The translations under genes were made by a program, and so were the position numbers. Shown here piece by piece: positions 1 through 64,000 of a DNA stretch of 64,000 bases; the stretch's first letter is position 1, and every line of letters begins with the position of its first letter. This stretch comes from Acetobacteraceae bacterium. Lineage in GTDB: Bacteria; Pseudomonadota; Alphaproteobacteria; Acetobacterales; Acetobacteraceae. The DNA lies in assembly GCA_027488195.1 (NCBI GenBank), contig JAIYCD010000182.1, forward strand, positions 1 through 64,000, written 5' to 3'. The notes under the pieces are model-generated. The model was not told the DNA's origin and searched no databases. It was given only the letters and a program-made list of their open reading frames with translations.

Positions 1-53
1 ACCTGGCGCAGCTTGGCCACGATCTCCTCAGGCTTGTGATGCTTCCTCGCCAT
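1..53 (-). CDS. IS3-family transposase OrfA, N-terminus only (truncated by window edge)
   Basis: Reverse complement of 1-53 reads ATGGCGAGGAAGCATCACAAGCCTGAGGAGATCGTGGCCAAGCTGCGCCAGGT = MARKHHKPEEIVAKLRQ, a typical IS3-type OrfA start. Confidence 0.8.
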   Translation of the reverse strand, partial: MARKHHKPEEIVAKLRQ

Positions 54-119
54 TCCAACACCCTCCACGGTTCCGCCGATCTCACATTATCGGCGGACCG
101 TTTCTACGGGGGCAGGTCA
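1..119 (-). mobile_element. End of an IS3-family insertion sequence (partial, continues left of window)
   Basis: On the minus strand TGACCTGCCCCCGTAGAAACGGTCC... leads into OrfA; 8-bp internal hairpin CCGCCGAT-N8-ATCGGCGG at 73-96. Confidence 0.75.
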
Positions 120-398
120 CCACCATTCACCACGGGTCGCGGGCAGAACAGCATTTTTGCAGAGCGGGTCAGGATGGCGATGCCAGAAGCACCCGCGCAC
201 CTCGATGACGGCACGACGTGAGGGAAATACGAGGTCGGGCCGACCTGGCAAGCGAGGGTCGTGCAAGCGGTATCGATAGCCCAAGCCATGGAGCAGACGA
301 CGCACAACCATTTCGGGCTTCGTATCCTTGGCCCGAACTGCCTGCATATTGCGCCGTCGCGCATCGGAAACGCCTGAGACCCCTTCAAGCTTGGCCAT
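117..398 (-). pseudogene. vsr: Very short patch repair endonuclease (Vsr), C-terminus lost at the IS junction
   Basis: RRNMQAVRAKDTKPEMVVRRLLHGLGYRYRLHDPRLPGRPDLVFPSRRAVIEVRGCFWHRH is Vsr-like; ORF stops at ...RGEWW* where the TGA is the first triplet of the IS end. Confidence 0.85.
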
Positions 399-418
399 CT
401 CTACTCCACATTCTCCTC

Positions 419-718
419 ATGGACGCCCGCCACACTGATGGAACCGACCGCGAAAAGCGCTGGATGATTCTGGCCGCCACGGGTCAACATAGTTGGATGG
501 GCCGACACTCAGACCCATCCGAGGAAGAGTTGGCAAAGGCCTCGGCTCAGTTAGCCGCACTCGGTATGGACGCATGGCTCTGCATCGCAGAAGGAAACTA
601 TTGGGCAGCGGGGTACTACGCCGTTCTCGAAGTCCGTCCCCTCCACGGAAATGGCGATTTCGATAAGGCCCTCCAGACCTTCCTGACCAAGAGAAGCCAG
701 GCACTGGCCCAAGCCTAG
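419..718 (+). CDS. Hypothetical protein
   Basis: ORF from ATG 419 (MDARHTDGTDREKRWMILAATGQHSWMGRHSDPSEEELAKASAQL...); no family recognised. Confidence 0.55.
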   Translation: MDARHTDGTDREKRWMILAATGQHSWMGRHSDPSEEELAKASAQLAALGMDAWLCIAEGNYWAAGYYAVLEVRPLHGNGDFDKALQTFLTKRSQALAQA

Positions 719-866
719 ACCCTGCCTTCCTGGCCAAACAGGTCCTATTTTCAGAGGCTTAAGCGTATCCATGCCCGTCCGTGGAAGCTTAACCGCCTGA
801 CAATGGCTGTTTTTCGGTGTGGGATTGGCCGCTTGCCCTTGAATTGGTGCGTCGTGGCCTCGCAAA

Positions 867-2285
867 TCAATGAACGAGCGCTGCATGCTCAGGCTCCAGC
901 GACCACCCACAGGCCTGCCCGATGGCCTGAAGCAAATCATCCATAGCCACAGCCCGACCATCCTGCCGAGCCAGCCGACGCGCGTCTCGAACCCATTGCT
1001 CAGCCTCTGCACCTGAATGACCCGCGCCAATGCGGCCCGCGACCGACAGGTCTTCGCCCGCAAGGTCTGAGCCGAGATGCACACGCAGGATTTCGGCCAT
1101 CCCCGAGGCATCAGGCAGGGTCACGATGATGTGTCGGTCGAGGCGGCCCGCACGCTTCAGTGCAGGGTCGACGATGTCGGGGTTGTTGCACGCCCCGACA
1201 ACAACAACCCCTTCCCGTCCCACCGCTCCGTCCATTTCCGCCAGTAGGGCGTTTCCGACCTGACGAACGTAAGAATGATGGTCGTGGCCAATGGTGTCGC
1301 GGTTCGGAAACGAGTCGATTTCGTCAATGAACAGGATGCATGGGGCAGCGGCGCGGGCTTCGGCGAAGGTCGCTCGCATCGCCTTCAACAGGTCGCCTTG
1401 GTGGCCAGTCGCTTGCCAAGCCGAATGCGAAGCGATGATCAACGGAATCCCACACTCTTCGGCCAGTGCAGTGGCGAAGGTAGTTTTTCCACAACCAGGC
1501 GAACCCGAAATCAGCACGCCACGGTCCACATCAGCCCAGGAAATACGACCAGCCCGATAGTCTGCGATATCGCGGACGAGTTGCTGACCCCACGCTCGAA
1601 TTTTGCCCATGCCTGGCACACGGGCGAAGCCATGCGGGCCTTTGGATTCCTCCTTCTTCATCACGGCCTCAACGCGAGCAAGCCGCAGCGCGCGAGATAG
1701 AGTTGGACCAGCATTCTGACCGCGTCGGACAGCTAAACGCAGCAGCACAGGATTCATCGCGCGCAGGACAGGCAGGTCAGGCTCATCGGGCATCTCCCCG
1801 CCCGCACCAAGGGCAGCCACCGTGACCTTCTTGAGGTCCAGCCAATTTAGCGGCTCTACCTGAAACGATGCGTCTGACATCGCCGTGACAGCAGGAGTCA
1901 GCGCGGCGGGGAGATGAGCGATGATTAGCACCTGAATGCCATACGACAGGCCGAGTTCGACGTGTTCAAGGCTCACTTGGCCACGCGCTTCCTGGCTCAC
2001 GCACATCCAGTCTTTGGCGTCAGGATTTTCACTGATGCACGAGTGTCGAACGCGAACGCGGCCAGCTTTCGCATAGATGCGCCAAGCGTCCGTAACGGGC
2101 TGAACCCAATGGCTCGACGGGACAGAAAGCAAGATAATCTGCGGCCCGTCATCATAGTCCTTCAGCCGTTGGCCGAGGGCATTTTGCAGCGCAACGCGGG
2201 CAGCAAGAGTGCCGATATCTGCAGGTTTCTTCTTATCATCGCCAGACGGCGAGTCATCAATGATGGATTGCGAACGACGCATCAC
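867..2285 (-). CDS. AAA family ATPase (FtsH/CDC48-type AAA module, no protease domain)
   Basis: Walker A GSPGCGKTT, Walker B CILFIDEID, downstream GACNNPDIVDPALKRAGRLDR; no HEXXH after the AAA module. Confidence 0.85.
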   Translation of the reverse strand: MMRRSQSIIDDSPSGDDKKKPADIGTLAARVALQNALGQRLKDYDDGPQIILLSVPSSHWVQPVTDAWRIYAKAGRVRVRHSCISENPDAKDWMCVSQEARGQVSLEHVELGLSYGIQVLIIAHLPAALTPAVTAMSDASFQVEPLNWLDLKKVTVAALGAGGEMPDEPDLPVLRAMNPVLLRLAVRRGQNAGPTLSRALRLARVEAVMKKEESKGPHGFARVPGMGKIRAWGQQLVRDIADYRAGRISWADVDRGVLISGSPGCGKTTFATALAEECGIPLIIASHSAWQATGHQGDLLKAMRATFAEARAAAPCILFIDEIDSFPNRDTIGHDHHSYVRQVGNALLAEMDGAVGREGVVVVGACNNPDIVDPALKRAGRLDRHIIVTLPDASGMAEILRVHLGSDLAGEDLSVAGRIGAGHSGAEAEQWVRDARRLARQDGRAVAMDDLLQAIGQACGWSLEPEHAALVH

Positions 2286-2411
2286 GGCACTCCTCGAACT
2301 CAGCAGAAAATTGACGACGATGCCCCTGAGGGGAGCGTCAGCCAGATATTTTCTGTGAGTGGTCGAGAGCCTGCGTCATGCGCGCAACCATACAGGAATC
2401 AGCGGGACAAT

Positions 2412-4148
2412 TCACGCATTTTCATCGATGACAACACGCCCTCGTGGACCGCCCAGCTTCGCGATGGTCGAACGGAGGTGGCTGAGTTTCAGACCGTGCT
2501 TCTCCCAATCCAGCTTCGCAACCTCTTCCGCATTCGCAGCAATGGAGAAGTGTGTGTAGCTCGCAGTCGTTCTGACCTTGCCCGCTTCGGGGTCATGCAC
2601 GTGGCCGACGAGCTTGCCAACCAACTCACTGTCCACCCTCGCAAACGAACGCATGGCGGACACGAACGAGTGACGAAACGCGTGGAAGTCCATCAGGTTC
2701 TTGTAGAGATTCACAGCGCGGCGGTATTCCGTGAAATCTTCGCTGTACTGCCCTCCCCACTTCAGAGGGCGGCCAGCCTGCTTAAGCTCCGAGAAGACTC
2801 GGCCCTTCTTGCCCGGGATAAACAACTCGTGGAAACCCAGTTCAAGCAAGAAGGGGTGGACAGGCACCATGCGAATGCTGGTCAGGGTTTTTACGCGCCG
2901 CTCCTCCAAATCCGTGATGTCCAGATAGAGCAGCCCATCATCGTCAGGCTTGAGGTCGCTGTGCTGGAGCTGAGCCAATTCCTCCAACCTCGCTCCTGTG
3001 TGAAGGGCGACAACAGGAAGCCACCAATAGGCGTCGACGTAGATGAACTTCCCGCTCTGCCACCGCTTGCTGCGGTCATCCTCGGCGCTCTGCGTCCCCG
3101 TCCAAATCGGCGACTGGAACAGCGCGTTTAACTTCGCCAAAGGCCAGTTCACCCGCTTCTGAGCCTTCGGGACCGAATCACTCAGCGGAATATCTGAAAA
3201 CATGTCGTCAATCTCATCGGATGTAGCGAAGCGGTGGTGCCGAAGCGCCGTGGAAAAAACCTGCTTCACGTGTGCGACATGCTTGTTAATGGTGGTTTCG
3301 CTGAGGGTGGGCTTGCCTTTAGATTCCTTGATAATCGTCTCGATAGATTTCGCGTGGTCCCGCCCGCCCTTACCATAGCTGGTCCTGACCTTCTCCAAGG
3401 CACGCACCCACTTCACGATGTCCTCACGGATGACCTTGTTCATCGGCTTATCGCCCAGGACTTTGGCGAAAAGTCGAACGTACCCCTCCATATGACGACG
3501 GTTGTCTTCCGCCAGATTCTTGTCGGGGATGTAGGTCTCTTCAAGAAAAGTCAGAATTTTTGGTGCGGGACGGTCACGCATCACGACGCCAGCGGATTGC
3601 AGCAGTGTCTGAAGCGCTGCCAGAGGTGCGCCAGCCAGTTCACCCGCTGCGGCCTGCTGAGTCACTGTTCTACCGAGGTCCTCGACGCGGCTCACCAGCC
3701 CTTCAGCTCTGTCCTTCATTGCCTGGGCGTTTTCCAGGAATGTTTCTGAGAGCTTCAGGCGCTCGGTTACGTCCCGCAGCTTCTGGAGTTTCGTCTCCTG
3801 TTCTGCGTTTTCCCGCTCAATTGCGGCGGTCTCCCGTTCCATGTCGGCGATTTGCTCGGCAAGCGTCAGGGCCTGCTGGAGTTCGGCGATAATGCGGGAT
3901 TGGTTTTCATCGTCATGGGGCATGGCCCTGATTCGATACCATGCCTCGCAGACCCGCGCATGCATTTGAGATGCTCGCAGGCGAGCGGTTCTCGGACAAT
4001 TCGTTCCCAGAGCCCTGCCGACTTCGGCGCGGCCAACAATCTGCACCAAGTCAGCAGGCACACGGATTCTCAGGCGATATGCAGCGCCACGGCGACGCAG
4101 GAACGGATTAGACACAGACCCTCCAGGTGTTCCACAGGAGTGGTCCAC
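2412..4148 (-). CDS. Tyrosine-type site-specific integrase (DUF6538-like N-terminus)
   Basis: N-term NPFLRRRGAAYRLRIRVPADL; C-term HTGARLEELAQL...HAFRHSFVSAMR...LVGKLVGHVHDPEAGKVRTTASYTHF; adjacent to tRNA 3' end. Confidence 0.9.
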   Translation of the reverse strand: MDHSCGTPGGSVSNPFLRRRGAAYRLRIRVPADLVQIVGRAEVGRALGTNCPRTARLRASQMHARVCEAWYRIRAMPHDDENQSRIIAELQQALTLAEQIADMERETAAIERENAEQETKLQKLRDVTERLKLSETFLENAQAMKDRAEGLVSRVEDLGRTVTQQAAAGELAGAPLAALQTLLQSAGVVMRDRPAPKILTFLEETYIPDKNLAEDNRRHMEGYVRLFAKVLGDKPMNKVIREDIVKWVRALEKVRTSYGKGGRDHAKSIETIIKESKGKPTLSETTINKHVAHVKQVFSTALRHHRFATSDEIDDMFSDIPLSDSVPKAQKRVNWPLAKLNALFQSPIWTGTQSAEDDRSKRWQSGKFIYVDAYWWLPVVALHTGARLEELAQLQHSDLKPDDDGLLYLDITDLEERRVKTLTSIRMVPVHPFLLELGFHELFIPGKKGRVFSELKQAGRPLKWGGQYSEDFTEYRRAVNLYKNLMDFHAFRHSFVSAMRSFARVDSELVGKLVGHVHDPEAGKVRTTASYTHFSIAANAEEVAKLDWEKHGLKLSHLRSTIAKLGGPRGRVVIDENA

Positions 4149-4200
4149 GTGGAGCAGGTCGATTTGGTCTAACCCGTTGAATTTATTGAGTGAATCGGCT

Positions 4201-4275
4201 TGGTTGGGGTGCTAGGATTCGAACCTAGGAATGACGGTACCAAAAACCGCTGCCTTACCACTTGGCTACACCCCA
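4201..4275 (-). tRNA. tRNA-Gln (anticodon TTG), CCA encoded
   Basis: Reverse complement TGGGGTGTAGCCAAGTGGTAAGGCAGCGGTTTTTGGTACCGTCATTCCTAGGTTCGAATCCTAGCACCCCAACCA folds as a cloverleaf. Confidence 0.95.
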
Positions 4276-4334
4276 GCCGTGCAGCCCTTTAGCGAGGCAC
4301 AGCCGGGTCCGTAAAGCCCCCCAAACCAGCTGCC

Positions 4335-4446
4335 GCACGAAGGGCTGAGCCTTCGTGCCCACAGACGCCGGGCGCCGCGCGTCCGCGCGGCTTGGGTTCG
4401 CGGCACAGGCCGCGGCGCGCCTTCGCGCGCTCGGCCCTTCGGGCCG
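4335..4446. repeat. Hairpin-rich intergenic region (multiple palindromes)
   Basis: GCACGAAGG-N6-CCTTCGTGC (4335-4358), GCGCGC-CTTC-GCGCGC (4415-4430), CGGCCC-TTC-GGGCCG (4432-4446). Confidence 0.7.
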
Positions 4447-4469
4447 TGACTTTGGGCCTCGCGCCCAAG

Positions 4470-5444
4470 CTAGATCCGGATATTCGCCTCCCGCACCAGC
4501 TGCTGCCAGCGGGCCAGGTCGGTCCGGAGGATGTCCGCCAGCCGCTCCGGCCCGCCCGGCGGCGCGGCCTCGACGTTCTGCTGCGCCAGGCGGCGCACGA
4601 AGGCGGGGTCGGCCAGCAGCTCGTTGAAGATGCGGTTCCAGTAGAGCGTGACCGCGGCCGGCGTGCCCGCCGGGGCGAAGAGGCCCGCCCAGGCGAGGCT
4701 CTGGAAGTCCACCACCTCGGGCACGCCCGATTCGCGCATGCTCGGCACGTTCGGCAGGATGGGCGAGCGCGCCTGCGCCAGCACCGCCAGCGCCTTCACG
4801 CGGCCGCCCGTCACCTGCGGCATGGCGCTCGTCATCGCGTCGATCATGAAATGCACGCGGCCTACCGAGAGATCGAGCAGCGCCTGGGCCGAGCCGCGAT
4901 AGGGCACCTGCTCCATCGGCACCCGCGCGAGGCGCGAGAACATTTCCGTCGTCAGGTGCCCCGCCGTCCCCATGCCGGGATTGGCGGCGATGTAGCGGCC
5001 GGGATGGGCGCGCATCAGCGCCACCAGCTCGGCCAGGTTGTTGGCCGGCAGGTCGGGCGGCACGACGATCAGGAAGCCCGTCCAGCCGATGAGCGACATG
5101 GGAACGAGGTCGCGCAGCACATCGAAGGGCAAATTGGGCGTGACCGCCGGGTTCACCGCGACGGGCGAGTTGCTGGTCAGCAGCAGCGTGTGCCCATCCG
5201 GCGGCGCGCTGGTCACCGCCTGTACCCCGATGGCGCCCGTGGCCCCCGCGCGGTTGTCCACGACGATCTGGACGTTGTGGCGCGTGTGCATTTCCTCGAC
5301 CAGCACACGGGCGATCAGGTCGCTCATGTTGCCCGGCGGGAAGGGCACGATGATGCGCACCGGGCGCGTCGGGTAGCCCTGGGCGTAGGCAGGTACGGCC
5401 AGCGCCAGGGCGGGCGCGGCGAGCAGACTGCGGCGTTGGATCAT
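4470..5444 (-). CDS. Bug/TctC family tripartite tricarboxylate transporter substrate-binding protein
   Basis: YPTRPVRIIVPFPPGNMSDLIAR...VDNRAGATGAIG; signal peptide. Confidence 0.9.
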   Translation of the reverse strand: MIQRRSLLAAPALALAVPAYAQGYPTRPVRIIVPFPPGNMSDLIARVLVEEMHTRHNVQIVVDNRAGATGAIGVQAVTSAPPDGHTLLLTSNSPVAVNPAVTPNLPFDVLRDLVPMSLIGWTGFLIVVPPDLPANNLAELVALMRAHPGRYIAANPGMGTAGHLTTEMFSRLARVPMEQVPYRGSAQALLDLSVGRVHFMIDAMTSAMPQVTGGRVKALAVLAQARSPILPNVPSMRESGVPEVVDFQSLAWAGLFAPAGTPAAVTLYWNRIFNELLADPAFVRRLAQQNVEAAPPGGPERLADILRTDLARWQQLVREANIRI

Positions 5445-6814
5445 GCGGCGGGCTTCCTTTGCCAGTCGAACGGCGCTGCCCGTGGCAGGCCAAGGTTGTC
5501 ACGCAGCGTGGTGCCGCTGAATTCACGGCGGAACACGCCGCGGCGTTGCAATTCCGGCACGACGAGGCGCACGAAATCCTCATAGGCGCCCGGCATGTGC
5601 GTAGCGGCGAGGACGAAGCCGTCGCAGGCCTCGCTCTCGAACCATTCCTGCATTTCGTCGGCCACGCTTTGCGCCGTGCCGGTGAAGCAGGGGAATTCGC
5701 GGATGGTGCCGCGGCCGCTGATCTCGACGAAGTCGCGCAGCGTCGGGTTCTGCTTGCCCGAGGTGCTCACCACGCGGTCGCGAATGGCCTGGAGCCCCTT
5801 GATCCCGGCCAGCTCGTCATCGGTGAAGGCCTCATCCATGCCCTTGCTGGCGAAGTCGTAGTTCAGCACCTCCGACAGCAGCGCGAGCCCATCCACCGGC
5901 TTGGCCAGGCTCTCGATCAAGGCGCGCTTCTCGGCCGCCTCGTCCTTGCTGTTGCCGATGATCGCATAGACGGCGGGGCAGACGCGCACCTTGGCCGGAT
6001 CGCGGCCGGATGCGGCGACCTGCGCCTTGAACTCGGCATAGACCTTCTGGCCGGCCTTGAGGTTCGGGTAGATCACGAAGATCAGGTCGCCCCAGGCGGC
6101 GGCGAAGGCCTTGCCGCGCCCGCTCTGCCCCGCCTGGATCAGCACGGGCCGGCCCTGCGGTGTGCGCGGCACGGTGAAGGTGCCCTGGCTCTGGTACCAG
6201 CGCCCCTGGTGGTTCAGGCGCTTCACCTTGGTCGGATCGGCGAAGATGCCCGTGGCGCGGTCATTGATGATCGCGTCATCGCCCCAGGCATCCCAGTGGC
6301 TGAGGACGACCTCCATGAATTCATCCGCGCGGTCATAGCGCAGGTCATGCGCGGGGTGCTCGGCGCGGCCCATATTGTGCGCCTCGCTGTCGTTCAACGA
6401 GGTGACGACGTTCCACGCGACGCGGCCGCCCAGCATGTGGTCCAGCGTCGCGAAGACGCGGGCCACGTGATAGGGCTCGTAATAGGTGGTGGAATAGGTG
6501 GCGCCGAGGCCGAGCTTTTCGGTGGCCAGCCCCATCGCGGTCAGGATGGAGATCAGGTCCAGCTTCACGACGCGGATGCCGTTGGTCACCGCTTGCGCGT
6601 GGTCATGGCCCAGGATGTCAGGCAGCGCGAGCCGGTCATCGAAGAAGGCCATGTGGAAGCGGCCATCCTCCAGGTTGCGGGCGATGCGCTGGTAATATTT
6701 CGGCGAAAGAAAATCCTGCATCGTTTCCGGGTGCCGCCAGGACCCCGGATAGTTCGAGCAGTTCTGTGCCTGGAGAAAGGCGACCATGGCCATTTCGCCG
6801 CGTCGTGACATCAC
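5441..6814 (-). CDS. LLM class flavin-dependent monooxygenase (NtaA/SnaA/DszA type)
   Basis: MAFFDDRLALPDILGHD...GRVAWNVVTSLNDSEAHNMG...PVLIQAGQSGRGKAFAA; overlaps next gene by 4 bp. Confidence 0.9.
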   Translation of the reverse strand: MMSRRGEMAMVAFLQAQNCSNYPGSWRHPETMQDFLSPKYYQRIARNLEDGRFHMAFFDDRLALPDILGHDHAQAVTNGIRVVKLDLISILTAMGLATEKLGLGATYSTTYYEPYHVARVFATLDHMLGGRVAWNVVTSLNDSEAHNMGRAEHPAHDLRYDRADEFMEVVLSHWDAWGDDAIINDRATGIFADPTKVKRLNHQGRWYQSQGTFTVPRTPQGRPVLIQAGQSGRGKAFAAAWGDLIFVIYPNLKAGQKVYAEFKAQVAASGRDPAKVRVCPAVYAIIGNSKDEAAEKRALIESLAKPVDGLALLSEVLNYDFASKGMDEAFTDDELAGIKGLQAIRDRVVSTSGKQNPTLRDFVEISGRGTIREFPCFTGTAQSVADEMQEWFESEACDGFVLAATHMPGAYEDFVRLVVPELQRRGVFRREFSGTTLRDNLGLPRAAPFDWQRKPAA

Positions 6815-6823
6815 TTCGTTTCC

Positions 6824-8230
6824 TCAACCATTCAGCGCCTCGGTCAGCGCCATCACATCCGACGCCGCATCGAGGTTCATGACAAGATCAAGGATGCGCC
6901 CCGCCTGCGTGGCCGAGACCTGGCGGCCCGCATTCTCCATGAATTTCCGCTCGACATCGGCCATGGTGAGCGGATTGCCGTCGGAGCCGCGGTTCATCTC
7001 CTCGCGGTGGCGCAGCACGCGGCCATCCATGGTCTCGATCACCAGTTCGCCTCCGTAATAGCGCGGGAAGTTCAGCGTGGCGTCGGTCTCGTAGCTGGTG
7101 CGCGCGCAGAGTTCGAGCGCGCGCGGATCGCGGATCATCTCCTCCTCGAGGTCATCGAGCGAGAGATGGCCGCGCAGCAGGCAGGAAGCGACGGCATAAT
7201 GCGCGCTGAATTGCGCGTCATAGGAGTTGGCCGGCTGCTTCTTCGCCGCCTCGGGCTCGCACACCACCTTCACCTGGCCCGGATGGATGCGGATGGTGAT
7301 GTGCTTGATGTCTTCCGGCCGCAGCCCGTGGGCCGCGCGCAAGGCAAGCGCCGCATCGGCAAACACGTGATTGAAGTGGCAGCAGGGATAGGGTTTCAGC
7401 GCGTTGTTGCGCATCTCCCACAGCTCGCCCAGGCGCTCGGTGCAGCGCGAGAGATCGGCCGGCGACTTCTCCTGCAGGTGGCTGCGGAACAGGCCGAAGC
7501 GGCCCTCATACGCGGCGGGCGGCGCCTTGAACCCCTGGCGCGCGAGCGCCGTCGCGGTGATGGCGGCGAAGCCCGCCCAGCCCGGGTGGATGCGCTTGGT
7601 CCAGGAACCATCTTCCAGGAATTCCAGCGAGCCGGCCGCCATGGAAAGCAGGATGCCCTGCGCCGCGCCGATCTGCGCCGCGGTGGCGCCGGCGAGGCGA
7701 CCGGCCGTCAGCGCGCAGCCGAAGGCGCCGACCATGCCGGTCGGGTGGAAGCCCACCTGGTGGAAGCCGCCCTGCGCGGCGGCCCCGATGCGCGACGCGG
7801 CCTCGACGCCGATGACATAGGCCAGCAGCGCCTCGGCACCGCTCGCGCCATGCTCGCGCGCCATGTGCAGCGCCGTCGGCACCGTGCTGGCGGAGGCATG
7901 GACGATCGCGTCGGAGTGCGTGTCGTCATAATCCAGGCCGTGGATGAGCGAGCCGTTCATCATCACGGCATCGCGCAGCGGCAAGCGGTAGGGCATGCCG
8001 ATCACCGGATGGCTGCCCACGCCCGCCATGCCATGGATCGCGCCCATGGTGCGCCGCGCATAATCGAAGCCTGAGGCCGCGATCGCGATACCCAGGCTGT
8101 CCAGCATGTGGCGCTTGGCCTGCGCGATCACATCGGCGGGGATTTCCTCCGCGCGGAGGGCGGTGGCGAATTCGCCCAGAACCAAGGAAATGGGCGTGCG
8201 CGTGGCAAGCTCGGTCGGCAGGCTGTCCAT
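6824..8230 (-). CDS. MmgE/PrpD family protein
   Basis: MDSLPTELATRTPISLVLGEFATALRAEEIP...HMLDSLGIAIAASG...MNGSLIHGLDYDDTHSDAIVH; start taken at ATG 8230 because the longer ORF runs into the divergent gene. Confidence 0.9.
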   Translation of the reverse strand: MDSLPTELATRTPISLVLGEFATALRAEEIPADVIAQAKRHMLDSLGIAIAASGFDYARRTMGAIHGMAGVGSHPVIGMPYRLPLRDAVMMNGSLIHGLDYDDTHSDAIVHASASTVPTALHMAREHGASGAEALLAYVIGVEAASRIGAAAQGGFHQVGFHPTGMVGAFGCALTAGRLAGATAAQIGAAQGILLSMAAGSLEFLEDGSWTKRIHPGWAGFAAITATALARQGFKAPPAAYEGRFGLFRSHLQEKSPADLSRCTERLGELWEMRNNALKPYPCCHFNHVFADAALALRAAHGLRPEDIKHITIRIHPGQVKVVCEPEAAKKQPANSYDAQFSAHYAVASCLLRGHLSLDDLEEEMIRDPRALELCARTSYETDATLNFPRYYGGELVIETMDGRVLRHREEMNRGSDGNPLTMADVERKFMENAGRQVSATQAGRILDLVMNLDAASDVMALTEALNG

Positions 8231-8357
8231 GGCGTTTGTCTCCCTTTCCGGGAAGGATGGGCCGGTCCGAGCCATCCTGTCAAACATACGGACAAATCCA
8301 TCTGGACGCCGCCCGGCGCCGCGCCTATCAGCGAGGCAACACCGCAGGAGACGCCCG

Positions 8358-9251
8358 ATGACCGCCCCGAATCGCACCTTCCTCTTCGCCCCCGGCGACC
8401 ATGCCCGCCGCGCCGAGAAGGTGCTGACCGCCGGCGCCGATGCCTGCATCCTGGACCTCGAGGATGCGGTGGCGATCTCGGCCAAGGTGGGCGCCCGCGC
8501 CCTGGTGAATGCGGCGCTGGAGCGGCCGCGCACCTGCCGCGGCTTCGTCCGCGTGAACGCCTTCGACACGGAATTCTGCCCGGGCGACATCCAGGCCGTG
8601 ATCGGGCCGCATCTCGATGGCCTGGTGCTGCCCAAGCTCGAGGACCCCGCGCAGCTGGTGGCCGTGGACTGGCTGATCAGCGCCCTGGAGCGCGAGCGCG
8701 GACTGCCGAACCGCGGCATCGAGGTGATGCCCATCATCGAGACGGCACGCGGCATGGCGGGCCTCGCGGCGCTCACCGCCTGCGCCGGAACGCTGGGCGG
8801 GCGCGTGAAGCGCTTCAGCTTCGGCGCGGGCGACTACACGCTCGACCTCGGCATCACCTGGGACCTGGCCGAGACGGTGCTGGAGGGCGCGCGCGAGAAG
8901 ATGGTGCTGCACAGCCGCGCCGCTGGCCTCGAAGCGCCGATCGACACGGTCTGGATCGAGCTGCGCGAGATGGAGGCCTTCACCGCCTCCTGCGCGCGGG
9001 GCGTGGCCATGGGCTTCCAGGGGAAGCTCTGCATTCATCCGGACCAAATCGCCATCGCCAACGCCGCCTTCTCGCCGGCCGAGGCCGAGGTGGCGCGCGC
9101 CCGGCGCATCATCGCGGCCTTCGCCGAGGCCGAGGCGCAGGGCCTGGCCTCCATCCAGGTCGAGGGGCGCTTCGTGGACTACCCGATCGTGGACCGCGCG
9201 CAGCGCATCGTGGCGCTGGCCGAGCGGATCGGCCTCACAACTCGCGTTTGA
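8358..9251 (+). CDS. HpcH/HpaI aldolase / CoA ester lyase (citrate lyase beta-like)
   Basis: MTAPNRTFLFAPGDHARRAEKVLTAGADACILDLEDAV...GFQGKLCIHPDQI. Confidence 0.9.
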   Translation: MTAPNRTFLFAPGDHARRAEKVLTAGADACILDLEDAVAISAKVGARALVNAALERPRTCRGFVRVNAFDTEFCPGDIQAVIGPHLDGLVLPKLEDPAQLVAVDWLISALERERGLPNRGIEVMPIIETARGMAGLAALTACAGTLGGRVKRFSFGAGDYTLDLGITWDLAETVLEGAREKMVLHSRAAGLEAPIDTVWIELREMEAFTASCARGVAMGFQGKLCIHPDQIAIANAAFSPAEAEVARARRIIAAFAEAEAQGLASIQVEGRFVDYPIVDRAQRIVALAERIGLTTRV

Positions 9252-10011
9252 GGGTCGCCCGGTAGGTGAAACGCGGTGCTGGGTGGCAGCCATCCGACAC
9301 CTCGAAGACGCGGCCATTCTGATCCAGGTAGCGCCGGCCGATCATCAGCGCCGGCGCACCGGGCTCGACTTCCAGCAGCGCCGCCTGCGCCTCGGGCACG
9401 CCGCCGGCAGAGAGATCCACCTCGACCGAGGAGAGCTGCAATCCGAAGCGGCGCTCGATCAGCGCATAGACCGAGACGGGCTGCTGGCCGATCTCCTCGA
9501 TCACGGCGGCGTATTCGGTGGGGATATGGATGATGGTGAAGGCGATGGGCGCCGTGGTCAGCCGCACGCGGCGGATGCCCTCCACCCGGAGCCAGGCCTC
9601 GCCCACGGGAACGCCGGGGACGTCGCTCGCCGGCACCTCGCGCGCGCGGAGAACGGTGAGGCGGGTTTCCTCCGGATATTGCAGCAACCCGCCCATATTG
9701 GTGAGCTCCTGCACGAAGCGGCCACGATTCTCATGCGCGATGACCGTGGTGCCGCTGCCCTGCCGGCGGGAGACGAGCCCCGCCTCCTCCACCAGGCGCA
9801 GCGCCTCGCGGATGGTGTGGCGCGAGGCGGCATAGAGGGCGCAAAGCTCCGTCTCGGTCGGCAGCATGCTGCCGATGGCGTGCTGCCCGCCCCGGATTTG
9901 CGCCAGAAGCTCGTCACTGATCTGCCGGTACCGCGGGCGCGGATCCGCGCTGGAGTTCGCGATGTCGCGCCGGCCCGTGCCGTCACCCCTGATTGTGTCG
10001 CCCTTGGTCAC
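9235..10011 (-). CDS. GntR family transcriptional regulator (UTRA domain)
   Basis: RYRQISDELLAQIRGGQHAIGSMLPTETELCALYAASRHTIREALRLVEEAGLVSRRQGSGTTV. Confidence 0.9.
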   Translation of the reverse strand: MTKGDTIRGDGTGRRDIANSSADPRPRYRQISDELLAQIRGGQHAIGSMLPTETELCALYAASRHTIREALRLVEEAGLVSRRQGSGTTVIAHENRGRFVQELTNMGGLLQYPEETRLTVLRAREVPASDVPGVPVGEAWLRVEGIRRVRLTTAPIAFTIIHIPTEYAAVIEEIGQQPVSVYALIERRFGLQLSSVEVDLSAGGVPEAQAALLEVEPGAPALMIGRRYLDQNGRVFEVSDGCHPAPRFTYRATLKREL

Positions 10012-10040
10012 GGCGCCCCCCGATTACATTCCCCACCTAG

Positions 10041-10586
10041 TTAACCGGGCTCCTTCACCAAGGCCAGCAGAGAACGCCATCGAGGGTCGGTCACGTCCTC
10101 GGCCCATTCGAAACCGGCCATTTCGGTGGTGATGATCTCGGCGCCGGCGCGCGCCAGGCGGGCCAGCGCCGCCTCTCGGCTGGAACCGCGGCGTGATCCC
10201 ATCGCGTCCCCCGCCGCCCAGACGCGGCGGCCGAGGCCCAGCAGGCCGAGCGCCGTCTGCATCACGCAGATATGCGCCTCATAGCCGCAGATCACGATAT
10301 CGCTGCGCTCCGGCGGCAAGGCGTCCCGGAAGGCGGAGGTGCGGCAGGCGTCGAAGCTGGTCTTGTGAAAGGTCTTTTCGCTGAGCGCCGCCAGCTCCGG
10401 CAGCAGGGGGCCGATGCGGTCCGGGCAATGCTCGGTCGCCCAGACGGGAATGTCGAAGAGCTTGGCGAGTTGCGCCAAGCGCTGCGCCTCGCGCGCCACG
10501 GCCGCGCCGCCCTCGATGGCAGGGTGCAGCTTGCCCTGCAGATCCACGAGCAGGAGTAGCGAGGTCCGCCGGTCCAGGGTGATCAT
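10041..10586 (-). CDS. Isochorismatase-like cysteine hydrolase
   Basis: SLLLLVDLQGKLHP...VICGYEAHICVMQTALGLLGLGRRVWAAGDAMGSR. Confidence 0.85.
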   Translation of the reverse strand: MITLDRRTSLLLLVDLQGKLHPAIEGGAAVAREAQRLAQLAKLFDIPVWATEHCPDRIGPLLPELAALSEKTFHKTSFDACRTSAFRDALPPERSDIVICGYEAHICVMQTALGLLGLGRRVWAAGDAMGSRRGSSREAALARLARAGAEIITTEMAGFEWAEDVTDPRWRSLLALVKEPG

Positions 10587-11149
10587 GACTTGCCCTCCAG
10601 CATGCGCTCCATCAATCCACGCGCGGCCAATCCGAACAAGCGCAAACGGCGTGTCTCGGACAAGACCAGCAGGCCCACGGCCTGGGCAAAAATTTCCGCC
10701 AGCAGCGCATCGGGCTCGGCGGAGCGTTCGGCCGCCGCGGCGCGGATGGGCGAGAGCGCCTCCAGCAGCAGGGCATTCAGTTCCGGGTCCACACCCTGCC
10801 CCAACCCGCGCGGTGCCGGTCCGCCCGGGCCGAGATAGAGGCCAAGCGCGAGCTCCTGCGGACGTGCCGCGTAGAAATCGAACAGCGCCAGCGCGCCCGC
10901 GCGAAATGCGTCGTCACCGGTGGCCGCCGCCTCGATCCTGGCCTTGAGCTCGGCGAGCGAGGCGCGCAGCAGCTCGGCATAGATCGCCTCGCGGCTGTCG
11001 AAATGGAAATAGAGCGCGGCCGGCGTATAGCCCGCACGGGCCGCAATGGCGCGCAGGCTGGCGCCTTCGAGCCCCTGCTCGGCGAAGACTTCCCGCGCGG
11101 CATCCAGGATGCGTTGCCGGCCCAGTTCCTTCTTGGAGGAGACACTCAT
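10583..11149 (-). CDS. TetR/AcrR family transcriptional regulator
   Basis: RQRILDAAREVFAEQGLEGASLRAIAARAGYTPAALYFHFDSREAIYAELL. Confidence 0.9.
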   Translation of the reverse strand: MSVSSKKELGRQRILDAAREVFAEQGLEGASLRAIAARAGYTPAALYFHFDSREAIYAELLRASLAELKARIEAAATGDDAFRAGALALFDFYAARPQELALGLYLGPGGPAPRGLGQGVDPELNALLLEALSPIRAAAAERSAEPDALLAEIFAQAVGLLVLSETRRLRLFGLAARGLMERMLEGKS

Positions 11150-11205
11150 TGACGCGCATAATCGAACAGCGTTAGATTTTTGGCAAGCACTCAGGGAATG
11201 CGGCC

Positions 11206-12735
11206 ATGCTGATATCCTCCGAAGCCTACAGGGACTCGCTCCGCGCGCTTTCCCCGCGTGTCTTCGTCAATGGCCAGCAGGTGAAGAGCGTGGCGGATGA
11301 GCCGCTGCTCGCCCCCGGCATCAACGCCCTCGGCGTCACCTATGACTTCGCCCTGCGCGCAGAATACCAGAAGCTGATGGTGGCGACGCAGCAGGGCTCG
11401 GGACGCGTCACCAATCGCATGTTGCACGTCAATGGCAGCACGGATGACCTGCTGACCAAGCTCGAAGCGGTGCGCCTGCTCTGCCGCGAATCCGGCTGCG
11501 CGCAGCGCTACCTGGCGCATGACGCGCTGAACGCGCTGCACCAGGGCACCAGGCGCGCCGATGACGAGCATGGCGGCGAGCGCCACGCCCGCTTCCTCGC
11601 CTATCTCGACGATGTGCAGGCGCGCGATCTCTCGCTCGGCATCGCGATGACGGATGCGAAGGGCGACCGCTCCAAACGGCCCGGCCAGCAGGCCAATCGC
11701 GACGTGCATGTCCATATCAAGGAACGGCGCCCGGATGGCATCGTGATCCGCGGCACCAAGGCCATCGTCACCGGCGCGCCCTACATGCATGAATTCCTCG
11801 TCATGCCCTGCCGCACCATGACGCCCGAGGATGCCGATTTCGCCGTCTGCTGCGCCGTGCCCGTGGACGCGGAGGGCATCACCATCGTGGCCCGCCCCGC
11901 CGGCCGCCCGGGCGAAGCGGCAGCCCGCTTCAGCAACAAGTATGGCCAGTCCACCGGCGTCGTGATGTTCGAGGATGTCTTCGTCCCCTGGGAACGGGTC
12001 TTCTTCGCTGGCGAGACGGTGGAAGCCGGCTTCATGACCACCAGCTACGCCACGCATCACCGCCATTCCTGCATCGCCGCCCGCGCCGGTTTCGGCGACC
12101 TGCTGATCGGCGCGGGCGCGCTGATGATCGAGGCCAACGGCCTGGACACTGACCGCCACGCCCATGTGCGTGATGCGATGGTGGACCTCATCAAGATCGT
12201 CGAGGGCTTCTTCGCTTGCGGTGTGGCCGCCAGCGTCTATGGCACGCGCGACCCGTCCGGTGCCGTGATGCCGGAGACGGTATTCAGCAATATCGGCAAG
12301 CTGCTGCTGGCGACGCAGGTCTATGACATGCACCGCCTCGCGCATTACGTCTCGGGCGGCTTGATCGTGGCCTTGCCCGGCCCTGATGAAGACCATAACC
12401 CCGAGACCGCCGCCTCGCTCTCCGCCGTACTCGCCGGCCGCGCCGACATCCCGGCCGAGAAGCGCCTGGATGTGGCGCGCTTCATGGAGGATCTGACGGC
12501 TTCCAACCAGGGCGGCTGGTATTCCGTGATCTCGCTGCATGGCGGCGGCAGCCCCGAGGCGATGAAGCGCGAGATCTGGCGGAATTACCCCGTGGAGGAG
12601 CGCAGCGCCCTGGTCGAGCGGCTGCTCGACCGCGGCATCCTCGACGAGGGCAAACGGACCTCCAAGCAGCCCGGCCGCTGCTGCGAGACGGGCTGCGAGC
12701 CGCCTGCCCTGCCCGCCCGCAACGCGGCCGAGTGA
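11206..12735 (+). CDS. 4-hydroxyphenylacetate 3-hydroxylase family protein (HpaB/AbfD-like)
   Basis: SPRVFVNGQQVKSVADEPLLAPGINALGVTYDFA...TNRMLHVNGSTDDLLTKLEAVRLLCRESGCAQRY. Confidence 0.85.
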   Translation: MLISSEAYRDSLRALSPRVFVNGQQVKSVADEPLLAPGINALGVTYDFALRAEYQKLMVATQQGSGRVTNRMLHVNGSTDDLLTKLEAVRLLCRESGCAQRYLAHDALNALHQGTRRADDEHGGERHARFLAYLDDVQARDLSLGIAMTDAKGDRSKRPGQQANRDVHVHIKERRPDGIVIRGTKAIVTGAPYMHEFLVMPCRTMTPEDADFAVCCAVPVDAEGITIVARPAGRPGEAAARFSNKYGQSTGVVMFEDVFVPWERVFFAGETVEAGFMTTSYATHHRHSCIAARAGFGDLLIGAGALMIEANGLDTDRHAHVRDAMVDLIKIVEGFFACGVAASVYGTRDPSGAVMPETVFSNIGKLLLATQVYDMHRLAHYVSGGLIVALPGPDEDHNPETAASLSAVLAGRADIPAEKRLDVARFMEDLTASNQGGWYSVISLHGGGSPEAMKREIWRNYPVEERSALVERLLDRGILDEGKRTSKQPGRCCETGCEPPALPARNAAE

Positions 12736-12737
12736 GG

Positions 12738-14810
12738 CTACGCCGCGCGGATCGCGCCCAGGAAGCCGTCCACCTTGCCTCGCAGGGCCGCGGCCTGCTC
12801 GGAAAGCCCGGCTGATGCCTCGCGCAGGCCGAAGGTCGCGGCAGCCGTGACCTCCGCCCCTTCGCGCACCTGTGCGGTCTGGCGGGAGACTTCCTCGGTG
12901 CCGCTCGCCGCGCGGGAGACGGCGCCGCCGATCTCCCTGGTCGCCGCCGCCTGCTCCTCCGCTGCCGCTGCCACCTTCTCGGCGATGGCGCTCACCTCCG
13001 CGATGGTGCGACCGATGCCGCGAATGGCATCGGCCGTGCGCGCCGTCTCCCCCTGCATCGCCCCGATCTGCTCGCGGATCTGATCCGTGGCCTTGGCGGT
13101 CTGCGCGGCCAGCGCCTTCACCTCGCCCGCGACCACGGCGAAGCCCTTGCCGGCATCGCCCGCCCGCGCCGCCTCGATCGTCGCGTTCAACGCCAGCAGG
13201 TTCGTCTGGGCGGCGATGGAATTGATCAGCACCACCACGTCGCCAATGCGCTGCGCGCCCTCCACCAGGACGCCCACAGCGGCATCCGTCGCGCGCGTAT
13301 CCTCCGCCGCCCTGGAGGCGATGCGGGCGCTTTCCGCGACCTGATGCGCCACCTGGGCGATGCTGGCCGCGAGTTCCTCGGTGGAGTTGGCGACGAGTCC
13401 TACCTCCTCGAAGGCGCTGCCCGCCGCGCGCGCCATGTCCTCCGCCCGGCCACGCGCATCCTCGGCGGCACGGCCGAGTTGATCGGCCGTGCCGTCCAGC
13501 GGTGCGGCGGCGGCCGCGAATGCGCCCAGGGTTTCCGCCACCTCCGCCTCGAACGTCCGGATCAGGTCCTGCGTCCGCTCCCCCTCGGCCAGCTTGGCGG
13601 CCTGAGCGGCCGCGGCCGAGGCCTCGGCAGCGCGGGCGGCCTCGGCATTGTGGCGCAGCACCTCCAGCGCGCCGGCCATCTGGCCGATTTCGTCGCGGCG
13701 CCCGTCATGCGGGATCTTCCGGGTGAGGTCGCCATCCGCCATGTGCTGCACGCTTTGCGTGAGCTCGATCACCGGCGTCACCACCCGCCGGCGCAGCAGG
13801 GCCGCCAGCCCCACCAGCAACAGCCCGGTGAGCAGCGCACATGTCAGCACCATCGCAAGGCTCCGCCATGCCGCGGCTTCGGCCTTCGCCGCATCGGCCA
13901 CCGCGGCCTCCAGCGCCGCGTCGCGCAGCAGCAGGATCTGCTGCAGGGCGGGCGTGGCCCAGGCCGTGAAGGCATCGCCCGTCAGCGGATAGGCGGCCCC
14001 GGTGCGCCCTGCCGCGACCAGCGCCTCGGTCATCCGCGCCGGTTCGCCGAAGTAGCGTGTCTGCACCTCGGCCACCGCCTGCGCGACGCGCGGCGGCTCG
14101 CCCAACATGCGGACCACCACGCGCGCGCGGTTCCACCCACTCTCGACGGCCATGGCCGCCCCGGCAATCGTCTCCAGCTCTGCGGACGTCAACGCGCGGC
14201 CGCTGTTCAGCGCAGTACCGATCGGCACGATCCGGCGGCTCGCCGCATCCCGGATGTCCCAGGTGATGCGCGCAACCAGCAAAAGGCCCTCAAGCCCACC
14301 TCCCGCCGCCGCCACGGCACGGTGGCTGCCATCCAGCAATTGGCTGACGCTGGACAGAATCTCACCATAGGCGGCCTGCGGTCGGCCGCGCAGCGCGGCG
14401 TCACGGGCGGCGAGCGGCTGTTGGGCGGCAGGCCGCAGGGTTCCGCGCAGCGCCGCAAGCTCGGCCGGCATGGCGTCCAGGCGGCGCAGCCCTGCCTCAA
14501 GGCCGGCGGCGCGCAGGGCCCCGAGCGTCCGCTGCAGCGCGGCATCCGTCTCGACCTCCACCGCGCGCAGCCGCTCCATCACGGCGACATCCGCGGCGCC
14601 AGACGCGTTCATGCGGATCACGTAGTTGCCGCGCTCGATCACCAGGCGCTCGGTCAGGCGCAGCAGATCGGCCGAGACGGCAACCTGCCCCGCCGCTTCG
14701 CGTGCGGCCACCGCCTTGCGGAACTCGCCCACGGCAAGGCCGCCGGCAAGGATCGCGGCGACGCAGCCGATCGACAGCATCGCCAGATTGAACAAAGTGC
14801 CCACGCGCAT
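12738..14810 (-). CDS. Methyl-accepting chemotaxis protein
   Basis: HAMP linker and MCP hairpin tip [40 protein letters not shown]. Confidence 0.95.
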
Positions 14811-14949
14811 CGGCCCATATCCCTCTCGACCACAGTCCGCGACACATAGGCCCCAAGCCTTGATGATCCGTGAAGAATGGCCGTTAACCGCGATTTCATG
14901 CCTCCTCCCCTATCCCCGCGTGGTTTCCAGATGGACGAGGTGCCCGAGC

Positions 14950-15573
14950 ATGCCGAACGAGATCACGCCTGCCCTGCAGGATGCGTTGACCGCCGCCGTC
15001 GGCGCCGCCGTGCGCGCCGAGGTCCAGCCCCTCTTCCATGAACTGAACCGCTTCGTGGACCGCCGTATTGCCGAACTCAGCGCGGAGTTGCACGCCAGCG
15101 TCCAGCTGGCCGACATGACGGAGGAGAAAATCTCGCGCGAGCTGGCGCAGGTGCATGAGCGGATCGCGAACCTCGTCGCGATGCCCGCCGAGGCCAGCCG
15201 CAACAGTGGCGTGGAGCTGGAGGCGGTGGTCATGGCCACGGAATCCGCCGCCAACGTCATCCTCGAAGCCGCGGAAGCGATCCAGGACTGGATCATGCGC
15301 GGCCAGCCAGACGCGGAGGGGATGCAGGACCTCGCTGACAAGGTGAATGCCATCTTCGAGGCCTGCAGCTTCCAGGACGTGACCGGCCAGCGCATCCGCC
15401 GCGCCATCCAGCATTTGCAGCAGGTGGAGACGATGCTGGAGCGCGTGCTGCCCGGCCAGGCACGGCCAGCCGAGAGCAAGGTGGTGGTGCGCACACAGAT
15501 GCAAACCGTGGCCGCGGCACCCACCGCCGCCGACCTCGCCCAGGCCGACATCGACGCCCTGCTCAACGCCTGA
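14950..15573 (+). CDS. CheZ-like protein phosphatase
   Basis: Helical protein with FEACSFQDVTGQRIRRAIQHLQQVE (CheZ-type DxxxQ motif); ATG 14950. Confidence 0.75.
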   Translation: MPNEITPALQDALTAAVGAAVRAEVQPLFHELNRFVDRRIAELSAELHASVQLADMTEEKISRELAQVHERIANLVAMPAEASRNSGVELEAVVMATESAANVILEAAEAIQDWIMRGQPDAEGMQDLADKVNAIFEACSFQDVTGQRIRRAIQHLQQVETMLERVLPGQARPAESKVVVRTQMQTVAAAPTAADLAQADIDALLNA

Positions 15574-16336
15574 GGCGGAGCACCCAGGCGAGCAGGCCAA
15601 GGCCGCCGGCCAGCCCCAACATCACGACCGACAGCGCATTGGCCTCGGGCGTCATGCCCAGGCGCAGCTGCGAGAAGAGGTAGACCGGCAGGGTTGTGGC
15701 GCCCGGCCCGGAGACAAAGCTCGCCAGCACCACGTCATCAAGCGAGAGGGTGAAGGCCAGCAGCCATCCCGCCACAAGGCTCGGCGCGATCAAGGGCAGG
15801 GTGATGGTGCGAAACACGACGGCCGGGCTCGCGCCCAGATCCGCCGCCGCTTCCTCCAGCGCCGGATCGAGACCGGCGAGCCGCGCCTGCACCAGCACCG
15901 CCACATAGGCCATGCCCAGGGCCGCATGCGCGAGCCAGACCGTGACGGCGCCGCGTTGCGCCGGCCAGCCCGTCAGCGCCTGAAGGCCGACGAAGAGCAG
16001 CAGCAAGGCGAGGCCCATCACGACCTCGGGTAACACGAGCGGCGCGCCGGCCAGCACGCCGAAGATCGGCCGCCCGGCAAAGCGCCCGTGCCGCGCCAGC
16101 ACCCAGCCAAGCGACAGGCCGAGAACAGTGGCGAGGGAGGCGGCGGCGGCGCCGATGCGTAGCGAGAGCCAGGCCGCCTCAACCAATCGCTCATTGCCCG
16201 CCAGCGCCTCGAACCAGCGCAGCGAGAAGCCGCCCCATTGAAAGGGAATGCGGCTGCCGGAGAAGGCGTAGGCGGCCATGAGCAGGATCGGCGCCCAGAG
16301 AAAGGCCAGCCCGAGCGTGAGGAAGAAGCGTTTCAT
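15563..16336 (-). CDS. potC: Polyamine-type ABC transporter permease (PotC-like)
   Basis: Multi-TM; EEAAADLGASPAVVFRTITLPLIAPSLVAGWLLAFTLSLDDVVLASF. Confidence 0.88.
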   Translation of the reverse strand: MKRFFLTLGLAFLWAPILLMAAYAFSGSRIPFQWGGFSLRWFEALAGNERLVEAAWLSLRIGAAAASLATVLGLSLGWVLARHGRFAGRPIFGVLAGAPLVLPEVVMGLALLLLFVGLQALTGWPAQRGAVTVWLAHAALGMAYVAVLVQARLAGLDPALEEAAADLGASPAVVFRTITLPLIAPSLVAGWLLAFTLSLDDVVLASFVSGPGATTLPVYLFSQLRLGMTPEANALSVVMLGLAGGLGLLAWVLRLRR

Positions 16337-17169
16337 CGCGCCACCGACAAACGCTGGTAGAGCGCGATCGGCAGCAGCAACAGTGCCAGCAGCGCGGTAG
16401 AGAGCACGGCCGCCGCCGGCCAGTCGCGCGTCTGGAAGAACTCGCCCCAGATCGCGCGGCCGAAGAGCACGGAATCCGGCGCGCCCAGTACCTCGGGGAT
16501 CACGACCTCCCCCGCGGCCGGGATGAAGACCAGCAGGAAGGCCGCAGCCGCGGCGGGGGCGGCCAGCGGCAGGGTGATCGTCACGAAGACCATCCAGCGG
16601 CTGGCACCCAGGTCGGCCGCCGCTTCCTCCAGCCGCCGGTCGCGCCGCGCGAGCGTCGCGGTGAGGGGCAGGATGGCGAAGGGCAGGTAGCCATGCACCA
16701 TGCCAAGCAGCATCGCGCCCTCGCTGTAGAGCAGCGGCAGGGGCTCGGCGATGAGGCCCGCCTGCAACAGCGTCGCGTTGATCCAGCCGGCATCGCGCAG
16801 CAATCCCACCCAGGCCGCCAGGCGCAGCACGAAGCCGGACCAGAAGGGCAGCAGCACCAGCGCCAGCAGCGGCGCCTGCCAGCGCGGCGCGGCCGAGGCG
16901 ATGCCGAGCGCCATGCCGAAGCCCACCACCAGGCAGAGCGTGGCGGTGATGGCGGCCAGGCGGAGCGAGCGCAGCGCCGCATCCAGGTAGTAGGTGTCGG
17001 CAAAAAGCAGGGTCCAGGCTTCCAGGCTGCCCTGCCATCCCTCGCGCCCGATGGGCGGGATCACGGGCGGCACGCCAGGGGCCGAGGTGCCGAAGCCCAT
17101 GCCGAGCACGATCACCAGCGGCGCCGCCACCAGCATCATCAGGGCCAGCCAGGCGCCAGCGCGGATCAT
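16333..17169 (-). CDS. potB: Polyamine-type ABC transporter permease (PotB-like)
   Basis: EEAAADLGASRWMVFVTITLPLAAPAAAAAFLLVFIPAAGEVVIPEVLG. Confidence 0.88.
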   Translation of the reverse strand: MIRAGAWLALMMLVAAPLVIVLGMGFGTSAPGVPPVIPPIGREGWQGSLEAWTLLFADTYYLDAALRSLRLAAITATLCLVVGFGMALGIASAAPRWQAPLLALVLLPFWSGFVLRLAAWVGLLRDAGWINATLLQAGLIAEPLPLLYSEGAMLLGMVHGYLPFAILPLTATLARRDRRLEEAAADLGASRWMVFVTITLPLAAPAAAAAFLLVFIPAAGEVVIPEVLGAPDSVLFGRAIWGEFFQTRDWPAAAVLSTALLALLLLPIALYQRLSVAR

Positions 17170-18155
17170 GTGGCGAGCGGCGCCAAAGCGGCGGCGTCCC
17201 AGGTGAGGAAGACCTCCGCCCCCGGCTCGGGCAGCGCCGCACCGGCCGGCAGGACAAGGCGCAGGCCCGCCCCCGGGGCTTCCGCCAGCACCACCGCATC
17301 GGCGCCGCGGAAGGCGATCTCCGTCACCACGGCGCGCACGCCGTTCATTTCAGGCAGCCGGTCCGTCATCCGGATGCGCTCCGGGCGCAGCGCATAGGCT
17401 GGTGCATCGACTTCTGCGCTCAGACGGAATCGTCCCGCCTCCAGCACATTGGCCGCGCCCAGGAAGCGCGCGACGGAGCGCGTCGCGGGTCGCTCATAGA
17501 GTTCCCGCGGAGGGGCGACCTGGGCGATGCGCCCCTGCTCCAGCACAGCGACGCGGTCGGCCAGCGAGAGCGCCTCGGCCTGGTCATGCGTGACCATCAC
17601 GAAGCTGGCGCCGAGCCGGCGTTGCAGCGCACGCAATTCGAGACCGGTGCGTTCGCGCAGCCCGGAATCCAGTGCCGCCAGCGGCTCATCCAGCAGCACC
17701 AGCGGCGGCCGGCGGGCCAGCGCGCGGGCCAGCGCCACGCGCTGCTGCTGCCCGCCCGAGAGTTGCTGCGGCCGCCGCGCCTCCAGCCCCGCGAGCCCCA
17801 GCAGCGCGACCAGCTCCGCCACGCGCGGCCCAGGGTCACGATTGCCCGCGCGGCGCAGGCCATAGGCGATGTTCTCGCGCACGCTCATATGAGGAAACAG
17901 CGCATAGGACTGGAACATCATGGCGAGGTCGCGCTCAGGCGGCGCCAGGCGCGTGATGTCGCGGCCTTGCAGCGCGACCCGCCCCGCATCCGCCGCCTCG
18001 AACCCGGCGATCACCCGCAGCAGTGTGGATTTGCCCGAGCCCGAGCCGCCCAGCAGGGCGAAGAACTCACCCGCGCCGATCTGGAGCGAGAGCGCATCCA
18101 GCGCCGTGGTTGCGCCGAAGCGCTTGGTCACGCCCTCGAGCGCGAGCAGCGTCAC
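17166..18155 (-). CDS. potA: Polyamine-type ABC transporter ATP-binding protein (PotA-like)
   Basis: LLGGSGSGKSTLLR, LSGGQQQRVALARAL, VLLDEPLAALD. Confidence 0.92.
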   Translation of the reverse strand: MTLLALEGVTKRFGATTALDALSLQIGAGEFFALLGGSGSGKSTLLRVIAGFEAADAGRVALQGRDITRLAPPERDLAMMFQSYALFPHMSVRENIAYGLRRAGNRDPGPRVAELVALLGLAGLEARRPQQLSGGQQQRVALARALARRPPLVLLDEPLAALDSGLRERTGLELRALQRRLGASFVMVTHDQAEALSLADRVAVLEQGRIAQVAPPRELYERPATRSVARFLGAANVLEAGRFRLSAEVDAPAYALRPERIRMTDRLPEMNGVRAVVTEIAFRGADAVVLAEAPGAGLRLVLPAGAALPEPGAEVFLTWDAAALAPLAT

Positions 18156-19240
18156 CGGCCCGCCTTGAACCGCGCCCAGAGCCGCGCGCGGGCGCGTTCA
18201 CCCGCCTGGGCCGGCGTGCCGGCGACGAAGCTCAGGGCCAAAGTCTCGGACGGCGGGAAGACGCTTGGGTCATTCGCCACCTCAGGCGGCAGCAGCGCAC
18301 GGGAGGCGGGAACGGCATTGGGGTAGCGCACCTGGCGGGTGATTCCAGCCATGATTTCGGGCTGCAGGATGAAGTTGATGAAGGCGTGCGCGGCGTCGGG
18401 GTTCGGCGCATCGGCCGGGATCGCCATCATGTCGAACCAGAGCTGCGCGCCCTCGCGCGGCATCACGTAGGTCACCTCATGCGCGCGGCGGGCTTCACGG
18501 GCACGCGCCGTCGCCTGGATCACATCGCCCGAATAGCTGAAAGCGAGGCAGATCTCCCCCGCCGCCAGCGCGTCGATGATGGCCGGCGGCGATGGGATGG
18601 AGCGCAGGAAGGGACGGATCGCAAGCAGCGCGCGCTGGGCGGCGTCAAGGTCGGCCTGCGCCACGCTGTCGGGGTGGCGGCCCAGATGGCGCAGCACGGA
18701 GGGCAGGACATCCACGGCGCTGTCCATCACCGCGATGCCACAGCGCGCGATGCGCCGCGCATGCTCGGGATTCAGCAGCAGGTCGAGGCTGTCGAGCGGC
18801 GCATCGGGCGCGAGTTCACGGATGCGCGCCGCGTTCATGCCGAGGCCGACGGTGCCCCAGAGATAGATCACGCCATGGCGGTTCCCGGGATCCACCGCCG
18901 CGATCCGCGCCATCAGCGCTGGGTCGAGATTGGCGGCATTGGGCAGCCGCGCGCGGTCCAGCGGGCGCAGCGCGCCGGCGCGGACGAGGCGGTTGAAGGA
19001 AGGCTCGCTGGTCGGAACCACGATGTCATAGCCCGAACGGCCCGCGGATAATTTTCCTTCGAGCGTCTCTAGCGTGTCATAGACGTCGTAGCGCACGCGG
19101 ATCCCCGTCTCGCGCTGGAAGCGCTCGATCGCGTAGGGATCCATGTAGTCCGCCCAGTTGTAGATGTTGATCGTCGGTTGCTGGGCCTGGGCGTTCACGC
19201 CGGCGAGCAGCAGGGCCAGGGTCAGCAGAAATCGGCGCAT
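18152..19240 (-). CDS. Polyamine-type periplasmic substrate-binding protein (PotF/PotD-like)
   Basis: PTINIYNWADYMDPYAIERFQRETGIRVRYDVYDTLETLEGKL; 4-bp overlaps through the operon. Confidence 0.92.
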   Translation of the reverse strand: MRRFLLTLALLLAGVNAQAQQPTINIYNWADYMDPYAIERFQRETGIRVRYDVYDTLETLEGKLSAGRSGYDIVVPTSEPSFNRLVRAGALRPLDRARLPNAANLDPALMARIAAVDPGNRHGVIYLWGTVGLGMNAARIRELAPDAPLDSLDLLLNPEHARRIARCGIAVMDSAVDVLPSVLRHLGRHPDSVAQADLDAAQRALLAIRPFLRSIPSPPAIIDALAAGEICLAFSYSGDVIQATARAREARRAHEVTYVMPREGAQLWFDMMAIPADAPNPDAAHAFINFILQPEIMAGITRQVRYPNAVPASRALLPPEVANDPSVFPPSETLALSFVAGTPAQAGERARARLWARFKAGR

Positions 19241-19314
19241 GGGGCGGGCTCCGCGTCAGGGTACCGAGCCTAATGGCGCAGCCGGCGCTGTTGCACAATA
19301 TACGCTTTTTTTCC

Positions 19315-19343
19315 TTGACGTTCCTTCTTTGTTCTCGTAAAGA
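19315..19343 (+). promoter_or_regulatory. Sigma70-like promoter TTGACG-N17-TAAAGA with embedded LexA-type SOS box GTTC-N7-GTTC (19320-19334)
   Basis: TTGACGTTCCTTCTTTGTTCTCGTAAAGA upstream of the tail cassette; motif position between -35 and -10. Confidence 0.7.
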
Positions 19344-19466
19344 AAGCGGGCCAAGGGGTGAATTGCGTCCAGTGCCGCGCCCCGGGCCGCACCCCTCCCT
19401 CCCCTTTCCGATGCACCCGCGCGCCTGCGCGGCTTGCCGCCCTCGTGGCTTAGGAGACGCACGCCC

Positions 19467-20123
19467 ATGCCCTTCATCGCAAGCGACCTCGTGCCGCTGA
19501 TCCAGACCGCGCGCTTCAATCTCTGGCACTATCGCAGCGCGGATCTTCAGGCCGCCATCACCACGGCCGGCTATTTCAGCCCCGCCGCCGCCACGCTCCG
19601 CGCCGGCGACCTCATGATCGTGCAGTCGGCCGATGCCATGGCCATGCTGCCGGTCCGCAGCAACGCCATCACGGGCCCCGGCGTCGTGCTCGATGGCGCG
19701 GTGGCGCCGATCGCGCTCACGCGCTCGATCGCACAGACACTGCGCATGGTGCAGGCGGCGGGCGCCGTCGTCTCCACCATCATCCTCGCTCCCCTCATGG
19801 CCGGCATCATCGTCGGCACCTCCATCCCGGTGCAGGCGCAGGTGACGGGGCCGATCCAGCAGGTGGTGATCACCGTCCGCGATGCGCAGAACCAGATCAT
19901 CCCGCCCGCGGTACTGGCCAATGTGGACCAGGGCTACGTGACCGTCGCACTGCCCACGCCCGCCGTCGGCAACGGCTACCGTATCCGCATCGAGGATGCG
20001 CTCGACACCGGCGTCGTCGCCACCTCGCGCAGCTTCAATATCCTGCCCGACCTCCGGCTCATCCTGACCGAGGACGGCATGAAGCTGCTGCAGGAGGACG
20101 GCTCCGCCATCTCGCAGGGCTGA
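19467..20123 (+). CDS. Phage tail/fibre-associated protein (hypothetical)
   Basis: LWHYRSADLQAAITTAGYFSPAAATLRAGDLMIVQSADAMAM resembles N-terminal regions of phage tail-fibre proteins; ATG 19467; in tail cassette. Confidence 0.6.
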   Translation: MPFIASDLVPLIQTARFNLWHYRSADLQAAITTAGYFSPAAATLRAGDLMIVQSADAMAMLPVRSNAITGPGVVLDGAVAPIALTRSIAQTLRMVQAAGAVVSTIILAPLMAGIIVGTSIPVQAQVTGPIQQVVITVRDAQNQIIPPAVLANVDQGYVTVALPTPAVGNGYRIRIEDALDTGVVATSRSFNILPDLRLILTEDGMKLLQEDGSAISQG

Positions 20124-20169
20124 GCCGCAGCGCCGCCTCCCTCTTTTCCTCCAGACCGGACGGAGCCCC

Positions 20170-22611
20170 ATGCCCGACCTCAAGATCAGTGAATTGCCCG
20201 CGGCGACCGCCGTCGCGGATGCCGACCTCACGCCCTTCGTACAGACCTCGCCCACGCCGGGGACGCGGCGCGCCACCCTCTCGCAGATGCGGCGCGCCGT
20301 GCTGGCCGACCGCGGCGTGGACGTGCGCGACTTCGGCGCCGTCGGCAACGGCAGCACCAACGATGCCCCCGCCATCCAGGCGGCCATCAACGCACTCGGT
20401 ACGGGGGGCGGCACGGTCCAGTTTGGGCCGCGCACATATCGCATCGGCTCGGCGATCGTCATCAACAGCAACTCGGTCCGGCTCCAGGGCGCGGGATTCA
20501 CCGAGGGCGGCGGTCCCGGCCAGGGCACCTGGATGACGGTGGATCTGACGGGATTCACGCCCTTCACCTTCACGGGCGTCTCCGCCCGTGGCTCCGTCGT
20601 GCGGGACATCGCCTTCCGGCAGAGCCACACGGCGGCGCTCAATGCCTCCTGGGCGCCCACCAACTACGACTACCTGTTCCGCGTGACAGACTGCCTGGGC
20701 GGCGTGGATTTCGACAACGTCATGCTCTCCGGCATCAATCGCGGCATCTTCGTCCGCAACTCCGGGCGCACCGATTTCCGGCGCATCCGCGGCCAGGTTT
20801 TCACGACGGGCATCGAGATCGACGAGGGCTACGACACCTCGCGCATCATGAATGTGCATCTCTGGCCCTTCTGGTCGGCCGACAACAACGTGGTTCGCTG
20901 GCAGCAGGCCAATGGCGACGCCATGGTCTTCCGCCGTTGCGACGGCGTCTTCGTGGACCAGGCCTTCGCGCTTGGCTATCGCTCGATGTTCCGCTTCACC
21001 TCCTCGGCCGCCGGCTTCACGCAGAAGTTCAGCATCGGGCAGGCTTATGCTGATTTCGTGCGGCACGGCATCTGGATCGACGCGGAGGGCACCGACGGAC
21101 AGGTGGATGCCATGACCGTCCAGTGCGAGATCTTCAACGCGGGCGGCGCGCCGCTGCCCGGCTCCATCGGCATATACGTCAACACCAACCTCAGCCGCGT
21201 ACAGATCGGCACGCTGCGGATCGACGATGCGGAGGACAACCCGATCCGCATCGAGGGCGCGGGCAACCGATTGGATGTCGGCGCCTTGCGTTGCGTGAAC
21301 TTCAACCTGCGCAACAATGGCGCGGCGGCCGTTCACCTCGCGAATGTGGTGAGCGGCACGCCGAACCGCGTGAATCTCGCCAGCCCGCCCCTGCTGGAGA
21401 CGGCGAATGTCGGGCCTGTCTTCAATGCAGGCAGTAACGGCTCCGTCGGCCTCCAGGCGCCGGCAGGCGAGGCGGCGCGACCGGGCCTCTCCATCGCGCA
21501 GACCGATACCGGCCTCTTTCTGCCAGCGGCGGGCAGCCTCGGCGTCAGCGCGGCCGGCGCGGAACTTGCGCGGCTGGCGAGCGGCACGGCAAGCCTCGGC
21601 GCGGCCAGTGGCGCCCACGGGCTCGAGGTGACGACGCCCGCCAGCACGGTGAACCGACCGGAGATGGTCGGCGGTGTCACCGGCACGCCAGCGCGGACCG
21701 GATGGCGCGCAAAGGGTGCCGACGCGAACATCTCCGCCGTCATGCAGCCCAAGGGCACCGGCGCCGTGCTGGCGCAGTTCCCCGACAGCGCGGCGGCGGG
21801 GGGAAATGCGCGCGGCGCCAATGCCGTTGACTTCCAGACCTCCCGCGCTTCGGCCTCCCAGGTAGCGAGCGGGGCGAATAGCGTCGTCGCGGGCGGGTTG
21901 AACAATACCGCCAGCGGCTCGGGTTCGGTGGTGGCGGGCGGGACGAACAATACGGCCAGCGGCAATAACTCGTTCGTCGGCGGCGGCGGCAATTCCAACG
22001 TCGCCAGCGGCATCCGTGCGGTGGTTGTTGGTGGCAATGCCAACACCGCCAGCGGGCAGGATGCGACTGTTGCCGGTGGCGATAGCAACACGGCGGGAGG
22101 CACGCGATCCTGGGTGCCCGGCGGCGGCCAGGCCACCACGCGCGGCATTCACGGCCGGGGCGCATGGTCGGGTGGGCAGCTTGCCGCGCCGGGCGACGCC
22201 CAATGCGGCGAGCATCACATCTTCCGGCAGTCCACCAGCGCGATCTCTCAGAACCTGACCGCGAACGGGGCGGGACCTACCGCCTCGACCATCATCGCGC
22301 TGCCCAACTTCGCGGCCTATGCGGGGACGCTCACGGTCGTCGCCAAGGCGGCGGGCAGCACGGCGAGTGCGACATGGCGCGTCAATGTGTCGGCCGCGCG
22401 CGGAAACGGCGCGGCGACGGCGGTTGTCTATGAGGGAACAGTCACGGCCCTGGCCCCCTCAGCCAGCAACGGCGCCGGCAGCACTTGGACCATCAACGTG
22501 TTCGCCGACACCACCAATGGCGGCATCGCCGTAACCGTCACGGGAGCAGCCGCCACCACCATCAACTGGTCCGCGCGCTTCGCCGATGTCGAAGCGACGA
22601 CCGCGAGCTGA
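20170..22611 (+). CDS. Phage-type tailspike: pectate-lyase-like beta-helix plus YadA-head-like repeats
   Basis: VDVRDFGAVGNGSTNDAPAIQAAINALGTGGGTVQFGPRTYRIGSAI, typical of Pectate_lyase_3 proteins; repeats VASGANSVVAGGLNN/TASGSGSVVAGGTNN... Confidence 0.85.
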   Translation: MPDLKISELPAATAVADADLTPFVQTSPTPGTRRATLSQMRRAVLADRGVDVRDFGAVGNGSTNDAPAIQAAINALGTGGGTVQFGPRTYRIGSAIVINSNSVRLQGAGFTEGGGPGQGTWMTVDLTGFTPFTFTGVSARGSVVRDIAFRQSHTAALNASWAPTNYDYLFRVTDCLGGVDFDNVMLSGINRGIFVRNSGRTDFRRIRGQVFTTGIEIDEGYDTSRIMNVHLWPFWSADNNVVRWQQANGDAMVFRRCDGVFVDQAFALGYRSMFRFTSSAAGFTQKFSIGQAYADFVRHGIWIDAEGTDGQVDAMTVQCEIFNAGGAPLPGSIGIYVNTNLSRVQIGTLRIDDAEDNPIRIEGAGNRLDVGALRCVNFNLRNNGAAAVHLANVVSGTPNRVNLASPPLLETANVGPVFNAGSNGSVGLQAPAGEAARPGLSIAQTDTGLFLPAAGSLGVSAAGAELARLASGTASLGAASGAHGLEVTTPASTVNRPEMVGGVTGTPARTGWRAKGADANISAVMQPKGTGAVLAQFPDSAAAGGNARGANAVDFQTSRASASQVASGANSVVAGGLNNTASGSGSVVAGGTNNTASGNNSFVGGGGNSNVASGIRAVVVGGNANTASGQDATVAGGDSNTAGGTRSWVPGGGQATTRGIHGRGAWSGGQLAAPGDAQCGEHHIFRQSTSAISQNLTANGAGPTASTIIALPNFAAYAGTLTVVAKAAGSTASATWRVNVSAARGNGAATAVVYEGTVTALAPSASNGAGSTWTINVFADTTNGGIAVTVTGAAATTINWSARFADVEATTAS
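21862..22140 (+). repeat. About six tandem ~15-aa repeats, YadA-head-like
   Basis: VASGANSVVAGGLNN / TASGSGSVVAGGTNN / TASGNNSFVGGGGNSN / VASGIRAVVVGGNAN / TASGQDATVAGGDSN / TAGGTRSWVPGGGQA. Confidence 0.8.
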
Positions 22612-22626
22612 TCACAGGAGAATCCC

Positions 22627-22926
22627 ATGGCTTTCCTCATCCCGATCGAGATCAACGATACCGGCGCCTTCGCGAATTACTGGCGCCTGACGCATGTGCA
22701 GGTGGACCGCATCGCGGGCATCGTCGAGGCGCAGCTGCATGGTTACCGCGACGAGGGAGCGAGGCGCAGCGGCAAGGCGCCGCTGCAGCGCATGAACTTC
22801 CGCTTCGACCAGGCGACGATGGAAGACCCCTACACCCTCGCGGTCGAAGATCTCTACCGCGCCATCCGTCTGCAGCCGGAGGGCGAAGGCGTCCCTTCGC
22901 GCTTCGCCACCGCCACCGACATCTGA
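22627..22926 (+). CDS. Hypothetical protein in tail cassette
   Basis: RBS caggag 5' of ATG; tightly packed between cassette genes; no family recognised. Confidence 0.65.
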   Translation: MAFLIPIEINDTGAFANYWRLTHVQVDRIAGIVEAQLHGYRDEGARRSGKAPLQRMNFRFDQATMEDPYTLAVEDLYRAIRLQPEGEGVPSRFATATDI

Positions 22927-22948
22927 CCTCCAGCGAAAGGATCCGCCC

Positions 22949-23323
22949 ATGAGCTCTCTCACCGATTACGCGAAGAACATCCTCACGCGCGCGCTCTGCG
23001 GCCGCGCGCCCGTCCTGCCCACGGCCGTCTTCCTCGGCCTCGGCACCGGCGGCAGCGATCCCACCGGGATCAGCGGGGAGGCGTTGGGCAATGGCTATGC
23101 CCGCCAGCGCGTCACCTTCACGGGCACCGGCGTGCAACAGAACGCGGAGGCGGTGCGCTTCACCTTCACCGCGGCCGCGGGCAGCTTCTCGCATGTGGGG
23201 CTGTTCGATGCCGCGGCTGGCGGCAATGCCCTGACCTGGTCGCCCTTGACCACGCCCGTGGCCATCGCCGGGCCCGGAACGGTCACGATCAACCCGGGCG
23301 CCTTCACCATGACGGGCGACTGA
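22949..23323 (+). CDS. Phage tail-fibre-like protein
   Basis: LTDYAKNILTRALCGRAPVLPTAVFLGLGTGGSDPTG...FSHVGLFDAAAGGNAL resembles small phage tail-associated proteins. Confidence 0.7.
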   Translation: MSSLTDYAKNILTRALCGRAPVLPTAVFLGLGTGGSDPTGISGEALGNGYARQRVTFTGTGVQQNAEAVRFTFTAAAGSFSHVGLFDAAAGGNALTWSPLTTPVAIAGPGTVTINPGAFTMTGD

Positions 23324-23333
23324 CAAGATCGGT

Positions 23334-23350
23334 TGACACTTACGGTGTCA
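23334..23350. promoter_or_regulatory. Palindrome TGACAC-N5-GTGTCA, candidate operator
   Basis: Perfect 6-bp arms in the intergenic gap upstream of the FNR-type gene. Confidence 0.45.
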
Positions 23351-23376
23351 CCAAGCTTGCAACTCGGAGAATGTCA

Positions 23377-23414
23377 GGCTTATTCTCTTCCTTGGTTGAG
23401 GGAGAGAATAAGCC
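23377..23414 (+). promoter_or_regulatory. 15-bp stem / 8-nt loop hairpin abutting the GTG start of the FNR-type regulator
   Basis: GGCTTATTCTCTTCC-ttggttga-GGGAGAGAATAAGCC, fully paired as RNA with one G-U; contains the purine-rich RBS. Confidence 0.75.
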
Positions 23415-24155
23415 GTGAACCCGCTCGACACCACCCACATGCTGGTCCTGGACACCGAGGCCCGAGAACCGTGCGCGACCTGCGGGAGCCGCGTGGCAGG
23501 CCTCTGCCACAAGCTCGATGCCTCGGCGCTCGATGACATCTCCGCCGACTCTCAGCGCTTCCACCTGGGCGCGAAAAGTGCGCTCTTCCGCGAGGGCGAT
23601 CCCGCCCTGCGCGCCTATTCCATCGTCGAGGGCGTGGTGAAGCTCTCGCGCCTGCTGCCGGACGGCAAGCAGCAGGTCGTGGGATTCCGCTTCGCGGGCG
23701 ACATCCTCGGCTATGGTTCGGGCCGGACCTACCCCTTCGATGCGGAGACGCTGACCCACGGGCATTTCTGCCGGATCGAACGCAGCCGGCTCGACTCGCT
23801 GCTGCGCCTTTATCCCCAGATGGAACGGCGCATGCTGGACCTCTGCCTGCGGGAATTGTCGAATACGCAGGACCAACTCGTCTCGGTCGGCCGTCGCTCG
23901 GCCGAGGCGCGGGTGGCGAGCTTCCTGATCGGCCTGGCCGATGCCTATCGCCAGCGCGGACCGCTCCCAGCGGAATTGCCCATGCCGATGACCCGCAGCG
24001 ATATCGGCGATTTCCTGGGCCTGACGCTGGAGACGGTGAGCCGCAGCTTCGCCGCCTTCAAACGGCAGAACCTCATCACCGAACCGGGGCACCAGACGGT
24101 GCGGATCCTCGACATGACCGCCCTGCTGCGGCTGACCGAGGGCGATACCGCGTGA
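23415..24155 (+). CDS. Crp/Fnr family regulator with FNR-type cysteine set
   Basis: CATCGSRVAGLC N-terminal cluster plus HFCRIERS; HTH TRSDIGDFLGLTLETVSRSFAAFKRQNLI. Confidence 0.9.
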   Translation: MNPLDTTHMLVLDTEAREPCATCGSRVAGLCHKLDASALDDISADSQRFHLGAKSALFREGDPALRAYSIVEGVVKLSRLLPDGKQQVVGFRFAGDILGYGSGRTYPFDAETLTHGHFCRIERSRLDSLLRLYPQMERRMLDLCLRELSNTQDQLVSVGRRSAEARVASFLIGLADAYRQRGPLPAELPMPMTRSDIGDFLGLTLETVSRSFAAFKRQNLITEPGHQTVRILDMTALLRLTEGDTA

Positions 24156-24237
24156 GGCCCGAGCGGCAGACGAGGCAGCATGCCTTGGGCACGCGCCTTG
24201 CATGGGACAGGTCTCTCCATCTCAAGGAAGCCTGTGC

Positions 24238-25206
24238 ATGAATCGCCGCCAACTGCTCGCCGCCACCCCGATCCTGGCCACACCGGCCCTGGTGCAGGCG
24301 CAGCCGGCCTGGCCCAACCGTTCCGTCCGGGTCATCATCCCCTTCACGCCCGGCGGCGCTTCCGACCTCATGATGCGGCCCGTGGCCGAGCGGCTGGAGC
24401 GGATGCTCGGCCAGTCCTTCGTCATCGACAACCGTCCCGGCGGAGGCGGCGCGGTGGGCGTGGGTGCGGCGGCCAATGAGCGGCCGGACGGCTACACGCT
24501 TTTGATGTCCACCGCGGGGCCCTTGGTGCTGCTGCCCTCGATGATGGCAAACCTGCCTTACAACCCGGCACGCAGCTTCACCTACATCTCGCTCATGGGC
24601 GGTGCGCCCATCGTCTGCGCGGTGAAGGGTGACAGCCCGATCCGCACGCTGGCGGACTACGCGACGGCCGCGAAGCGCAGCCCGGATGCGGTGAGCTTCG
24701 GCTCGTCAGGCATCGGCTCCATGGGCCACCTGACGGGAGTGCTCTTCGGGATGGAGACCGGCGCGCAACTCTTGCACGCCCCCTTCCGCGGTGCGCCCGA
24801 GGCGCAGACTGCGGTTCTGGGCGGCACCACGACGTCGCTCTGGGACACGGCCGCCGCCAATGTGCAGGCGATCCGCGCGGGCAGCATGCGTGGCCTCTGC
24901 GTCTCTTCGGCGCAGCGCGCTTCCATCCTGCCGGACGTGCCCACGGCACGCGAGGCGGGCTTCGGCAATGTGGTCAGTCTGAACTGGTTCATGTTGTGCG
25001 GCCCCGCAGGGTTGCCGCCCGCCATCACCGAGCGGCTGAGCAGCGCGGTCCGCGAAATCCTGGCCGAACCCGTCATCCGCGAGAGGATGGATTCGATCGC
25101 CTTCGTGGCGGGCGAGAGCGTCCCGCAGGCCGGTCTCGCCGCCTGGGTGCAGGGCGAACAACAGCGTTGGGCACCGGTCGTGCGCGCTTCGGGCGCCAGC
25201 ATGTGA
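24238..25206 (+). CDS. Bug/TctC family substrate-binding protein
   Basis: MNRRQLLAATPILATPALVQAQPAWPNRSVRVIIPFTPGGASDLMMRPVAERL...VIDNRPGGGGAVG. Confidence 0.9.
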   Translation: MNRRQLLAATPILATPALVQAQPAWPNRSVRVIIPFTPGGASDLMMRPVAERLERMLGQSFVIDNRPGGGGAVGVGAAANERPDGYTLLMSTAGPLVLLPSMMANLPYNPARSFTYISLMGGAPIVCAVKGDSPIRTLADYATAAKRSPDAVSFGSSGIGSMGHLTGVLFGMETGAQLLHAPFRGAPEAQTAVLGGTTTSLWDTAAANVQAIRAGSMRGLCVSSAQRASILPDVPTAREAGFGNVVSLNWFMLCGPAGLPPAITERLSSAVREILAEPVIRERMDSIAFVAGESVPQAGLAAWVQGEQQRWAPVVRASGASM

Positions 25207-25209
25207 TGG

Positions 25210-25240
25210 ATGGCCGGGGCTTTTGCGCCCCGGCCATTTC
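25210..25240 (+). terminator. Intrinsic terminator-like hairpin
   Basis: ATGGCCGGGGC-ttttgc-GCCCCGGCCAT followed by TTC, immediately after the 25206 stop. Confidence 0.7.
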
Positions 25241-25374
25241 CAGGGCCCTGCACGCCCTGTTCCGCAGTAATGCCGCACGCAGATCACGTCCCGAACGCCT
25301 TGGCGCCGCTGCTCGGGAGTGGCGCTGCAAGCATCAGGCGCGACTGGCAGGAGGTAAACGGGGCACCTCGCGCT

Positions 25375-25569
25375 TCAATGCGGGGCTTTGGCGCTCCATT
25401 CGATCAGTCGTTTCGCTGGTATCACCCAGATGATGCCACACACGACATAATACACTAACTGTATTGTCCAATGCCTCTGGACGACGAAATCGCCTAACGC
25501 GACCACAATGGCGATATAAACGATAAATCCGACCACGCCGATCAGGAACGCAACCTTACCTCGTGACAT
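25375..25569 (-). CDS. DUF2842-like small membrane protein
   Basis: MSRGKVAFLIGVVGFIVYIAIVVALGDFVVQRHWTIQLVYYVVCGIIWVIPAKRLIEW: two TM segments. Confidence 0.75.
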   Translation of the reverse strand: MSRGKVAFLIGVVGFIVYIAIVVALGDFVVQRHWTIQLVYYVVCGIIWVIPAKRLIEWSAKAPH

Positions 25570-25737
25570 AGGAACGACATGGCCTCCTTTGGCTATCTCG
25601 CCCAGGAGTGGGTGAGAAGCTTGCTAAATATTGCCAGACGGGGCTAGGCTTCAAGCTGTTCGTACGAAGCCCAGCGCCGCTGGTGGCGCCCTTCGGCCCG
25701 AATCATCCCATCGGCCCGATCGCAGCAAAAGAATCCC

Positions 25738-26262
25738 GTGACGCAAAACGACCTCAAGCGCCACATCCGTGGCATTCCCGATTTTCCCAAGCCGGGAATC
25801 CTCTTCTACGACATCTCGACGCTGCTTCGGCATGGCCCGGCCTGGAAGGCTGCCATGGCGGCGATGGCGGCTCGGATCACGCCCTACCAGCCCCAGTTGC
25901 TGGCCGGCATCGAGAGCCGGGGCTTCCTGCTGGCCGCGCCTCTGGCGCTGGAGTTGGGCCTCGGCTTCATCATGCTGCGCAAGCCGCGCAAGCTGCCCGG
26001 TGCCACGGTCGGCCTCGACTACGCGCTGGAATACGGCACGGACCGAATCGAAATGCAGGCCGATGCCGTGGAACCGGGACAGCGCGTGATCCTTCTAGAT
26101 GATCTGCTCGCCACCGGCGGCACCATGCGCGCCGGCCTCGACCTGCTCCGCCAGGCCGGCGCCGTCGTGCCGGCCGTCGCCGCCATGATCGAGCTCAGCT
26201 TCCTGGACGGAAGGAAACGCCTTGATGTCCCCGTCGAAACTCTCCTCACCTATGACGAGTAG
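25738..26262 (+). CDS. apt: Adenine phosphoribosyltransferase
   Basis: [21 protein letters not shown]...[17 protein letters not shown]...[17 protein letters not shown] start. Confidence 0.93.
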
Positions 26263-28297
26263 GGCGCTGCCGCTCGAAAAGGCCCGCATCATCCGTGATG
26301 CGGGCGGCAACGCCTATCTGGAAGGCGGCGATGGGGCAGTCTCGGCCGCCGGGCTGAACGGCGTGTTGGCTCTGGCCATCGCGGCCGCGCCCACCGGCAT
26401 CACGGTCGCCGATCCTGCCCTGCCCGATTGCCCCCTCGTCTTCATCAACCCCGCCTTCACCAAGATGACCGGCTACCCGGCCGAGGAAGTGCTGGGCCGC
26501 AATTGCCGCTTCCTCCAGGGGCGCGGGACGGAGAAGGAATCCGTCCGCACGCTGCGCCTCGCCGTCGCCGCCGCCAAGCCGATCACCCTCGAATTCACCA
26601 ACCACCGCAAGGATGGCCGCCGCTTCGTCAATGAGCTGCGCATGGCCCCCGTGCTCGGTGAGGATGGCAGCCTCGTCGCCTATATCGGCATCCAGCATGA
26701 CGTCACCGCCCGCAAGCGCGCCGAACGCGAAGCCGCGAAGGCCCGCCGCGCCGCCGAGCGCGCGAACCAGGAAAAGAGCGACTTCCTCGCCTTCATGTCG
26801 CATGAGGTGCGCACGCCGCTGCATGGCGTGATGGGCACACTCGCCCTCCTGCTCGACACGGCACTCGACGCCGAGCAGCGCGCCTATGCCGAGACGGCGC
26901 AGCGCTGCGGTGCCACGCTGCTGCACACCGTGAATGAGTTGCTCGATCTCAGCCGCATCGAGGCCGGCAAGCTCGGCATCCATGCCGACCCCTTCTCGCT
27001 CGCCGATATCGTCAAGGACGTGCTCGATCTGCTGGCCCCCGCCGCGGCCGAGAAAGGAATCGAGCTCTCCGCCAGCCTCGACCATTTGCTGCCCGGCCAG
27101 CTGATCGGCGACCCGAGCCGCATCCGCCAGGTGCTCATCAACCTGACCGACAATGCCGTGAAGTTCACCCATCGCGGCAGCGTGGAACTGCGCATCGCGG
27201 CCCTGCCCGATGGGCATGTGGGCTTTGCCGTCACCGACACCGGCATCGGCATCCCGCCCCGGCTGCGGCAGAGCCTCTTCACCCGCTTCGCCCAGGCGGA
27301 TCCCGCCGGCGAGCAGATCGGCTCGGGCCTCGGGCTGGCCATCTGCAAGCGGCTGGTGGCGCTGATGGGCGGGCAGATCGCGGTGGACAGCACGCCCGGC
27401 CGCGGCAGCACCTTCTTCTTCGACCTGCCGCTGACGCATGTGCCCGAGTCGGGCACGCCGCCACCCCGTATCGCGCCGCAGCCCGTGCTCGTGCAGCCGC
27501 TCGCCGGCGCGCATGGCCGCATCCTGCTCGCCGAGGACGGCAAGGCGAACCAGCTTGTCGCAGCCGCCATCCTGCGCAAGGCCGGCTATACGGTGGAACT
27601 GGCGCGCGACGGGGCAGAAGCCGCCGCCGCCGCTGAATCCTCCGACTACGACCTGGTCCTGATGGATATCCGCATGCCACTGATGGATGGCTATGCCGCC
27701 ACGCGCGCCATCCGCGCCGTGCCCGGGCCCCGCGGCCGCGTGCCCATCATCGCCATGACGGCGAGCGTGATGCCGGGCGATTCCGAACGCTGCACGGCAG
27801 CCGGCATGGATGGCCATTTGCCCAAGCCGCTCGGCAAGACGGAACTGCTCGCCGCCGTCCAACGCGTGCTGGATGCCCGCCCGCGCCGGCCCCGCGTGGC
27901 CATCCCCGAGGCCGAGCCCGGCGCCACGGCCCCGCTGCTCGACCGCGAAACCCTGGAGGAATTGCGCGCCGCCGTGGGCCCCGGCCGCCTGCCCCGCCTG
28001 ATCAGCGTCTTCAACGCCGAGACGAAGGAGCGCGTGCGCCGCATGCACGCGATGACCGACCCGGTCCGCATCGAGGACGAGGCACATAGCCTCAAGGCTG
28101 CTGCCGCCACCTTCGGCGCCATCGCGCTGCGCGATGCCGCGCGTGCGCTGGAGGAAGCCTGCCAAAGCGGCGAGCCCACCAGCTGGCGGCGCATCCTGGA
28201 CCTGCTGCCAGGCCTGGCCGACCGTAGCATCGCCTCCTTCCCACTCGCCCGCGCCGACGCGCGCGCCAAGCAGGATCGCGAGCAGAAGGGTCGCTGA
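26252..28297 (+). CDS. LOV-domain hybrid histidine kinase (LOV-HisKA-HATPase-REC-Hpt)
   Basis: GRNCRFLQG (LOV cysteine), [79 protein letters not shown]. Confidence 0.92.
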
Positions 28298-28307
28298 AGC
28301 GGCCTCG

Positions 28308-28682
28308 TCAGAGCCGGCGGAGCGCCACCGCGATCGCGTCCAGCTCGGCCAGGATCTCGGCCAGAGCACTTTCCTCCTGGGCGGGTTCGCCCAGCGGCAA
28401 TTCGGGCGCGCCGTCATCCAACAGGCGCTGCACCCCTTTGATCGTGTAGCCCTGCGTATAGAGCAGGTCGGAGATGCGCTTGAGCAAAGCGAGATCTTCC
28501 GGCCGGTAGTAACGCCGGCCGCCCGCGCGCTTCAATGGCTTGAGTTGCGGGAATTTCGTCTCCCAAAAGCGCAGCACGTGCTGCGGCACGTTCAACTGCT
28601 CAGCCGCCTCACTGATGGTCCGGAAGGCCTGTGCGGATTTGCGCAGTCGCGGGCGTTCCTCTAAATCTGCCTGCTCGCTCAC
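28308..28682 (-). CDS. MerR family transcriptional regulator
   Basis: [57 protein letters not shown]. Confidence 0.9.
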
Positions 28683-28990
28683 CCTTTGGCGCCTGTGCCT
28701 GGGGTGGTGCCATTGATCCTCGCCTTCAACACTTGGCTAGGCCGGAAGGTCAGCACACGGCGTGGCAGGATCGGAACTTCAACGCCCGTCTTGGGATTGC
28801 GCCCGATGCGCTGTCCCTTGTGTCGGATGAGAAAGGTGCCAAAGCCCGAGATCTTCACCGATTCCCCCGTCTCCAGCACGCTGGAGACGCGCTCGAGAAC
28901 CGCCTCCAGCAGGGCGGCGGATTCGTTGCGGGAGAGCCCGACCTCCGCATAGATGGCCTCAGCGAGGCCGGATCGCGTCAGCGTATCCAT
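28679..28990 (-). CDS. ihfA: Integration host factor subunit alpha
   Basis: [74 protein letters not shown]. Confidence 0.93.
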
Positions 28991-29179
28991 CGTCGACTCT
29001 CCGTCATGGCCGAGCCCGCAAACCTTGCAGGGTCCGCAAGTCTCTGAACTGGCAGGAAAGCCGGGAAGAGCAGGCCACGTCAACCAACATTCGCAGCGTT
29101 CCCCACAAAACCGCGTTTACCGCGCATTCACCCAGGGTCTGGCACCTCGCGCGCCGACCCCAGGACGGAGTCCTTTGCC

Positions 29180-29782
29180 ATGCCGCCTCACCGCTGGCTT
29201 TTCCTGGCCTTGCTGGCCGCCATCGCCTCCCCCCTCGCCCCGGCGCGGGCCGGGCAGGCCTGCCCGGACATTCTCCTGGGCGACAGCCTGGCCGTGGGGA
29301 TGGCGCCGCATGCCCGCGCCCTCGGCTTCACCGTCATCGCGCAATCGGGCGCCGGCATCGCATGGCTGCGCCAGCAGGAGCCGCGCTGCGCCCGGCGCCT
29401 CGTCCTGGTCTTCGGCACCAATGACCTGCGCGGCATGACCCAGGCCGAAGCCGAGGCCTATCCGCTGCGCATCGCCGCCGTGATGGAAGGCTGGGAGGCG
29501 CAGCAGGCCATCTGGGCCACGCCCGGCTGCTTCCAGGACGCGGCGCTGGAGCGCGGCAGCGTCGCACTCGACGCCGCGCTCAACCGCCACCTGCGCCGCG
29601 CGAGCGACCGCCTCCGCGACCTGCCCGCCATTCATGGTGGCCGCCAGGCGCGCTGCGTCTATCCCTCGCATGATGGCATCCATCCGACCGGCGTGGGCTA
29701 CCAGGCCTGGTGGGCCGGGCTCTCGCAATGGATGGAGCGTGCCGCGGTCGCCGCGGTGCAGCCGGCCAGCATGCTGCGCTGA
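29180..29782 (+). CDS. SGNH/GDSL-type hydrolase, secreted
   Basis: Signal peptide; ILLGDSLAVGMAPHA...VFGTNDLRG...PSHDGIHPTGVGY. Confidence 0.8.
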   Translation: MPPHRWLFLALLAAIASPLAPARAGQACPDILLGDSLAVGMAPHARALGFTVIAQSGAGIAWLRQQEPRCARRLVLVFGTNDLRGMTQAEAEAYPLRIAAVMEGWEAQQAIWATPGCFQDAALERGSVALDAALNRHLRRASDRLRDLPAIHGGRQARCVYPSHDGIHPTGVGYQAWWAGLSQWMERAAVAAVQPASMLR

Positions 29783-29786
29783 ACCA

Positions 29787-30086
29787 TCAGGCGCGGCCCC
29801 AGGACAGCACCGCGCGCAGCGCCTGCGTCACGGCCGGGATGCCGAGCGCCTCCATCGCCCCGTGCCAGGCCTCGGCCAAGCCGATCAGCGCCTCGGTGCC
29901 CGGCAGGATGGGCAGGCCATAGGCGGCGTCGAGGATGGCGCCCGAGCGGCCCATCAGCAGCAGCAGCCACGCCACGCCGAGCACGACCAGCGCAGGGCCC
30001 ACCGGCATGACCGCCGTCGCGCGGGAGAAGTCATCTGGCACGCCGCGGAGCGGCGGCGGCGCATCGGGCATCCAGGGCTGCTGCAT
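29787..30086 (-). CDS. Small membrane protein, unknown function
   Basis: VGPALVVLGVAWLLLLMG TM; upstream of and co-directional with MBOAT gene order. Confidence 0.55.
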   Translation of the reverse strand: MQQPWMPDAPPPLRGVPDDFSRATAVMPVGPALVVLGVAWLLLLMGRSGAILDAAYGLPILPGTEALIGLAEAWHGAMEALGIPAVTQALRAVLSWGRA

Positions 30087-30096
30087 GGCGCGTTCC

Positions 30097-31485
30097 TCAG
30101 AACTGGAAGTAGATGAAGGGCGCGACCCCCTCGGGGCCGGCCAGCAGGATGAGCAGGAGCGCCACGCCGCCCAGCGCGCCCAGCGCCAGCGGCGGCAGGC
30201 GGCGTAGCGCCGTCTCCATCCTCTCCCGCAAATCGGGCGGCCAGAAATGGAAGGAGAGGCCGAGCAGCGTGAGCGCCAGCAGGCGCCAGGTCACGCTCTC
30301 ATTGGGCATGTCGAACTGCAGCAGGCCGGCCATCATCGCACCGAAGCCCGCGAGGTCGTGCGCGCGGAACAGCACGAAGGCGATGACGACGATGTGGAAG
30401 GTGATGAACCAGCGCAGCACGCGCCCCGCCATCGTCACCGGCACCGCCTTGCCCCAGATGGCGCGCTCGGCCCAGAGGGCCACGCCATGGACCAGCCCCC
30501 AGAGGACGAAGGTCCAGGCCGCGCCGTGCCAGATGCCGCCCAGCACCATCGTCGCCATCAGCGCCAGGCCGACATTCCAGCGATTGCCGCCGAAGCAGCG
30601 GATGTAGACGTAATCGCGCAGCCAGGTCGAAAGCGAGATGTGCCAGCGCCGCCAGAATTCCGAGAGGGTGAGGGCGCGGAAGGGCTGGTCGAAATTCTTC
30701 GGGAAGTGATAGCCGAGCAGCGCGGCGAAGCCGATGGCCATGTCGGAATAGGCCGAGAAGTCGCAGAAGATCTGGATGGTGTAGCCATAGCTGGCCAGCA
30801 GGATGTCCAGCGCGCCATGCGCGGCCGGGTCGCGAAAGACCGGATCCACGATGCCGGTCGCAAGCTCACTCGCGATCACGACCTTCTTGAAGAGGCCGCC
30901 CAGGATGAGGATGCAGGCCATCACCACCGGGATCCGGAAGCGGTCGGGCGGCGTGTGCAGCTGCGGCAGGAACCGCGCGGCGCGCACGATGGGCCCGGCC
31001 GCCAGATGCGGGAAGAAGGTCAGGTAGACGAGGACATTGAGCGGCGAGGGCTCGGGCTCGGCCGCGCCCTCATGGGCGTCCACCATGTAGGAGATGGCCT
31101 GGAACACGTAGAAGGAGACGCCGACCGGCAGCACGATGTCGAGCAGCGGCATGGGACCGAGGCCGAGCCAGTCGAGCCGCCCCAGGATCTCCTGCAGGAA
31201 GAAGTTCGTGTACTTGAAGTAGAAGAGCCAGCCGAGCGTGCCGGCGATGCCGAGCCAGAGCCAGGGGCGCGAACGGCCCCGCCCGGCCAGCAGGCCGATG
31301 CCCCAGGTCCAGAAGCCCACGAGCATGAGGGCGATGCAGAGCTCCACGCTCCAGAAGGCGTAGAAGGCGAGGTTGGCGGCCAGCAGGAAGGGCTTGTGCC
31401 AGGCCGGCCGGAACCGCACGAGCGACCAGTGGCCGAGGAAGACCACCGCGAAGAAGATCGCGAAGATGCCGGTCGGGAAAAGCAT
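30097..31485 (-). CDS. MBOAT family O-acyltransferase (AlgI-like)
   Basis: FFPHLAAGPIVRAARFLPQL...SEFWRRWHISLSTWLRDYVYI...GGIWHGAAWTFVLWGLVHG. Confidence 0.93.
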   Translation of the reverse strand: MLFPTGIFAIFFAVVFLGHWSLVRFRPAWHKPFLLAANLAFYAFWSVELCIALMLVGFWTWGIGLLAGRGRSRPWLWLGIAGTLGWLFYFKYTNFFLQEILGRLDWLGLGPMPLLDIVLPVGVSFYVFQAISYMVDAHEGAAEPEPSPLNVLVYLTFFPHLAAGPIVRAARFLPQLHTPPDRFRIPVVMACILILGGLFKKVVIASELATGIVDPVFRDPAAHGALDILLASYGYTIQIFCDFSAYSDMAIGFAALLGYHFPKNFDQPFRALTLSEFWRRWHISLSTWLRDYVYIRCFGGNRWNVGLALMATMVLGGIWHGAAWTFVLWGLVHGVALWAERAIWGKAVPVTMAGRVLRWFITFHIVVIAFVLFRAHDLAGFGAMMAGLLQFDMPNESVTWRLLALTLLGLSFHFWPPDLRERMETALRRLPPLALGALGGVALLLILLAGPEGVAPFIYFQF

Positions 31486-32799
31486 TCAGGCGGAAGCAGT
31501 TCGCGTGGCGAGACCCATGCCGCGCAGCAGTTGCGCCTGCAGCCGCTCGGCCGTCAGGCGGTAGCCGTCGGGGGTGAAATGCACGAGGTCGGGCCGCATC
31601 AGCGGCGCATCGCCACGGGCGAGCTCGGGCAGGCGGCAGGGGCTGCGCGTGACTTCCGCGCTCCAGTCGAAGAAGGCGACGCGCTGCGCCTGGGCCACGC
31701 TGCGCTGCGCGGCGCGCACGCGCTGCAACGCCGGCAGGGGCGAGACGGCGCCGCAGCCCTGCGGCGACCGGCCGCGCCGTGTGGCCCGCACCGGGCGCCC
31801 GGCATCGGGCACCCCCATCACCAGGATGCCGGTGCGCGGCAGGGTCTGCCGCAGGCGCTGGATCTGGCGCGTCAGCTGCGCCGCATAGGCGGCCTCGTCG
31901 AAATCGGAATCCACCGCCTCATTAGTCCCGAAGGCCAGGATGACCATGGCCGGCGGCTGGTTGGCCAGCTCCCGCGCCAGAATCGCCGGGTCGCGGTTGT
32001 CGAGCGAGGCGAGCGTGGCACCATTGATGCCGAAGCCCTCGACCAGCACGCCCCGCCCACGGCGGTCCATCCCCCAGCCGAGCAGCTCCACCGGGCCGTC
32101 CCCCACCAATTCAATCGAGAGTTCGCGGCTGCGGGCCGGCGCATCAAGGGTGAAGGGACGAAATTCCGGATTCGCGTTGCGCAGCGTGACCGGACCGACG
32201 CTGAGGTCGTCCACCCGCAGCCGGAAGCTGCCTGCATCAGGCCCCGCCAGGAGGCTGAGATGCACGCGATCAAATCCCGCTGCCTCGGTCGAGCGCAGGG
32301 TGATCACGTCACCCGCGCGCCCACCCGTGAGGCGGAAGCCGGTCAGGCCGAAGGGGCCGGGGCTGCTCGCCCGCAATGCGCTGCGCACCGCCCACTCCCC
32401 GCTCTGCGTGGCCTCGGCCAGCTGATTCGCGTTGATCGGGCGCTGCGCGCGGCCGGGCGGCAGACGGCCAGGGCCGGCGGCGCCGAAGCGCGCCTGCATC
32501 AATTCGCGCAGATGCCCGACCATGACGGGGCCCGCGGTATGGCTGTCGCCGAGGATGAGGATCAGCGCGCGCGGATCACTCGCCCGCCCTCCGGACCTCT
32601 GGCCGCGCAAGGCGGCGGCCAGCGGTTCATAGGGGTTGTCACCCGCCTGGATCGGCAGCACGGCGTCGAGCCCCGGATCAGGCAGGGTCTGCGCCACGAG
32701 AAAGGGCGAGGCGACCTCACCCGCCAGCGGCTCCGGCCGCGCGCCGCAGCCGCCCAGCAACGCGGCGCCGCCCAGGAAAAAAGCGCGGCGGTTCACCAT
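31486..32799 (-). CDS. SGNH/GDSL hydrolase, lipoprotein-like signal
   Basis: MVNRRAFFLGGAALLGGCGA lipobox; LILGDSHTAGPVM...VILAFGTNEAVDS...DLVHFTPDGY; adjacent to MBOAT. Confidence 0.85.
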   Translation of the reverse strand: MVNRRAFFLGGAALLGGCGARPEPLAGEVASPFLVAQTLPDPGLDAVLPIQAGDNPYEPLAAALRGQRSGGRASDPRALILILGDSHTAGPVMVGHLRELMQARFGAAGPGRLPPGRAQRPINANQLAEATQSGEWAVRSALRASSPGPFGLTGFRLTGGRAGDVITLRSTEAAGFDRVHLSLLAGPDAGSFRLRVDDLSVGPVTLRNANPEFRPFTLDAPARSRELSIELVGDGPVELLGWGMDRRGRGVLVEGFGINGATLASLDNRDPAILARELANQPPAMVILAFGTNEAVDSDFDEAAYAAQLTRQIQRLRQTLPRTGILVMGVPDAGRPVRATRRGRSPQGCGAVSPLPALQRVRAAQRSVAQAQRVAFFDWSAEVTRSPCRLPELARGDAPLMRPDLVHFTPDGYRLTAERLQAQLLRGMGLATRTASA

Positions 32800-32825
32800 T
32801 TCAGGAGCGCCGGGGACTTCTGTGT

Positions 32826-32850
32826 GACAATTCGCATGATATAAATTGTC
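32826..32850. promoter_or_regulatory. Inverted repeat GACAATT-N11-AATTGTC between divergent SGNH genes
   Basis: Perfect 7-bp arms in the intergenic gap. Confidence 0.45.
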
Positions 32851-32879
32851 CAACCCTTGGTGTCCCGGAGAATACTCGC

Positions 32880-33677
32880 GTGGCGTTCCGCGCCCAACCC
32901 GCATCTCCCTCGCGGCGACGCCTTCTCTATGGCGCAATGGCCCTGCTGTCATCTGGCAGCATGGCGCTCGCCCAGCCCGCCATCCTGCCCGACCCCCTGC
33001 CCGAGCGCCCCGCGCCCGAGCGGGTGAACCTGCTGTTCTGCGGGGATTCGCTGGCGCAGGGGATGTTCCTGGCGCTGAACGGCCAGCTTCGGCGGCGCGA
33101 GACGCTGCGCGTGACCAACGGCACCCTGCACGCAACCGGCGTCACCCGCAGCGACGAGCATGACTGGCCCACCGTCTCGCGCGACCTGGTCGCGCGGCAC
33201 CGGCCGAACCTGACGCTTTTCTGGGTGGGCGCCAATGACTTCCGCCCGCTGGTGGTGCGCGAGACGCGATCGCGCTTCGCCTTCGGCACCCAGGCCTTCG
33301 CCGATGGCTATGGCCGCCGCGTGGGCGAGATGGTGAACCACGCGGTGCAGGCGGGCTCCCGCGCCGTCTGGTTCGGCCTGCCCAATGTCCGGGACGCGCA
33401 ATTCGCCAATGCGGTACGCCAGTTGAATGAGATCCAGCAGAATGCGGCCCTGGCCGCTGGCGCCGTCTGGATCCCGACCTGGCAGGCGACCAGCGATCCG
33501 CAAGGCCGCTTCAAGTCGAGCGTGGCCCTGGAGCGCGGCCCGCGCGGCTTCCGCGCCGAGGACGGCGTCCACTTCACCGAATGGGGCTACCGGCGGATCG
33601 CGGCCCTCTTCTTCGACGAGGTCGAGAACATCTTCCCCGAACTCGCCGAACCACTCGGGCGCCTGACAGACACCTGA
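32880..33677 (+). CDS. SGNH family protein (DUF459-like)
   Basis: VNLLFCGDSLAQGMFLALNGQL...TLFWVGANDFRPL...EDGVHFTEWGYRRIA. Confidence 0.8.
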   Translation: MAFRAQPASPSRRRLLYGAMALLSSGSMALAQPAILPDPLPERPAPERVNLLFCGDSLAQGMFLALNGQLRRRETLRVTNGTLHATGVTRSDEHDWPTVSRDLVARHRPNLTLFWVGANDFRPLVVRETRSRFAFGTQAFADGYGRRVGEMVNHAVQAGSRAVWFGLPNVRDAQFANAVRQLNEIQQNAALAAGAVWIPTWQATSDPQGRFKSSVALERGPRGFRAEDGVHFTEWGYRRIAALFFDEVENIFPELAEPLGRLTDT

Positions 33678-33682
33678 GAGCC

Positions 33683-34642
33683 TCAGGAATCGACGGTGAT
33701 ATTGGCCCGGCGGATGACCTCCCGCCAGCGCTCCAGCTCGGCACGCTGAAAGCTGGCCAGATCCTCCGGACTTCCGCCCATGCCCTCCACGCCGTTGCGC
33801 GCGAAGGCCGTGCGGGTCTCGGGCTCTGTCAGCGCTGCGTTGAAGATGCCGTTCAGCCGCTGCGTGAGGGGCGCGGGCAGGCGCGGCGGCGCGTAGATCG
33901 CCCACCAGGCCTCGATGTTGATCGCCGGCAGCCCGCCTTCGGCGAAGGTGGGCACGCCGGGCAGCACGTCGCTGCGCGTGGCCCCGGTGATCCCCAGCCC
34001 GAGCATGGTCCCCGCCTCGATATGCGAGCGCACGAATTGCGTGTGGTAGAACATGGAATCGATCTGCCCGCTCAGCAGGTCGGTCACGGCGCGGCCACCA
34101 TCGCGATAGGGCACATGCGTGGTGGTGATGCCCGTCGCCTCGCCCAGCAGGGCCTGCGCCAGGTGCCCCGTGGTGCCGGTGCCCGAGGAGGCGACCGAGA
34201 GCGGCCGGGTCCGCGCGAGGGCCACGAATTCGGCCATGCTCCGCACGCCCAACTGCGGCCGGACGACGAGCAGGATCTTGGTCTTGGAATGCGCGATGAT
34301 GGGCGTGAAGTCGCGCATCGGGTCATAGGGCAGGCTCGGCATGAGGTGCGGGTTCACCGTGTGCGTGCCGATGGTGCCGAGCAGCAGCGTCAGTCCGTCG
34401 GGCGCTGCCTGCGCCACATATTGCGAGCCGATGGTGCCGCCCGCGCCCGCGCGGTTATCCACGACGATGGTCGCGCCATTCAGCCCGCGCGAGAGTTGCT
34501 GGGCCGCGATCCGTCCGAGAATGTCGGTGCTGGAGCCGCCCGGAAACGGCACGACCAGGCGAATCGGCCGGTCGGGCCAAGCTTGGGCCCGGGCAAGGCC
34601 CGGGGCGACCAGGCTGGAAGCCAGCAAGGCGCGGCGCTTCAT
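33683..34642 (-). CDS. Bug/TctC family substrate-binding protein
   Basis: MKRRALLASSLVAPGLARAQAWPDRPIRLVVPFPGGSSTDILGRIAAQQL...VVDNRAGAGGTIG. Confidence 0.9.
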   Translation of the reverse strand: MKRRALLASSLVAPGLARAQAWPDRPIRLVVPFPGGSSTDILGRIAAQQLSRGLNGATIVVDNRAGAGGTIGSQYVAQAAPDGLTLLLGTIGTHTVNPHLMPSLPYDPMRDFTPIIAHSKTKILLVVRPQLGVRSMAEFVALARTRPLSVASSGTGTTGHLAQALLGEATGITTTHVPYRDGGRAVTDLLSGQIDSMFYHTQFVRSHIEAGTMLGLGITGATRSDVLPGVPTFAEGGLPAINIEAWWAIYAPPRLPAPLTQRLNGIFNAALTEPETRTAFARNGVEGMGGSPEDLASFQRAELERWREVIRRANITVDS

Positions 34643-35289
34643 GGCGCGATATCCTCCCGTGAAATCGCCGCAAGGTCGCACAGGGGCAGCCCGTTCCGCA
34701 ATGCGAGGCCCCCCTCGGAGAATTCGGCGGCGAAGCGTGCCCCTTCCCCCGCCAGGCGGTCGAGGAAGCTGTCCAGGTGCCGCATCGCGCCATTGGGCAG
34801 GTCGTGTAGCACCAGCAGCACCGGCCCGCTGGCCGCGCGGCATTGGGCAAGCGCTGTCTCGGGCCAGCCTTCGGGGTCCCGGAAATCGCCGGGCACGGCG
34901 TTCCACAGCACGACGGTGTAGGCCTCGGCGCGCAGATGGCGCAATGCGCTGGCATTGAGCAGATGCGGACCGAGTGCGCCGCCGCCGCCATTCGGCCGGA
35001 ACAGAAGCTGCGCGTTCAACGGGCCAAGTAGCGCCTCGGCCTCAGTGATCTCGGCCACCGCCTCCGCCCCGCCACGCAGGCCCAGGGGTGCGCCATGGGT
35101 CAGCGTGTGGTTGCCGATGCGGTGCCCCTCGGCCAGGGCACGCTCGGCCAGCGCCCGCCGCGCCGGGTCGCGCAGCTTCTGCCCGATGGGAAAGAAGGTC
35201 GCCCGCAGGCCGCGTCGCGCCAGTGCGGCGAGCACGAGGGGCGTCGCCTCGGGCTCGGGCCCGTTGTCGAAGGTCAGGCAGACCTCCAA
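34639..35289 (-). CDS. Polysaccharide deacetylase family protein
   Basis: MEVCLTFDNGPEPEATPLVLAALARRGLRATFFPIGQKL...EGHRIGNHTLTHG. Confidence 0.9.
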   Translation of the reverse strand: MEVCLTFDNGPEPEATPLVLAALARRGLRATFFPIGQKLRDPARRALAERALAEGHRIGNHTLTHGAPLGLRGGAEAVAEITEAEALLGPLNAQLLFRPNGGGGALGPHLLNASALRHLRAEAYTVVLWNAVPGDFRDPEGWPETALAQCRAASGPVLLVLHDLPNGAMRHLDSFLDRLAGEGARFAAEFSEGGLALRNGLPLCDLAAISREDIAP

Positions 35290-35292
35290 GCC

Positions 35293-37035
35293 TCACCACC
35301 CCACGGCATAGCTGGCGCGGCGCGGATCGGCGCCGGCGGTAAGGATCCCGCTGCGCTGATCCGCCTGCACGGCGCAGACCGCGCCGGCGCGCCAGATGCG
35401 GTCGGGCCACCAGCTCACCTGATGGCCGCGCGCCGCCAGCGCCTCGCCCGTCGCCCGGTCGATCCGGCCTTCCAGGCAAAGGCGGCCGGGATAGGTGACA
35501 TGCGGCTCGAAACTGTCGGGGAAGCTGTAGGTGGCGGCGCGCGGGTGCTCCACCGCATCCTGCGGGTCCATCCCGAAGAGCCGCATGTTCAGCAGCACCT
35601 GGAGCATCGCCTGGGACTGCACATCGCCGCCGGGCGTGCCCATCGGCATGACGAAGGCGCCGGGCTCCACCACCATGATCGGGTTGGGCGTCAGGCGCGG
35701 CCGCTTGCCCGGCGCCGCGCGGCTTGGATGGCCCGGCGTGGTGAAGGATTGCGACCCGCGCGAGGAAGGGCAAAGGCCGGTGCCGGGAATGACGGGCGTA
35801 TCGCTGGAGACATCGCTCGGCGTGGCCGAGACCGCATTGCCCAAGCGGTCCACGACCGAGATGTAGGAGGTATCGCGCGGCGGGCCGGAGGGTGCGCCCT
35901 CCATGCGCAGGGGCGCGCCACCGGCGGCGGCGGCGGCGCCACGCGGCTGGCCAGGCGGCGGCATGTCGGGCCAGGCGCGCAGCGGGTCGATCATCCGTGC
36001 GCGCTCCGCCGCATAGGCGGGGTCGAGGAGGCCCTCCAGCGGCACATCGACGAAGTTCGGATCGCCATAGAAGGCCTCGCGATCGGCGAAGGCGAGCTTC
36101 ATCGCCTCGATGATGTGGTGGATGTAGTCCACGCTGTTGTGCCCGGCTGCGTGCAGCGCCGCTGGGTCGAGCAGGGCCAGCGCCTGGTTCAGCACCGGCC
36201 CCTGGCACCAGGCGCCGCAGGTGTGGATGTCCAGCCCCGCGAAGCGGGTGGTCACCGCACGTTCGACCGGCGAGCGGTACTCGGCGAGGTCCTCCGCCGC
36301 GAGCCAGCCGCCCGCCTCGCTGTGGTAGCGCAGGATGGCCTGCGCGATATCGCCGACGTAGAAAGCGGCCCGCGCGGCCTCGAGCCCGGCCAGGCGGTCG
36401 CCACCGCGGGCCAACGCCGCGCGCTCCTCATCGGCCATGTAGCGCAGCGACCGCGCAAGGTCGGACTGCACGAAGACCTCGCCCACCTGCGGCGGCCGGC
36501 CGCCGGGCAGGAAGGTCGCGGCATTGGTGGGCCAGCGGGCGTATTTCTCGGCATAGCCGGCGATGGTGTTCGCCATCAGCGGATGCACCGGAAAGCCATC
36601 GGCGAAGCGGATCGCGGCCTGCACCACCTCCCCGAAGGGCATGGTGCCGAAGCGGGCCAGCGCCGTGATCCAGGCATCGGGCGCCGCGGGCACGACGGTG
36701 CGCAGGATGCCCTCAGGGATGGTGCCGCCGCAGGCGCGGGTGAAATGCTCGGGGTCCATCGCGCGGGGCCAGGGGCCAAGGCCGGCGATGGTCCAGACCG
36801 CGCCATCCGCCATGCGGATCATGATGGGTGCCACGCCCGCGACATTCACGATATCCGGCTGCAGCACGCCGAGCGCGATGCCGCCGGCCACCGCCGCATC
36901 CACCGCATTGCCGCCCGCCTCCAGCACGGCGAAGGCGGCATGCGCCGCGCCGTAATGCCCGGCCGAGGCCATGTGCCGTGTGCCCCGCAGGGCGGGGCGC
37001 TGGGCGTAGGGCTCGGTGGGGTCGGGCATGGGCAT
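35293..37035 (-). CDS. Gamma-glutamyltransferase family protein
   Basis: AAFAVLEAGGNAVDAAVAGGIALGVLQPD...DTSYISVVDRLGNAVSATPS...GTPGGDVQSQAMLQVLLN. Confidence 0.9.
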   Translation of the reverse strand: MPMPDPTEPYAQRPALRGTRHMASAGHYGAAHAAFAVLEAGGNAVDAAVAGGIALGVLQPDIVNVAGVAPIMIRMADGAVWTIAGLGPWPRAMDPEHFTRACGGTIPEGILRTVVPAAPDAWITALARFGTMPFGEVVQAAIRFADGFPVHPLMANTIAGYAEKYARWPTNAATFLPGGRPPQVGEVFVQSDLARSLRYMADEERAALARGGDRLAGLEAARAAFYVGDIAQAILRYHSEAGGWLAAEDLAEYRSPVERAVTTRFAGLDIHTCGAWCQGPVLNQALALLDPAALHAAGHNSVDYIHHIIEAMKLAFADREAFYGDPNFVDVPLEGLLDPAYAAERARMIDPLRAWPDMPPPGQPRGAAAAAGGAPLRMEGAPSGPPRDTSYISVVDRLGNAVSATPSDVSSDTPVIPGTGLCPSSRGSQSFTTPGHPSRAAPGKRPRLTPNPIMVVEPGAFVMPMGTPGGDVQSQAMLQVLLNMRLFGMDPQDAVEHPRAATYSFPDSFEPHVTYPGRLCLEGRIDRATGEALAARGHQVSWWPDRIWRAGAVCAVQADQRSGILTAGADPRRASYAVGW

Positions 37036-37162
37036 CCTCCGGTCGTCACGTGCTGGGCTTGGCCCGGCGGCCTCATCAACCGCCGAATCCCCTTGAGGGC
37101 AAGCGGTGCGAGGCGTCATCAGGGAGCGATCGAATGGCGCCGCGCTGGACGCCGGCCAGGCG

Positions 37163-37966
37163 CTACAGCCCGTAAAGCCGGTGCGCCTGGCTGAGGGCCT
37201 CGTCCAGATCCGGCAGGCCCCTGGGCCCGCGCAGCATCTCGATGGACACCCAGTTCGCATAGCCAATCTCGCGCAGCGCCCCGGCGATGGCCGCATGATG
37301 CGCCGCCGGTGCGCCAAACTGGCCAACACGTGGCTCACTGATATGCACATGGTCCAGCAGCGGCCCGGCGCGGCGGATCAGCGCCGGCAAGTCTTCGCCA
37401 TTCACGGCTGCCGTGCCGGCGTCGAAATGCAGGCCAAGGCCCGGCCGCCGCAGGGCCAGGAACAAGTCCAGCAACTCCTCCGTGCCGGTCACGAAGTCGC
37501 AGCCATAACTCTCAGGATTGGCTTCCAGGCAGAAGAGAACGCCCTCCGCCGCGGCGAGCGGCGCGATCCGCTCCGCAAAGGCGCCATAGGCGGCCGCGGC
37601 CTGGAAGGGCGAGAGATCGCCCCGGCGCCGGTTGCGCGGCGAGCCGAAGACCAGCGCGCGTGCGCCAAGCCGCCCCGCCAGCGCGAAAACCCGCGCGAGA
37701 TGCGCGACAAGCCGCCCCTGCCCGGCCGCATCACCGAACACCACATGATCGGGCAGGTTGAAGGCGAGGGATTGCATCGCCGGAAAGGCGAAGCCGTGCA
37801 GACACGGCGGGAGGTCGTTCGCGCCGGCGGCCAGGGCCGTGGGCCAGTCGCCCCACACCGAAGTGGGTGCCAGCTCGACGCCGGGGACGCGGTACTGGCG
37901 CAGCAGCGCTGCCGCATCCGGCGCTTCCTCAGCCGACCAGGCGAGGGTTGAAACGGCGAGCTTCAT
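37163..37966 (-). CDS. TIM-barrel sugar phosphate isomerase/epimerase
   Basis: MKLAVSTLAWSAEE...LEANPESYGCDFVTGTEELLDLFLALRRPGLGLHFDAGT...DHVHISEPRVGQFG. Confidence 0.82.
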   Translation of the reverse strand: MKLAVSTLAWSAEEAPDAAALLRQYRVPGVELAPTSVWGDWPTALAAGANDLPPCLHGFAFPAMQSLAFNLPDHVVFGDAAGQGRLVAHLARVFALAGRLGARALVFGSPRNRRRGDLSPFQAAAAYGAFAERIAPLAAAEGVLFCLEANPESYGCDFVTGTEELLDLFLALRRPGLGLHFDAGTAAVNGEDLPALIRRAGPLLDHVHISEPRVGQFGAPAAHHAAIAGALREIGYANWVSIEMLRGPRGLPDLDEALSQAHRLYGL

Positions 37967-38760
37967 CCCCGCCGATGCTCCGCCACGAAACCCCGCAGAT
38001 CGGCCAGCACCTCGTCGCGGCCCTGGATGTAGCCATCATTTCGACCGAAGGCGGCGGAATGGCGCGTCCGCAAGTTGTAATGCGGCGCGACAGGCGGCGC
38101 GGCCGCGCCAATCTCGGCGCCGGGCAGCACGATCTCCTGCACGTCACGCGTGCGCACCGGCTCTGTCACCATGTTCAGCAGGCGGATGCCGGCGCTGTCC
38201 ATCCGCGCGAGGGTGGGTGCCATGCGGCGGATATCCACCCATTGCAGCTGGCCTTCCGGGTGGATCTTCTCGATCAGCTTGCCCTGCAGCATGTCGAAGA
38301 TGAGGTTCTTCTTGAGATGCGGCCCGAACAGGCCGGGCAGGCGCAGGATCCAGGTGTCCGGGAAACGCTCTCGCATCCACTGCTCGAACATCTGGCGATG
38401 CCGGCCATAGGGGTGCGTCGCAGCAGGATCCGGCTCCTCTCCCTCGGAGCGCTCGAGCGGCGGGTCATAGATGTCCACGGTGGAGATCAGCAGCACCGCC
38501 TTGGCGCGCGAGGAAGCCACCAGGTCGAAGACGCCGCGCACATGCGCGAGGTCGGCCTCCGGCTCGGCATTGGCACGCCATTTCTCGGCGTAGAGGCCGG
38601 CGCAGACGATGCCACCGGTCTCGAGCGCACGCAGCCCGGCCGAGTTGGAGGAATTGAACTGGTTCCGGAAGGAGAACGCATCGGCCAGGTTGCGGCCGAC
38701 GAAGCCGGTATGACCGACGAGCGTGTCGAAGGTGAAGCCCCCAAGGCGAAGTTCCGGCAT
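37963..38760 (-). CDS. NAD-dependent epimerase/dehydratase-like protein
   Basis: LVGHTGFVGRNLADAF...LLISTVDIYDPP...HPYGRHRQMFEQWM. Confidence 0.75.
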   Translation of the reverse strand: MPELRLGGFTFDTLVGHTGFVGRNLADAFSFRNQFNSSNSAGLRALETGGIVCAGLYAEKWRANAEPEADLAHVRGVFDLVASSRAKAVLLISTVDIYDPPLERSEGEEPDPAATHPYGRHRQMFEQWMRERFPDTWILRLPGLFGPHLKKNLIFDMLQGKLIEKIHPEGQLQWVDIRRMAPTLARMDSAGIRLLNMVTEPVRTRDVQEIVLPGAEIGAAAPPVAPHYNLRTRHSAAFGRNDGYIQGRDEVLADLRGFVAEHRRG

Positions 38761-38790
38761 CGTCCCTCCTGTAGTGAGTCTCGGCCTGGA

Positions 38791-39870
38791 TCAGGCCCGG
38801 TGGAGCTGGTCGTGGTCCATCACCAACCCACGCGCATCGACCTCCGCCTCCAGCTTGGCGATGATCACTTGGGAGGCGAAGAAGATGGTGTCGATCTTTC
38901 CGGAGAGCACGGAGAAGCTGCGCCCATATTGGCCGACCCAGCAGGAGCGGTCGTCAGAGGCGCCGATCGGCTTGGTCTTCACTGAAAGCTGGGCATCCAC
39001 GAAGCGGAAACGATCCTGGAAGCCGACCACGTTGCGCGAGATCTGCTCCTCCATCTGCCGCCGCTTCTGCGCCACGAGTTCCGTGCCGACGGAATCGCGC
39101 ATCGCCACGGCCTCAGCCGCCGTTTCGAAGTTGCCGAGCGGCGTGTGCGGCACGCTGGAGAGGGTGAAAAGGCCCGGCTTTTCCGTGGGATAGATGGACG
39201 CCAAGGGACCATCCACGAGGGTGAAGGCCGCTTCGTCCGCCTTGGCTTCGTAGTAGAGAAGCATGGTGGGCTCCCAGAAACAGGGAATGGTCGGCACCAG
39301 AAGGTGGCCCCATGTGGTGTCGATGAAGAAGTCGTAGCGTTCGCCATTCACGATCACGCCGTCATCCGCCTCGACCAGATGCGTGATCGGCGTCTCCGTC
39401 ATCAAGGCACGGCCCAGCCGGCGCTCGAAATAGGTGCGCGCCTTGTCGGTCAGGATCACCCTCTCCTGGCATTCCAGCACACCATCGAGGTTGCAGTACC
39501 CCAGAGAGGCGACATCCGTCGGCGAGGTTTCGCGATACTCGATGCCTGCCGCGGACATGATCAGCTTGTACGTCTGGAAGTCGATCAGACTGTCGCCCTT
39601 CGGCACGGCATAGATGTTCTTTGGAACCTCGGCGCTGAGGCCCGGATAGCGCTCCATGAAGCGGGCATATCCGTCGCGCGACTGCAGACGCGTGCGATGG
39701 GAGCGGGGATAATGGAATCCCATGTGCAGGCGGAACTGGTTGTTGCCAGAAGCCCCGCCGAGCGGCCGCTTGTCTTTCTCAAAGACGCGGACCTCGAGGC
39801 CAAGGGCCAGAAGCATGGCGCCGATGTGGCAGCCATACCAGCCAGCCCCGCCAATTGCGATCTTCAGCAT
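38791..39870 (-). CDS. FAD-dependent oxidoreductase (DAO-like)
   Basis: MLKIAIGGAGWYGCHIGAMLLALGLEVRVFEKDKRPLGGASGNNQFRLHMGFHYPRS. Confidence 0.82.
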   Translation of the reverse strand: MLKIAIGGAGWYGCHIGAMLLALGLEVRVFEKDKRPLGGASGNNQFRLHMGFHYPRSHRTRLQSRDGYARFMERYPGLSAEVPKNIYAVPKGDSLIDFQTYKLIMSAAGIEYRETSPTDVASLGYCNLDGVLECQERVILTDKARTYFERRLGRALMTETPITHLVEADDGVIVNGERYDFFIDTTWGHLLVPTIPCFWEPTMLLYYEAKADEAAFTLVDGPLASIYPTEKPGLFTLSSVPHTPLGNFETAAEAVAMRDSVGTELVAQKRRQMEEQISRNVVGFQDRFRFVDAQLSVKTKPIGASDDRSCWVGQYGRSFSVLSGKIDTIFFASQVIIAKLEAEVDARGLVMDHDQLHRA

Positions 39871-39948
39871 GGGATACCTGCCTTCATTCCGGGACCGTAG
39901 GTGAGAGGCGAAGGGGTCGCAACGCGCGGCGATGCGGCTCGGCGCGCA

Positions 39949-41031
39949 TCAGACTGAGACAGCATCGCCATGCGCAAGATGCTGCGCGGCTTTCTCAAGA
40001 TGCTCGGCCAAGCGTGCCTGCGAGGCATGCGTGGACAGGCGGCTGAAGCGCGTGGCCATGTTCATCGCGCCGTGATAGCCGGCCCACTCCATGACGCTGC
40101 GGCCCGTCAATCCGGCCAGGAGGTCACAGGCAACGGTCGCCGCCTGCAACGAAGCGCCGAGTTCGGCGAACATCTTGGCCTTGCTCGTGGGCATGTTCTG
40201 CGCCGCCGCGCGGAACACGGCGATGACCGCGCGCAATTGCTGGGTCGCGGCTTCGGATTGGCCGGCTCGCGCGAGGATCCATCCATGCAGCAGGAGCGCC
40301 TGCGTCAGGTTGAAGGCGATGATCGGCGCCTGGGCCACACTGGCTTCATGCCGCGTGAAGTCGGTCATGAGGGCGAGGGCTTCCGCATATCGGCCGAGCG
40401 ACAGCAGGGCCAGGTTGCGGATGAAGTTGAGGGAGATCTCGGCATGCGTCGGATTCTCCTTCGAGCTTCCCTTGACGCTGCGAAAGCGCTCCCGCACCTC
40501 GGCGAGCTTTGCGTCCAGCAAGCTCAGTGCCCACTCCACGGCCTGGGGGTCGCCATCCTCCACCGCCATGTATCCGAGGACCTTGACCGCCTCGGTCTTC
40601 ACGAGTGGCCCGTATTGATCGCTCTCGAGAAGCTGCTCCGCCATGAAGCGCAGCGTGCCCACGTGCTTGATGCGCTTCTTGCGCAGGAAAACGCTGGGCA
40701 GCCGCCCATCCTCGGCGGCGGGAAGCAGATCGCCGATCTCGAACTCAGGTGCCGCGGGCAATGCGCTGCCGGGCGGATCCCCCGCCAGTTCGACCCGCAC
40801 CGCCTTCACGAGGCCGGGCGGCAGGTCGAAGGCGATGTTGCCGGGCTTGCGGGGCGAGGGGCGAAGCGCTTTGCCGGTAAGCTCCACGCCGCTGCCATCG
40901 GCCAGCGCCACGGTCACACGCAGCGGCGGCACGGCGGCATCCTCCGGGCCCAACAGCTCGAAGAAGACGCGCCGGCCCGTCACCGTGCCGCGGCCCAGGC
41001 GCCAGCTCGACTGGGGATGAGGCTCAGCCAA
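39949..41031 (-). CDS. Hypothetical TPR-like protein of glycan cluster
   Basis: Start inferred at TTG 41031 overlapping the upstream stop; helical repeats EAATQQLRAVIAVFRAAAQNMPTSKAKMFAELGASLQAATVACDLLAGLTG. Confidence 0.6.
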   Translation of the reverse strand: MAEPHPQSSWRLGRGTVTGRRVFFELLGPEDAAVPPLRVTVALADGSGVELTGKALRPSPRKPGNIAFDLPPGLVKAVRVELAGDPPGSALPAAPEFEIGDLLPAAEDGRLPSVFLRKKRIKHVGTLRFMAEQLLESDQYGPLVKTEAVKVLGYMAVEDGDPQAVEWALSLLDAKLAEVRERFRSVKGSSKENPTHAEISLNFIRNLALLSLGRYAEALALMTDFTRHEASVAQAPIIAFNLTQALLLHGWILARAGQSEAATQQLRAVIAVFRAAAQNMPTSKAKMFAELGASLQAATVACDLLAGLTGRSVMEWAGYHGAMNMATRFSRLSTHASQARLAEHLEKAAQHLAHGDAVSV

Positions 41032-42004
41032 AATAGCCTCTCCACCACCCGACGAATTGACCAAGCCCGGTGCGCAGGTCCGTCGTCGGCCGCCAGCCGA
41101 AATCACGCTCCATCGCTGAGACATCCGCGAAGGTGGCCGGGACGTCGCCCTTCTGCATGGGCAGGAGTTCCTTCTCCGCCTTGACCCCGAGAAGATCCTC
41201 CAGGATCGCGACGAAATCGAGCAGCCGCTCCGGATGGGCGTTACCGATGTTGTAGGTGCGGTGCTCGGCACCGGCCGGGGCCTTGTCGAGCACCGCGATG
41301 ATGCCGGAGACGATGTCCTCCACGAAGGTGAAGTCGCGCGTCATGCGGCCTTCGTTGAAGATCTTGATGGGTTGTCCCTTCAGCATCGCTTCGGTGAACA
41401 GCCAGTAGGCCATGTCGGGCCGCCCCCACGGGCCATAGACCGTGAAGAAGCGCAGCCCCGTCATCGGCAGGCCATAGAGGTCGCAATAGGCGCGGCTCAT
41501 CACCTCGCCGGCGATCTTGGTCGCGGCGTAAAGGGAGGCGGGGCGGTCGACGCGGTCCGTCTCCTTGAAGGGACCTGCGGCGCGGGCGCCATAGACCGAG
41601 CTGGTCGAGGCATAGACGAGATGGCGCATCTTTCCCTGGGCACGCCGCGCGCCTTCCAGGATGGCCAGGTGCCCCGTCACATTCGCCGCCGTATAGGCGA
41701 AGGGCGCCTCCAGGGACCAGCGCACGCCGGCCTGCGCGCCGAGATGCGCGATCCGGTCGATGTCGGGCCGGGAGGCCATCATCCCCATGACTGCTTCGGC
41801 ATCGGCCAGGTCCAGCCTGAGGAACTCGAACTGGCTGGCCAGCGCGTCGCCCGTCAGGGCAGCAAGGCGCGCCTCCTTCAGCTTCGGATCGTAATAGGCG
41901 TTCATGTTGTCGATGCCGACGACCTGCTCGCCCCGCGCCAGGAGGGACCGACACAGATGCGCCCCGATGAAGCCCGCGGCGCCGGTAACGAGAATGCGGC
42001 CCAT
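41024..42004 (-). CDS. NAD-dependent epimerase (UDP-glucuronate 4-epimerase-like)
   Basis: MGRILVTGAAGFIGAHLCRSLLARGEQVVGIDNMNAYYD...YASTSSVYG...YAATKIAGEVMSRAYCDLYGLPMTGLRFFTVYGPWGRPDMA. Confidence 0.92.
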   Translation of the reverse strand: MGRILVTGAAGFIGAHLCRSLLARGEQVVGIDNMNAYYDPKLKEARLAALTGDALASQFEFLRLDLADAEAVMGMMASRPDIDRIAHLGAQAGVRWSLEAPFAYTAANVTGHLAILEGARRAQGKMRHLVYASTSSVYGARAAGPFKETDRVDRPASLYAATKIAGEVMSRAYCDLYGLPMTGLRFFTVYGPWGRPDMAYWLFTEAMLKGQPIKIFNEGRMTRDFTFVEDIVSGIIAVLDKAPAGAEHRTYNIGNAHPERLLDFVAILEDLLGVKAEKELLPMQKGDVPATFADVSAMERDFGWRPTTDLRTGLGQFVGWWRGYFG

Positions 42005-42007
42005 GCG

Positions 42008-45000
42008 TCAGTTGTCCCTCAAGCGGCGTCGGTGATCGGCGAGGTTCTGCACGACCGAGCGATAAATGTGCAACATCTCCGAGTGGGTCGTCAGCTTCCA
42101 GAAGCTGCGTGCGGCATCGATCGCCATGCGCTCGCGCAGGGCCGCATCCTCCACCAGGCTCGTGAAGTGGGCCGACCAGCTGGCCATGTCGTCAAACTCG
42201 TACAGGAAGCCGGTTTGGCCGTGGACCACCTGCTCCTTCACGCCGAAAACGCCGGTGGAAAGGATGGGCAGGCCGAACAGCAGCCCCTCGACCACACTGC
42301 GGGGATAGGCCTCGCTGGTGGAGTTCATCAGCAGGAAGTCCGAAGCCCGGAGATATTGGCCGACCTGGGGCGTCGCGCGCACCAGGGTCATCCGGCTGCG
42401 GATCTCCTCGGGCAGTTCGGCGAGCATCGCCTCGAAGGTCGGGAGGTAGGAGTTCTCCAGCGCGCCCAGGAAGATGATGCGGGACTTTGCCCGGACCTCG
42501 GGCGCCAGCGCGGCGAAGGCGCGCATCAGGCCTTCCTGGCCCTTGCGCAGATTGACCGTCCCCACGCAGACGGCGATCACCTCATCCTGCACGAGGCCGA
42601 GCGCGGCACGCAGCTCGGCGCGCGGGCGATCGATCGAACCCTTGAACCGCGCCGGGTCCACCCCGTTCGGAATGACGTGGACCTTGCCGAAGAACTTGTG
42701 ATCCGCCCAGGCCTGCCGGCTCGTATCCGCGACGAAGACGATCTGCTCCGCCTGGCTGATCCCGATCTCCGTCGCCACGAGGCCCTCGCCCTCGAAATCC
42801 TTGAAGCGCTCCTTTGGCGCGAAGGATTCGCGGATGATGACCACAGAGCCCAGGCCCATCTCGGCGCCGAAGCGCGCAAAGGCCGCGCTCTTGGCGGTGT
42901 TGCAGACGAGCACCTCGATCTTGTTGGTCGTCAGCCATTCGCGAAAATGCCGGCGCACCTCGCCAAAGCGCCGGTTCAGCCCCTTGGCGACGTGATTGAT
43001 CTTCTCGTCGAAGATCGTGAGCGGAACGCCAGCCTCGGCATAGGCCGCCTTGAGCGGGCCGCCGGGCGCGGCATAGGCGAAGCTGCGGATGCCTTTCTGG
43101 CCGTTCAGGCCGGCAGCGAGTTCCATCAGGCTCCAGGGCGCGCCCTCGCCCAGTACGAGGTTGTGCGAGATGAAGCCGACATTCAGCGTCTCGCGGCTGC
43201 CGGGACGATAGGTCCGCTCGGTCAGCAAGTTGCTGTAGACGGCGCCGATGGCCCGCCGACTGTAGCGCTGCGCGATGGATTGCTGCAACTTACGCACGAA
43301 GGACGTGCGGCGCTTGATATCCTTGATCTTGAGCACCGCGCGATCGAGCTCGATCGGCTTGGTGATGACAGCAAAGCCCATCCCCGCTTCGCGAAGAACC
43401 TCGGCACAGCTCGGCGAGCCGCTGGCGAGTGTCGGCACGCCATGCATCACCGCGGTGATCAGTCGGTTGGGACTCTTCGTCCGCTCCTCCTCCGCATGGG
43501 AGACGACGCAGATGCCGGCACGCTTGAACGCTTCGTTCATCGCCTCGGGGGACCAGTCCACCACATGCGGCAGGAGTTCCGGGTGGCGCTTGAAGTAACT
43601 TGCGCGTGAGACGATGAGCGGCGTGTAGCCATGGCGATCGCGCAGCCGCTCGATCAGCCAGCGCGAGGATTCGAAGTTGCCGCGGTCCGGATTGCCGAAC
43701 CACAGCACATGCTCGTTCGTCAGTGGCGTCACCGGATGCCACTCCTCATCATAGTCGATGGTCTCCGGCACATAAACCACGGGCTTGCCAGGATAGCGGG
43801 TGGCGATCTCGACCTTGAGCTCACGCGTCGGCACCGTGACGAGGTCGGCGCGCTCCATCAGCTCACGGAAGCGATCGAGCGAGTTGATCTCCCCCTCCGG
43901 CCGCTTGAACAGGCGGGGATTCTCGAAATAGCGGTCGCAGACATCGTAGATGAGGAACTGGCGGGGATTCTCCCGCAGCGCATGCATCAGCGAGTGATCA
44001 CAGCACTGCACGACCAACACGATGTCCGAGGTCGCATCATAGGACATCGAGACATGCGGCCAGCCTTCAGCACGCAGGATTTCCGCGGGGTAGAGGGCCC
44101 GCAGCCGGGACGACGCGAATTTCTCCGCTGGCGTCCAGAACGGCACGAAAGACACGCGTGGAAGGCCGGAAGGCTGGCCCTGGGGGCGCAACTTCGCCAA
44201 CAGCTCGGTGTAGGCGTGGCCAGCCTGCGTGAGATCGTGGTTGCGCTCGGCGAACTCGCGCGCCGCGGCGCCCAAGCGGTCGCGCAGCTTGCGGTCGTTC
44301 TTCAGCGACTCGATCGCCGCTGCGAATTCAGCGACGGAGCGTTCACGGATGATGCTGTTGCGGCCATCGACCAGGGCTTCGCCGTGCAGCCCGGCATCCT
44401 TCGTGGTGATGACAGGCACACCGCAGGACAGCGCCTCCATCAGCACGTTCGACGTACCCTCGCGCCCCGGTGCAACCGGATGCACAATGGCGTGGCAGCG
44501 ACCGTAGAATTCCTCGGCCATGCGGTCATGCGGGATCTGCGTGCCGTCGCCGCGCTGCAAACGCAACAGCTTCACGCCGGCCTGCTTCGCCGCCGCCTCC
44601 GCGATGTGTCCGCCTTTCACTTCCGCTTCCGCCTTGGTGGTGGCGCTCGCGGCAAAGCCCACCGTGAACTCCGCGGGGAGCGACCTGGCGCGACTTGCCG
44701 GCGACCATTCGTCAAGTTTGAGCGCATTGGGAATGAAGAGAACGCGGCGATGCAGCGGCGCGAGCAAGCGGTAAAGCTGGAGGTTCAGCACAACCACCGC
44801 ATCGAACCGCGCGAGGCCTCGCCGCATGCGCTCAGGATCCAGCCCGTAGAGGCGTTCCAGCGGGCGGGGCCCGCCCACGCGCACGACGGAATGCCGTGCA
44901 TTGACCGGATAGCGCTCGGCCAGGATCACGTCGAAATAGACGGCGATGTCGGCGTCATCGACGCCGATGGTGTGCGCGAAGCCGGGAATGACCGCGGCGA

Positions 45001-45298
45001 GGCGGCGGGCATTGTTGCCATAGGCCCAGCCGACATTCTCGGGCGGGCCGATCACCCAGGTGATGGTCGGCTTGCCGGTTTGCGGATCGGGGTCGGGCAG
45101 TTGCAACCCGGGCGGGCGCGGCGCCCTTGGCGCCGCTTCATGCGGGACCGCGGGCGCCGCATCCGCCCGCAGGAGGGAGGCCAGCGTTTCGTTCAGGCGA
45201 TCGATGGCCCGCTCGGTGCGCGCCTGCCCCTCGGCGATGCTTTCCATCCATCGCAGCAGCAGCAGTTCGAACTTTGCTTCACTCTCAGCCACAGCCAA
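42008..45298 (-). CDS. Tri-modular glycosyltransferase (GT4-like)
   Basis: Three GT-B-like segments, e.g. GTSNVLMEALSCGVPVITTKDAG and EAYPRSVVEGLLFGLPILSTGVFGVKEQVVHGQTGFLY, with a middle segment ending SPNRLITAVMHGVPTLASG. Confidence 0.88.
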   Translation of the reverse strand: MAVAESEAKFELLLLRWMESIAEGQARTERAIDRLNETLASLLRADAAPAVPHEAAPRAPRPPGLQLPDPDPQTGKPTITWVIGPPENVGWAYGNNARRLAAVIPGFAHTIGVDDADIAVYFDVILAERYPVNARHSVVRVGGPRPLERLYGLDPERMRRGLARFDAVVVLNLQLYRLLAPLHRRVLFIPNALKLDEWSPASRARSLPAEFTVGFAASATTKAEAEVKGGHIAEAAAKQAGVKLLRLQRGDGTQIPHDRMAEEFYGRCHAIVHPVAPGREGTSNVLMEALSCGVPVITTKDAGLHGEALVDGRNSIIRERSVAEFAAAIESLKNDRKLRDRLGAAAREFAERNHDLTQAGHAYTELLAKLRPQGQPSGLPRVSFVPFWTPAEKFASSRLRALYPAEILRAEGWPHVSMSYDATSDIVLVVQCCDHSLMHALRENPRQFLIYDVCDRYFENPRLFKRPEGEINSLDRFRELMERADLVTVPTRELKVEIATRYPGKPVVYVPETIDYDEEWHPVTPLTNEHVLWFGNPDRGNFESSRWLIERLRDRHGYTPLIVSRASYFKRHPELLPHVVDWSPEAMNEAFKRAGICVVSHAEEERTKSPNRLITAVMHGVPTLASGSPSCAEVLREAGMGFAVITKPIELDRAVLKIKDIKRRTSFVRKLQQSIAQRYSRRAIGAVYSNLLTERTYRPGSRETLNVGFISHNLVLGEGAPWSLMELAAGLNGQKGIRSFAYAAPGGPLKAAYAEAGVPLTIFDEKINHVAKGLNRRFGEVRRHFREWLTTNKIEVLVCNTAKSAAFARFGAEMGLGSVVIIRESFAPKERFKDFEGEGLVATEIGISQAEQIVFVADTSRQAWADHKFFGKVHVIPNGVDPARFKGSIDRPRAELRAALGLVQDEVIAVCVGTVNLRKGQEGLMRAFAALAPEVRAKSRIIFLGALENSYLPTFEAMLAELPEEIRSRMTLVRATPQVGQYLRASDFLLMNSTSEAYPRSVVEGLLFGLPILSTGVFGVKEQVVHGQTGFLYEFDDMASWSAHFTSLVEDAALRERMAIDAARSFWKLTTHSEMLHIYRSVVQNLADHRRRLRDN

Positions 45299-45409
45299 AG
45301 CTCCAATCAGCGGTCACGCACGTGCGGGAGGCCAAGCGCTGCTCGACCTCCTAGCGGTTTCCTGCCCCAACGCCATCCCGAACGCCGCGAAATCGACCGT
45401 GTCCGCGCA

Positions 45410-46120
45410 TCAGCGCGGGGCGCCGGAAGACCGCTGCCGCAGAGACCAGAGCTCGGCGGCCAGATGGAAGTCCTCCTCCCAGTCCACGTCGATTGTTTTT
45501 GCTTTGGACACAGGATGCAGCAACGGCCGCTCCCCGATGCGATCGGAGAAACGGCGGTAGTTGCCGACATCCGAGATGAAGACCGCGCTGTTCACCTCAT
45601 AGAGCACGGGAAGCGTCTGCGTGCGCGGCCATTTCTCGACGCGGCGATCATAGTTGACCGGGCCTTCCGCGTTCCACATGAACGTCCGCAACTCAAGGAC
45701 ACCCATGAGGCTGTCATGGGTTCCGGCTTGGAGGGCGGCCCGATATGCCGCAAGGGCGGCCTCGTATTCAGGCTCGTCGAAGAAGGGCGATGTCACATGC
45801 GTCCAGAGCACATGCGCGCCCTCGATGATCTGCGGGACGTAGCTGACGACTTCGTCGGTCGAAGTGGCGGATGAGCAGAGCGCATCGGGGCGCCGGTCAA
45901 TGCGCAACCGGCCACCCGCCAAAGGCAGATAGCGCTCGCCGATCGCGATCACCAGAGGGTCGTTGGTGGACAGAACGACCTCGTCGATGCCGCGCGTCGC
46001 AAGCAGCTGCTTGAGCTTGATGCCGAGCAACCCTTCCGGCTCGCCGCCGAAGGCTCGCGTGTTCTTGTGCGGCACGCGCTGGCTGCCGGCACGGCAGGGA
46101 AGGAAGGCGACGATCTTCAT
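45410..46120 (-). CDS. Acylneuraminate cytidylyltransferase-like (CMP-sugar synthetase)
   Basis: MKIVAFLPCRAGSQRVPHKNTRAFGG...VVLSTNDPLVI...TSPFFDEPEYEAAL. Confidence 0.88.
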   Translation of the reverse strand: MKIVAFLPCRAGSQRVPHKNTRAFGGEPEGLLGIKLKQLLATRGIDEVVLSTNDPLVIAIGERYLPLAGGRLRIDRRPDALCSSATSTDEVVSYVPQIIEGAHVLWTHVTSPFFDEPEYEAALAAYRAALQAGTHDSLMGVLELRTFMWNAEGPVNYDRRVEKWPRTQTLPVLYEVNSAVFISDVGNYRRFSDRIGERPLLHPVSKAKTIDVDWEEDFHLAAELWSLRQRSSGAPR

Positions 46121-46848
46121 GTCTCGACCGCGGTTGCATGCGATGCGCGCAGAACGGCCGAGAGGCCGCGCAGGTCATCGATCAGGGGGAAGCCATGGAC
46201 TGCCGCCAGCTCCCGCATGCGGGGCTGCGCCGTGGAGAAGCGATCCATGTAGACGAAGCTGGTGCCAAGCGATTCAGCCGCCTTGAAGTCGGCCTCTGCA
46301 TCGCCGATGAAGAGCACCGAAGCCGGGTCCGTCACGCCATCATGGGCTGCGAGATCCGCGAGCACCTGCGCCAGGTTGTCGGGCTTTGGCGTCGGCGAAC
46401 CAAGGATCTTTCGGAAAGGTGGGGCGTCCCCGCGCTCGCCCAGCACCTCCCGCAATTCCGCCTCGTCCGAGCCGGAGACGATATAGAGGGGCAGGCGCGC
46501 GGCCAGGCCGGCCACGACGTCACGCATGCCGGGCGTGGCCGGTGTCGTCACGTAGCGTCCGCGCAGCAGGCCGGCATAGGCCGCCAGCAAGCCGGCATGA
46601 TCCACCCGCGGCCGCACCGCGAGGTCCCATGTCAGCAGCGTCTCGAAGAGGCGATAACGGGAAGTTCCGAAGTTGGCACGCTGAAAGGCCGAGAACCGCG
46701 CCACATCGGAGGGCGTGAAGCCTGCCGCCTCCAAGACCTCCCGGAAGCAGGAGGATTTCAGTTCGTTGCTGTCCAGCAGGACGCCGTCGCAGTCGAAGAC
46801 CACGGCGGCCGGCTCCCGAAGCGTGCGGGCCATGGGCGGTTCAGTCAA
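46117..46848 (-). CDS. HAD family hydrolase
   Basis: AAVVFDCDGVLLDSNELKSSCFREVLEAAGF...LYIVSGSDEAELREVL...VLFIGDAEADFKAAESLGTSFVYMDR. Confidence 0.9.
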   Translation of the reverse strand: MTEPPMARTLREPAAVVFDCDGVLLDSNELKSSCFREVLEAAGFTPSDVARFSAFQRANFGTSRYRLFETLLTWDLAVRPRVDHAGLLAAYAGLLRGRYVTTPATPGMRDVVAGLAARLPLYIVSGSDEAELREVLGERGDAPPFRKILGSPTPKPDNLAQVLADLAAHDGVTDPASVLFIGDAEADFKAAESLGTSFVYMDRFSTAQPRMRELAAVHGFPLIDDLRGLSAVLRASHATAVET

Positions 46849-48406
46849 CGGCGGCGTTGAGCGCGTAGACCGAGACGCTGTCCAGACGGTACAGGGTGGG
46901 GGTCAGGCTGCGCAGCCGGCTATGGGTCGAGCGGGCGCAGAACAGATCGATCATGCTCTGCACCTCGCGCGACAGTTCCTGCTCCGCGCTGCTCGCCATC
47001 TCGTAGCCGTCGAAGCCGGCCATCAGGCAATCCTTCGTGCCCAGCGCGGCCACGGCGCCCAGCGCAAGGTCGAGCGGGCTCGTGTCCGAAACAGGACCGA
47101 TGCTTTCCTCGGCGCCGGCGGCGATGGGCGCCGCCTGCCACACCGGCGCATCCAGACCGCGGGGAACGCAGCCCGTCACACGAGGCGGCGTAGGCACGAC
47201 GTAGCCGGAAAGGCCCGTCAGATTATCCGCCGCATCCACCCGCATCGCGGCATGGCCGGGAAGGCAGAGCAGCTGCTCGCCGCCCAGGCTGCGCGCGAGG
47301 TCCAGATGGCGTGTGCTGGAGAAAAGGACCAGCGCACCGGTCTTGGCAATGTAGCGCCTGATGGCGTCCACATGACGCCGCACCGAGCCGCCTCCGCCCA
47401 GAACCAGCACGGGGCGCGCCGGGTCGGCCATCGGCGCCAGGGCGGGGTAGGCCTCACGGTCCACCTCGCTTGAGCTCTGCCGCTGCAGGGCCTGGATGAT
47501 CGACAGCACCGAATAGCGGTTCTTCGAGATCCAGCTCATGACATCGCGCTGGGGCAGGTTGTTCGCGCCCGAGATCATGTAGGGCAGGTTCGTGCCCCAG
47601 CCGTAGATCTGGCGCAGCTCCTCGAAGGACTCGATGACCGCGGAGAGCGCCTGGTAGTCGAGCGAGCGGCTGTTGCCGATGCTGTCCAGGTGCACCAGCA
47701 TCGTCTCGATGCGCAGGTTGCCTGCACCTCGCCCCATGCCCACCAGCGTTCCGTCGATCACATCGACGCCGGCATCGAGCGCGGCCAGCGAATTCGCGAA
47801 GGCCAGGCACATGTTGTCGTGCCCGTGGAAGCCGAGCGTCTTGCTGGGCAGCGCCTTGCGCAGCTCGGCGAAGAGTTTCGAAAGGCTGGCCGGCATGCAA
47901 CCGCCGTAGCTGTCCACCAAGGCGATGCTGTCGAAGCTGTCGGCGGCATCGAAGGCGGCGGCGATGCGGGAGATGTCGTCCTGGAAGGTCGAGAGATACA
48001 TCACGTTGAAGCCGACGTTCAGCCCGGCCTCCTTCAGGGCACGCGCGAGCGAGATGCCATGCGCCAGCGCATTGGGCGCCACCGTGATGCGGACCATGTC
48101 CACGAGCGGCGCGAGATGGCCAAACAGCGGCCCCATGCGGTCCGGCGTGTAGCCCTTGCCGTCGATCATCACGGCAAGCTTCTGATCCTCGCGCAGAATT
48201 CCGCGGGCCTCGGCGATGCGTTCGGGAGAAAGGAAGAAAAACTCACCACTGTAACCCTTGGCCGGATCATTCACATAGCCAAGCTCGACATGCGTGATAG
48301 GGAGCCGCGACATGGAATGCAGATAAGTGCGGATCAGAAGTGGGTCGAAGTCCCAGTTCGTGTAATAACCGCCATCGCGAAGCGTGCAATCCAGTAGCTC
48401 TACCAT
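46841..48406 (-). CDS. DRE-TIM aldolase (DmpG-like) fused to a C-terminal Rossmann-like domain
   Basis: VELLDCTLRDGGYYTNWDFDPLLIRTYLHSM...GFHGHDNMCLAFANSLAALDAGVDVIDGTLVGMGRGAGN; C-term VLVLGGGGSVRRHVDAIRRYIAKTG...LGTKDCLMAGFDGYE. Confidence 0.85.
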   Translation of the reverse strand: MVELLDCTLRDGGYYTNWDFDPLLIRTYLHSMSRLPITHVELGYVNDPAKGYSGEFFFLSPERIAEARGILREDQKLAVMIDGKGYTPDRMGPLFGHLAPLVDMVRITVAPNALAHGISLARALKEAGLNVGFNVMYLSTFQDDISRIAAAFDAADSFDSIALVDSYGGCMPASLSKLFAELRKALPSKTLGFHGHDNMCLAFANSLAALDAGVDVIDGTLVGMGRGAGNLRIETMLVHLDSIGNSRSLDYQALSAVIESFEELRQIYGWGTNLPYMISGANNLPQRDVMSWISKNRYSVLSIIQALQRQSSSEVDREAYPALAPMADPARPVLVLGGGGSVRRHVDAIRRYIAKTGALVLFSSTRHLDLARSLGGEQLLCLPGHAAMRVDAADNLTGLSGYVVPTPPRVTGCVPRGLDAPVWQAAPIAAGAEESIGPVSDTSPLDLALGAVAALGTKDCLMAGFDGYEMASSAEQELSREVQSMIDLFCARSTHSRLRSLTPTLYRLDSVSVYALNAAVD

Positions 48407-48489
48407 CTCTCGAAACTCCCGTTTGCACTGCCTAATTACCTCAGCGGTGCGTTTTTATGCAAGGGTTGTGCCAGAGCGTGTCCGGCCCA

Positions 48490-49458
48490 TCACTCCGTGA
48501 CAGCGCCGAGAAAAATTTCCGCATAGTGGCGTTCGGAACTTTGCTCGGACTTGGTCCGATAAAGGGCGTGCAGCTGCGCGCGCTCCTCGGGCGGAGCCTT
48601 GCGGAACTTCGAGCGCGCCATGTCGCCGATGGCAAAGCGCCCCAACCGGGCAGGGCCCTCGACCACGAAGCGCTCGGTGCATTCGGTCACCACTACATCG
48701 GGCCGCTCGTGCTGGATCACGCTGCGGTCAGGACTGGTGCTGTGAATGAAGACGAAACGCCGAAAGACCTGCCCAAAAAAGAGAGCGAGGTTCCAACCGA
48801 AGGAATCCCCGAAGAGAAGCATGGATCCGTGCGGCGCCGCCGGATTGGAATAGACCAGCGTTCGCCCACGATTCTTCAATTCGCTGTCGAACAGCAGCTG
48901 CGGCTGGGGCCCACGCGGATGAGCCGTGATGCGAGGCTCCCGCCGTCTCGGTTCCAGTTTGCTGTCCAAGTCACCGGAGGAGGGCGCTTCACGGAACTCG
49001 TACGCGGCCTCGTCCAACGCCTCGGCATGGCCGGTGCTGGCGAGCGTGACCTTGGCCGCGACGAATGCGCCGTAATCGTTCCAGTGGGTGTCGCCCTTGT
49101 CATAGACCCGCATGCGCGGGGCCGCCTTCAGTTCCGCAACCGGATAGATCAGTTGCGCCCCAGGCGGCACCGCGGCCAGCAGGGTCTCCGTGGGACGTTC
49201 GGCGGCACGGGCGGCCCGATGAGGGTACCAATCATCGTAGACGGATTCCTTGGATGGCGCGAGCAACTGCACATGGCGGAACCCCGTCTCGGCAGCCAGC
49301 GCGGTGATGCCCGCCAGCATGCCCGACCAGGCGGCCTGCGCGGTCGCGCTGAGCCTGGTCGCCCCGGTGTACTGGCCAACACTGTCGTTCTTGTCGTTGT
49401 CGAGGTACAGCCAGCCCTGCTCCCCCTCCAGCACCTTGCGCGGCATCGTCTCGCTCAT
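48490..49458 (-). CDS. AlgX/AlgJ-like SGNH acetyltransferase domain protein
   Basis: KVLEGEQGWLYLDNDKND...MRVYDKGDTHWNDYGAF...SMLLFGDSFGWNLALFFGQVF. Confidence 0.85.
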   Translation of the reverse strand: MSETMPRKVLEGEQGWLYLDNDKNDSVGQYTGATRLSATAQAAWSGMLAGITALAAETGFRHVQLLAPSKESVYDDWYPHRAARAAERPTETLLAAVPPGAQLIYPVAELKAAPRMRVYDKGDTHWNDYGAFVAAKVTLASTGHAEALDEAAYEFREAPSSGDLDSKLEPRRREPRITAHPRGPQPQLLFDSELKNRGRTLVYSNPAAPHGSMLLFGDSFGWNLALFFGQVFRRFVFIHSTSPDRSVIQHERPDVVVTECTERFVVEGPARLGRFAIGDMARSKFRKAPPEERAQLHALYRTKSEQSSERHYAEIFLGAVTE

Positions 49459-50576
49459 GGGATTGCCTTGCCTTCCTGGTCGGGATCAGCCGGCGCTGGC
49501 GGGGGGTATTCCCGCAGGGCACGCTGCACGGTCTGGTCCAGGAAAACATCATTCTTGAACCGCAGGGTGGAGCGGATGGCGATGGCCGGATCCCAGTACC
49601 GGGACGGCGTCCCCCGCCCTGTCAGCTTCGCCGCCGCGGTTTCCCGCCCGGCGATGCAATGGGCGCAGGTCATCAGAACGTCCGAGAGTTCACGCGCGGC
49701 GCCGAAGGAACGCGTGGCGTGGGTGGGGGCGAAATAGGCGATCTCCACCGCCTGATCCAGCGCGCTGCGCGCGGCGGCCCATTCTTCCCGAAGCAGCCGC
49801 AATGCGCCCAGCAGGAGGCAGCCCTTCACGAAGTTGTAGATCGCGGCCGGCTTCTCGCGCGTGGCGGCGAGCAGGGGCTGCATTTCGGACAAGGCCAGCA
49901 GGCAGCGCTCCTGGTCGCCATAGCGCAAGCCGAGCTGGGCACAGGCATAGCGGATCGAAAGGCTCCAGTGGACGTGGTTCACGATCCCCTCCTGGGCGCG
50001 AAACGCATCAAGCAGGGCCCAGACACGGTCCAGCGCCTCAGGCGTCGCGAGCCGCGGCGCATCGCAGAGCCGGTAGCAAAGCACGGCGGTGACTTGAGCG
50101 ATGGCGATGCCGTCGGGCTCTGGCTGCGTGAGCAGGGCATGAGCCAGACGCATCGCATAATCATACAGCATCTGCCGATGGGGAATGCGCGTGCCGTAAT
50201 TCCGCACATCATGCGATATGTCATCAACCTGCAGCGGGATAGGCGCAAAGAGCCAGCGCCACCGGGCCTGCAGGTAATCCGCAGCAGTGTATTGCCGCGT
50301 GCCGCCAGGCCCGAATGCCGTCAGCGACAGCACTCGGCAGAAGGGCTGCGTCATGGGAAGCGATAGACGGCCCCGGCCTTCGTGAAGCGCGATCTCCTGC
50401 TCCGCCACCGGGTCGTCACCCTCGCCAGAGAGTTGCACCACGAGGCGATCCACTCCGCGGCAAGCGATCTCGACCACGGCTCCGCTCGCCGGCACTTCCA
50501 GTTTGAGGAACTTCAACTCGGGGCTGATGGGCTTGGCGTCTGCCACGGCGTCAGTCCCGCCCGGGACAGGAGGCAT
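49455..50576 (-). CDS. Hypothetical helical-repeat protein of glycan cluster
   Basis: ATG 50576; 4-bp overlap with AlgJ-like gene; LRLLREEWAAARSALDQAVEIAYFAPTHATRSFGAARELSDVLMTCAHCIAG. Confidence 0.7.
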   Translation of the reverse strand: MPPVPGGTDAVADAKPISPELKFLKLEVPASGAVVEIACRGVDRLVVQLSGEGDDPVAEQEIALHEGRGRLSLPMTQPFCRVLSLTAFGPGGTRQYTAADYLQARWRWLFAPIPLQVDDISHDVRNYGTRIPHRQMLYDYAMRLAHALLTQPEPDGIAIAQVTAVLCYRLCDAPRLATPEALDRVWALLDAFRAQEGIVNHVHWSLSIRYACAQLGLRYGDQERCLLALSEMQPLLAATREKPAAIYNFVKGCLLLGALRLLREEWAAARSALDQAVEIAYFAPTHATRSFGAARELSDVLMTCAHCIAGRETAAAKLTGRGTPSRYWDPAIAIRSTLRFKNDVFLDQTVQRALREYPPPAPADPDQEGKAIP

Positions 50577-50803
50577 GGGCAGCGCCAGCCGGCACCTGGC
50601 CCTGGCTCTGGGCTGCACCCGGAACTGCCGGCGCAGCCCGCGTGGGGCCTCCGTCAGTCGTCGCGGCCGCGGCGCCGTATGGCGTCGCACCAGACAAGAT
50701 CCCGAAGACTGGCCCGGCGGTCATCGGCACTCTCACATCGCTGGATGATGCCGGAGACATCCGGCATCGCTTGGGTTTCACGCTCGGGCGACGAAACGCG
50801 GGC

Positions 50804-52657
50804 TCATGCCTGCGCCACAACCGTCACGGAACGGCAGGTGAAATCCTCGGACCGCAGCGTCGCATAGCGATTGCGCACGCGCTGCGTGAGGCGAATCAGC
50901 GCGGCGGGGTCGTCCAGATTTTCCTGCCAACCCGTGATCGTCATGCGCCGACCGATCCGCTCACGCAGGGCGCCGAGCGAGGGAACGCTGGATCGCACGA
51001 GCGCGACGTGGCGCCAATCCACCAGCTTCTGCTGCGCCTCGTCATCCGGCTGCATCTCGGCCGCCGTCTGCGGGGAGCGACCATGCCCCGCCCAGGAGCG
51101 GGGATTACGCCACGTCAAACGCAACTGGCCTTTAGGCTTCAGCAGCCGGATCGCCTGATCCAGGGCCTGGTCGAGCGCCGCCTCGGCCGGCTCTGGCCGG
51201 AGGATCAGGAGATCCACCGAGTGTCGCTCCACATCGTCCACGGATTCAACAAAGGTCAGCTTCGAATCCATCGCCGCGATGTCGGCGGGCGTGAAGGTCG
51301 CCTTGACCCGCGCAAGTGTCACCGGGTTGCGATAGACCCGGCGCTGGAGATCCCCCTCGGAGAGCACGCCCGTGTAGCGCGCCGCGCCCATGGCACGCAG
51401 GACGAGACCATTGAGCGCAATGCCGCCACCCAGCTCTACGACATGCGCCCCAGGCAGCAACTCGGTGAAGTCTTGCGCGGCTTCCGGCAGCCCGATCTCG
51501 ACGCAGGTTCCAAAGGCACGGAAGAGCTGGCGGAAGGCCGCGTCGTCGGTGATGCCCTGGGCCAGGCCGTGGCGAATGGCGAGATGCCCGGCGGAACGCG
51601 GCGCCGCCAGGGATTTGGCGACTTCAAGAGCCGCGTCACGATCGATCGTTGCCAGAGGATCGGCTGGCTCCGCCCGGGGGGCGGACTGCGCCTCCAGCCG
51701 CAACCGCGCACGGCGCGTGGCGGCCGGGTCGGCGCTCGCCCGCAAATAGGCGATCACCTCCAGCAGATAGCCCTTGACAGGACCGGAGCTCTTGCGGAGC
51801 AGGCGAGAGAGCTCCTCGATCAGCGCGGCTTCGCGGGACGTCCCGCGCACAGCGCGATCCAGCACATCGCAGGCGAGCTTGTATTCATCGCGCTCCAGAA
51901 GGTCCAAGGCCAGCCCGGCGCCGAGGTCGCTGACATGCGCTGCGGGCAGCATGGAGGCCATCCGCTCCCACAGCTCGATCAGGCGCGTGCTCGGCACTTG
52001 GCGCATGTCGGAGGGCAGGTTCTGGCCGAAGCTGGTCAGATGCTTCGAGACGGTAAACACCACAGAGGTGCCATCGCCCACTGTCTCGACGGCCTCAAGC
52101 TCAGGCACGGATGCCGCGAGCCAGGCGATCTGCCGGGACGTGATGTGCAGGAAATCCTGCATCATGATGCGTGAGCCACGCAGCAGGCGCGGCCCCACAT
52201 GGTTCAGCACCGCCCAGAGCATGCGCCACGACTTTGGCGCATCAATGAACAGCAGCTCGATGCTCTCCGAGAGTTCCAGGAGGCTCTCGATTTCGAGAAC
52301 TTCGCCCGTGAGGACGTTGAGCTTCGATGAATATGGCGCGAGATGCTGGCGGAACAGCGGCAGGAAACTGTCGCCACGCTTCAGGCCGACCTGGGGGAAA
52401 CCGCTTGCGTAGAGCGGCGACCATTTGAAGCGGTCCAGGACCGTCAGAGACCAGTCATGCCCGCTCGCCTGAAGGCCACTGCAAATCTGGTAGGTGCTCG
52501 CCCCAAGCCATGGGCCGATCTCAATGACGGCACCCTTGCCGCGGTAACCACTGGCGGTCTTGAAATAGAGGAATTTTTCATCTTCGGAGAGCATCGCCGG
52601 GATTTCCGGCATCGGCTCGTAGCGCCCGGGTTCGGCCTTAACAGTTTCTACTGCCAC
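50804..52657 (-). CDS. Two-domain methyltransferase-like protein
   Basis: GAVIEIGPWLGASTYQICSGL...LFIDAPKSWRMLWAVLNHVGPRLLRG and second SAM-like domain GAHVVELGGGIALNGLVLRAMGAARYTG; start moved to GTG 52657 (VAVETVKAEP). Confidence 0.75.
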   Translation of the reverse strand: MAVETVKAEPGRYEPMPEIPAMLSEDEKFLYFKTASGYRGKGAVIEIGPWLGASTYQICSGLQASGHDWSLTVLDRFKWSPLYASGFPQVGLKRGDSFLPLFRQHLAPYSSKLNVLTGEVLEIESLLELSESIELLFIDAPKSWRMLWAVLNHVGPRLLRGSRIMMQDFLHITSRQIAWLAASVPELEAVETVGDGTSVVFTVSKHLTSFGQNLPSDMRQVPSTRLIELWERMASMLPAAHVSDLGAGLALDLLERDEYKLACDVLDRAVRGTSREAALIEELSRLLRKSSGPVKGYLLEVIAYLRASADPAATRRARLRLEAQSAPRAEPADPLATIDRDAALEVAKSLAAPRSAGHLAIRHGLAQGITDDAAFRQLFRAFGTCVEIGLPEAAQDFTELLPGAHVVELGGGIALNGLVLRAMGAARYTGVLSEGDLQRRVYRNPVTLARVKATFTPADIAAMDSKLTFVESVDDVERHSVDLLILRPEPAEAALDQALDQAIRLLKPKGQLRLTWRNPRSWAGHGRSPQTAAEMQPDDEAQQKLVDWRHVALVRSSVPSLGALRERIGRRMTITGWQENLDDPAALIRLTQRVRNRYATLRSEDFTCRSVTVVAQA

Positions 52658-52687
52658 GGGCGAGACTCCATCAAAACCGGCCCTTAT

Positions 52688-52716
52688 TATATAACACTCA
52701 ATACCGTCCGATGCAA
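52688..52716 (-). promoter_or_regulatory. Sigma70-like promoter TTGCAT-N17-TATATA(AT)
   Basis: Minus strand TTGCATCGGACGGTATTGAGTGTTATATAAT, lying inside the ORF extension upstream of GTG 52657. Confidence 0.6.
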
Positions 52717-52750
52717 TCTGGCGCCGGAGGAACTTCGCTCGCATCAACTC

Positions 52751-54127
52751 TCACCTGGCCGGGCAATCTCCGTTCGAAGGGCCACCCAAGCCCCGATGGC
52801 TCGCGCAGAGCCATGCGGCCAGCCGCTCCACATCCGCCGGCCCGGCCAGGCGCTGCGGGACTTCGGAAGGCAGGCTGCGCGTGGCGCCGGAGATGACGGG
52901 CCAGCCGCCGTCGTCATCCGCCGAGTTGATGATCCGCCCGCTGCCATCCTGCACGCCCAGCATAATACGGGCATCCATGGGGTTGCGGGCTGCGGGGCGC
53001 GCACCCGCATGCCGCAGCACGAATTCGGGCACCGCCGAGGCGGGCAGCGTGGTCCATTCAGGGTCTGCCGCAGGCGGCGTGCGCGCCAGCCGCGCCCGCA
53101 CGTTCTCTGGCAATGGTCCCTCCGCAACGCAGCCCGGCCGCGTCACGAAGCGGCCATCAAGGAGGTTGTCGTTCAGATAGAGTTGCGCCCCGGGCGCCTG
53201 TTGAAACACGCGCAACGGGACCTGCACCGCCTCAATCCGGCAATTCGTCTGGTTCGTCGGCTGGACCAGGTTTCCGAAGATCGCCGCCTCGAGATCGCGG
53301 GCCGTGGCGCCGCGCTGGACATGGATCGAGTTGCGCCCGTGGCCGAAGACCAGGTTGTTCGCAATCACGCCATGGACCCCCGGGTTGACCACCGGGTTGC
53401 GCCGGTCGTTGTTGACGAAGGCGTTGCCCACCACCGTCATGTCCTGGACGTTCGGATAGATCAGCAGGCCCATGCTGTGCAGGCCCTTGGGATGTCCGGC
53501 TTCCTGCAGGCCCTTGGCGATCAGCGAGGATTCCAGGCGGATCGCGCTGATCGCATCCCCGGCAAAGGAGAGGTTCTCATCGGTCGCATGGGCCAGGGTC
53601 AGGTTGCGCAGCACGACGCGCCGCACCTCCTGCCGCCCGGCGCGCGAGATCAGCGCCAGCGCGTCGATCGCGCGCGCATCCGCCCCCTCGGGACCCGTTC
53701 CAGGATAGATCGCAAGGTGTTCCAGCCGGACATCCGAGGTGCGGATCACCAAGGGGGCACCGCGCAGCAATATCCCAGGATCAGGCGCGGTCTGGCCTGC
53801 AATGGTAAGGCCCGGTGAGCGCACCTCGATCCTGGAGGCCAGGTTGATCGTCCCCGCGACCTCGAAGACGACGACGCGCGGCCCGCGCGCCATCAGGGCC
53901 TCCCGCAGCGAACCCGCCCCGTCATCGGCGAGCGTTGTCACCCGCAGGACGCGCGCGCCCGGCACCAGCCCCGCCTCGGTCCGCGCGACGACAAGTCGCG
54001 GCGCCTCGGCGGCCCAGCTGGATGGAATGGCGAGCCATGCGCCAGCCAACAGCAACGAGGCGCAAACCCAGGTCGGCCATCGCCTGGCAGCGGAGATCGC
54101 CCACAACGGAACACGAGATGGCATCAT
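52751..54127 (-). CDS. Secreted pectate-lyase-like beta-helix protein
   Basis: VLRVTTLADDGAGSLREALMARGPRVVVFEVAGTINLASRIEVRSPGLTIAGQTAPDPGI; signal peptide after ATG 54127. Confidence 0.85.
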   Translation of the reverse strand: MMPSRVPLWAISAARRWPTWVCASLLLAGAWLAIPSSWAAEAPRLVVARTEAGLVPGARVLRVTTLADDGAGSLREALMARGPRVVVFEVAGTINLASRIEVRSPGLTIAGQTAPDPGILLRGAPLVIRTSDVRLEHLAIYPGTGPEGADARAIDALALISRAGRQEVRRVVLRNLTLAHATDENLSFAGDAISAIRLESSLIAKGLQEAGHPKGLHSMGLLIYPNVQDMTVVGNAFVNNDRRNPVVNPGVHGVIANNLVFGHGRNSIHVQRGATARDLEAAIFGNLVQPTNQTNCRIEAVQVPLRVFQQAPGAQLYLNDNLLDGRFVTRPGCVAEGPLPENVRARLARTPPAADPEWTTLPASAVPEFVLRHAGARPAARNPMDARIMLGVQDGSGRIINSADDDGGWPVISGATRSLPSEVPQRLAGPADVERLAAWLCASHRGLGGPSNGDCPAR

Positions 54128-54567
54128 TCGGTTCTCCTCCGCGGCTCGTTCCACAGCACAGGTCTCGGCTTTCGTGGAGCCCCGTCCGGCGCGAAGCTGG
54201 GGCAGCGCAAAGCCTGCACCATCAAGCATCAGCCGATCATCCACCGCCCCTCAACGTCAAGGGTTGAGCGCTGCGGATGGCGGCGCGGCATGGGCAGGCG
54301 GCGCCTCCACCCAGTCAGGATTCCCGGCACGAAGGCGCCAGGCAGCGACTTCCACAGAATCCGGGAGAAGGCGCGGATTCGGCCGCTTGCTGCGGCGCAG
54401 CGCGCCGTCTATCATTTAAATCCTGCGGGGGGCGACGGTTTGCGGCCTTCTTGTGAAGGTGCCCGTCAGTGATCTGGCGAATACCCTGTCGTGCCGCGCG
54501 ATCTGACGCTGAGGAGGCTGAGCACCAGCCATTCCTGGTGAGGCTGGAATACTCAGGGGTAAACCGG

Positions 54568-56121
54568 ATGTCTGAACAGCAGGCCGACAGCCCGGATGGC
54601 GTCTTCTACGCTGGGCAGGATATCCGCGTGGTCCTTCGGCTCTTCGAGACCGACCCCGATCTCTTTGTCACCTTCACAGGCCGGGCGGGCCGCCCGCATA
54701 CCAGCGGCTTCGGGGAAGCATTCTTCCTCAAGCGCCGCCTCTCCGCGGTTCATTTCATCAGCAACTGGAACCATTGGTGGCAGACCGGGGAATTGGAAGA
54801 AGCGGTTTCCCGCCTGCGGGCTGCAGGCATCCTCGACCACCGGCGGAAGCTTCGCCTCTACGGGTCCAGCATGGGCGGCTATGCCGCGCTCAGCCGCTCG
54901 GCCCTGTTCCAGCCGACAGAGATCCTGGCGATCTCCCCGCAATACTCCATCGACGGCAGCGTCGTACCCTTCGAAAAGCGCTGGCGCCGCTACGCCCGCG
55001 CGGTCACCTTCGCGCATGACGACATGGATGGGGGTCTCGATCGGCAGGCGCGCATCTTCTACGTCGTGGATCCCCATTTTCGGGCCGATGCGCAGCATCT
55101 GCGCCTGCTGGAGCAGCACCGCCCCGTCGAGATCGTCTCGATCTCCCTGGCCGAGCACAACACGGTGCGGGCGCTGGAGGAGATCGGGCTCGGCACACGC
55201 CTGGTCACGGAGTTCGCGCGTGACGAGCTCGACCCGGCGGCACTGCGGCGCGACTACCGCGCGCGTCGCGCCGGCTCCAGCCTGGTCTGGTACGGACTTG
55301 CCCGCGCCCTGGTGGAGCGTGGGCGAAGCGGATGGGCCTGGCCGGCGGCGAGCCTGGCGGCGCAACTTGTGCTCGCCGGCGCTCCGATGCGCGATGCGTC
55401 CTTGCAGATGGACATCCTGCGGCTCGCGCTCGAGCTGAGCTGCGAGGCCGGCGATGTCGCCATGGCGCAGCGTTGGCTGGCCGGCATCTCGGCCCGCAAC
55501 CCCTCGCCTGCCACAATGGCGCTCGCGCGCCTCCGCCTTGCCCTCGCGGAGGGCGAGGCCGCGGCTGCGGTGGCGGAGGTGCCCACCCTCCTGGCCAAGG
55601 GCCAGGAGCAGGACTCCTGGGCGGTGGCCTACGCCGTGCTCTGGGCGGTCGGCGAGACGGATCAGGCGGCGGCCGTTCTGCGCGGGCGTGAGAAGACAGA
55701 TGCACCGGCGCTGCTGCGGGTGGCCGGGCGGCATCTGCTGGCCGCCGGCGACGCGGCGGCCGCGCTGCCGCTTCTCCGCAGGGCCTTGCAGAGCGCGCCA
55801 GAGGATACGGATATCCGCGCCCTGGTGGTCGAGGCCGAGTTCACCGGCGGCAACCCCAAGGCGGCACGCCGGCTGATTCGCCGAGCCAGCGGCCGCCTTG
55901 CGGCCTCGCGCGAGACACAGGCGCGGCTGGAGGCGGAACTGCGCCGCGTCGGTGACACGGCGGGGGCGGAACGCCTGGCGCTTCGCCATCAAGCGCTCAG
56001 GGATTTGCACGCGGCCCTCGTCAGCGAACTCGGCTCGCTCGATCCGGCCGACCCCAACACCTCCGTCCTAGCCTTGCTGGCGCGGCTGCGGGGCAAGCAT
56101 GAGGCGGCCGCCACGGGCTGA
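54568..56121 (+). CDS. Alpha/beta-hydrolase-like N-terminus with TPR-like C-terminus, glycan-cluster associated
   Basis: LRLYGSSMGGYAALSRSALFQPTEILAISPQYSID nucleophile-elbow-like; C-terminal helical repeats; ATG 54568. Confidence 0.7.
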   Translation: MSEQQADSPDGVFYAGQDIRVVLRLFETDPDLFVTFTGRAGRPHTSGFGEAFFLKRRLSAVHFISNWNHWWQTGELEEAVSRLRAAGILDHRRKLRLYGSSMGGYAALSRSALFQPTEILAISPQYSIDGSVVPFEKRWRRYARAVTFAHDDMDGGLDRQARIFYVVDPHFRADAQHLRLLEQHRPVEIVSISLAEHNTVRALEEIGLGTRLVTEFARDELDPAALRRDYRARRAGSSLVWYGLARALVERGRSGWAWPAASLAAQLVLAGAPMRDASLQMDILRLALELSCEAGDVAMAQRWLAGISARNPSPATMALARLRLALAEGEAAAAVAEVPTLLAKGQEQDSWAVAYAVLWAVGETDQAAAVLRGREKTDAPALLRVAGRHLLAAGDAAAALPLLRRALQSAPEDTDIRALVVEAEFTGGNPKAARRLIRRASGRLAASRETQARLEAELRRVGDTAGAERLALRHQALRDLHAALVSELGSLDPADPNTSVLALLARLRGKHEAAATG

Positions 56122-56132
56122 CCCTCCAGGCA

Positions 56133-56150
56133 GGGCGGCTTCGGCTGCCC
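56133..56150. terminator. UUCG-loop hairpin between convergent genes
   Basis: GGGCGGC-TTCG-GCTGCCC, one G-U pair; no T-tract. Confidence 0.4.
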
Positions 56151-56193
56151 CGGGATGGGGCCATGGGACTGCGGCGCGGCCGCGCCCGCCGGA

Positions 56194-57168
56194 TCAGACG
56201 ATGCCCGCCCGCAGCAGGTCATGCAGGTGAAGAATGCCGACGGGGCGTCCTTCATCCACGACGAAGATGCTGGTGATACGCCGCTCGTTCAGCACGCCCA
56301 GGAGGTCAGCGGCGAGGGCGTCCGGCACGGCGGTGTGGGGCGTCATCGTCATCGCCTGCTCGACGGGGCCGTCCATCGAAAGACCCCGCTGGAAGGCGCG
56401 GCGAAGATCACCATCCGTCAGCACACCCACAAGGTGTCCTTGCGCATCCAGCACACCGCTGACGCCGAAGCGTCGCGAGGTCATCTCGACCACCGCCTCC
56501 GCGAGCGACGCGCCACGCTGGACCAACGGCAGCTCGTCAGCGCCGTGCATCAGATCCCGCGCGCGCTTCAGCCGCGCGCCGAGCTTACCGCCAGGATGGA
56601 AATCCCGGAAATCCTGCGGCGAGAAACCCCGGGCCTGCAGCAGGCACATGGCCAGCGCGTCCCCGAGTGCGAGTTGCATCGTGGTGCTGGTGGTGGGAGC
56701 CAGGCCATTCGGGCAGGCTTCGGGCGCGCGGGGGAGCAGCAGAAGGACATCGGCGGCGCTGCCCAGCGCACTCTCGGCCCGCGAGGTGATCGCAACGAGC
56801 GTGACGCCGAAGCGGCGTGTGTAGGCGATCGTGTCTGCCAGTTCCGGCGCCTCGCCGGACCAGGAGAGCGCCAGGACCACGTCATCCCGCCCGATCATGC
56901 CGAGATCGCCATGGCTGGCCTCGGCGGGATGGACGAAATAGGCGGGCGTGCCCGTGGAAGCCATGGTCGAGGCGATCTTCCGGCCCACATGGCCAGACTT
57001 GCCCATGCCAGTGACCGTCACCCGGCCCGGCCGTGCCAGGATGCGGGCCGCGGCGTCCAGCACCCGGTCGCCGAGATCGCCCTGCAAGGCCGCGTGCAGC
57101 GCGCGCAGACCATTCGCCTCGAGTTCGACCGTGCGGAGCAGGATGCTCCGGCGTTCCAGGTCCGTCAT
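56194..57168 (-). CDS. kdsD: Arabinose-5-phosphate isomerase, SIS + CBS (KdsD/KpsF type)
   Basis: [42 protein letters not shown]...[24 protein letters not shown]...FHPGGKLG. Confidence 0.92.
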
Positions 57169-57890
57169 GCCAGCATCTCCCGCGCGCGTTCCAGGTCCTC
57201 GGCCGTGTCGACGCCGAGCGGCACGTCGCCGACCGCCATGGCATCGATCCGCATGCCGGCCGCGAGGGCGCGCAACTGCTCGAGCTTTTCGCGCATCTCC
57301 AGCGTCGCGGGCGGCAATGCGACAAAGCGGGCCAAGGCGTCGCGCCGCCATGCATACAGGCCGATATGGTGCCAGAGCGGGCCCTCCCCCCAAGGGGCGG
57401 TGGCGCGCGTGAAATAGTGGCAGCGGAACCGCCCGGGCGCGACCTCGCTGCCGATCATCTTCACGACGGAAGGGCCGTGCCGCTCCCTGTCGCTATGGAT
57501 CTCCGCGACCAGCGTGCCGATGGCCACCTGGGCGTCTTCGAGCGGCGCCAGTGCGGCGCGGATGGTCGCCGGCGCGATGGTCGGCAGGTCGCCCTGGACA
57601 TTCACCACGACATCGTGCCGCCCCTCGGGATCCAGCGCGCAGACCGCTTCGTGGATGCGGTCGGAGCCGGAGGGATGGTCGGCGCGCGTCATCTGCACGC
57701 GGCCGCCAGCCGCGCGGACCACGGAGGCGATCTCCTGACTGTCGGTCGCAACCACGACCTCGCCGATCGCCGCGTCCATCGCGCGGCGCCAGACGTGCAG
57801 GATCATCGGCTGGCCGGCGATGTCGGCCAGGGGCTTTCCTGGCAGGCGCGTCGCCGACATCCGGGCGGGAATCAAGATGATCGGATTCAT
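57165..57890 (-). CDS. kdsB: 3-deoxy-manno-octulosonate cytidylyltransferase
   Basis: [34 protein letters not shown]...[12 protein letters not shown]...[14 protein letters not shown] 57890. Confidence 0.92.
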
Positions 57891-57897
57891 CGCAGGG

Positions 57898-58725
57898 TCA
57901 AAATCCCTTGACCACGGCATCAAGCGCCTGCAACCGCGACAACAGCGCCTCGAACTCCCGCAATGGCACCATGTTCGGCCCATCTGATGGTGCGCGGTCG
58001 GGGTCGGGATGCGTCTCGATGAAGAGGCCCGCCACACCGACGGCGACGGCCGCGCGGGCCAGGGTCTCCACGAATTCCCGCTGGCCGCCCGAAGAGGTTC
58101 CCTGGCCGCCCGGCTGCTGCACGGAGTGGGTTGCGTCAAACACGACCGGGTGGCCGGTGCGCGCCATGATCGGCAGCGACCGCATATCCGAGACAAGCGT
58201 GTTGTAGCCGAAGGAGGCGCCCCGCTCGGTGAGCAGGACACGCGGGTTGCCGGCGCTGGTCACCTTGGCCGCCACATTCACCATGTCCCAGGGGGCCAGG
58301 AACTGGCCCTTCTTGACGTTCACTGCCCGGCCAGTGGCGGCGGCGGCCAGCAGCAGGTCCGTCTGCCGGCAGAGGAAAGCAGGAATCTGCAGGATATCCA
58401 CTGCCTCGGCCACTGGCGCGCATTGGGCCGCATCATGCACATCGGTCAGCGTGGGCAGACCAAGGCTTTCGCGGATTTCGGCGAAGACCGGCAGCGCGGC
58501 GGCCATGCCGACGCCCCGCGCGGCCTGGCCGGAGGTGCGGTTCGCCTTGTCGAAGCTGGTCTTGTAGATCAGGCCGATGCCGCGCCGCGCGGCGATCTCC
58601 TTCAGCGCCTGCGCCGTCTCCAGCGCGTGGGCGCGGCTTTCCATCTGGCATGGCCCCGCGATCAGGGCGAAGGGCCGGTCATTGGCAAAAACGACAGAGC
58701 CGACCGTGACGCTCTGTGGATCCAT
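57898..58725 (-). CDS. kdsA: 3-deoxy-8-phosphooctulonate synthase
   Basis: [24 protein letters not shown]...[20 protein letters not shown]...[32 protein letters not shown]. Confidence 0.93.
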
Positions 58726-58869
58726 GATGTCCCCGCCATTCCCGAAAAGTTGCAGGCGCGCATTGCGCTACACGCAATATTCTGAAGCAGTCGTCCGGTA
58801 CAGCAGCGGCCCAGCCCACGCAACCTTTCGCCCGCACTCCGGGCAGGCGCGCTTCGCTCAGGCGGCGCG

Positions 58870-60771
58870 TTACCTGAGCAGCGCCGCGAGGGCCGTGTGC
58901 AATTCGCGCCAGTCGAAGCTGTAGTTGTCGCGCATGGAGCCCCATTTGGAATCGAAGGGGATGTCCGTGACGGCCTCGCGCGGGATGCGGCGTGCCTGGA
59001 CGGGCGCTTCCCGGTAGCGCGGGTTGTCGTAGAGCCATCCGTCGAGATGGCCTGGCGCGAGCATGGTGGTATTCGAATATGCGACGCCTGGCTTGTTGGC
59101 CACCCAGCGCACCTTGGCCATGCCCGCGCCGATCGGCGCCACATAGGCGTCCACCGCCTCGCAATACATCAGGCTCTCCGGCAAGGGGCAGCCGATCGTG
59201 TTGATCATGCGGGCCTTGTCCCCGACCCCGGCCACGATGCGCGCCGCCATCGCCAGCTCCGGCTCCATCGACATCAGACGGTGCGAACCGCTGCGGTGGT
59301 TGAAGGCGTTCAACCCATCCAGCACGGCGACGAGCCCCGGGAATTCCTCGCCGAGGGTGCGCAGCAGGGAGATCAGCCCGGCCTCCTGCTCCGCCCAGGC
59401 GCGGTTGCCCAGACGCAGTGTCACCATCAGCATGGGTGCCGCTTCCTGCCGCAGCACCGCCAGGCCTTGCAGAAATTCCGGCCGGCAGGATGACCGCGCC
59501 CAGGCCTGAACGCGGCCGGCCAGATCCTCGGTCACATAATCATCCAGCAGGTTGAACAGCAGGAATCCCTCGTCCGTGGCGGTGCCGAGCAGCTCCCGGC
59601 TTGCCCCCTCACGCCGGATGCGCCCCCGGAGGGCCGCGCCGATTTCAGGATAGAGACCGGTGACCGGGCCGTAGAGTTGCCCCTCCGCTGGCACGAGCGA
59701 GACGAGGCCGATCTCCTCGGGCGCGATGAGCGACAACAGGCGCGACCAGCCGGAAAGCTGGTTCCAGAGGTCGTGCCCGACATGCAGCAGCCGGCTTTCC
59801 GCGATCGCCACCGCACGGTCCGGGCGGGCAAAGCCACGCAACATCCGTTCCGGGTCGCTCGCCAGGCGAGCCAGCGCCGCGGCCAGGTCCCGGCGCAGCC
59901 GCACATGCGGCATGGCGGTCAGCAGCAAGCCTTCCGCCGGCAACAGCCAGGTGGCATCGCCTGCCACGTCCATGATGTCGAGGCCGTACATCACCAGCGC
60001 CGCGCGCCCGTCACGGCTGTGGCGGAAAAGGTCGTAGGCGATGGTGTCGCGGCTCAGCGCGCGCTGCCCCGTGAAGGGGCAGAGCAGCGGCTTGCCGCCC
60101 AGCCGGACGGCGGCCGCGATGTCTCGGATGCGCGGCGAGACCTCCGTCCGTGCCGCGAAGGCCAGGTCGTCGCTGAGGCGGTAGCATTCCGCGCTGACCG
60201 CCGCATGGCCCTGCTGGGCAAGGTCGAGGAAGCGGGGCGACAGCCCGTGGCGCTCCGCCAGAAGCGCGCGCGCCTCGGCCGAGAGGCCGCGTGTGTCGAT
60301 CAGCTTGGTTCGCAGATCGAGCCACAGGAAGCCGACGACGCCGAGCGGCAAGCCCGGCGGCGGGGCGATGGGCGCGGGTGGCGCTTCGGCCCTGAGCACA
60401 TGGAGGATCGTCTCGTGGAAACGATCCAGCGTGGCCGCGACGAGCGGCGGCAGGCGGGTACCGGGCTTGAAGGGCACCTTGCGGCAGGCGCCGATCAGCG
60501 TGGATCCGGCCCAGGGCGGCACCGGGGTACCGAGCCCCGCGGCCTCCAGCAACCAGGCTTGCGCGCGGCGGACGTCGCGCAGCTCCAACGCGGCGCGCGC
60601 CCCGTGGCAAAGCAAGATTGCCCGCGCCTCCGGCGTGAGCGCCGCGTCAGCCAGACCTTGCTCGGCGATGGCCAGCACCTCGCGGTGCCGCCCGGCGCCG
60701 TGCGCTGCCTCGGCCTGGTCGAGGAGAGATGCGGCGGTCGCGGGCGGTTGCGGAGGATCAGGGAAGGTCAT
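58870..60771 (-). CDS. Large hypothetical protein, paralogous to the 62970 gene
   Basis: IRDIAAAVRLGGKPLLCPFTGQRALSRDTIAYDLFRH...VAGDATWLLPAEGLLLTAMPH...LARLASDPERMLRGFARP; family not recognised. Confidence 0.75.
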   Translation of the reverse strand: MTFPDPPQPPATAASLLDQAEAAHGAGRHREVLAIAEQGLADAALTPEARAILLCHGARAALELRDVRRAQAWLLEAAGLGTPVPPWAGSTLIGACRKVPFKPGTRLPPLVAATLDRFHETILHVLRAEAPPAPIAPPPGLPLGVVGFLWLDLRTKLIDTRGLSAEARALLAERHGLSPRFLDLAQQGHAAVSAECYRLSDDLAFAARTEVSPRIRDIAAAVRLGGKPLLCPFTGQRALSRDTIAYDLFRHSRDGRAALVMYGLDIMDVAGDATWLLPAEGLLLTAMPHVRLRRDLAAALARLASDPERMLRGFARPDRAVAIAESRLLHVGHDLWNQLSGWSRLLSLIAPEEIGLVSLVPAEGQLYGPVTGLYPEIGAALRGRIRREGASRELLGTATDEGFLLFNLLDDYVTEDLAGRVQAWARSSCRPEFLQGLAVLRQEAAPMLMVTLRLGNRAWAEQEAGLISLLRTLGEEFPGLVAVLDGLNAFNHRSGSHRLMSMEPELAMAARIVAGVGDKARMINTIGCPLPESLMYCEAVDAYVAPIGAGMAKVRWVANKPGVAYSNTTMLAPGHLDGWLYDNPRYREAPVQARRIPREAVTDIPFDSKWGSMRDNYSFDWRELHTALAALLR

Positions 60772-60875
60772 GGGGCCACATCATGCATGAAGCGCGGCGC
60801 GTGGTGGAACCCGCCCTGCGCGCGGCGATGGGCGCTGCGGGGCGGGATGGGCCCGCGCAGCGCAGCGCGTTTCGC

Positions 60876-61885
60876 TCAGGTGGCCGCGAGCCGCAGCGCG
60901 GGAACGCCCGGCTGTGGCTGGCCGGCCACGATGCCGGCGAGGAGCGGCGGTATGGCTGCATATGCGGCTTTGCGGGATGATTCGAAGCGATCGAGTGCCT
61001 CAACTTCGGCCTCGGTCCAGCCGAGCGGGCGCCGCAGGTCGAAGTTTCCGATCTGCTGCGTGGTCCTGACACGGCCCGATGTGCCGAAGACATCCCGCAG
61101 CAGCGACTCGATCTTCGGAGTGTTCGATGTGATGGCCATGAACGGGGTGCGCGTCGCCAAGGCCAGACAAACCGCGTGGTAACGGCCCGTCAGCAGCAGA
61201 TCGAGGCTCGCCAAACCCTGGGCGAAGGCCAACAACTCCGGCAGGCCGGGCTGCACTTCGCTGGTGATGGGGTGGTCAGTAAGACCATGTTGCTTCGCGA
61301 ATTTATCGATCATGCGCGTCGCCGCCCTCAGGACGGACGTGCTGAAGCCGACGCGCCCGGCGCGGGCGGGTGAAAAGCGCGCTCCACCCTCAGTGGCGAA
61401 AAGTCATGCCACATGGAAAAATCGGGACAGAGGCCAACGCCATGCAGCCCGTGCTCTGCAGCCTCCGCAATACTCGCGCTGTCGCGCACCAACACCAGGT
61501 CGTACTCAGAGAGCTGCGCGTAGGTGGACGCGGTGTTCCCGGCAAACGTTGCATTAAGGACGACTGCGGGCACCCCGAATTGATGTCGGCATGCTGGCCC
61601 GAGCGCCGCCAGCGCCGCTGCCCGTTCATTATCATGGTGAATCGATCCTTCGCCATTCACAATGATAGCCGCCGCCGCTCCAACGGCTTCAAGAAACGTC
61701 CTATCATTTTTCCAGGGTACACCCGTTGTTTGATAATAAATTTGATACAGACCTGCCTGAGAAATGAAATACTCAAGCGCCCCCATCACTGATGTACATC
61801 TAATATGGTTGGCCGGTCTTGTATCATTAAATATTACGAACAGGATATTTTTATCTTGATTGATCATTTTAATGTCATTTTTCAC
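60876..61885 (-). pseudogene. Polysaccharide pyruvyl transferase-like gene, split by a frameshift
   Basis: ORFs 61328-61885 and 60876-61313 together give ...IIVNGEGSIHHDNERAA...VLVRDSASIAEAAEHG... then ...ATRMIDKFAKQHGL...SLDLLLTGRYHAVCLALATRTPFMAITSNTPKIESLL; -1 shift near GCGCCGGGCGCG (about 61355). Confidence 0.75.
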
Positions 61886-62250
61886 TCCGAGAATAAATTA
61901 TCATCGATACATTCAATCTGAAATTTAATTCCTTTTCACATTTCTGCAGATGCGAACAGCACGATAAATCTCGTGTCAGAGGGTTTTTATTTATAACTTT
62001 ACTTTGGTTTTCTCGAATTTCTTGCGGCTTATTGTTTGTGTGGTCATAATTTCAATCAGCGTCCGTTGGCTTCAGTTCGATACAGCTTGGAAGCCCCCCG
62101 CCGTGGGCGCTGGCATCTTGCCAGCCTGGACTATACCTTCCAGCTAAGGTACCTTTCAAACTATGCAAAAACTTAATTGGCCGAAAATCTGCAAAAATAT
62201 AAGAACTCGTTTGGTCAAGGCATCGCCAAGCAGCAAAGGAAGAAATTCTC

Positions 62251-62967
62251 ATGGAAAATAGTGCTCGCTGGAATGCGTTAAGCTTTAAAACTCAAATCTC
62301 TACGATGAAGCGGCGCTCAGAGCTCCTTGACGTTGTGCGTCCCGGCGGGATTGGGTTAGAATTAGGTGTAGCAGAAGGAAAATTTTCGGCCTTGATGTTG
62401 TCAAAAGAGCGGCTCTCCTATTTGTACAGCATTGACCTCTACGGTGGCGGGCATCATGACATCCGTGAGTACAGAACGGCACTTCGTAATTTAGATACTT
62501 TCAAGAACAATAACTCTTTACTTAGAATGAAATTTAATCAAGCCCTCGATCTATTTGAAGATGATTATTTTGACTTCATATTCGTAGACGGATTTGCCGA
62601 CACAGGCGAGGAGGGCGGTAGAACGTTATATGACTGGTTCCCGAAATTGCGTGCCGGTGGGGTTTTTGCGGGCCATGACTATGATGACCGTTGGCCAAAA
62701 GTAGTTTCTGCTGTTGATGAATTCGTCGCGCGTGACGCGAGTTTTGAATTGTTCGCCATCAATCGAACGGGAAGCGTACATGATCCCGAAGATGATTATA
62801 ACCGATTTGGCACATGGTGCATTATCAAGCCCATGGACTGGAAAATGCCTCCCGAATGGAAGAGTCTGCAGACCAAGCCTGAGGATCCCGAGGCAGAGGC
62901 GCAAGAGTTTTTCCGCAAGGCACGAAAGGCGAAAATTCGCGCCGAACGTGAAGCAAAACAGCTCTAG
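62251..62967 (+). CDS. Class I SAM-dependent methyltransferase-like protein (AT-rich)
   Basis: GGIGLELGVAEGKFSALMLSKERLSYLYSIDLYGG...DFIFVDGFADTGEEGGRTLYDWFPKLRAGGVFAGHDYDDRW. Confidence 0.85.
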   Translation: MENSARWNALSFKTQISTMKRRSELLDVVRPGGIGLELGVAEGKFSALMLSKERLSYLYSIDLYGGGHHDIREYRTALRNLDTFKNNNSLLRMKFNQALDLFEDDYFDFIFVDGFADTGEEGGRTLYDWFPKLRAGGVFAGHDYDDRWPKVVSAVDEFVARDASFELFAINRTGSVHDPEDDYNRFGTWCIIKPMDWKMPPEWKSLQTKPEDPEAEAQEFFRKARKAKIRAEREAKQL

Positions 62968-62969
62968 TC

Positions 62970-64000
62970 TTGGACGCCCAATCCCTCCAGCAATGGGCCG
63001 ATGAAGCCTTCGCCGCGAAGCGCCACGCCGAAGCCCTCGCCGCGCTGAAAGCGGAAGCCGATCCAACGACGCTGGACGCAGCTTCCCTCGCCATGCGGCA
63101 GGCCTGCCTGGCGCGTGCCGCCTGGGCGCTCGGCCAATGGCGTGTCGCCCTGCCCGCCCTGCTGGCGGCTCATGGCCATGATGCGCCGCGGCCGGATTGG
63201 GCTGGCCCGCTGCTCGATGCGATCCTGCTCCGGCATGCCGGCCGCGCCGAATGGGTGCCGCCTGCGCTCGCTTCCACCCTTGAGCACTTCGGCGCCGCCG
63301 TCACCGCCGTCCTGCGGGGCGAGGCGCCCACCGGGGTGGAGCGGCCAGCCGGCGTCACCTGGATGGCGCTCGGCATGCTCTGGTATGACACCCGCCTCAC
63401 GGTCATCGACCCGGCCAGCCTGGACGCGGAGCGGCGGCATGAGATCGCGGCCGCGCATGGCCTCTCCGCCGAGTTCCTGGAGATCGCGGCCGGCGGCCAT
63501 CGGGCGATCGCCGCGGCGTGTTACGCCCGCTTCCCCGAACTGCCCTTCGCCGATGATCCGTGGCTGAATGTGCGGATCAAGGACATCGCGGCCGCCACAC
63601 GGCTTGGCGGCAAGCCCCTGCTCTGCCCCTTCACGGCGGAAGGGCGGCTCAGCCGGGACACGCTCGGCATCGGATTGTTCCGCCATGTCGAAGCGGGGCG
63701 TGTCGCCATCTCCGCCTATGCCATGTCCAAGATGGATGTGGGGGGCGACGCGAACTGGCTTCTCCCGGCCGAACAACTGCTGATCGTGACCATGCCGCAC
63801 GCGGCGCTCCGCCGGTATGCCGCCGCCGCCCTGGCCCGCCTGGCATCGGACCCGGAGCGGCTGCTGCGCGGCTTCGCTTTGCCCGGGCGCCGCGTCGCCG
63901 TGACCGAGACGCGGGAACAGCATGTCGGGCACGACCTGTGGAATTTCGTGGCCGGCTGGTCACGCCTGCTCGCCTTGGTGCCCGCAAGCGACCTCTCCCG
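62970..64000 (+). CDS. Large hypothetical protein (partial at window end), paralog of 58870-60771
   Basis: Open frame from TTG 62970 to the edge, absent from the ORF track because no stop is in window; IKDIAAATRLGGKPLLCPFTAEGRLSRDTLGIGLFRH...VGGDANWLLPAEQLLIVTMPH...LARLASDPERLLRGFALP. Confidence 0.75.
   Translation, partial: MDAQSLQQWADEAFAAKRHAEALAALKAEADPTTLDAASLAMRQACLARAAWALGQWRVALPALLAAHGHDAPRPDWAGPLLDAILLRHAGRAEWVPPALASTLEHFGAAVTAVLRGEAPTGVERPAGVTWMALGMLWYDTRLTVIDPASLDAERRHEIAAAHGLSAEFLEIAAGGHRAIAAACYARFPELPFADDPWLNVRIKDIAAATRLGGKPLLCPFTAEGRLSRDTLGIGLFRHVEAGRVAISAYAMSKMDVGGDANWLLPAEQLLIVTMPHAALRRYAAAALARLASDPERLLRGFALPGRRVAVTETREQHVGHDLWNFVAGWSRLLALVPASDLS

Follow-up and report, generated by a model that had tools for sequence, protein, structure and literature searches.

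A fibre-gene cassette of Acetobacteraceae as the predicted relocated receptor-binding module of a podovirus-type, GTA-like element

The cassette and its chromosomal setting

The window analysed here, a 64-kb stretch of an Acetobacteraceae genome, carries between potF and an fnr-type gene a cassette of four co-directional genes, A to D (19467-23323; ORF check of the window; Table 1). The preliminary description of this DNA had noted ordinary chromosomal flanks and a TTGACG-N17-TAAAGA promoter with GTTC-N7-GTTC between the hexamers, and both are as it described them. Its four phage-tail genes stand as four co-directional reading frames, while tail character is established for B and D only.

Table 1. 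Features of the cassette and its flanks (window coordinates)
Feature	Position	Strand	Remarks
potF	18152..19240	-	chromosomal left flank, conserved neighbour; spermidine/putrescine-binding
Promoter	19315..19343	+	TTGACG 19315-19320, 17-bp spacer, TAAAGA 19338-19343
LexA-type box GTTC-CTTCTTT-GTTC, inside promoter	19320..19334	+	conserved half-sites at 19320-19323 (first G is the last base of the -35) and 19331-19334; same box at SOS genes
Shared leader element GCCAAGGGGTGAATTGCGTCC	19350..19370	+	initially transcribed region
Gene A	19467..20123	+	218 aa; N-terminal ~80 aa homologous to a capsid-adjacent small protein; C-terminal Ig-like domain
Gene B	20170..22611	+	813 aa; fibre/spike: pectate-lyase-like beta-helix, UspA1/YadA-head-type repeats, variable tip
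Gene C	22627..22926	+	99 aa; phrog_5084, a PHROG with no assigned function
Gene D	22949..23323	+	124 aa; PF23140, podophage GP4 gp80 "fibre I" type / phrog_240
fnr/fixK-type regulator gene	23415..24155	+	chromosomal right flank, conserved neighbour; FixK/FnrL-type

Gene A, like gene C, matches a PHROG of unknown function, and a fold look-up of its product returned generic Ig-like matches and a phage LME-1 capsid chain (E 6e-3), and nothing else. The better reading of A, we suggest, is that of a virion protein next to the capsid, a putative fibre base in which the capsid-adjacent domain would be joined to an Ig-like arm. The product of B, with a tip (residues 551-813) of ~0.5 identity versus ~0.8 for residues 1-450, is inferred to be a polysaccharide-type fibre, which D, and perhaps also C, may help to anchor; gene C is kept in congeners, with dN/dS of 0.06-0.18.

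A shared leader leads to an unlinked virion cluster

The leader element GCCAAGGGGYGAATTGCGYCC is common to the cassette promoter and one unlinked locus, a podovirus-type virion cluster, and the only further copies found in the genus lie mostly upstream of such a cluster; the reversed pattern, searched as a control, matched once in 25 genomes. The main cluster was found via the leader that it shares with the cassette, in agreement with the earlier suggestion of a satellite receptor-binding module for a particle encoded elsewhere. Promoter geometry is also alike at both loci in relatives. As a class-wide marker the leader was rejected, as 24 of the 389 class genomes contain exact GGGCGAATTGCGYCC, compared with a handful for the reversed control, and it is not tied to the cluster generally. 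Its GGGTG and CGTCC could pair as a 5-bp hairpin (19356-19370); the pairs mostly fit and covariation is weak beyond relatedness, so that we treat the element as a conserved motif and not as an RNA structure.

The partner cluster spans ~13 kb at a fixed chromosomal site, beside a LexA/CI-type repressor gene. At this locus the S24 repressor gene and a pair of small genes, smA and smB, are transcribed away from each other; after smA and smB come the cassette-type promoter and leader, and the gene order continues through p75, portal, scaffold, major capsid, tail tubes A and B, internal virion protein and fibre to a TerS candidate, TerL, a small protein in holin position and a lysis candidate (labelled SleB). 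As in a GTA, the chromosome thus holds genes of phage origin for head, tail and packaging. The repressor keeps its cleavage residues in all 22 of 22 sequences, and TerL, which in the window's own assembly lies past a contig end, has intact Walker motifs and most nuclease motifs. Ordinary chromosomal genes flank the loci, and no integration or replication genes were seen in 20-kb windows, or by Pfam in the flanks of two complete genomes. SmA and SmB matched no known regulator in Pfam or PHROG searches, on which an identity of SmA with GafA/DUF6456 or Q was rejected; phage-21 Q appears among the insignificant Foldseek matches of SmA (E 4.5-9.5), a lead only. In complete genomes the two loci lie 165-894 kb apart, and their common promoter, leader and LexA-type box give them the appearance of the dispersed, co-regulated loci of a GTA.

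The preliminary description left the partner as a GTA, a tailocin or a resident prophage, and proposed a genome search for a head/tail cluster and further GTTC-N7-GTTC promoters. The genome has the podovirus-type cluster and boxes at SOS genes; a phage-derived particle encoded elsewhere is upheld, and two candidate identities fall away. A tailocin is inconsistent with the conserved capsid, portal and TerL, and an RcGTA-type partner with the absence of GTA_TIM (PF13547) from genomes G000-G024, this domain being found in other members of the class.

Structural and lysis-like genes kept without replication or integration genes could also belong to a particle that serves some end other than DNA transfer, such as a lysis weapon, a decoy or a helper-type supply of structural proteins for another mobile element. 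We consider this unlikely: conservation extends to the TerL motifs, the portal and the scaffold, TerL would be needless in an empty killing device, and the roughly 3 kb to either side showed no accompanying satellite or toxin gene.

Co-occurrence, inheritance and selection

Most species of the genus, and other Acetobacteraceae genera too, carry the cassette at the same site with the same gene order. Among 220 genomes of the family, capsid and cassette are both present in 54 and both absent from 158, and eight have one only (six and two). Most genes of both loci show dN/dS of 0.05-0.25, indicating purifying selection, and their distances track those of potF (r = 0.93 for A, 0.92 for D, 0.91 for portal and 0.82 for the major capsid protein), consistent with the vertical inheritance with the host that characterizes GTAs. 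The correlation is weak for TerL (r 0.34), in a test that retained the truncated TerL of G017. Beyond the family, the capsid lineage is found at E<1e-100 in about one-sixth of 389 sampled alphaproteobacterial genomes.

Parts of the system have been lost in some genomes: G011 is without portal and capsid, the G012 portal is broken, G017 is without tail genes and the G013 cassette is decayed. These losses are what would be expected if both loci were slowly decaying, functionless remnants of one old prophage, split by rearrangement and kept by chance. This reading is rather improbable, since nearly every gene at the two loci is under purifying selection, genera keep or lack the two unlinked loci together, promoter, leader and LexA box are conserved around a varying spacer, and the capsid lineage persists in genomes of about 0.9 Mb. 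The narrower case raised at the outset, that the cassette is one end of a degraded prophage lacking conservation in relatives, is excluded by same-site conservation and co-occurrence.

A predicted LexA operator in the promoter

GTTC-N7-GTTC occurs once in the 64-kb window, where 1.04 copies are expected by chance, and neither locus has the box in G003, G004, G010 and G019; a coincidental box, with the cassette outside LexA control, would account for both observations. It is nevertheless very unlikely, given a chance expectation of 0.004 in the 226-bp gap between potF and A, and half-sites that stay fixed while N7 varies (G016, G015, G009, G006, G005, G001 and G008; the box is also present in G013). 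The same box lies upstream of recA, uvrA/ssb, radA and parE in the same genome and recurs in the unlinked cluster, at the promoter of smA, and 12 of 13 congeners have it at both loci or at neither. Since it marks SOS genes in this way, the box very probably serves as a LexA operator, as had been predicted from the window, and the cassette promoter carries the mark of the LexA (SOS) regulon. Its joint absence in the four genomes listed above means that LexA control is not universal.

The capsid-adjacent domain and its proposed relocation

A gene for the N-terminal domain of A directly follows the capsid gene in 79 of 80 gut loci and 19 of 20 class-wide loci, and in podophage Hodr it lies between capsid and tail tube A. 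It is missing after the capsid in Acetobacteraceae clusters of the window's genus and four other genera; G081 has it in situ and is without D. Because A starts with the very domain that the family clusters lack after the capsid, we view the cassette as the relocated receptor-binding module of a GTA-like element of podovirus type that is passed on vertically, a prediction from gene arrangement and homology. It is probably a head-fibre or decoration module instead of the "tailspike cassette" first proposed.

Pelagibacter phage EXVC031P Hodr and HTVC010P-type podophages have homologous portal, scaffold, capsid, post-capsid A-domain protein and both tail tubes. Theirs is a complete phage genome of 34 kb, with a capsid 47% identical to that of the cluster, and a separate fibre cassette or LexA-type box was not seen in them. 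That the loci belong to an active temperate or plasmid-like podophage with early genes elsewhere, as the repressor adjoining late genes and a capsid lineage common to real podophages might suggest, is highly improbable: sites are fixed with ordinary flanks across genera, distances are host-like, none of the best 80 IMG/VR contigs exceeds 16.2 kb or reaches beyond the virion cluster, and plasmids gave no close match, on which a plasmid location was rejected.

A model of a two-locus particle

We propose, with a probability of roughly two in three, that a podovirus-type particle, long domesticated by its host, is encoded at two unlinked loci that are inherited vertically, and that the cassette supplies its receptor-binding module, probably head fibres. 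The sequences themselves show which genes are present, their homology and co-occurrence, the fixed sites, the selection and the shared regulatory elements; induction, the function of SmA/SmB, the position of A-D in the particle, packaging of host DNA and transfer are inferred, as follows. LexA would hold down smA-smB and the cassette until DNA damage releases it, probably also triggering cleavage of the S24 repressor. SmA/SmB would then work through the shared promoter-leader at both loci, in a GafY/GafZ-like or Q-type antiterminator-like manner; particles would assemble, package DNA and leave the cell by lysis, and the cassette fibres would bind surface glycans of relatives.

An evenly balanced proposal is that this element belongs to an unrecognised, class-wide family of podovirus-type GTAs in Alphaproteobacteria, with a CI/LexA-type repressor, an SmA/SmB activator pair and a common promoter-leader, in which Acetobacteraceae moved the capsid-fibre module to a second locus and part of the family put both loci under LexA. 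If DNA is packaged, as the intact packaging genes suggest, this would be an unrecognised kind of gene-transfer particle in the class, and if even part of the capsid lineage works as a GTA, alphaproteobacterial gene exchange is undercounted, given the share of genomes carrying that lineage. The two-locus layout with shared leader and LexA-type box makes the GTA question directly testable.

Comparison with known systems

To our knowledge, the GTAs known in Alphaproteobacteria are of the RcGTA/CcGTA and BaGTA types. RcGTA/CcGTA (type I) likewise keep their genes for head spikes and tail fibres at a distance from the main cluster (PMC10218006; PMC9638019), and an S24-type repressor, RogA, and a two-protein activator, GafY/GafZ, coordinate main and accessory loci (PMC9632790, PMC11150451). 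They are siphovirus-type with GTA_TIM, whereas portal, TerL and tail tubes here are T7/podovirus-type and GTA_TIM is absent from the genus; RogA is reported without the cleavage residues that the S24 repressor here keeps, and a GafA match was not detected for SmA/SmB. BaGTA of Bartonella (type II) is also of phage origin and inherited vertically, and its cluster of about 14 kb includes portal, TerL and capsid genes (PMC9662315, PMC3610622); its gene order differs. A BaGTA-type partner was rejected, as the virion proteins and TerL showed no sequence match to Sulfitobacter phage pCB2047-C, taken as a proxy because its TerL groups with that of BaGTA.

The first podovirus-like GTA-like element, FpGTA of the Firmicute Faecalibacterium, was reported in 2026 (PMC12946183). 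It resembles the element here in its podovirus type and in having a capsid/terminase operon and a separate fibre/receptor-binding operon, about 125 kb apart. Its lysis genes sit with the fibre operon, here with the capsid operon, and the parts of that report consulted describe neither a LexA box nor a shared leader (PMC12946183). Particles and ~9 kb of packaged DNA were shown for FpGTA (PMC12946183); for the present element, particles and packaged DNA are predicted. In phiGT1-type prophages, the module is reported to be P22-derived (PMC10386132).

Two unlinked loci with a shared leader

The promoter, the GTTC-N7-GTTC box and the four cassette genes A to D all lie where the preliminary description placed them, as a check of the sequence confirmed. 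Downstream of the cassette -10 we identified a conserved element, GCCAAGGGGYGAATTGCGYCC, which a pattern search of 25 genomes recovered in 15 congeners, compared with one match for a reversed control pattern. At a second locus the element follows a TTGAC promoter, 36-39 bases from the start of the -35, and precedes a podovirus-type portal. The shared leader revealed a podovirus-type virion cluster (see table); a genome search for a GTA-like head/tail cluster had been advised. Its flanks are ordinary genes (GST, DUF952, EamA, DctM, LPG synthase, lysyl-tRNA synthetase) in which no integrase was found, and the DUF952 neighbour is common to 12 congeners and three other genera.

Features of the cassette (window coordinates, + strand) and of the virion cluster
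Feature	Position	Content
Cassette box	19320-19334	GTTC-N7-GTTC within TTGACG-N17-TAAAGA
Cassette leader element	19350-19370
Cassette genes	19467-23323	A, B (fibre/spike), C, D
Virion cluster, start		S24 repressor (divergent), smA, smB, leader, p75
Virion cluster, head genes		portal PF12236, scaffold, capsid PF19821
Virion cluster, tail tubes and internal protein		tail tube A phrog_394, tail tube B phrog_376, internal virion protein phrog_418
Virion cluster, fibre		T7-tail-fibre-N + pectate-lyase
Virion cluster, packaging		TerS candidate, TerL phrog_38
Virion cluster, end		small phrog_29007 protein in holin position, then 165-aa hydrolase candidate ("SleB" is a by-eye label; no profile matched)

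Among 220 Acetobacteraceae genomes (completeness at least 90%, except the window's own at 88%), capsid (E<1e-100) and D (E<1e-30) occurred together in 54, capsid only in 6, D only in 2 and neither in 158 (Fisher p 7e-42, a value inflated by the relatedness of the genomes). For A, D, portal, capsid and tail tube B alike, distances between genomes correlate with those for potF of the host at Mantel r 0.82-0.93, and the loci lie 165 kb (G016), 293 kb (G006) and 894 kb (G004) apart. On genomic evidence the cassette and the virion cluster belong together as a GTA-like two-locus element with putative GTA function. Full-text searches of open-access papers found no Acetobacteraceae or Roseomonas GTA; they name FpGTA (PMC12946183) as the first podovirus-like GTA.

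Three genes are missing from the virion cluster of G017 (L140), those for tail tube B, the internal protein and the fibre; the portal of G012 (L391/L392) is broken, and G011 has neither a portal nor a capsid match; these gaps are lineage-specific decay. In G008 (L098/L099, joined ~20730-21919), a nickel/cobalt transporter-like ORF, assigned by eye, sits between TerL and the lysis-like genes. The window's assembly (6.45% contamination) holds two different virion-locus copies on two contigs (L095, C297; L135, C345), each with 85-86% capsid identity to G008, probably reflecting a strain mixture.

Conservation of the cassette and origin of gene A

The cassette is not a degraded prophage end without conservation in relatives, a possibility the preliminary description had raised: D has matches, some of them partial through contig ends or decay, in 27 of 60 relatives searched, including all 20 congeners sampled. 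The order pot operon-A-B-C-D-fnr is kept in most congeners (20-kb stretches) and largely retained in three other genera (G035, G031, G023); in a fourth (G025) it is partial, at a contig end. GC and GC3 equal those of neighbouring genes. Genes A, C and D are under strong constraint (dN/dS ~0.05-0.18); B stands at ~0.2 and is most variable at its tip, the pattern expected of a receptor-binding end. In G013 (L102:6148-7000) A is frameshifted, B and C are gone and D is broken, while promoter, LexA-type box, leader and virion cluster are intact.

The first ~80 residues of A (family profile) match a small protein whose gene immediately follows that of the capsid; A and this small protein both match phrog_18004. 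An A-domain gene holds this position in 79/80 gut-alphaproteobacterial and 19/20 class-wide loci, but in 0/80 close IMG/VR relatives, and it is missing there from every Acetobacteraceae cluster examined in the genus and in four other genera. It is in place in G081, a family member with capsid and no D, and lies at an unlinked site in five others of that kind. In the lytic Pelagibacter podophage Hodr, too, capsid, A-domain and tail tube A follow one another in that order. From these positions and the phrog_18004 match, A appears to be the protein that this lineage encodes beside its capsid, relocated and extended by an Ig-like domain. It is best likened to the RcGTA head spike, a capsid-attached base plus fibre encoded outside the main cluster (PMC10218006). 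G086, G131 and G212 (L399-L401), which have no D, each carry a tandem pair of A-domain genes at an unlinked site; some of these genes have in-frame stops, and the arrangement suggests an alternative fibre module.

Regulation

The box occurs once in the window, and one is expected by chance per 64 kb, so window statistics alone are insufficient as proof. Both half-sites are invariant and the seven intervening bases variable across the cassette promoters of seven relatives, a comparison that does establish the box. The window's genome has the same motif ahead of recA and in the interval separating uvrA from ssb, as well as at radA and at a gyrB/parE-type gene; it is therefore very likely the LexA box, as first proposed.

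At the virion locus the motif overlaps the -10/start region of smA. Where both promoters were in hand, eight congeners (G013 included) carry both boxes, four carry neither, and one, G017, is mismatched, its cassette box being off by one base. All 22 S24 repressor sequences retain the Ala-Gly, Ser and Lys positions found in cleavable LexA/CI proteins, whereas RogA is reported without key residues (PMC9632790). SmA is all-helical and matched no Pfam or PHROG family; from where their genes lie, SmA/SmB may be counterparts of GafY/GafZ (PMC11150451) or of a phage Q antiterminator.

Distribution

The capsid (E<1e-100) is present in ~64/389 class genomes from dozens of families, ~0.9-Mb genomes included. 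At least 580 genome_contigs loci carry it too; the best 80 of these, selected by resemblance to a gut relative, come mostly from gut Alphaproteobacteria. Virion gene order varies in gut lineages, and outside Acetobacteraceae a given copy may be domesticated or a phage; given the rearrangements, genuine phages may be present among the gut loci. Loci L187, L191, L193 and L201 run S24, SleB-like, scaffold, capsid ... TerL ... portal. The best 80 IMG/VR contigs, at most 16.2 kb long, contain only the virion cluster.
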